Origin: a virus
Length of the DNA stretch: 28,417 nt
Strand: one strand, 5' to 3'
Virus record (IMG/VR): IMGVR_UViG_3300033153_006029
Location: 1 to 28,417 of that record
A program made the position numbers and the translations under genes. Positions 1-28,417 of this stretch are shown here, in pieces (position 1 is the stretch's first letter; each line of letters opens with the position of its first letter). The notes below the pieces were generated by a model. That model saw only the letters and a program-made list of their open reading frames with translations, had not been told where the DNA came from and did not search any database.

Positions 1-3000
1 GAGCTGAACAGCTAAGATCAAAGCTCCCTGTCCTAAGCCAGCCAAGGTAGAGAAGTCTAAACTACTTAATATCTGTAGTGAGAATACCGCAGTGGTAGCA
101 GCTTGTGCAAAATTAGCAAGACCAGCACCACCTACTCCTCCACCAGATTGGAAGCGGGCACGACCAATGGAACCTCCACCAGCGGCTAGTACTGGGAATC
201 TGTTTTCATTTAGTAGCCCAGACTGGGCAACAGACTTCTTCTTAATAACAAAAGAACCGGCCTGAATGTCAGCAGGAACAGTATCACCACTGCCTCTACC
301 TGGAACTACAGACACATCAGATAAATCGAAATCACCTAATAGTGCTCCATCTCCCGTCTTATTCAAACGCTGTAGTCCTGCAATACCAGCCTGTGCTGCT
401 GCTCGTGGACCAAATACCAACTCTTGAGGAGTAAGTAAAGAAGAAATAGTACCGCCACCAGCACTACCGCCTTCTACACTACCTTGTTCTGAAGATAACT
501 TTAGCAATCCAGGCCTAGCATCAATAGCAAGCTGTTGGGCAGATTTACTAATTAGGGCTTTTTCGCCAGCTTCCGTAAGAATGTTGTCAATCGTATTGCC
601 TTCTGACGTCGTTCCCTTCACGTTCTTCGGTTTTACTCCAGCACGGTTCCGAGATGCTCTTGCGTCTACATAGCTTATACCACCAATCGCTGGGAAGACG
701 CTCGCTAGTTTCCCGATACCTGTAGTAAAGTCAAACGGCGTATTGCCACCCCCGCCAGTACCAGCGTCTTTATCAAACTCAGCTAGAGGTTGACCGTTTA
801 ATGCATTAATAGCATTCTCAAAGACTACACCCTTTATAGCTTGAGCACCAGAGCTTTCTAAGAATTTAGTTGTATCCTTTGGGTTAATCGGAGAGGCGTT
901 CACACCCAGCTTTGTAGCAAAGATCTCAGCTTGATCTTTGACTGCTTTTAAAATAGATGCGTCTAAACCGTCATTAAATATATCCTTAGTTCCTTGGTCG
1001 GCTACGCCTTGAATTGTAACACTAATCGGAATATTAGCCCCGCCTGGAACGCCTAATGCACTATTAAGAACTGGTCCTGGCTTATTGCCTAAGATAGCAA
1101 ACTGTGACGCAAGACTCTTTGCACCAAAACCCGTGGCAGCTGGTCGAGCCTTGACGATGTCCTTAGAGGGAACGATAATCTTAGCGTTGACGGGAGCACC
1201 AGCAGTAGTGTTTAGTTTATCATTAACAACGAAGCCGACGCTTTGAGTCTCAGCCAAGCCCACCCCACCACCACCAGCAAATCTTTTTCGGCCTACACTA
1301 CCACCACCTCGCCTACCACCTCTTCTGCCGACTGGGCGAGAAATGACACTACTTGCTCCCGCAGCTGCGATAGCTGTTGGTATTCGACTCATAGCAGCTA
1401 TCAGGGCAGGTATTCTAGCAGCTAGGACTTGAACAGTTGTCCCTAGTTTTGCTGTGGCGGTATTGAGTACCGTCATCTTGGCATTAAGACCAGTTAATTG
1501 AGTCGTGTTGGCTTGAACCGCTTGAGTGTTGCTTGCTACTACAGTCTGTGTTTGTTTTTGTTGAGCTGATGCGGCTGCACCTCCTCCAGGTCCACCGCCA
1601 CCAGAGATAGCACCACCTATGTTACCACCAACACCGCCCGCACCACCACCCTTGCGTAGACCACCAAAGAAACCCTTAGCAAAGTTAAAGACGCCACTAG
1701 TTAGCTTAATACCAGCAATAGCAGTAATCAGAGGAAGGGCTGGACGAAGAGCATCAGCCAAGAAGATAAAGCCTTCTCCGGCTTTGATTGCGAAACGAGC
1801 TAGATCTTGAAAGGTATCCGATGCGGTAATATCACGAATCAGCTTACCAAATTTTTGTTGCAATTGTTCGATTTGTACGGAAAGATTCTGAGTGGCAATA
1901 GCTACGTCGTTAGAGATACTTTTTGTACCTTCAAGAGCGATTTTGCGGGCCTTCTCTGCTTTCTCAAAGTTAATGATAGCAGGCAGCAAGTTCTTTAGTT
2001 GGCGAATACCACCCAACTCTTCAACTACCGCACCGAAACTAATCGGATCAGTCTTTTGGAGATCACCAAGCTTACTGGACAGTTCTTTGAATGTCTCAAA
2101 GAATCCAATAAACTGCTTCTCGCTGTTCAACAGTTTCACGTCAAACTCTTCCAAGAAGGCAATTGTTTGTGGTCGTTGAATACGAGCAAAGATAGTTCTC
2201 AAACCAGTGGAGATCGAATCAGCACTTTCTCGTGTAGTAGCTCGGACAGCAGTGAAAATGGCCAACAGATCGACCAGAGCCTCTTCTGGCTTTTTCAGAC
2301 CGGACGAGGAAGCTGCGAATACACCACCAGCACGACGGATGACCGAGATCAAGTCTTCTGATTCAACCGCAAACTTCTTAGAGATAGCATTCAGGGAGCC
2401 AAGCACATCTTCTGTCTTGTCGGCAGAAATCTTGAACTGGTTCAATGCCGCGACGACACCTTCTGTCGTTTGCTCTAGACTACCAAAGGTAGGAGCCAAT
2501 GATGCTCGGGCAACGGCACGTAAAGATGATTCAACCTGATCTAGGGATTGGCCTGTTTGAGCGAAGGTACGGGCAACACCAACTAACTCGTTAGCACTAA
2601 CACCTAAGCCCGTGGATAGTTGATCGATAGCAGTAGTCAGTCCCGTTAGACCTTGACGGGTCACTCCTGTTACCTGTACAATCTTGATTAGCTCACGCTC
2701 AAACTTGATAGCTTCACTAACACCTTGTTGTACAGCACGAACAAATCCGAAAATGGCCCCAGTCGCAATAGTAAAGGCTGCGAAACGACGGATAGCCAAC
2801 GCGGAGTCTTTACCAAACGCTTCAATTTCACTACGAGCCGAGCCAACATCCTTAGCTACTTTACCCATGCTCTTGCTGACGTTAGTCGTAGACTGGGCCA
2901 GTTGTTTCTGACCATTATTGGCTGCGATGGTTGCGACAGCCAAAGCGTTGGTAGTCTTGGCTGCAGTTCTTCCAGCGGTGGCAACTGATTTAAGGTTACT

Positions 3001-3174
3001 GGTTGAAGCAGCAAGAGTAGAATTTAACGCCGTTAGTTGCTTGGCAGCGTTGTTGCCGAGGACAATATTAACCGGAATGTTAATACCAGCCAGTTGTGAC
3101 GTGATGGCGTTACGAACCCTTTGTAGATGTTTAGGCCCACTAAGTATCACTTCTGCATTAATATTGAATGCCAT
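1..3174 (-). CDS. Tail tape measure protein (C-terminus beyond window)
   Basis: The tape measure sets tail length, fills the tail tube and is ejected during infection. I read the frame codon by codon from the ATG at 3174 to base 1: 1058 codons without a stop, so the gene continues past the edge. An N-terminal Ala/Ser/Thr/Gln-rich helical region is followed from about residue 150 by a TP901-type tape-measure core containing FERELIKIV (158-166) and a run of GVSANELVGVARTFAQTG type. A Gly-rich linker spans about 499-535, an Arg/Gly-rich linker 613-633, and a GSGDTVPADIQAGSFVI segment sits near 960-980, resembling the 'DSVPA.L.PGEFV' motif common in tape measures. It is the largest gene here and follows the tail-tube and chaperone genes. 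The ribosome binding site is modest (AAAGGTAGCTT before ATG). At roughly 0.15 nm per residue the tail would exceed about 150 nm (inference). Confidence 0.92.
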   Translation of the reverse strand, partial: MAFNINAEVILSGPKHLQRVRNAITSQLAGINIPVNIVLGNNAAKQLTALNSTLAASTSNLKSVATAGRTAAKTTNALAVATIAANNGQKQLAQSTTNVSKSMGKVAKDVGSARSEIEAFGKDSALAIRRFAAFTIATGAIFGFVRAVQQGVSEAIKFERELIKIVQVTGVTRQGLTGLTTAIDQLSTGLGVSANELVGVARTFAQTGQSLDQVESSLRAVARASLAPTFGSLEQTTEGVVAALNQFKISADKTEDVLGSLNAISKKFAVESEDLISVIRRAGGVFAASSSGLKKPEEALVDLLAIFTAVRATTRESADSISTGLRTIFARIQRPQTIAFLEEFDVKLLNSEKQFIGFFETFKELSSKLGDLQKTDPISFGAVVEELGGIRQLKNLLPAIINFEKAEKARKIALEGTKSISNDVAIATQNLSVQIEQLQQKFGKLIRDITASDTFQDLARFAIKAGEGFIFLADALRPALPLITAIAGIKLTSGVFNFAKGFFGGLRKGGGAGGVGGNIGGAISGGGGPGGGAAASAQQKQTQTVVASNTQAVQANTTQLTGLNAKMTVLNTATAKLGTTVQVLAARIPALIAAMSRIPTAIAAAGASSVISRPVGRRGGRRGGGSVGRKRFAGGGGVGLAETQSVGFVVNDKLNTTAGAPVNAKIIVPSKDIVKARPAATGFGAKSLASQFAILGNKPGPVLNSALGVPGGANIPISVTIQGVADQGTKDIFNDGLDASILKAVKDQAEIFATKLGVNASPINPKDTTKFLESSGAQAIKGVVFENAINALNGQPLAEFDKDAGTGGGGNTPFDFTTGIGKLASVFPAIGGISYVDARASRNRAGVKPKNVKGTTSEGNTIDNILTEAGEKALISKSAQQLAIDARPGLLKLSSEQGSVEGGSAGGGTISSLLTPQELVFGPRAAAQAGIAGLQRLNKTGDGALLGDFDLSDVSVVPGRGSGDTVPADIQAGSFVIKKKSVAQSGLLNENRFPVLAAGGGSIGRARFQSGGGVGGAGLANFAQAATTAVFSLQILSSLDFSTLAGLGQGALILAVQL

Positions 3175-3189
3175 AAGCTACCTTTAAAC

Positions 3190-3236
3190 AAAAAGCGACC
3201 TATCTTGTAACACAAGTTAAAAAAAATAGATCGCTT
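3190..3236 (-). terminator. Hairpin terminator before the tape measure gene
   Basis: On the minus strand an 11-bp outer stem (3226-3236 with 3193-3203, one G-U pair) encloses a 5-bp inner stem (3212-3216 with 3204-3208, loop GTT) and is followed by TTTTTG. An extra T8 run lies inside the large internal loop. It sits between the 3249-4181 gene and the tape measure start at 3174, so it would lower tape-measure expression relative to the upstream genes. Confidence 0.7.
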
Positions 3237-3248
3237 ATCCGGTTGTTA

Positions 3249-4181
3249 TTAAGTGGCAACAGGGTCTTCTACCGTTGTCTCCACTGGTTTCTTGCTTGTC
3301 CGTTTTTTACGTGGCTTCTTAGGTGTTTCTTCTTTGGAAGCCTCGACCTTTTTTGTCTCATCGTAGGAACACTCATCTATTGGGGCACCATCTTCATCTA
3401 GGAACGCGGCGTGCTCAATATCAAAGCTGCCTTCGGCATTTAGCTCGCGACCGTCTGCATCCACATAGACAAAGTTCTCTCCCTCGGTCCAACTAATAAA
3501 GTTTCCTTGTGGATCAATATGTCGCCCCTTAAGATCCGTTAGGCGACCCGCTTTATCTACAAGCTGAAACTCACTATTGACAAACTTAAACTTTTTCAGG
3601 AATTGGTTCTCTGGTAGCTTAGCATCTACTTCTTCCGTTTCAGAAATAAGGTAGAAAAACTCGGTAGCACCAAGAGACGCCACAATATTGTCCTGATCCA
3701 GTAAGTAGTCGTTTAAACCGCCTGGAAAGTAGGGTTCTCCTGTCTCATCATACACCAAACAGGAGGCAAAAAGAAAGTTAAAGCGAATAGCATCAGCCTT
3801 ACCCTCGCAGGAATTTGCGTCCAATTCCGTACGAGAAGATAGAAGCTCAACCATCTCCCCACGCTTTTCTCGCATATCTAGAGCTATCGTACGAGCTGCC
3901 GATAGCTTAATACCACCTTTGGCAAGACGAAACTCTTTGTCAATAACCTCTACTCGTAACTTCTGGTACTTGGCCTCTCTGTCGTCACTCCACATCTTAC
4001 GTTTGCGTAGTTCGGATTCTAGCTGATCTCTCAACAAGGAGCCCGCCTCTAACTCTTCATTAAAGGTCTTACGACGCATCTCGTTAGCCTTGACTAGCTC
4101 GCCCATATTAGGACGGCGTACGGCATACTTGACACCATCCCATTCAAAAGTTCTCTTCTCTGCTTTTACAAATTTAGCCAT
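3249..4181 (-). CDS. Probable tail assembly chaperone (310 aa)
   Basis: This gene is in the classic position for tail assembly chaperones, which load the tape measure and guide tube polymerisation. I chose the ATG at 4181 rather than the in-frame ATG at 4211 because AAGGAG lies 7 bases upstream; this gives 310 aa and an 8-base overlap with the gene ending at 4174. The N-terminal half is charged and helical (WDGVKYAVRRPNMGELVKAN; a GGIKLSAARTIALDMREKRGE stretch near residue 90) and resembles the chaperone-position proteins of large phages. The middle holds short acidic or aromatic beta-like segments, and the last 40 residues are Lys/Glu/Pro-rich (KKPRKKRTSKKP) and probably disordered. Neighbours and fold type support the call; no enzymatic motif is seen. 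Confidence 0.6.
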   Translation of the reverse strand: MAKFVKAEKRTFEWDGVKYAVRRPNMGELVKANEMRRKTFNEELEAGSLLRDQLESELRKRKMWSDDREAKYQKLRVEVIDKEFRLAKGGIKLSAARTIALDMREKRGEMVELLSSRTELDANSCEGKADAIRFNFLFASCLVYDETGEPYFPGGLNDYLLDQDNIVASLGATEFFYLISETEEVDAKLPENQFLKKFKFVNSEFQLVDKAGRLTDLKGRHIDPQGNFISWTEGENFVYVDADGRELNAEGSFDIEHAAFLDEDGAPIDECSYDETKKVEASKEETPKKPRKKRTSKKPVETTVEDPVAT

Positions 4182-4503
4182 CGTTTGCTCCTTGGTTTTC
4201 CTGTGTATCAAAAGGTCTAAAGGTCATCACATAACGATTCCACGATAGCGTGTATTGAGCTATCTCGCTTTGTGCGGCTCTCAAATTTGAGTTGCCTGCG
4301 TCCAAAATACGAGTACGGGCTTCTTGCCACAGATGCCTATACTCTGCTTGCTCTGTAGTGAGCTCACTTACATGAGAACCATGTCCCCATAGCTCTCCGA
4401 ACTCTTCCTCAAAAACGGCTAACGAGCCGATTATAGTAGTGTCAAACTTCTTCTTTATGTTGTTAAGAAGTCTCTTCTTAGATACTTCATGGTATTCTGA
4501 CAT
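4174..4503 (-). CDS. Small tail-assembly-region protein (109 aa)
   Basis: A 109-aa mostly helical protein starting at the ATG at 4503, two bases after the previous stop (TAAcATG). Motifs include VSKKRLLNNIKKKF near the N-terminus, then FGELWGHGSH, RTRILDAGNSNLRAAQSEI and YTLSWNRYV. This arrangement recurs, as I recall, in phage genes between the tail tube and tape measure, where its role is unassigned. It overlaps the next gene by 8 bases, so translation is probably coupled. The next gene is in the +1 frame, which does not fit a standard -1 programmed frameshift fusion. Chaperone or tail-assembly cofactor is the best guess from context. Confidence 0.6.
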   Translation of the reverse strand: MSEYHEVSKKRLLNNIKKKFDTTIIGSLAVFEEEFGELWGHGSHVSELTTEQAEYRHLWQEARTRILDAGNSNLRAAQSEIAQYTLSWNRYVMTFRPFDTQENQGANDG

Positions 4504-4504
4504 G

Positions 4505-5569
4505 TTATCTTCCTTTCGCCTCTCGCATAGCTTGATTTCTCAGTTCCATTTTAACGTCAGGTAGTTGACTTTCGTCTAGCTTGCCCGCACTAGCCTCTAT
4601 AGCCTTCCGTCTTTGCTCTACCCTTACCTTACTATTAAGGTCATTGAGTTCTTTAATCTTGTCAGCTTCTTCTGGAGAATTAGCCACCACGAACATCTCA
4701 CCAGCATTACTTGCGTTGTTTTTGTGAATACCTTTTGATCCTAATAAGTCCTCAACTTCCTTCTGCTTTCTATCTTTCTCTGCTGACTTTCTGTTCTTAG
4801 CCATCCAGCCGTCGAACATCCAGTCGTCTTCTATTACTTCGTCTGATGGGCGATCAGCACTTTCGTAGGCCGAGTCATACATGCGAGAATAGAGAATACT
4901 GCTTTTCTGGTCATCATGTAAATCACAAATAGGGATACCAAACATTTGTTCTTTACCAAGTGCCCAGTATGATCTAAAGGGTTCTGTTCTAGCTATCTCT
5001 CGGAAATTAGCCTGACTGATTAGATTGGACTCAGCCTTATTAGTAAACCTCTTAAGGATAACTCCGTCAGATTCCCAAAATGTTTCGTATGAATATATTG
5101 AATTATTACATACGTCTCTAATGCCAAGAGCAATTAAGAAATCAGAGCGAAGTGCCTCTGCATGATATTCGAACGTCATAAGCTCTAGAGAGAACTTACG
5201 ATGATATGCCTTTTCAATTGATTTTTCGGCACCCTTAATTCGGCGTCGAATAGCTTTCTGTTCTTTCTTATTATAAAGGGCTTTGTACAGTTGGATCTTT
5301 AGATCTTCTAAGTATGTTTGATAATCTTTAAGTTGCTTCTCATGCTCGGGCGTCCATGTGCCTGTTTTTTGGAGCATAAAGGACGCCTGATCACGGCTGA
5401 TTAAGCCATCGTACTTAACAGTACCTAGGACGTCGGTATAGAAGAGATCAGCTAGAGCACAGTGATCTGGGGTTGACGGCGTTGATTTATAAAGTTGCTT
5501 ATCTACCTGTAGATAAACTATGCCAGTCAGAATCCTATTAACAGTAGTGTTCTTCTTGCTCTTTTCCAT
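4505..5569 (-). CDS. Tail-assembly-region protein of unknown function (354 aa)
   Basis: The first gene after the tail-tube terminator, starting at the ATG at 5569 with a CGGAGAAAGT ribosome site. The protein is hydrophilic with long helical stretches: residues 75-125 are very rich in Lys, Glu and Gln, and the C-terminal 110 residues are again charged (KNRKSAEKDRKQKEVEDLL, then KVRVEQRRKAIEAS). A WMFDGWM aromatic patch lies near residue 250. No catalytic signature, signal peptide or membrane segment is visible. Its place between tube and tape measure suggests a tail assembly factor or chaperone that need not be in the virion. I do not recognise a named family. Confidence 0.6.
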   Translation of the reverse strand: MEKSKKNTTVNRILTGIVYLQVDKQLYKSTPSTPDHCALADLFYTDVLGTVKYDGLISRDQASFMLQKTGTWTPEHEKQLKDYQTYLEDLKIQLYKALYNKKEQKAIRRRIKGAEKSIEKAYHRKFSLELMTFEYHAEALRSDFLIALGIRDVCNNSIYSYETFWESDGVILKRFTNKAESNLISQANFREIARTEPFRSYWALGKEQMFGIPICDLHDDQKSSILYSRMYDSAYESADRPSDEVIEDDWMFDGWMAKNRKSAEKDRKQKEVEDLLGSKGIHKNNASNAGEMFVVANSPEEADKIKELNDLNSKVRVEQRRKAIEASAGKLDESQLPDVKMELRNQAMREAKGR

Positions 5570-5593
5570 ACTTTCTCCGGTCCTAAGAGAAGT

Positions 5594-5622
5594 AAAAGGG
5601 GGAAGGACGAATCCTTGCCCCC
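5594..5622 (-). terminator. Strong terminator with UUCG loop after tail tube gene
   Basis: Minus-strand hairpin GGGGG-c-AAGGA-UUCG-UCCUU-CCCCC followed by UUUU: ten base pairs with one bulged C and an extra-stable UUCG tetraloop. It lies 25 bases after the tail tube stop and just before the ribosome site of the gene at 5569, with no room for a promoter between them. It should boost tail tube product relative to downstream genes. Confidence 0.9.
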
Positions 5623-5646
5623 TCTATTTCAAATTATCTTAAATGC

Positions 5647-6789
5647 TTATGCAGCATTTTGTGTCAACGCATCCATGTAGCCAGAGCGTGTGTTCCAGAA
5701 TGCTTGTCCACTCTCGCTAAAGTCATCGCCAGAGTGAATCACGGTAAAGTCATTGAATGTAACGTAAGAATAACTCACAGTTACATTACCTCCACCAGCA
5801 TCACCTCCACCATAATTGACAGATGCTAGCTTATTCTTTCGACCAAGATTAATTCTCAACCCCTCACAAGTGGTGATTCTGATTGGGCGGTTAACCAAGG
5901 TGTCAGAACTTGCACACAAACCCCCACCAAGACAGTCATCAATTGCACTAACTTGATCACCAGAAACAGATGAAACTTCAAAGTCAGAAGTTACTTCGAC
6001 GGGAAAGGTAACAGTCTTAGCAAAAGGACTTTTAGCACCTAGCTCAAACAAATCTTCACGAGCCAAGTCGGTAGAGACGGTAATGGAAATCACACGGCAC
6101 AGACCAGACTTAACACCACTAGCAGTAACCCCGAAGATATCGCCCGGTAGGCGGGTATAGTCAGCGTCGTCAGCTTGGGCGTTAGAGCTTGCGAAGGTGA
6201 TATTCTCACGACGATTCACGCCACCAGAGCCAATTGGTGCATCATCGTTAGCCGCACTCACGGAACCTGTAGCTTCTGTCAGCGTCCAAGGGGCCGTGCA
6301 GGTACCACCATAAGTGTCCCAGACCTTAGTATTACCAGCTAAAGTCAAGTCTTCTGAGAAGTTGTCTTCAAGCGGGAAATTATAAGTAACAGATGAAACT
6401 GTTAGTCCAGACATTTCGACGTATGTAGCGGGGCTACCAGCTACAGCATCAAGGGTCTCGGGCCAGATGCCCATTTGCATAATTGTTTCAGCAGGAGCCC
6501 GTGACACCAATGTTGGGGTGGCGGGCGAAGTTCCATCAGCTAAGGTTGCAGTTGCAAGTAAGAACAAGACAGGATAACCGTCCAAGACCTTACTCAATGT
6601 AACCTCGACGTCTGGAATGCCTTCGATATTTTCGAAAATAGCGAGTTGACCCAGCTCAAAAGCTTGCTCCAGGTTGAATGTAGTCGTGATAGCGACGGAT
6701 TGAACACCGTGACCTTCACGAAAAATAGTGGTTCCTGGCTTACGGAACGCAACCTGTTGAATTGGGTAGTAAATTCTATTATTAGCCAT
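5647..6789 (-). CDS. Major tail tube protein
   Basis: Predicted to polymerise as hexameric rings forming the tail tube. The start at ATG 6789 has AGGAG eight bases upstream. The N-terminal segment (about residues 25-75) carries GVQSVAITTTFNLEQAFELG and a VEVTLSKVLDGYPVLFLLA-type run, which I associate with tail-tube proteins of diverse long-tailed phages. The rest is beta-rich, with strands such as VTFPVEVTSDFEVSSVSG and VTVSYSYVTFNDFTVIHSG near the C-terminus. At 380 aa it is long for a tube subunit and may carry an extra Ig-like or insertion domain. A strong terminator directly follows, as expected for an abundant product, and the chaperone-position and tape measure genes come next. No sheath gene adjoins it. 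Confidence 0.75.
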   Translation of the reverse strand: MANNRIYYPIQQVAFRKPGTTIFREGHGVQSVAITTTFNLEQAFELGQLAIFENIEGIPDVEVTLSKVLDGYPVLFLLATATLADGTSPATPTLVSRAPAETIMQMGIWPETLDAVAGSPATYVEMSGLTVSSVTYNFPLEDNFSEDLTLAGNTKVWDTYGGTCTAPWTLTEATGSVSAANDDAPIGSGGVNRRENITFASSNAQADDADYTRLPGDIFGVTASGVKSGLCRVISITVSTDLAREDLFELGAKSPFAKTVTFPVEVTSDFEVSSVSGDQVSAIDDCLGGGLCASSDTLVNRPIRITTCEGLRINLGRKNKLASVNYGGGDAGGGNVTVSYSYVTFNDFTVIHSGDDFSESGQAFWNTRSGYMDALTQNAA

Positions 6790-6849
6790 TTATTCTTCTC
6801 CTAGATTGAAAAGTATAACCTCGTTGTTAAATACACCATTTTTCGTATT

Positions 6850-7803
6850 TTAAGCAATAACTATCTCAAAAGTAGCTCTTACCGTTCCTTGATGAAGTCT
6901 GCTACTATAGGAATTCATCTCCATAACGACCATATTGTAGAACCGAGCCATCTTATAGCTGTATTTATTGACCAGATCAGGATACATGGTTGGATTATTA
7001 ACGACCATTCCTCGATGATCTAGACTATATACCCCGCTGGAGGCTACTGTATTGTTGTCGTACATCCATAGTGTCCGATCTGCCTGTAATGAGATGATAT
7101 CTGTCAGCTGGTTACGCCACCACCTAGTCTCAGCGATGATGTGAAACAATACATCCTGATAGACATACTGACCAACATTGCCCAGTTGATAAGGTTTGAA
7201 CTGACGACGTGGCACAGCCTCTACGACAATAGCGGGCATCTGTACTCGATGATTGCCGGGTATTTGCCAGTTGCCAGATCCAATGTCAGAGAATGTAGCA
7301 TCATCAACACGGTGAGAATTGTATTGTAGCTCATCCCACCAAGGAGCCTGATCAGCGATATATACCTGCACATTACGATAGCTATGCTCCAGTTGAACAG
7401 ACGAGTTCATATTAATAGCTGTATCAAACACTACTCTACCCAAAGGATAGTTATAGTGATGACCAAAGGTCGCATCTCCAGTCCCATATAAAGTGCTCGC
7501 AACTCTAACTCCCGAAATATTTATGGGCTGACTTGCATACTCCACACCTGTTTCCCACACTAAGTCTTTGCGTGCGGCTTCCCAAACTTGACCATCATCA
7601 TAGGCCAAGTCTTTTACCACTCGTAGATTGTCATATGTTCCTCCGTAGGCCCCTGAGGTAGGAATGGTGATATTTCTAAATGCACCAACACCCAAGAAAG
7701 ACCAGTCGAGATAGGTTTTTAAGTTGCTCTCTAGTTGTGACATTAACAAAACATCGCCAATGTCAACTACATTATTGAACGAGGTGTAGTCTTGCGTTGC
7801 CAT
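6850..7803 (-). CDS. Neck or tail completion protein (317 aa)
   Basis: The start ATG shares a base with the previous stop (TAATG at 7803), indicating translational coupling. The 317-aa protein is rich in aromatic residues: VWEAARKDLVWETGVEY near 75, YPLGRVVFD near 120, and APWWDELQYNSHRVDDATF near 155. It ends with beta-strand-like segments (TVRATFEIVIA). The pattern matches a family often found between neck and tail-tube genes in marine-type long-tailed phages, but I cannot name its exact role. It could be the tail terminator or a neck component joining head and tube. No enzyme motifs are seen. Confidence 0.6.
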   Translation of the reverse strand: MATQDYTSFNNVVDIGDVLLMSQLESNLKTYLDWSFLGVGAFRNITIPTSGAYGGTYDNLRVVKDLAYDDGQVWEAARKDLVWETGVEYASQPINISGVRVASTLYGTGDATFGHHYNYPLGRVVFDTAINMNSSVQLEHSYRNVQVYIADQAPWWDELQYNSHRVDDATFSDIGSGNWQIPGNHRVQMPAIVVEAVPRRQFKPYQLGNVGQYVYQDVLFHIIAETRWWRNQLTDIISLQADRTLWMYDNNTVASSGVYSLDHRGMVVNNPTMYPDLVNKYSYKMARFYNMVVMEMNSYSSRLHQGTVRATFEIVIA

Positions 7804-8450
7804 TACTTAATTCCTTTGGTAATTTCTTGTCTCACGATATTATCTATTTCTTGATCGATTGTCTCTAAGGCTCGTAAAACAAAATTGTCGCTTGCCGTTC
7901 CTGCGAATTCAGGAGGCATTTGCCATGAACCACCTGTTTCAACCATAATGCCAAGCCCTGTTCTGCTTCGCCTGTGAAATCCACTGCTAAAAGTATAATC
8001 TCTTATAATCGCACCTGAGCCTTCATGCAATAACCAACGTAACCAGTCTATGGGTATCAACTCCCCTTCGAAATTAGTGTAGAAATAGGTTGCCTCTGGC
8101 ATAGTTAGTACGTCACTGTAATCAGCCTGTATCATTCTTATCGATAAAGAACCAAACTTTCCGGCCACAGCGTTGTATTGGACTTGAATCCCCTGAGCCC
8201 ATTGGTTGATCACAGCATCAATTACAGAGGGGTCAGGAACTCCTAATTCACCCTGTAATCGTCCTCCAAAAAACTCGTGATATATATCGGAGGTTTTTAA
8301 CAAACGCTCCACAGAGCCTTGTACACGGCTCGTGACTTGAGTCACAACCCCTTTGATGCTTCGCTTGAAAGCCGCATTAATTTCTCTCGTAACGCCTGCT
8401 CTAAACTCAGCTGCGAACCTAGGCAATATTATTGAAGCTTTTAGTACCAT
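7803..8450 (-). CDS. Neck/tail completion protein (215 aa)
   Basis: An in-frame ATG exists at 8504, but I prefer the ATG at 8450 because it overlaps the preceding stop as TAATG, the same junction as at 7803, and avoids a 50-base overlap. The N-terminus (MVLKASIILPRFAAEFRAGV) is helical and amphipathic. The centre carries IDWLRWLLHEGSGAIIRDY followed by RSRTGLGIMVETGGSW and PPEFAGTASDNFVLRAL. These GSG/SGxGIM/FAGT elements resemble minor capsid or tail-completion proteins encoded just after zinc-knuckle neck proteins in other phages (recollection, not a search). Role: probably head-tail joining. Confidence 0.6.
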   Translation of the reverse strand: MVLKASIILPRFAAEFRAGVTREINAAFKRSIKGVVTQVTSRVQGSVERLLKTSDIYHEFFGGRLQGELGVPDPSVIDAVINQWAQGIQVQYNAVAGKFGSLSIRMIQADYSDVLTMPEATYFYTNFEGELIPIDWLRWLLHEGSGAIIRDYTFSSGFHRRSRTGLGIMVETGGSWQMPPEFAGTASDNFVLRALETIDQEIDNIVRQEITKGIK

Positions 8451-8971
8451 TATCCAATTCTCTTCCACATGCAAACAACGAAATCGTCGGAATCTAGACC
8501 ACAAGGCTGTGGCTCAGATGCACGAGTATATCGATGAGTGCCATATCCGGCTATATTTGTAGCTACTATTAACTCTTTCGCTCTCTTTAGTTGTGGTGTG
8601 CGATCAGCAAAAGTTAGGACTTGAATGTCTCCTTCGGCGGTATTCACTGTACCCACATTGAAAAAATCTTTCTGTTCCCAGACAACCATCAAGTTCATCG
8701 TTTCCGAGCTCTCCACTCCACGTTTACCGGCACCTTGGCACATCGGACATAAGCCTCCGAAAGGAAAGGGTAGATAACCGCCATCTTGAAAACGATTAGA
8801 GGACTTGTTGCCTATAGGATCAAACACACAATTAGGACAATCCTCATACCTCGTTGTTCCATACGATAAAGTACAAGGAATAGTAAGTCCATCATCATAC
8901 AACATCGAAGAGATGATATTGACGAAAGTCGCCTTAATGCCGTTCGAAATTAAACCAGAAAAATTACTCAT
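8450..8971 (-). CDS. Zinc-knuckle neck protein (173 aa)
   Basis: A 173-aa protein with CPNC (residues 45-48) and CPMC (75-78), spaced to coordinate one zinc ion in a zinc-ribbon-like insert; the second pair continues as CPMCQGAGKRG, a glycine knuckle. Cys33 lies near the first pair. The flanks are beta-rich (LMVVWEQKDFFNVGTV; IQVLTFADRTPQL) and the C-terminus ends DDFVVCMWKRIG. Its start overlaps the end of the 52-aa gene, and its stop overlaps the next start (TAATG), so it is part of a coupled set of neck genes. Zinc-containing proteins of this shape occur in the connector region of some phages. A structural, zinc-stabilised joining role is inferred. Confidence 0.6.
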   Translation of the reverse strand: MSNFSGLISNGIKATFVNIISSMLYDDGLTIPCTLSYGTTRYEDCPNCVFDPIGNKSSNRFQDGGYLPFPFGGLCPMCQGAGKRGVESSETMNLMVVWEQKDFFNVGTVNTAEGDIQVLTFADRTPQLKRAKELIVATNIAGYGTHRYTRASEPQPCGLDSDDFVVCMWKRIG

Positions 8972-9122
8972 GCTTTCTCTCTAGTCTTGAATATCTATCT
9001 TCTAATCTGTTCCAGCGTCGTTCGAGCCGAATCATTCTTCGCTCGACAAGGCTCATACGAAAAGCAATACATCTCATACGACTCTTGGCGAAAAGTTTAC
9101 GTATTCTGCGGAATGCTTTCAT
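8964..9122 (-). CDS. Small Arg-rich coiled-coil protein (52 aa)
   Basis: A short gene starting at the ATG at 9122 with AAAGGG upstream, 14 bases after the previous stop; it ends within the first codons of the next gene (stop bases 8964-8966, next ATG at 8971). It translates to 52 residues with about a third Arg/Lys, beginning MKAFRRIRKLFAKSRMR and ending in a heptad-like stretch RLERRWNRLEDRYSRLERK. It fills the gap between its neighbours almost exactly, which favours a real gene. The strong positive charge suggests binding to DNA or to an acidic protein surface, possibly at the connector; this is inference. I know no family for it. Confidence 0.7.
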   Translation of the reverse strand: MKAFRRIRKLFAKSRMRCIAFRMSLVERRMIRLERRWNRLEDRYSRLERKHE

Positions 9123-9136
9123 GTTTGCCCTTTCAG

Positions 9137-9346
9137 TTAGGCAGTGTAATAGGTAGGGTCATCAAAACGGCCACTGTATGCTGCGTTGATCTCTCCAGTT
9201 GGTACTCCATCAATACTAATTGGATATCCTGTTATCGTGTAGTTAGCTGTGCCCCAAAAACCTGTCGCCTTTGGTGCCTGTACGACCACACTACCCTCTT
9301 GGTGAGGAGTGCCAGCACCTTTAGGTTGAAAAATAATTACTGACAT
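9137..9346 (-). CDS. Small structural-region protein (69 aa)
   Basis: A 69-aa protein starting at the ATG at 9346 with GGAG upstream (GGAGATGAAACA-ATG). It is rich in Gly, Pro, Thr and Tyr, with a beta-type pattern (GSVVVQAPKATGFWGTANYT) and no charged helices, cysteines or membrane segment. It lies between the head-tail connector gene and the 52-aa Arg-rich gene, with gaps of 14 bases on each side, so it is clearly part of the neck cluster. It could be a small decoration or plug protein. No family recognised. Confidence 0.6.
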   Translation of the reverse strand: MSVIIFQPKGAGTPHQEGSVVVQAPKATGFWGTANYTITGYPISIDGVPTGEINAAYSGRFDDPTYYTA

Positions 9347-9360
9347 TGTTTCATCTCCAA

Positions 9361-9900
9361 TTAATGATAAGGACCACCATCATTACGATGATGGCCGTGA
9401 CTGTAATTTTGCTGACCTGGATTGAAGTTGTTAGACGCAAAGGGCGACATTACCGCTCTGATAATTTTCTTACCTTCGTAGCTAAAATTGTATTCTTGTT
9501 TCAAGTCTGCATAAGATTTGCACGGTCCAGCGGTAAGTAATTCTTTTAAAAACTCACCATATTTATTAGTCTCAATCACGGCAGGACCACATCGTGCTTT
9601 GACACCTTGTAACAACGCCGTAGTTCTAAAGTTTCCTTCGTCTGCTAAGCATGCTGCTCTTAGTACCATGAAGTTGATAAACTCTTGACCATCAGTTTGA
9701 CCTGTAGGGTCGGGAGATATTGTGTTTGCTTCTACATCAACTGTATATGTGTTTGTTAAATTCAGGTCGATTGGAAGAAAATACGCAGCGGTAATTAAAA
9801 GATCTTCTAACCTTTTAGTTGTGTACGTACCTGTTCCGCATCCAGCATCATTTAGCATCGTACGTAACATTAATAAACTAGTCTGTTGCCATGTTGCCAT
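9361..9900 (-). CDS. Head-tail connector (adaptor-like) protein (179 aa)
   Basis: Predicted to form the ring under the portal that seals the filled head. I take the ATG at 9900 as the start, six bases inside a longer TTG-initiated frame. The N-terminal two thirds are helical: residues 30-45 give TTKRLEDLLITAAYF, then a short beta hairpin around NTYTVDVEANTISPDP, then FINFMVLRAACLADEG and a helix up to the GPCKSYADLKQEY segment. This helix-hairpin-helix order is typical of connector proteins. The C-terminal tail is rich in His, Asn and Gly (NYSHGHHRNDGGPYH) and likely flexible. It lies between the fibre block and the other neck genes. Confidence 0.65.
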   Translation of the reverse strand: MATWQQTSLLMLRTMLNDAGCGTGTYTTKRLEDLLITAAYFLPIDLNLTNTYTVDVEANTISPDPTGQTDGQEFINFMVLRAACLADEGNFRTTALLQGVKARCGPAVIETNKYGEFLKELLTAGPCKSYADLKQEYNFSYEGKKIIRAVMSPFASNNFNPGQQNYSHGHHRNDGGPYH

Positions 9901-9906
9901 ATTCAA

Positions 9907-10230
9907 TTACCTGTCCGTTACGTGAAGTATACCATCACCTTCAAGAATCTGACCACTGGTAGTAGTTACCAATGTCTCAACACGATACGATGTGCCTGTT
10001 GTACCTGCTGCTATCCACATCTGGACGCGACTACTGGTACCTAAGCCATTAACAATGCCACTCTGGGAAATAATTAGATCTGTACCTGTACCACCAACAT
10101 TGTTGGAAATAATACTATTAATACCCGAAATGATCTCGCTAGAGGTTATCATTAAATGATTAAACTCCATAGAGAATAAACGCTTCTCTCCGGGCTGTTT
10201 GCATAGCCTCTCTTTTGCCGTTACGCCCAT
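9907..10230 (-). CDS. Fibre/tail adaptor-like beta-sandwich protein (107 aa)
   Basis: A 107-aa protein starting at the ATG at 10230 with GGGAG ten bases upstream. The layout is an N-terminal KQPGEKRLFSMEFNHLM segment, an Ile/Ser/Asn-rich middle (SSEIISGINSIIS), then paired strands including SRVQMWIAAGTTGTSYRVE and TTTSGQILEGDGILHV. The order 'PGE..F.MEF ... G..Y.v...v.T..Gq..egd..i.V.d' is what I associate with the small phage fibre-tail adaptor or Ig-like family. It sits between the repeat-containing fibre-like gene and the connector, which fits a role joining fibres to the virion. Confidence 0.55.
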   Translation of the reverse strand: MGVTAKERLCKQPGEKRLFSMEFNHLMITSSEIISGINSIISNNVGGTGTDLIISQSGIVNGLGTSSRVQMWIAAGTTGTSYRVETLVTTTSGQILEGDGILHVTDR

Positions 10231-10246
10231 CTATTTTCATCTCCCA

Positions 10247-10798
10247 TTAGCCACGTTCGTCAAAGTTCCAGTGTGTGCCGTCTTCGTCTCGTGTCCATAA
10301 TACACCACCGTTCTCTACAGACCACAAAACACCACGAGAATCTAAAATCCAAAACTGTTCTTGACCAAATATTTCAATCGGAATCCTGTGACTGCTCAGT
10401 AGAGCAGACAGTGGCACAGCGTCACCTAACAACTCTACTGGTATCGTAGTAAATAACTCAGCCTCACCTAGCAACTCTGCTGGTATCGCAGTAAATAACC
10501 CAGCCCCACCTAACAACTCTACTGGTATCTTAGTAAATAACTCAGCCTTGCCTAGCAACTCTACTGGTATCGTAGTAAATAACTCAGCCTCACCTAGCAG
10601 CTCTATTGGCACAGTAGTCGGTAACTCAGCAGTGCCTAACAACCCAACAGGAATTGAATAAGTAGCGGACACTAGGATTATCCCAGCGTCGGTATAGTAC
10701 CACCCATAGGTTGATATAGGTGTCAATGAATCGACCAACACTGGTTCTGTAAACCACCCGTGAGTCGAAATTGATGTTAGGTCTGTGCCTAAAGCCAT
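10247..10798 (-). CDS. Repeat-containing fibre-like protein (183 aa)
   Basis: A 183-aa protein that begins three bases after the previous stop. It has three parts. Residues 1-40 contain a duplicated unit (SISTHGWFTEPV and PISTYGWYYTDA). Residues 49-132 are six perfectly phased 14-residue repeats of the form IPVELLGEAELFTT, with a degenerate IPIEIFG copy at 139. The last 35 residues have a tryptophan every nine positions (150, 159, 168, 177) in units such as VLWSVENGG and VLWTRDEDG. There are no cysteines and no signal peptide. Regular short repeats suggest a solenoid or extended shaft, probably in a fibre. Copy number may vary between related phages. The function is not recognised. Confidence 0.7.
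   Translation of the reverse strand: MALGTDLTSISTHGWFTEPVLVDSLTPISTYGWYYTDAGIILVSATYSIPVGLLGTAELPTTVPIELLGEAELFTTIPVELLGKAELFTKIPVELLGGAGLFTAIPAELLGEAELFTTIPVELLGDAVPLSALLSSHRIPIEIFGQEQFWILDSRGVLWSVENGGVLWTRDEDGTHWNFDERG
10403..10654 (-). repeat. Tandem 42-bp coding repeat, six units
   Basis: The motif CAACTCTACTGGTATC and its variants start at 10430, 10472, 10514, 10556, 10598 and 10640, exactly 42 bases apart on the plus strand, encoding six 14-residue units. Individual copies differ at several bases. Units three and four from the left edge differ mainly by single substitutions, consistent with slippage or unequal exchange. Confidence 0.9.
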
Positions 10799-10800
10799 TA

Positions 10801-11481
10801 TTAAGTTCTGTTTCTTTCATCGCCCGCTTTCGTGAGCGTATAAAGTACACCCGTATTATTCTGTGAGTAAAAGTCGTAAACTCCTGTTGCCGACTCAACG
10901 ATGCGACCCTGTGCCATTGACAAGATGATCTCCATGATGTCGCTGTATGGCACCCCATCATAATTTGTGTCGTTCAATGCTCCAACAACACCTGTTGGAA
11001 TGGTTGTCTGTAGGGTTGCTGTCTGAGTTGTGATTGTTCCGGTAGTTGCAATGCCCGCAGAGATTAGGTCTGCCGTACTTACTGCAATGGCATCGACCAA
11101 GTTGCTGAACTTGTAGGATGCGATTTTGACATCACCAATACCAGAGACAACCGTATCGCGATCATCACTAAACATGTTACCGTCGAACTCAACGCCGTGG
11201 TCAGTAGCAATCTGCCAGTTATTGATTGTAAAATAAGTTGACCCCAGAAAGTTTCCTGATGTTGTAGTATCTCCACCTACCGACCTAAAGGCTGGTACAA
11301 ATCTTAGATTCTCTCTGTTTAACGACCATTCTTTCCAGTCAGAAAACAGATCAACTTTAACATCTATGAGACTTTCGGTGGGATTGATAGAGATTACTCT
11401 ATTTATCCCATCAAACAAAACCTTGTGACGAAGCTCCCAGATATCATAGCTGTTGTAGAAGTTGGTTATTCCGACAATCAT
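10801..11481 (-). CDS. Virion structural protein (226 aa)
   Basis: The start codon overlaps the previous stop as TAATG at 11481. The N-terminal half has a VISINPTESLIDVKVDLFSD stretch followed by WKEWSL and FVPAFRSVGGD (about residues 61-71). This 'DLYSDWKEW ... PAFR.VGGD' pattern recurs in virion structural or fibre-region proteins of many tailed phages, as I recall. The centre (NNWQIATDHGVEFDGNMF) is beta-rich, followed by an Ala/Thr/Ile-rich linker (TTGTITTQTATLQTTI) and a helical C-terminal region (YSDIMEIILSMAQGRIV). It probably belongs to a tail-tip or fibre assembly together with the 551-aa protein. No enzymatic motif. Confidence 0.6.
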   Translation of the reverse strand: MIVGITNFYNSYDIWELRHKVLFDGINRVISINPTESLIDVKVDLFSDWKEWSLNRENLRFVPAFRSVGGDTTTSGNFLGSTYFTINNWQIATDHGVEFDGNMFSDDRDTVVSGIGDVKIASYKFSNLVDAIAVSTADLISAGIATTGTITTQTATLQTTIPTGVVGALNDTNYDGVPYSDIMEIILSMAQGRIVESATGVYDFYSQNNTGVLYTLTKAGDERNRT

Positions 11482-13136
11482 TAATCTGATACCTCAAACC
11501 AGTTAACAATGTAGTTCATTTTTGTAGCAAAGCTATTAAGGGGTGTTGCGGTTAAGGTTAGGTTTTTAGCTTCTCCACCGTCAGTGCGTATGACTCTCAG
11601 GGTGTCGGCATATGTTGCAGCATTGTCATGAAAGTGAACTTCTTTAGTTTGGTCAACAGTCCAGGCGAACGCATGCGGATTATAACCAGAAAGGCCCCCT
11701 GCTACATCAACAGTTATAACACTGTCTGGATCTCCACTCACATAGACTGCTCCGGTAACCACAGGATTAACATAAAGCTTAACCAATATGTGGGCACCAA
11801 CTAGGTCATTACCGCTTTGATGTGGAAATACATACAGGTCATCAAGCAGGGATACTTTCTTATTAAGCTTGCCCTTAAAATTAAGTTTAGGTTGCAGTGT
11901 CAATAGATATTTTTCTTCTCCAGTAGGTAGAAATACTCCTGAGACACCAAGTCTATCAAAGTGACCGTGATGTCCCGGCAGTTTATCAATTATGTTTGCG
12001 AAGGACTCATCGCTAGTTCTTACAGAACTGGTGAAGGCTCTCATTTCACTCGTAGAAGCAGTCCCATCCAAGTTCTCTTGTCTCTGTCTTATAGGTAAAG
12101 ACGATGTTCTCATGAAGCCTAAGGTATTGATATTCGTCAGGTCAAAGGTGTGCATAGTAATACGGTTGTTCTTAGCAATCACTCCCACTCTAACACGACC
12201 CGCAGAGTGGCCCTGCATGTCTATCCAGTACTGGTTAGTAGTAGCTGTGTTTAAAGTAATAAGGCTAATATTGCCCAGATCTTTTGATCCGTCAACTGTG
12301 TCGCCATTAAACGCAGACTGAGATACTGTACTTTCCACTATCGAGCCATTAGAGTCATTGCGAATACATATCTCAAACCCGCTCACTTGATTTTGTCTAA
12401 AAATGATACCGTTGCTACTATCAAAATATCCCCATTCCCTCACCAGATTGGCTTTGCCCTCATCCCCGCATTGCACACTCATCTCGATAAGTTGAGAAGC
12501 ACCGGGGATATACTTATGGCAAAGATCTGTTGTTCTCTGACTAATATCTCCGCTGGCAGTACCGTTGCTATGCAGAATAGAAGAACTTCCCGTAGCATAG
12601 GATACAGCACCGGCTCCAGCAACAACAACTGTATGAAGAGAGGATAATGCGTCATAAGTTGGCGAGTACCCTGCAATCAGAGTATCATTACTTCCACGCA
12701 GTCTACCGTAGGCATCGAATTGTATAGCACCTTCACCGAATCTAACGTGAGCCTGCCCAGCACCATCGACTTTTTGTCTATAAAATGGATTGTTTCCACC
12801 GACAAGCATGGTCGTATTAGTATAAAGACAGTGACCTACTCCATTAGTAACAGCTATAGTTACAGAGTTGACCTGAATAGCTTCACCGTCTACAGGAGTA
12901 GTATCTTCATCAGCTACAGCCATTAGAACATAAAGAATTCCTGTAGTGCCCGCTACTTGGACATCAATTACTTCGCCAGTGGTGTTGCTGGTAACGAAGG
13001 TAACTACATCTTCGACAGAAAAAGTTCCTGTTAAAGTATCGAAAGGTACCGCCATGATATGCTCAAGACGAATCCTGTCACCAGTACTTTCTGGAGGGAT
13101 TCGTGTAAATCTTCTGTCGCCTAGAGTGCCAGCCAT
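11481..13136 (-). CDS. Large virion structural protein, fibre-like (551 aa)
   Basis: Starts at the ATG at 13136 behind an excellent AAGGAGATACAT ribosome site. The protein is beta-rich. An N-terminal domain (to about 130) has alternating V/T strands; a lectin-like middle region includes WGYFDSSNGIIFRQNQVSG, then SQSAFNGDTVDGSKDLG and QYWIDMQGHSAGRVRVGV. A C-terminal Ig-like domain contains VVTGAVYVSGDPDSVITVDV and ends IVNWFEVSD. The 'YFD..NG..F', 'WNGD..DG' and 'GRVRVG' elements are familiar from phage structural proteins encoded near capsid genes. It lies downstream of a terminator and is coupled to the 226-aa gene. Host recognition or head/tail fibre is the likely role. Confidence 0.65.
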   Translation of the reverse strand: MAGTLGDRRFTRIPPESTGDRIRLEHIMAVPFDTLTGTFSVEDVVTFVTSNTTGEVIDVQVAGTTGILYVLMAVADEDTTPVDGEAIQVNSVTIAVTNGVGHCLYTNTTMLVGGNNPFYRQKVDGAGQAHVRFGEGAIQFDAYGRLRGSNDTLIAGYSPTYDALSSLHTVVVAGAGAVSYATGSSSILHSNGTASGDISQRTTDLCHKYIPGASQLIEMSVQCGDEGKANLVREWGYFDSSNGIIFRQNQVSGFEICIRNDSNGSIVESTVSQSAFNGDTVDGSKDLGNISLITLNTATTNQYWIDMQGHSAGRVRVGVIAKNNRITMHTFDLTNINTLGFMRTSSLPIRQRQENLDGTASTSEMRAFTSSVRTSDESFANIIDKLPGHHGHFDRLGVSGVFLPTGEEKYLLTLQPKLNFKGKLNKKVSLLDDLYVFPHQSGNDLVGAHILVKLYVNPVVTGAVYVSGDPDSVITVDVAGGLSGYNPHAFAWTVDQTKEVHFHDNAATYADTLRVIRTDGGEAKNLTLTATPLNSFATKMNYIVNWFEVSD

Positions 13137-13165
13137 ATGTATCTCCTTCTTTCCTTGTTCTCTTT

Positions 13166-13201
13166 AAAAGAAAGGGGGAGAGGGACAGTCCCCATCCCCC
13201 C
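13166..13201 (-). terminator. Terminator after the 843-aa gene
   Basis: Minus-strand hairpin with a GGGGGA/UCCCCC outer stem, a U-C mismatch, a G-U pair and a GGGA/UCCC inner stem with a three-base loop, followed by TTTcTTTT. It lies 22 bases after the 843-aa stop, and the ribosome site of the 551-aa gene follows within 25 bases, leaving no space for a promoter. Confidence 0.8.
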
Positions 13202-13222
13202 TCTGACTCTTATTGTCCTAGT

Positions 13223-15754
13223 TTATGGGTTGCTATAGTTACGTTCGAGGGACGATACTAAGGAAAACACGTTAGTAGATTGACGTGTAACAGTACCTAC
13301 AGTGGATACATACTGAGCTGTATTCAAACCTATAGCTACAATGGTTACTGGAGCATCCACGCCCGCAGACGCAGCTCCACGTTGCGTATTACCATCAAAA
13401 TCATACTCGTATGAAATTGGCGATGCAGATGGATTAAGCGTAGTCATATCAGCATCAACAGTGTCTTGTACGATAATAGCGGTATCAGTGCCATAATCTC
13501 GGCCTGTGTCATCACCCGCATCATCATTAGTAAAGAACACAACAATCTTGACATCCGAATCATCAATCAAGTTCTGGTTGATGGAGATAGACAAGCTAGA
13601 GATAAACGCGAAGTTAAGGCTTACACCCAACACGTCTTCCATAGTGATGTTATTCTTATCAGTTGAGTTAAGATCGTCAATAAACATATTTAAAGTAGTA
13701 GCATTAGGCGAGGCGAAGGACATCAGTAGATCGGTGACATCGCCACGGAATACTCCACTAGAACTATCAATATCAGAAATACCGCGTCGATCACCATCGT
13801 CTAGACTGGTAGCAAAGCCACGACGCAATTGTTTTTGTACAAATTGAAAACACTGAGCCAGCGTTCCATTATTGCCTAACAATCTCCAGTTAAAACTATA
13901 GTTAATTCCCTGTAAGGTGCGGACAAAACCATTCTCTCCGCTAAGGGTCGCTGTGGTATCTGCACCATTAGTTGTTACGCCATTGGTAGATACCAACTTG
14001 ACTGTGTCATCAGCCGTCTTCGTAGTTGTAATACCCGAGACAACATATCCAGCGATATTGGCGGCGTCTTCGGCATTCCCGATATAGATAACTCCACCAG
14101 TAACATATCCATCAGTGTAGAAACTACCACCATCTCGGCGGCGAATTTCGTCAGGATTATTACCACTGATAATTAAACCAGAAGTACCATCAGCAGCCAC
14201 ATTAGTTGCTAACTCTTTCTTATATTGTATCGACATACCTGGGCGTCGAACTTCAAAGTTCATAGAACCAGACGCAGGCGTTGGCCAAGGTTGATCCTTG
14301 GTGTCGATAACAAGATTATTAGCGTCAGTAATACTAAGAACGTTGTATACACCAACCAAAGCATCACGAACATCTACGCCTGTGGCTAGGATAGTCAACT
14401 CGTCGGTAGCTATCACACCAGAGGTGCTAAAGTTAGCAGAAGCACTATTGAATGTACCAGACAAGACAGAGCCACCGATATTGACGACAGTACCGTCTGA
14501 CAATTCAGCAACACGTAATCTCGTATTAACACCAAAGACAATAGAACTTTCAGTCGGAATATTTATATTAGGCTCTTGCAGCAAAGTAAGTTCCGTTTCA
14601 GAAACTACATCAACAATCTCATAATACTTATTGCTTAAGCCAGATGCAGTACCACTCATAATAGCAACATCACCAACCTGAATAGCTCCACCTACGAAAA
14701 AAGAAGCAGCAGAGGTAAGGGTGAATGTATTCTCTTGTGCTGTACCAGTAGAAGCCGTCGCTACAACTCCATCAATACCAGATAGGACTTGCGATAAGGT
14801 TTGATAAATGGCAGTACCACCAGCCAATTCACCGTCAGTAGCAGTAATCGAGCCGTCAGCAGCGTGCGTGACAGGAAATCTATTCACTAGGGTCTCAAGA
14901 GAGGCAACACCAATATCCGCAATAGTAGATTCCCCGTAAGACTTGGCCTTTTTGCGAGCAAAGAGCTTCAATACAGTACGGAAATCTAGGCTACCACCCA
15001 CATCACGAGTCAAGATAGCTTGATTCACAGGACCGGTTAAAACAAAGTTCTTCGGTTGGGTTATACTTCCCGAAACAGAATCAATTTGTAAGTAATAAAC
15101 CTGAGTGTCATCATCTAAGCTACCCAAGGTAATAATACCAGCATATTCGGTTTTAGTTGTACCAGCACTATCTAGAGCCGCCCATCCACCCGTACGAATA
15201 AGTTCGCGGCTAGTATTGTCACGCCAATCCCAATCATTGTGGCTCGCACCACCAATTTCGAATTGCTCTCGCGTAATAGATTCTAGCGGGAACACAAACT
15301 GGATCAAGTCAACATGTCCAGCCCCTCGTGTTTTCCATTCTTCTTTTAAGAAGGAGTAGACAGCCTGCAATGTAGCACCATCAGCAACAGTACCACCTAC
15401 CGCCGTAGTTACAGCGTAGCCTACATTAAGTTCACCACTAGTAAAAGCTGTATTTACTAAAATTCCAGTTTCGCCCACAAGACCTGTAATGACGTGGTGA
15501 TCAATATCTTCGCCATTAACGATAGTGAGAATATCACCTGAAATAACACCTGATGTAGCAAACAATGCGGTTGCATCTTTAAACTGCACAGGATAGGTAA
15601 AAAGTCCTTGAGTCTCTCCGTTCTGAAATCCTACTGCTTCTAGAGCAACCTTGGGAGAGGTAGAATTGATCGGCTTAATACCAATCGTCTCATTGATATA
15701 ATCAACTAAAACTTGTAGTCGATCAAGATTGTCAGGGTCAGTAATGATGGCCAT
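13223..15754 (-). CDS. Large multi-module virion protein (843 aa)
   Basis: The longest complete gene here, starting at ATG 15754 with GGAG located in the last codons of the 79-aa gene. Residues 130-300 include LQAVYSFLKEEWKTRG, LIRTGGWAAL, NFVLTGPVNQAI and STIADIGVASLETLV, a pattern I recognise from phage structural proteins encoded near capsid and fibre genes. Four copies of a roughly 45-residue beta module (SGVI.gDeLtI..G ... YEIVDVVS.TELTL) begin near 65, 352, 441 and 545. A helical/beta region around 600-720 follows, and the C-terminus ends in LERNYSNP, shared with the 572-aa protein. A terminator follows, implying high expression. Likely a fibre or baseplate/neck-attached structural protein. 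Confidence 0.65.
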   Translation of the reverse strand: MAIITDPDNLDRLQVLVDYINETIGIKPINSTSPKVALEAVGFQNGETQGLFTYPVQFKDATALFATSGVISGDILTIVNGEDIDHHVITGLVGETGILVNTAFTSGELNVGYAVTTAVGGTVADGATLQAVYSFLKEEWKTRGAGHVDLIQFVFPLESITREQFEIGGASHNDWDWRDNTSRELIRTGGWAALDSAGTTKTEYAGIITLGSLDDDTQVYYLQIDSVSGSITQPKNFVLTGPVNQAILTRDVGGSLDFRTVLKLFARKKAKSYGESTIADIGVASLETLVNRFPVTHAADGSITATDGELAGGTAIYQTLSQVLSGIDGVVATASTGTAQENTFTLTSAASFFVGGAIQVGDVAIMSGTASGLSNKYYEIVDVVSETELTLLQEPNINIPTESSIVFGVNTRLRVAELSDGTVVNIGGSVLSGTFNSASANFSTSGVIATDELTILATGVDVRDALVGVYNVLSITDANNLVIDTKDQPWPTPASGSMNFEVRRPGMSIQYKKELATNVAADGTSGLIISGNNPDEIRRRDGGSFYTDGYVTGGVIYIGNAEDAANIAGYVVSGITTTKTADDTVKLVSTNGVTTNGADTTATLSGENGFVRTLQGINYSFNWRLLGNNGTLAQCFQFVQKQLRRGFATSLDDGDRRGISDIDSSSGVFRGDVTDLLMSFASPNATTLNMFIDDLNSTDKNNITMEDVLGVSLNFAFISSLSISINQNLIDDSDVKIVVFFTNDDAGDDTGRDYGTDTAIIVQDTVDADMTTLNPSASPISYEYDFDGNTQRGAASAGVDAPVTIVAIGLNTAQYVSTVGTVTRQSTNVFSLVSSLERNYSNP

Positions 15755-15759
15755 ATTAG

Positions 15760-15999
15760 TTATTCTCCAATTATACGTCTCTCAGGAATGCCTGCCTCTT
15801 TACGACGAGCAGCCATTTTACGTTCATACCTCAAACACTCTCCACAGGGGGCACAAAAAATGTCACCCACTGTTCCATCGATTAAGCACTTTTCCATAAA
15901 CTGCACCAAACGACCACATTTATCATCCGCACATTCCACATTGTCAGGGTGTGGAGAAAAAGTTTCAATCAATCCAAATGCAGTCCTAGCTTTACTCAT
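15760..15999 (-). CDS. Small cysteine-cluster (zinc finger-like) protein (79 aa)
   Basis: A 79-aa protein starting at the ATG at 15999 with AAGGTG upstream. Six cysteines at 23, 28, 38, 49, 52 and 55 (ECADDKC, then KC, then FCAPCGEC) can bind a zinc ion; the C-terminal 25 residues are basic and helical (RYERKMAARRKEAG). It is inserted between the 572-aa and 843-aa structural genes, with gaps of only 14 and 5 bases, so it shares their transcript. A small zinc protein here could be an assembly cofactor for the fibre-like proteins, a regulator, or a virion component; the sequence does not decide. Confidence 0.65.
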   Translation of the reverse strand: MSKARTAFGLIETFSPHPDNVECADDKCGRLVQFMEKCLIDGTVGDIFCAPCGECLRYERKMAARRKEAGIPERRIIGE

Positions 16000-16013
16000 T
16001 TAAATACACCTTT

Positions 16014-17732
16014 TTAAGGATTTTCGTAGTTACGGTCAAATATTTGTGAGATGCGTGTGGAGCTAGAAGCACTTGTTAACAAATTTTCGTTTGTTCTAAA
16101 GTACTTATAATCCAAGCTCATTACGACAATATCTACGTGAAAGTCGCCAGTAAAATTGTAGGTAAACAGAAATGTGCCCGGCACTCCAACGGACTCAATG
16201 CCCTGTAATTCGTTAGTAGTATTAGTCTGGTAAATGCGAACTTCCGATCCAGTAATAATATCCGTCAAGGTGAGAACAACAGTATTCTCTATGGTTACTG
16301 TACTGTTCACGTTACCACTTGTCGCCGTCGCTGGATTTGCAGTGTTCGTAGCCTGAATAAGCAAGTCGCCCGAGGTTGCTAAGCTAAAGTTAATATCAAA
16401 ATCGTTCTGGCTGAACTGTAGATTATCATAGATGAAGGTGCCTGAGAACGGATGTTCGATACCAACACCACTACCCACGACATTTGTATTAGCAACAAAG
16501 TTGGAGTTCTTGACATCTGTTCCTGAATTCCATAGGAAAGAACCCCCTAGACCTGTCGCGTTTTGGAATGTAGAGTTTCGAATCTCGATACCGCTGTCGC
16601 CATTAAACTGAGCGGAGCCATCAATAGTGGAACCGATGAACGCATGACCGCTATCTGCTGGCCATGTAAGTGATCCATCAAAGCCACGAATGGTAGTACC
16701 ATACATCTTGACATTAACGTTTGGCTCATCCTCGACATCAAGAGAAATGCGGTAATCAGAGTTGCCCAAGAAGGTAACACCATTTCGTCCACGAGCAGTA
16801 TCTCCATCTCCTACCTTAATTCCCAGGTTAACCTCAGTTCCTGACGTTGTATTCCCTACAATATTGATCCTTTGAAACTCTGTTGGTATTGAGTTTATAA
16901 ACTGAACAACACCAAATGTATCAATATACTGAGGGTTATTGAAGGTTATAACCTTGTTGATGTCGTTGAATACAGTACCAGCGTTATTGCCGCTACCTAT
17001 CTCTAGATAGCCCTGCATTTCCAAAATGGTATCTGTGGATTCCAATGTCTTGATAGCCCCGTACTGATTGTTAAGGGTTCCTTCGTCTGCTGCCAGCAAA
17101 TCACCAAAGCCATCCTGGCTAGTTCCGCTACCGTAGATACGAAGACCAGAACCAACATCAATGGCATCAATAATAACAGCATCACCACCACCCTTAGATC
17201 TGACATCAGCAACAAAGAAAATACCAATCCCTCGAATAGACGACAGACTGGCTGCGGAGAAACTACCACCCGATTGCGTAGGGCGGGTAGATGGATCAAT
17301 CACCAGCCTTTGCCAACCACCGGGATAGTTTTCCAGACCAAATATTGTCCATGCCGCCCAAGAGTTAGTAATGGTAGCATTGTTTGTAATAACAACGCCC
17401 AAACCACCACGAGCTAGGCCTGCGGTAATGGTTCCCGTAGAGGTAGGGGCAATTAGAGAGTTGAGCCAGACCCAAACCAACTGGTTTTCCTCAGCACCAC
17501 CTGCTGAAAAGTCAAAGCTCGCAGCTGCACCACCGTCAAAATGTAGGAACTGTAACCTATTTGCGGTAGGGTAGTTCATACCAATAGATTCAGACCCTTG
17601 TTTGTGCAATGAGCCTAAACTCGCGGTGGGACCACCACCACCCCCAGCAACCTTAGTAGCTGTGTAATTTCCGAGCGATTCTGCCGAATCAGCTCGTGTC
17701 CCAATAAATTCTATAGTTAGTGGAGTAGGCAT
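16014..17732 (-). CDS. Beta-helix-like fibre/spike protein (572 aa)
   Basis: Start coupled to the preceding stop (TAATG at 17732). The N-terminal 230 residues are beta-rich and Gly-rich (KVAGGGGGPTASLGSL near 27). Residues 230-440 look like a right-handed parallel beta-helix: repeated short units rich in Asn, Gly, Ile and Val such as EIRNSTFQNATG and DVKNSNFVANTN. A C-terminal Ig-like domain follows (about 470-572; VTIENTVVLTLTDIITGSEV, then GSEVRIYQTNTT), ending DRNYENP. This C-terminal type, with the NY.NP ending, is familiar to me from phage fibre or structural proteins. The 843-aa protein has a similar ending. It probably forms trimers and may bind or degrade a surface glycan, but no catalytic residues are identifiable. 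Confidence 0.65.
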   Translation of the reverse strand: MPTPLTIEFIGTRADSAESLGNYTATKVAGGGGGPTASLGSLHKQGSESIGMNYPTANRLQFLHFDGGAAASFDFSAGGAEENQLVWVWLNSLIAPTSTGTITAGLARGGLGVVITNNATITNSWAAWTIFGLENYPGGWQRLVIDPSTRPTQSGGSFSAASLSSIRGIGIFFVADVRSKGGGDAVIIDAIDVGSGLRIYGSGTSQDGFGDLLAADEGTLNNQYGAIKTLESTDTILEMQGYLEIGSGNNAGTVFNDINKVITFNNPQYIDTFGVVQFINSIPTEFQRINIVGNTTSGTEVNLGIKVGDGDTARGRNGVTFLGNSDYRISLDVEDEPNVNVKMYGTTIRGFDGSLTWPADSGHAFIGSTIDGSAQFNGDSGIEIRNSTFQNATGLGGSFLWNSGTDVKNSNFVANTNVVGSGVGIEHPFSGTFIYDNLQFSQNDFDINFSLATSGDLLIQATNTANPATATSGNVNSTVTIENTVVLTLTDIITGSEVRIYQTNTTNELQGIESVGVPGTFLFTYNFTGDFHVDIVVMSLDYKYFRTNENLLTSASSSTRISQIFDRNYENP

Positions 17733-18478
17733 TATGTAGTATTTCCCTGTACGTTTAACTGATAGAAACTATTTTGAGCAACAGTACCATCATCAGCAGT
17801 AAGTTGTAGCCATACGCCTTGATAGTCTAACGGTCCTAAATTAGTATTAGGAATGCCACTTGCACCGGACCCATAAGATGTGACACCAGTAGGAACGGCT
17901 AAACGGTTAGCTATGCTCTCGATATACTGGGGAGATTTCTCCAAGCCAAATTGTACAAGAGTATAAATACCACTCGCGACTTCTGTTAGAGTAGTACTAA
18001 GTAGTGCGGTAGTGGCATTATTGTTCTTTAGGAAAATCTTCTCATAAAAAACTTTATCCGCACCTCCAAAAGAGTTGGCGGTAGCGTCATAGAATGGACG
18101 TAAAAATCCGCTCTCACCCGTTGCTATCGAACCGAGCCCAGTGTTGCCAATAGCATCACGTAGAGTGATTAGACCCGTAGCCACGCTATCGATTGTTACT
18201 GTTAAAATACGCTCGAACGATTGAACACCTGAGACTAAAGTGAGGCCACTTAGTGCAAATGTGTCACTTTGAATAACTCCTGCACTGTCTCTGCCAACGA
18301 TTGTCACATTTTGTACATCGCCCGCATTGTCGCTTAAAACCTCAACGATATCTGTTGCTACTATATCATTAAACTCAACTCTTAACCCGCTGTTAATGGT
18401 TCCACCAGCAATGCTAGCATCGTCCTGAGGCATATTGCTGCTTGCGTAAAATACAATATCGTTTGCTGTGACGCTCAT
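17732..18478 (-). CDS. Virion structural protein (248 aa)
   Basis: Starts at the ATG at 18478 with AAGGG eight to nine bases upstream. It is a beta-rich protein of 248 aa: IVFYASSNMPQDDASIAGG at residues 8-26, a VQNVTIVGRDSAGVIQSDTF stretch near 75, SFERILTVTIDS near 110, and KVFYEKIFLKNNNATTAL near 145. The 'IvfY.S..MP..D...GG.I' and 'FYEKIFLKNNN' elements are ones I recall from a widespread phage structural family encoded directly after capsid genes. It is coupled to the beta-helix gene. It may be a head-fibre base or a capsid-associated protein; no enzymatic motif is visible. Confidence 0.6.
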   Translation of the reverse strand: MSVTANDIVFYASSNMPQDDASIAGGTINSGLRVEFNDIVATDIVEVLSDNAGDVQNVTIVGRDSAGVIQSDTFALSGLTLVSGVQSFERILTVTIDSVATGLITLRDAIGNTGLGSIATGESGFLRPFYDATANSFGGADKVFYEKIFLKNNNATTALLSTTLTEVASGIYTLVQFGLEKSPQYIESIANRLAVPTGVTSYGSGASGIPNTNLGPLDYQGVWLQLTADDGTVAQNSFYQLNVQGNTT

Positions 18479-18479
18479 G

Positions 18480-18569
18480 CTAACACCCTTCGATTAAGAT
18501 CCAGGTTAAATCATCGTCCGCTTCGGCCTCCCACTCTGTAGAGCGTATTGGCAGTGTCCATATTAACAT
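18480..18569 (-). CDS. Possible 29-residue small protein or leader peptide
   Basis: ATG at 18569 with AGGGG seven bases upstream; the stop lies one base before the next ATG (TAGcATG). The product has acidic, Trp-rich character (STEWEAEADDDLTW). It lies between the capsid terminator and the 248-aa gene and ends exactly at that gene, which suggests translational coupling. At this length chance cannot be excluded, and codon-level conservation would be needed to confirm it. Confidence 0.35.
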   Translation of the reverse strand: MLIWTLPIRSTEWEAEADDDLTWILIEGC

Positions 18570-18584
18570 ATATGTACCCCTACG

Positions 18585-18620
18585 AAAAAAGCCGTGGCAG
18601 CAAGTGCCACCAACGGCTTT
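18585..18620 (-). terminator. Terminator after the major capsid gene
   Basis: Minus-strand hairpin AAAGCC ... GUGGCA-CUUGC-UGCCAC-GGCUUUUUU: two 6-bp stems with a four-base bulge (GUUG) on the 5' side, followed by a run of U. It starts 26 bases after the capsid stop, the expected place for a device that raises capsid output over downstream genes. Confidence 0.9.
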
Positions 18621-18646
18621 AGAAGAAACGTATTATAAGCAGTTAC

Positions 18647-19645
18647 TTAGAATGAGCCAATTACAACTCGACGATTGTCCAACACGGCGAACCCATGCTC
18701 TGCCCAGCCATAAAGGCCAGCACGTCTCTGACGATGAAGAGTGTCATCTTCAAAAATTTGCAAACCAGCACGAACCGGCATTACAAAGCTGTCACTACTA
18801 CTAAGGTCAAGACCAACAACGATCTCGGCGTCACCTGCTGGCAACGTACCAGAAAGATCACTCTCGTAGAAGACTTGGTATTCTTGCTCGTCGCCAAGCT
18901 CATCCATGTCGTGAAGATTGGTCTGGAAGATACGAGTTAGCAAACCACCATCTTGGGTAATCAGCTCACGTCGAGTCACTTCGTCAACTTCGTCTACACC
19001 CCAGTTGCGAATATCTTCGATTGCTTCTGGTGAAACGTAGAGGTCAGTCAATTGACCACGACTGATCGAAGACGAGTTTCCACCGCCATTACGACGCATG
19101 GTAATCTTCATCAGGGATACCAATCTCTTTGAGAATTGGTTAGTGTCGGCGTCTGGATCGTAGACAAGAATATTGCGATCAACGCCAGCCGAAATCAAAG
19201 TATGCCAAGCATCATCGTTCATTTTCTTGGTAAACTGTGAACGCATAACGTCCATAGCACGACCAACAACATCCCAACGTGCATCACGAGCATATTTCAG
19301 CAACCAATCAATGGAGGCACCCACATCGTAAGTTGGGACCATAACCATGTCGCCTTCAACGTGACGTTCCGGGATACGACCGTGATTAGGAATCGTGTAA
19401 GCCACAAAATCCTTCTCGCTACCAGGAGCCAAGAAGTCCAGAGGAAATTCGCTGGTAGCACCAGGAGCTAGATTAACAATCTCGAAAATACCATCAAGGA
19501 TATCTCCACTCATAACGCCTTTTCGCAATGGAGTTTCCAATGCTTTCGCGATCTCTGCTACTCCCGCCAAGGACTCTTCCTTCTTTTGGCTACCGGACTG
19601 CTTTAGCATCTCGGTCATTTCTGGAGTATAGTCAAAAAATGTCAT
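18647..19645 (-). CDS. Major capsid protein (HK97 fold)
   Basis: The main shell subunit. It starts at ATG 19645 with a strong TAGGAG site. It is 332 aa, normal for an HK97-fold capsid protein without a separate delta domain; the scaffold is supplied by the upstream gene. Recognisable stretches include DGIFEIVNLAPGATSEFPLD, IPNHGRIPERHVEGDMVMVP, SIDWLLKYARDARWDVVGRA and FEDDTLHRQRRAGLYGWAE near the C-terminus, all of which I associate with one widespread capsid family. Order (protease-scaffold, decoration, capsid, terminator) strongly supports the call. The strand pattern and helices fit an E-loop, spine helix and P/A domains, but exact limits are not resolvable by eye. Confidence 0.93.
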   Translation of the reverse strand: MTFFDYTPEMTEMLKQSGSQKKEESLAGVAEIAKALETPLRKGVMSGDILDGIFEIVNLAPGATSEFPLDFLAPGSEKDFVAYTIPNHGRIPERHVEGDMVMVPTYDVGASIDWLLKYARDARWDVVGRAMDVMRSQFTKKMNDDAWHTLISAGVDRNILVYDPDADTNQFSKRLVSLMKITMRRNGGGNSSSISRGQLTDLYVSPEAIEDIRNWGVDEVDEVTRRELITQDGGLLTRIFQTNLHDMDELGDEQEYQVFYESDLSGTLPAGDAEIVVGLDLSSSDSFVMPVRAGLQIFEDDTLHRQRRAGLYGWAEHGFAVLDNRRVVIGSF

Positions 19646-19673
19646 CTTATTATCTCCTACAAGATACTAGTAA

Positions 19674-20171
19674 TTAAACAATGTTGATAGACACTTTGGC
19701 ATAGCCATCGGCGTCCAAAACGGACAAGAAACGACCAACTTGGTCGACGGTTAGCTGTCGTTCTCCAGCAACCACGATGCCAGTTGCACCTGCGGGAGCG
19801 GAGGCTGCACCAAACAACTGTCCATTGAGAGCGAAATATGCTTTCTCGCCAATAACTGGAGTACCGGAAACTTGATTCGTTACCACAGTACCTACTCGCA
19901 AGAGGGTAACCTTACCACCCAATTGCATTTCGTCTTTGTGTGCGTTGTACTGTTGACGAGTAAGGTCAATATTCACAACATCATTCAACAGCAAGCCAGC
20001 TGGCTGGTCAGCATAAGCAGCAACATCTCGGACCAAAGCAGCCGCATCATCCATCGCAGCACCGGAACCACCAGTACCATGAACAACAATACCACCTCGC
20101 TCAGCCACTGCATCACTTTTGAAATAGCTGATGTCTGTCAGATGCTCTACACGATCACCTTTTAAAGCCAT
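19674..20171 (-). CDS. Probable capsid decoration protein (165 aa)
   Basis: A 165-aa beta-rich protein starting at ATG 20171 with AGGAG upstream, lying between scaffold and capsid as decoration proteins often do. Features: GGIVVHGTGGSGAAMDDAAA near 27, LLLNDVVNIDLTRQQYNAHK near 60, GGKVTLLRVGTVVTNQVSG near 85, and a Gly/Ala stretch followed by a closing VDQVGRFLSVLDADGYAKV segment. This resembles proteins encoded next to this capsid family in other phages (recollection). It likely binds capsomer three-fold sites and stabilises the expanded shell. Confidence 0.65.
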   Translation of the reverse strand: MALKGDRVEHLTDISYFKSDAVAERGGIVVHGTGGSGAAMDDAAALVRDVAAYADQPAGLLLNDVVNIDLTRQQYNAHKDEMQLGGKVTLLRVGTVVTNQVSGTPVIGEKAYFALNGQLFGAASAPAGATGIVVAGERQLTVDQVGRFLSVLDADGYAKVSINIV

Positions 20172-20190
20172 TGTATATTCTCCTAAAAAC

Positions 20191-20838
20191 TTATTCGGAT
20201 TTTTTGTTAAAAACTACTTTTTCCATCCACGATTCAAGACCGGCACGAGCTACGGAAATCTCGTCTTCCGCATCGTCGTTTTCGCTGGCCATCGAAGTTC
20301 CCGCCTCATCAGCCTCTTCACCTACTTCTGATGCTTCGGTCTCATCTTCATCTGCAACTGCCTCTTCGACTGCATCTGCATCTGCCTCTTCGGTCTCGGT
20401 AGAAGTGGGCTGCATGCTAGCGATAGTCTCAACGACAGCATCGAACTGTGCGTCATTAAGAGCTTCAAAGGCTTCGATTTTAGTAGCTACTTCATCAGTA
20501 GGAATACCGGCCTGGACTAGTGCGAGCTCTCGCTTCTTCTTCTTCTTGTCTTCTTCCATCTTATCAAAGTTCGCTTGAAGTGCTTCTAGCGTACTTGACT
20601 TCTCACCCATCTCTGCTTCCAGCACGGTAATTTGGGCTTCTGCTTCGCTTAGTTTACCCTCAAGATCACTCCCTGCGTCTGTCATTTTAGCAACAGTTGC
20701 TTCTAGAGATTCAATCTTATCTTCATATTGGGAAACGTTCACAGCCTCAAGCTTGGTAGCCAGCTCTTTGTTCTCAGCAAGCTGAGATGCTAGAGCTTCC
20801 TTTAGCTCTTGGACCTGATCGTTTAAAAGATCGCTCAT
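20191..20838 (-). CDS. Nested scaffold protein (internal start, 215 aa)
   Basis: In-frame internal translation start within the protease-scaffold gene: ATG at 20838 (residue 294 of the full protein), preceded by AAAAAGGAG with nine bases to the ATG. The product begins MSDLLNDQVQELKEALASQL and contains only the coiled coil and acidic tail. This matches the lambda C/Nu3 logic, in which the scaffold is made in excess from inside the protease gene. It is supported by the ribosome site and domain boundary; actual initiation is inference. Confidence 0.65.
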   Translation of the reverse strand: MSDLLNDQVQELKEALASQLAENKELATKLEAVNVSQYEDKIESLEATVAKMTDAGSDLEGKLSEAEAQITVLEAEMGEKSSTLEALQANFDKMEEDKKKKKRELALVQAGIPTDEVATKIEAFEALNDAQFDAVVETIASMQPTSTETEEADADAVEEAVADEDETEASEVGEEADEAGTSMASENDDAEDEISVARAGLESWMEKVVFNKKSE

Positions 20839-21717
20839 TGTACACTGCTCCTTTTTAGAGTTACTTTCAAAAGAATTATCTTCTGTACTTGTATTTACAC
20901 CATTCTCCTCTAAAAATAGACTTTTGTCCTCCGAAGCATCAGCAAAGGAGAATATATGATCCTTTTCAAAGATGATACTGTCTGGATTGGCGGGTCTATC
21001 AACAAATCCCTTGCCACTAAAAGTGATGTTTTTCAATACTCTTCCAATCCTATGGTCTTGATAAGTTCCCTTTCCACCATAAGAACGTAAATGTTGGGAT
21101 AAGAAGGCAGTGTCCTCAGAGCGAGCGATTATATGGTTGTTACCATCCATGTCTACTACGCCATAATCGAAACCGCGAAACACACACTCCATCGAAACGA
21201 ACTTTTCTCCAGCCTCAATTTGCTGAATTAGCTCTGTTGCTCTGGCCTGCAGTTGTGGATCTTGCCACTGCTTATAGATAACCGAACCTACCAAAATATG
21301 GTAGAGGTCAGGTAGATCAGTAGAATCGTCATCAATCAAATTGAAGTTGGCATCGACCGCCCAACTATTGATAATGCCACCGACGATCTGCTTTTCGTCA
21401 TGACCTAGATTTGTTGGCTTGAAACGAGGGGTAGCACGAGCAGCCCATACTTCGTCTTTATTAAAGATATCGTCGTTCTTATTCCATACAGTAGACACCA
21501 ATATAGAAAATACGTGGTGAATGTCTGGATCATCAACGGCGGCTTCCGCGAGCTCTAGCAAGTTCTCAACCTTCGGCTGGAAGGTCGGATCATCCGCTAT
21601 TGTGCCATCGTATGCGGCCACGGGAGCGTGGAAGGCAATGGATGACTGGGACCGAATCTTATGCTCAAGCCCTGCTTCTTTTTCTGCTGCGAATACGGCA
21701 GGGGTTTGTATTGTCAT
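20191..21717 (-). CDS. Prohead protease fused to scaffold (508 aa)
   Basis: The N-terminal domain (to about 255) is a prohead serine protease: NLGHDEKQIVGGIIN places His106 as the likely catalytic base, and FVSMECVFRGF places Ser175 as nucleophile, followed by GKGFVDRPANPDSIIF. The third catalytic residue is not assigned. Residues 297-395 form a long heptad-rich coiled coil (scaffold) with a KKKKK patch near 395, and 435-485 is a very acidic tail. Start: ATG 21717, one base after the portal stop. An internal in-frame ATG at residue 294 has its own strong ribosome site, so a separate 215-aa scaffold is predicted. The protease would cut scaffold and itself before DNA packaging. Confidence 0.85.
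   Translation of the reverse strand: MTIQTPAVFAAEKEAGLEHKIRSQSSIAFHAPVAAYDGTIADDPTFQPKVENLLELAEAAVDDPDIHHVFSILVSTVWNKNDDIFNKDEVWAARATPRFKPTNLGHDEKQIVGGIINSWAVDANFNLIDDDSTDLPDLYHILVGSVIYKQWQDPQLQARATELIQQIEAGEKFVSMECVFRGFDYGVVDMDGNNHIIARSEDTAFLSQHLRSYGGKGTYQDHRIGRVLKNITFSGKGFVDRPANPDSIIFEKDHIFSFADASEDKSLFLEENGVNTSTEDNSFESNSKKEQCTMSDLLNDQVQELKEALASQLAENKELATKLEAVNVSQYEDKIESLEATVAKMTDAGSDLEGKLSEAEAQITVLEAEMGEKSSTLEALQANFDKMEEDKKKKKRELALVQAGIPTDEVATKIEAFEALNDAQFDAVVETIASMQPTSTETEEADADAVEEAVADEDETEASEVGEEADEAGTSMASENDDAEDEISVARAGLESWMEKVVFNKKSE
20848..20856 (-). promoter_or_regulatory. Internal ribosome binding site for nested scaffold
   Basis: AAAAAGGAG on the minus strand inside the protease-scaffold gene, nine bases before an in-frame ATG at 20838. 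It is as strong as the best gene-initial sites in the window and coincides with the linker between the protease and coiled-coil regions. Confidence 0.7.
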
Positions 21718-21720
21718 GGA

Positions 21721-23877
21721 TTATGTCTCCGACTGGTTGTCAACGTAAAAGGAAACTCTAAGGTTACGTAGCTCATCAATTGTGAAGGACTTCTTATCTA
21801 AGATACTAAGAGCTTCGGTTGTCCACTTCTCAAATTCGACGTGTAATTCAGGAGTAGGATTTTTAGAAGCTGCTGCTACGTACTCCGCAGTTACTTGCTC
21901 TCCTATACTTAGATTACACAAAATCTCGAATTTTAGCTTCTCTAGCTGACTAAATTGTTCAGCAGTTAAACTTCTTAAGTTGCTTTTATCGAAAGTTGCT
22001 ACTATTCCAGGATTAACAATTTCTGATATTTTAGACTGTGCATTCTTAGCCCAAATCTCAACAGCGGCCTTATTCCTTGGGGTAAACCTCTTCGGCTTAC
22101 GCTTAGTAGTGTCTTTGGAGTTCTTCGGCCTACCTCCAGGATTACCCGTAGGAGACTGCACACTAGGACGACCGATCTTCATTTGATGCTCTTTCATCTT
22201 GAGAGCAGAGTCTTCGCCATCCCTCTTATTCTCTAGATCTAGACCCACCTCAGATGGAGCAGAGATACCGGTTTGTAGAGCGATCTTCTTTAATGAATGA
22301 TCTTTATCTACTTGATGGTAAGGGCTAACTTTTTCCATTTCTACGGAATCTCGTCTCTTTTGCTCATTCTTGACACGTCGATTCTCAATTTCTGGCTTAG
22401 CTTTGATATTGCGTTGTACAAACTCGTCACTGACAATATTTCTATCAGCGAGATTCATCAATAAAGTAGCAACAGAGGCAGGATCATCAAGATACATGAA
22501 TTCAAATTCAATCTGAGCAGGCAATCTAAATCCCATGGCTTGTTGAACTAACTTCAATTGTTCCGTCCAGAACTCAGTGATTATATTACGAACATAGTTT
22601 AAACGCTCAGTCAATGTTTTCAATGATATGAAGTTGTTAGTAGTACCAGACGCACCAAACGTCCCGGTTAGAGTGGGCGGAATACCCAGTGTAGCATAGA
22701 TAGACATTAGCGTCGGACGATACTTCTCTTCACCCAGGAACTGTTGCAGATCACTACTTGTTTCGATAAGCTCAATATCTGGACCCCAAATAACATCAAC
22801 GGTTCCACCACCAACGTTCGCTCCAAGCATATCTGCTAAAGTAGTTGAGGCTGTAGGGGTCGGAGCTAAATTGTGCTCTAGTGAGCCTAGCTTCCAGACC
22901 CGGATTTTAGAAATAGCACCATCCAATGCGGCCTTGTCTGCCAGCTGCAAGCGTTGATATAGATTCAACGGCTCGAATGCAGAGTATGTTATTGGGTCGG
23001 CCCAGGTTTGCCAATCGTCTTTTTTGTAATGATATAGGTATGTTTTATCGGGAGGCAAAAGGATATCGCTACCACCTTGTACTGCCCTTATAATATCGGG
23101 TGAGATATCCTCTAGTACCTTACGGATTTCAGGGTTTTGACTATCTAGTAATCTTTGTATCTCTCTTTTGAGGTGATACGGAACCTTGAGCTTGAGTAAC
23201 TTGTTCTTAGATAAAGTAGCTAGAGAGCCGCCTACAGGTTCGACCAGAAGCGGATCAAGGAAGTTGTATTTCCAGGGAATCTCATTCTTTTGAAACCTTA
23301 CATCATCTCTATTAACTCTAAGATCGGTGGCTCCAACGCTCTTTTGTACTTCTAAACGTTTGGGTTTATTTACCTTCGCGGTAAACATACGAACCGGGAC
23401 GTTCGCTTCTCTGAAGAGAAGATGTCCTAGTCTTTCCGAAACGATTTTACCACGAACCTGGGTAAACCACCCATTAAGAAAACGCTCAATACGCTTATTA
23501 GGATGAACAATACGGATACCTTGACAGGAGAAATCGCCCATCAAATCGATGGCGTTATGGATAATGCCAATACGACGATAGACAAAACGAGAATAAGCTA
23601 TAATATCTTTGGATTTAACGGGTGCTGCTTGGCCAGGACGAAACCAGTCGAAATCTCCACTTTGAAGTCCTGGTCTACCATCAGCATATGAGGTTATACC
23701 GGAAAAATCCCTACCATTGTTAGCGACACTATAGGATGCTTCTTCTAACGCTTCTGCGTATGTAGCAAAGGCTGCGTCTTGATCCTTCTCGTCGGCCCAA
23801 CTAACCAAAGCTGGGGAGCCAGTAATTAAGGCCCGACTATCTTCTTTGCTTTTTGGATATCTGTGGTTCTTAGACAT
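21721..23877 (-). CDS. Portal protein (718 aa)
   Basis: The dodecameric ring at the special vertex through which DNA passes. It starts at ATG 23877 (AAGGA 12 bases upstream). Residues 90-170 (IIAYSRFVYRRIGIIHNAID) begin a portal core; 300-450 carry ADPITYSAFEPLNLYQRLQL, then LMSIYATLGIPPTLTGTFGA and a long helix NNFISLKTLTERLNYVRNI, all typical of portal clip, stem and crown topology. After about 500 there is a charged region and a C-terminal extension of about 140 residues with GNPGGRPKNSKDTTKRKPKR (577-597), basic and AT-hook-like, then a helical domain. Its position just before the protease-scaffold gene is canonical. At 718 aa it is longer than average because of the extension. Confidence 0.85.
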   Translation of the reverse strand: MSKNHRYPKSKEDSRALITGSPALVSWADEKDQDAAFATYAEALEEASYSVANNGRDFSGITSYADGRPGLQSGDFDWFRPGQAAPVKSKDIIAYSRFVYRRIGIIHNAIDLMGDFSCQGIRIVHPNKRIERFLNGWFTQVRGKIVSERLGHLLFREANVPVRMFTAKVNKPKRLEVQKSVGATDLRVNRDDVRFQKNEIPWKYNFLDPLLVEPVGGSLATLSKNKLLKLKVPYHLKREIQRLLDSQNPEIRKVLEDISPDIIRAVQGGSDILLPPDKTYLYHYKKDDWQTWADPITYSAFEPLNLYQRLQLADKAALDGAISKIRVWKLGSLEHNLAPTPTASTTLADMLGANVGGGTVDVIWGPDIELIETSSDLQQFLGEEKYRPTLMSIYATLGIPPTLTGTFGASGTTNNFISLKTLTERLNYVRNIITEFWTEQLKLVQQAMGFRLPAQIEFEFMYLDDPASVATLLMNLADRNIVSDEFVQRNIKAKPEIENRRVKNEQKRRDSVEMEKVSPYHQVDKDHSLKKIALQTGISAPSEVGLDLENKRDGEDSALKMKEHQMKIGRPSVQSPTGNPGGRPKNSKDTTKRKPKRFTPRNKAAVEIWAKNAQSKISEIVNPGIVATFDKSNLRSLTAEQFSQLEKLKFEILCNLSIGEQVTAEYVAAASKNPTPELHVEFEKWTTEALSILDKKSFTIDELRNLRVSFYVDNQSET

Positions 23878-23908
23878 AAAATGTTTTTATCCTTGGGTTA
23901 ATCACTAC

Positions 23909-24613
23909 CTATTGCACATTACCGATGGTGTCGAAATAATCATTCTCACTACCAAATTCAATTGCCGAAAGCCCCGTATGTACGGGGGGATATAGACCTG
24001 TTAGAATAGCTAAATCAGTCACTTGGTTGAGAAACGGCAACACCTGCTGTTTTACACAGATGATCGGAGAGTGGATAGTCGATAGACAAGGAGCAGTGTT
24101 GACTGTCTCCTTGCAGACCATCCATGTTGTGACTGCATAGCAAGCTTCGTCGTCGCACCTTACTCCGGTAATAGTTGCTGCACATTGGCCTCTCCATGTG
24201 CAAATGTAACGGTCGATTGTCGGTTTGAAGAACGGAAAGATACCAGTTATATAAACAGCGTCATCTTCGTTCAGCTCACCCGTTGGTCCAACGTAGCCAT
24301 CGATAGTGACAGAGAAGGTACAATTAGTTTCAAAGGCCTGTCGTGCCATGATTTCCACACAAGGCCGTGCCTTACCACTTTCACATGTAACAGCCAAAGC
24401 CTCCACACCTATTATAAAATTATCATCACAAAAACCCGACTCGGCCCCTGAGGTTCGAAATAAGTCAGCCTTTATTACAGTTGGATTTCCATAGGGCCGT
24501 CCACGAGCATCTATGCAAAATCCTGTCGGATGCGTAAACGTGGTGTCAGTAGCACCGTTGCATGCACAGGCACACAGGGGGTCAATGTCTCTATGAAGCC
24601 TTAGGCCTGCCAC
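23909..24613 (-). CDS. Cysteine-rich tandem paralogue, copy 3
   Basis: Third of three related genes between terminase and portal. The start is GTG at 24613, aligned with the ATG of the other copies and behind the same CTTTGGAG site; the TTG-initiated version five codons longer is unlikely because that codon lies inside the Shine-Dalgarno site. Product 234 aa; residues 2-33 are nearly identical to copy 1 (VAGLRLHRDIDPLCACACNG). Conserved motifs across copies: FCDDNF, TCESG, NCTFSV.IDGY.G, CAATITG, PCLS and HTGLS.I.FG. Over a dozen cysteines line up. No signal peptide or membrane segment. Body closer to copy 2 but 5' end closer to copy 1, suggesting gene conversion. Function unknown; virion surface or disulfide-stabilised structural protein is a guess from context. 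Confidence 0.7.
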   Translation of the reverse strand: MAGLRLHRDIDPLCACACNGATDTTFTHPTGFCIDARGRPYGNPTVIKADLFRTSGAESGFCDDNFIIGVEALAVTCESGKARPCVEIMARQAFETNCTFSVTIDGYVGPTGELNEDDAVYITGIFPFFKPTIDRYICTWRGQCAATITGVRCDDEACYAVTTWMVCKETVNTAPCLSTIHSPIICVKQQVLPFLNQVTDLAILTGLYPPVHTGLSAIEFGSENDYFDTIGNVQ

Positions 24614-24633
24614 AATATTTATCTCCAAAGAAG
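24512..24633 (-). repeat. 122-bp repeat at start of paralogue copy 3
   Basis: This block covers the ribosome site, start and first 33 codons. Counted by eye it differs from the copy at 25961-26082 at only 4 positions, and from the copy at 25242-25363 at about 16. Confidence 0.85.
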
Positions 24634-24659
24634 CTTTTGAATTACTTAATCATCATCAC

Positions 24660-25343
24660 CTATTGCAAGTCGTCATCGGTGAAAACATCATCCTCACTAC
24701 CAAATGCAATTGACGAAATCCCCGTATGTACGGGGGGAAATAGAGTTTGAAAAAAGTCTAGATCAACGACTTGGTTGAGAAACGGAGTCCCTACATATTT
24801 TACACAGCTGATCTTCTCTTTGTTACGCGATATACAAGGAGCAACATCGACTGTCTCATCGCAGACCATCCATGTTGTGATTTTATAGCAAGTTTCGTCG
24901 AGGCACCATACTCCTGTAATAGTTGCTGCACATTTGCCTATATATCCACAATGGTAAGGGCGGGTTGTCGGTACACTGATTAGGTAGATACCGGTTATAT
25001 AGACACCGTCATCTACGTTCAGCTCACCCGTTGATCCAACGTAGCCATCGATAACGACAGAGAAGGTACAATTATCCACAACAGCGACCTCTTCACCGCC
25101 ACCGGTTGGGCATCGCTGTGGCTGACCACTTTTACACGCAGTAACAAAAGTACCCAGATCTATTAGAAAATTATCATCACAAAAACCCGCCTCGACTCCT
25201 GAGGTTCGAAATACCTCAGTCTTCGTGAAAACTGGTGTGTTTATGCACAATCCTGTCGGATGCGTAAACGTGGTATCAGTAGCACCGTTACATGCACAAG
25301 CACATAATGGATCGATATCCCTATGAAGTCTTAGGCCCGCCAT
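24660..25343 (-). CDS. Cysteine-rich tandem paralogue, copy 2
   Basis: Middle gene of the triplet, 227 aa, starting at ATG 25343 with TTTGGAG nine bases upstream. The N-terminal LCACACNGATDTTFTHPTG block matches the flanking copies. Middle and C-terminal regions align best with copy 3 (both have PFLNQV, then a Leu-rich segment, then PPVHTG and an acidic FGSE end). The segment between about 33 and 90 is variable in length and sequence (here PTGGGEEVAVVDN). The 5' nucleotide block differs from copies 1 and 3 at about a dozen mostly synonymous sites, so this copy diverged earlier or escaped homogenisation. Same unknown function. Confidence 0.7.
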   Translation of the reverse strand: MAGLRLHRDIDPLCACACNGATDTTFTHPTGLCINTPVFTKTEVFRTSGVEAGFCDDNFLIDLGTFVTACKSGQPQRCPTGGGEEVAVVDNCTFSVVIDGYVGSTGELNVDDGVYITGIYLISVPTTRPYHCGYIGKCAATITGVWCLDETCYKITTWMVCDETVDVAPCISRNKEKISCVKYVGTPFLNQVVDLDFFQTLFPPVHTGISSIAFGSEDDVFTDDDLQ

Positions 25344-25363
25344 AGTGTTTATCTCCAAAGAAG
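25242..25363 (-). repeat. 122-bp repeat at start of paralogue copy 2
   Basis: Second instance of the shared 5' block. It differs from copy 1 at about 12 positions by eye, nearly all synonymous; the 5' leader is identical to copy 1. Confidence 0.85.
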
Positions 25364-25375
25364 CTTTTGAATTAC

Positions 25376-26062
25376 TTAATCGTCATCATCATCATCACCA
25401 AATGTAATTGACGAAAGGTCTGTATGCACTGCGGGAGTTAGACCTATCCAATAGTCGAGTGTCGTGTCACCAAACGCGTCGACCAAGATCTTATCTTCGT
25501 ATTCCCGTGCCGGAGTAACATGTTTAATGCCGTCAATCCTTGTTATGGTCTCTGACAGACAAGGGGCAGTGTTGGTTCCCGAACAGGTAATCCACGCTGA
25601 GGTTTTATAGACAGCTAAAACGTCACAAGGTAGTCCAGTAATAGTGGCTGCACAAGTGGCTACATATCTACAAATAAAAGGGTTAATGCCCCCCCAGGCT
25701 TGACTAATAGGAATACCAGTCATATAAAGGACTTGATCTGCGTTCAGATCACCAGATGGTCCAGCGTACCCATCGATAGTGACAGAGAAGGTACAACTAT
25801 CCTTAAGGGGTAGGTAAGATCTGTACTCACACCTTTGTGGCTGACCACTTTCACATGTAACAACCTCAACACTCAAACGTATTAGAAAATTATCCTCACA
25901 ATCCTGCAAGCCTGTGGTTCGATATAAAAGCTGATCATCTATTCGTAGTCCACGATCTTGTATGCAAAATCCTGTCGGATGCGTAAACGTGGTGTCAGTA
26001 GCACCGTTGCATGCACAGGCACACAGGGGGTCAATATCTCTATGAAGCCTTAGGCCTGCCAT
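25376..26062 (-). CDS. Cysteine-rich tandem paralogue, copy 1
   Basis: First gene after the terminase, 228 aa, starting at ATG 26062 with TTTGGAG nine bases upstream; a TTG five codons further up lies inside the ribosome site. Cysteines at 14, 16, 18 and 33 precede many more (NFLIRLSVEVVTCESGQPQRC, DSCTFSVTIDGYAGPSGDL, TCAATITGLPC). The C-terminus ends in six aspartates. It is the most divergent body of the three, with a different 160-205 region. The beta-type strand spacing and paired cysteines suggest a compact, disulfide- or metal-stabilised domain. Tandem triplication in the head-gene region suggests surface-exposed virion proteins, but nothing in the sequence proves it. Confidence 0.7.
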   Translation of the reverse strand: MAGLRLHRDIDPLCACACNGATDTTFTHPTGFCIQDRGLRIDDQLLYRTTGLQDCEDNFLIRLSVEVVTCESGQPQRCEYRSYLPLKDSCTFSVTIDGYAGPSGDLNADQVLYMTGIPISQAWGGINPFICRYVATCAATITGLPCDVLAVYKTSAWITCSGTNTAPCLSETITRIDGIKHVTPAREYEDKILVDAFGDTTLDYWIGLTPAVHTDLSSITFGDDDDDD

Positions 26063-26082
26063 AGTGTTTATCTCCAAAGAAG
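25961..26082 (-). repeat. 122-bp repeat at start of paralogue copy 1
   Basis: First instance of the shared 5' block (leader, start and first 33 codons); nearly identical to the block at 24512-24633. Confidence 0.85.
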
Positions 26083-26124
26083 TGTTTGCGTTACAATACC
26101 TATTGTTTACTACACCAATGGGTA

Positions 26125-28417
26125 TTAATTACTGCGGATCACTTTGACCGCTTTTGGAGAATAGCTTGCCCAATGTTGCGGACCAACATACATAGGCTTA
26201 TTGGGGTCTACGTTAATACTTCCGACCTGAGCGATACGTCCTACTCCAACATAGGCGGGTGGAGTGATTTCTCTTTGAATAGACCGTGCTAGCATATTAA
26301 CGATGACCAGAGCACTATAACGATCCTTTCTCATACGACCTTTCTTGCCTGTCTTCAATTTGATCTCAGGAGTATCAAACCTTTCTCTGCCTGACGCTGT
26401 ACGACTCATGGTGATAGTGGAAAGTTCCGTTTTCAGTTCTTCTACCTCCATAACACAATCTTCCAGAGTGTCATATAATTTCAAAGCTGGACTATCACCA
26501 AGTCGCTCCTTAAGCTTCTTAAACTGGATCTTATCATGTTCAGATACCAAAGACAATGTTACATTATCAAAACGAGGAAACAAAAGCACCTTGTCTTCCA
26601 TGTCTTTACGCAGGCCATGATTAGCTTTAGAGGTCCATTCGGCACTGGCAAACTGAATTAAGTCGATAATATGATCTCCGTCTAGCAAGTCGGTATCGGC
26701 TTCTTTCTTGTCATTTATGATAGGCAGCAGAGGACGTTCGCCTGCAAGGATCTTATCCTTATCTCTTAGGCCTTCGGCAATAACATAGCCACCTCCTTGA
26801 GAGTCAATACCTATACCTACACACGGAAACAGTCGATACAAGTCACGAATCTTTCTCACACAGAATCCATAGTAGTCATCTGAGTCTGTAAGGCCAAGCT
26901 TTTTTCGGGTACTAAAGTCTTTCTTGTTAGTAGTCCATACATATGCTATACGATGATGCTCAGGATGTAACTCTATAATCACAATGGCAAAGTTATCATT
27001 TTCAGACGCAGGATCAATTCCAAAGACATATTGTTTACCAGCACGTCCCTTTGTAATTATTTCAAACGGATCATCACACCATTGGGGCCAACCTGACTTC
27101 GCAAGATTTTTATCGGTAGCTGTAGCCCCCTCAATCAAGGTACGCTTAAAGAAACCCTGAGAATCTTTGGCGAAACATGCTGAATATTCCATAATAAAGA
27201 TACCACTATGCATAGTAGCCCGAGAACGAGATACTTGTTGATCATCCATAAACCCTTCGGGAATCAACTCGTAAGGAATGCGAATTATTGAGAACTCCCC
27301 TCTGTCAAGACGCTCCATATATTCGGGCATGCCTTTCTCATTTTCTACTTTTTCTTCGTCATCTCCAAACGCACTATCATAGCCCTCTCCCTTAATCATC
27401 TTTTTGTATACTCGCCAATAGTCAGCATACGGTTCGAAGTCATAGCCCGCAGTACCGGACAAGATAGATTGATTCTTATGACGACTTTTATAACTCTCTT
27501 CTTGATACTCCGTCCATACGTCATCCGCTTTCATCGCGTTACGCCGAAATGCTTCTTTCACGTTCTGTGCTGGGTCTTTGTGTACAGAGGCAAAACCTGC
27601 TACAACTGTTTCATAGATCTCTACCGGGATGGAATTAAATTCATCGGCTATAACGGTATGAGCACGTAAACCACGTATCTTTGTATTGTGTGAGAAAAAC
27701 CCATTTGCACAATACTCATGCTCGTCTGGCACATGTACGTCGTATGTAGCCGCCTTGCCATCAACGATAGACTCTACTTCATCATAGTAGATGTCTGGAT
27801 CGTTTAATTCTTCAATATGAGATACTCCTTTTGCGTTCATATATTTAGCACAAAAGTCAGTAATTAAATCACGAGTTGCTTCTTTACGATCTTCAATTTT
27901 ACTAGCACTAATCTTAGGCATCGCCACTCTTCTATTATCTTTAGCTATAGCCGTCATAGTAGGGATAAGGCCTGGGATAATATCTCCAGCGGACACCTCT
28001 CGTATCTTATCTTGCATCCCAGCGTCAAATATTCTTCGCTTACGAGCAAGACGGAAATTTATCCTCTCATAAAATAATCGCACATCCTTGCCAGTAATCA
28101 ATAGTTCATAAATAGTATTCCAATTTTCATTCCTATCCCTTGATGTCTTGTAGGCTACTATACCAAAATGAAGAAGAAGATAATGCATTTGATCAATTAA
28201 GCGTTCCGATGTATTGGTAAAGCCTATTGTTATTCCTGTTCCACCTTTAGCTGTTTGGACCTGTATATGCCCATCGGTATCATATAGTGCTGAGAGACAA
28301 GCTGAGACAGCTTCTTTAGACGACGATAGAATAGATTGAGGAATAGTTTTGTCTTTTGCATAACACTTATCTGTCAGTCCGTACCTACTTAGAAAGTTAG
28401 CCTTCTTTTCTTTGCCA
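26125..28417 (-). CDS. terL: Terminase large subunit, intein-containing (5' end beyond window)
   Basis: Motor that packages and cuts phage DNA. The reading frame is open past 28417; an internal Met at 28188 is not the start. Bases 27685-28416 encode intein, and the C-extein (519 aa) starts at Thr 27684. C-extein motifs: Walker B with catalytic Glu in HTVIADEFNSIP (D14, E15 counting from the Thr), the ATPase coupling motif SILSGTAGYD (76-78), then an RNase H-like nuclease with VFGIDPASENDNFAIV (D224), GIGIDSQGGGYVIAEGL (D294) and GRMRKDRYSALVI (D454). Walker A and the N-extein lie outside. All key nuclease acids are present, so the protein should be active after splicing. It is followed by the cysteine-rich triplet and portal. 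Confidence 0.93.
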   Translation of the reverse strand, partial: GKEKKANFLSRYGLTDKCYAKDKTIPQSILSSSKEAVSACLSALYDTDGHIQVQTAKGGTGITIGFTNTSERLIDQMHYLLLHFGIVAYKTSRDRNENWNTIYELLITGKDVRLFYERINFRLARKRRIFDAGMQDKIREVSAGDIIPGLIPTMTAIAKDNRRVAMPKISASKIEDRKEATRDLITDFCAKYMNAKGVSHIEELNDPDIYYDEVESIVDGKAATYDVHVPDEHEYCANGFFSHNTKIRGLRAHTVIADEFNSIPVEIYETVVAGFASVHKDPAQNVKEAFRRNAMKADDVWTEYQEESYKSRHKNQSILSGTAGYDFEPYADYWRVYKKMIKGEGYDSAFGDDEEKVENEKGMPEYMERLDRGEFSIIRIPYELIPEGFMDDQQVSRSRATMHSGIFIMEYSACFAKDSQGFFKRTLIEGATATDKNLAKSGWPQWCDDPFEIITKGRAGKQYVFGIDPASENDNFAIVIIELHPEHHRIAYVWTTNKKDFSTRKKLGLTDSDDYYGFCVRKIRDLYRLFPCVGIGIDSQGGGYVIAEGLRDKDKILAGERPLLPIINDKKEADTDLLDGDHIIDLIQFASAEWTSKANHGLRKDMEDKVLLFPRFDNVTLSLVSEHDKIQFKKLKERLGDSPALKLYDTLEDCVMEVEELKTELSTITMSRTASGRERFDTPEIKLKTGKKGRMRKDRYSALVIVNMLARSIQREITPPAYVGVGRIAQVGSINVDPNKPMYVGPQHWASYSPKAVKVIRSN
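27685..28416 (-). other. Intein (C-terminal 244 residues) with LAGLIDADG endonuclease
   Basis: Protein-splicing element inside the terminase frame. Its end has the classic C-terminal splicing blocks: YDVHVPDEHEYCANGF (block F) and GFFSHN followed by Thr+1 (block G), with penultimate His and terminal Asn. About 45 residues from the window edge is KTIPQSILSSSKEAVSACL followed by ALYDTDGHIQ, which fits the second LAGLIDADG motif (DTDG acids) of a DOD-type homing endonuclease. The N-terminal splicing blocks and first LAGLIDADG motif lie beyond 28417. Splicing would join the N-extein to TKIRGLRAH just before Walker B. Whether the endonuclease is active cannot be told from this half. Confidence 0.9.

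Follow-up and report, generated by a model that had tools for sequence, protein, structure and literature searches.

Small, acidic, cysteine-rich proteins of a new family, carried as one-gene cassettes at two late-operon sites of uncultured phages

We describe small, acidic, cysteine-rich proteins of a new family, which are carried as one-gene cassettes at two sites of the late operon in uncultured phages that are distant relatives of Bacillus phage G. We consider, at about even odds (a probability of roughly 0.5), that they are accessory proteins which are exchangeable and diversifying, have a conserved N-terminal anchor and probably sit on the virion exterior. The exterior was favoured because these proteins combine a constant N-terminus with a variable, cysteine-braced body, reside at late-operon sites, are exchanged as single genes and are easily lost. 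The family is defined and countable: it has two insertion sites, its empty site can be compared exactly with an occupied one, and selection on it leaves a signal that can be measured.

The window analysed here is a whole IMG/VR viral contig of 28,417 bp; it is a genome fragment, and absences beyond the contig are uninformative. The family was recognised from three neighbouring genes located between the terminase and portal genes, and the features of this region are given below.

26125..28416, minus strand: terminase large subunit, C-terminal extein and partial LAGLIDADG intein; its 5′ end is off the contig; upstream border of the site
25376..26062, minus strand: cysteine-rich paralogue 1 (P1), 228 aa, 13 Cys, ATG start
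25961..26062, minus strand: N-terminal block of P1, codons 1–34, with CACAC-x14-C; near-identical in P2 and P3
24660..25343, minus strand: cysteine-rich paralogue 2 (P2), 227 aa, 15 Cys, ATG start
25242..25343, minus strand: N-terminal block of P2, codons 1–34, conserved
23909..24613, minus strand: cysteine-rich paralogue 3 (P3), 234 aa, 15 Cys, GTG start
24512..24613, minus strand: N-terminal block of P3, codons 1–34, conserved; its DNA is near-identical to that of P1
21721..23877, minus strand: putative portal, assigned mainly from position and conserved synteny, with a very weak PHROG match; downstream border of the site

The operon in the window runs in the order terminase, triplet, portal, a 508-aa protein, a cement-like protein, the major head protein and the tail genes up to the tape-measure protein. 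The terminase matches those of Bacillus phages at 22.6%, and of the sequenced phages only Bacillus phage G has a head protein that matches, at 20% identity. In IMG/VR, 368 relatives of the portal (80 were kept) and 123 of the head protein were found. The major head protein had no relative among the bacterial or archaeal genomes searched, and hence no host is named. An intein that carries a LAGLIDADG homing-endonuclease domain splits the terminase gene (27688–28416, minus strand; Pfam 7e-18), and at this point the terminases of two relatives, L087 and L088, are uninterrupted.

The original prediction of three paralogues of about 230 aa, having an invariant N-terminal block and aligned cysteines and differing in length and sequence between the conserved blocks, was borne out on all these points. 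P1, P2 and P3 are ~53–62% identical in pairwise comparisons, their N-terminal 33 residues are the same save for 1–2 changes, and each of the 13 P1 cysteines occupies a column that is invariant across the three proteins, with segments of varying length and sequence in between. Cysteine makes up 5.7–6.6% of their residues, against 0–1.3% in nearly all the remaining genes of the window. The three ORFs are intact, internal stops being absent from every copy, and the start of each is preceded by one common ribosome-binding stretch, TTTGGAGATAAA. A chance or assembly artefact was considered and rejected: a separate contig, L004, which is the window's own phage in another assembly (portal 100% identical), has P3 adjoining the portal, and homologues occupy the same place elsewhere. 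Downstream of P2 (24643–24665) and P3 (23893–23914) we also observed the stretch CAATAGGT..TGATTAA, which is similar to the end of P1 (GATGATTAA-like) and suggests that the C-terminal end may have been remodelled after duplication.

Next, relatives of the triplet were sought. Neither P1–P3 nor the other family members had a match of value in Pfam, PHROGs, NCBIfam, PADLOC, PDB sequences or INPHARED phages, in agreement with the earlier failure to recognise a family; in particular, the profile searches gave no match to a known non-virion enzyme or regulator. The PADLOC defence models gave no hit at E 0.1, so none of the members matched a known anti-phage defence protein there. Direct searches with the triplet were empty in IMG/VR (patterns LCACACN and TDTTFTH), INPHARED and PDB, searches with individual members returned only copies from the same phages, and a terminase pattern scan of viral contigs gave 0 matches, the patterns being probably unlucky. 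Further, divergent members surfaced only through neighbour-anchored searches, in the vicinity of the terminase and portal genes of relatives. Aligned by hhalign to these other members, the window triplet gave P 1.5e-8, whereas the best of 30 column shuffles gave 0.046 and reversed sequences 0.13. The triplet and the other members are therefore related far beyond chance. As far as sequence comparison goes, the family is new to every library searched.

All 12 complete members have the motif CxCxC-x(n)-C at the N-terminus, with a gap of 3–21 residues between the third and the fourth cysteine. Elsewhere in the loci examined, the motif was found in just 2 cysteine-rich ORFs, both lying on the other strand from the structural genes and probably chance occurrences. 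The members contain 11–18 cysteines each, are all acidic (pI 4.05–4.86), and lack both a strongly hydrophobic stretch and a signal peptide. Outside the window, most members have at their C-terminal end a motif resembling Q..YP.Q.GVY..G, which the window triplet does not have. A motif so constant could bind a metal (zinc, iron–sulphur or other), and the proteins would then act as metal-dependent late factors instead of being displayed with disulfide bracing. We regard this as improbable, since the spacing of the third and fourth cysteines varies, the majority of the cysteines lie outside the motif block and differ in number, and no metal-site profile was matched in Pfam or PDB sequences. As a separate observation, the structural operon of the window encodes a 173-aa protein (8450–8971, minus strand) with two CxxC pairs (CPNC and CPMC) among its 7 Cys; it has a counterpart of equal length, also with 7 Cys, in phage G006, and from this sequence pattern it is possibly zinc-binding.

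We then compared the terminase–portal gap across the relatives. Among 96 loci with distinct portals the gap was empty in 88 (median 58 nt) and occupied in 8, which upheld the expectation that this place normally holds nothing, and the copy number in related phages was found to be 0, 1, 2 or 3. The occupied sites hold one member in L023 and L087/L160, two in L188 and three in L088/L090; in L011, L091 and L138 the copies at the site are cut by the contig end. Together with the window, the occupied loci all belong to a single, well-supported clade of 15 (9 occupied and 6 empty), and the tree requires three or more changes of state. L030, which carries a copy at the second site described below, is empty at the terminase–portal site and is nested between the occupied L023 and L011. 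At the DNA level the close relatives L030 and L023 are distinguished at this site by precisely one ORF: where the site is empty, GAGGTTAAAA is followed directly by TAAATTG (portal start), and where it is occupied, GAGGTTAAAA is followed by TAAAATGGCT...GGAGGATTC and then by TAAATTG. From these junctions, the inserted gene takes over the ribosome-binding site of the portal and supplies a GGAGG for the portal in its place. This pattern is explained equally well by gains in L023 and L011 and by a loss in L030. The lack of the gene in L030 indicates that it has been dispensable at this site in evolution, as does the empty gap in most relatives.

Morons are single-gene insertions between conserved phage genes, usually having their own promoter and terminator. 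The cassettes described here are like morons in being precise, ORF-sized insertions between two conserved genes that are absent in relatives. Unlike morons, the cassette at the L030/L023 indel borrows the ribosome-binding site of the portal, and the family also forms tandem arrays and diversifies.

These genes change rapidly compared with their neighbours. Between L188 and L088 the terminases are 99.6% and the portals 98% identical, whereas the cysteine-rich proteins are only 29–54% identical and differ in copy number. Within the triplet, the claim that these are diversified proteins found support in the contrast between the conserved N-terminal block and the body, in which omega lies at 0.6–1.3, although recombination between copies can distort such values. 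In the N-terminal block (33–34 codons) omega is 0.02–0.03; the comparison of P1 with P2 shows 11 synonymous changes and 1 non-synonymous change (omega 0.02). In the body it is 0.63 for P1/P2, 0.66 for P1/P3 and 1.28 for P2/P3. This contrast is significant in the pairs with enough changes (Fisher, 2e-5 for P1/P2 and 1e-6 for P2/P3), and purifying selection on the N-terminal 33 codons is strong. A pair of second-site members, L171/L175, has an omega of 1.16 versus 0.26 in its four neighbours (p 1e-4). Positive selection is only suggested by these values because the bootstrap intervals include 1 (0.86–1.99 for P2/P3 and 0.62–2.5 for L171/L175). The DNA of P1 and P3 is near-identical at the 5′ end only (pS 0.04), unlike the remainder, which points to gene conversion or recombination as the probable source of this match.

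Relaxed constraint may also be compatible with the omega data. The proteins could be near-neutral passengers, that is, duplicated genes decaying under weak constraint, as the values near 1 in the bodies of some pairs and the easy loss would allow. However, cysteine columns in the variable body are retained more often than other columns (p 0.001–0.025). This preference, the strong purifying selection on the N-terminus, the lack of stops inside any copy and the repeated occurrence in distinct lineages leave this explanation with very little likelihood.

The bodies were also examined by structure prediction. The better of two AF2 models (13 sequences; pLDDT 66, pTM 0.66) is all-beta, its N- and C-terminal parts being uncertain; the second was worse (pLDDT 60). 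Foldseek searches with the better model against PDB and BFVD gave nothing below E 0.001, and the weak matches were generic beta-sandwich folds. On the basis of this model, the body of the family is probably all-beta.

A constant end with a variable, probably beta body recalls the head decoration proteins Hoc of T4 and pb10 of T5. Hoc joins a conserved capsid-binding domain to variable Ig-like domains (PMC10385173). Hoc and pb10 are accessory virion proteins, as the present family is proposed to be. The family also differs from both in being cysteine-rich, with no sequence match and no Ig-domain profile in Pfam, PHROG, NCBIfam or PDB sequences, and from Hoc in that its constant end is N-terminal instead of C-terminal.

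The second precedent is offered by the internal proteins IPI–IPIII of T4, which have a conserved N-terminal targeting sequence and divergent, exchangeable bodies, are poorly conserved in relatives and have been linked to an arms race with the host (PMC9026906). By analogy, the family members might act inside the host, whether they enter it by injection after packaging in the head or are synthesised late, and would block variable host defences or keep competing phages out; the N-terminus would then serve as a tag for capsid targeting, and the body would follow changes in its host targets. Presence and absence together with fast turnover fit such an arms race, and a position in the structural operon also fits host-acting accessory genes. 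The tag of the T4 proteins, however, is ~10 residues long and is removed proteolytically, whereas the block described here spans 33 residues and is based on a cysteine motif. In relatives, internal proteins of the T4 type have been described as basic (PMC9026906), unlike the uniformly acidic members of this family. So many cysteines would also be odd in a reducing cytoplasm, and the second site is found downstream of the tail genes rather than with the head genes. We therefore hold a role inside the host, which is the main alternative to display on the virion, to be possible but unlikely. The system, judged by sequence, appears to resemble in kind the known exchangeable accessory virion genes (Hoc, pb10 and internal proteins) and to be a member of none.

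If the proteins are indeed displayed on the virion, they would be made late, alongside the structural proteins, and the conserved N-terminus would dock onto a constant virion partner. The beta body, variable and braced by cysteines, would then be exposed outside the head or the tail, where its disulfides could form after lysis and where it would meet variable partners, for example the host surface. New copies would arise by tandem duplication and cassette swapping, while recombination would spread the conserved 5′ end among copies. Counting against display are the normally reducing cytoplasm in which the proteins are made, their lack of a signal peptide and the low-to-moderate confidence of the predicted fold. 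Cysteine-rich virion proteins that lack a secretion signal are unusual, and hence the oxidation or metal state of these proteins is of interest.

Were the proteins on the particle, the family would show at which points such phages alter their contact with hosts, and surface diversification would proceed through single-gene cassettes, not through retroelements or shuffling of tail fibres. As in the targets of diversity-generating retroelements, hypervariable phage proteins here keep a conserved part; unlike those targets, the family varies over the whole body, with indels, synonymous changes and exchange of whole cassettes. We put forward only tentatively, as a rather doubtful extension, that it represents a new class in which the CxCxC anchor plugs interchangeable cysteine-braced bodies into the head, the tail or both, giving a swappable surface repertoire with no retroelement.

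The second site was located at the end of the tail operon. Whole-record searches gave two further members, in phages G006 and G010, where each is the last gene of the structural operon and is followed by genes in the opposite direction. Both show full-length homology to the L023 member (blastp 1.7e-25), and they directly follow a giant tail protein, which in G010 has 3083 aa with 85 Cys, and a 108-aa protein. This neighbourhood could suit a chaperone-like helper for the assembly or folding of the cysteine-rich tail protein. But the second site is empty in L192, L194, L196 and L197, in which the tail protein and the small gene are retained, the other site adjoins head genes, and a helper would be expected to be conserved, yet omega is ~1. 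Hence, we find such a helper very unlikely. In another phage, G002, which likewise retains the tail protein and the small gene, the second site has an unrelated 215-aa protein with a signal-peptide-like start (L195, 824–1471, minus strand).

The neighbours of the second site have features of their own. The giant tail proteins (L181, 7832–17083; L180, 26–5926; L186, 1–5574) reach 3083 aa and 85 Cys, contain repeats of the form FGTGL....C...V....SG...C and have no Pfam or PHROG match; kinship of the family with these repeats was considered and rejected (best E 0.1). Directly 3′ of the giant tail protein, loci L190–L205 encode proteins of ~80–110 aa with a C-terminal sequence like CGC.KRK.FLNK.FPYR. 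Small proteins of this type occur as tandem pairs in phages G007, G011 and G040, and G033 has a distant second copy.
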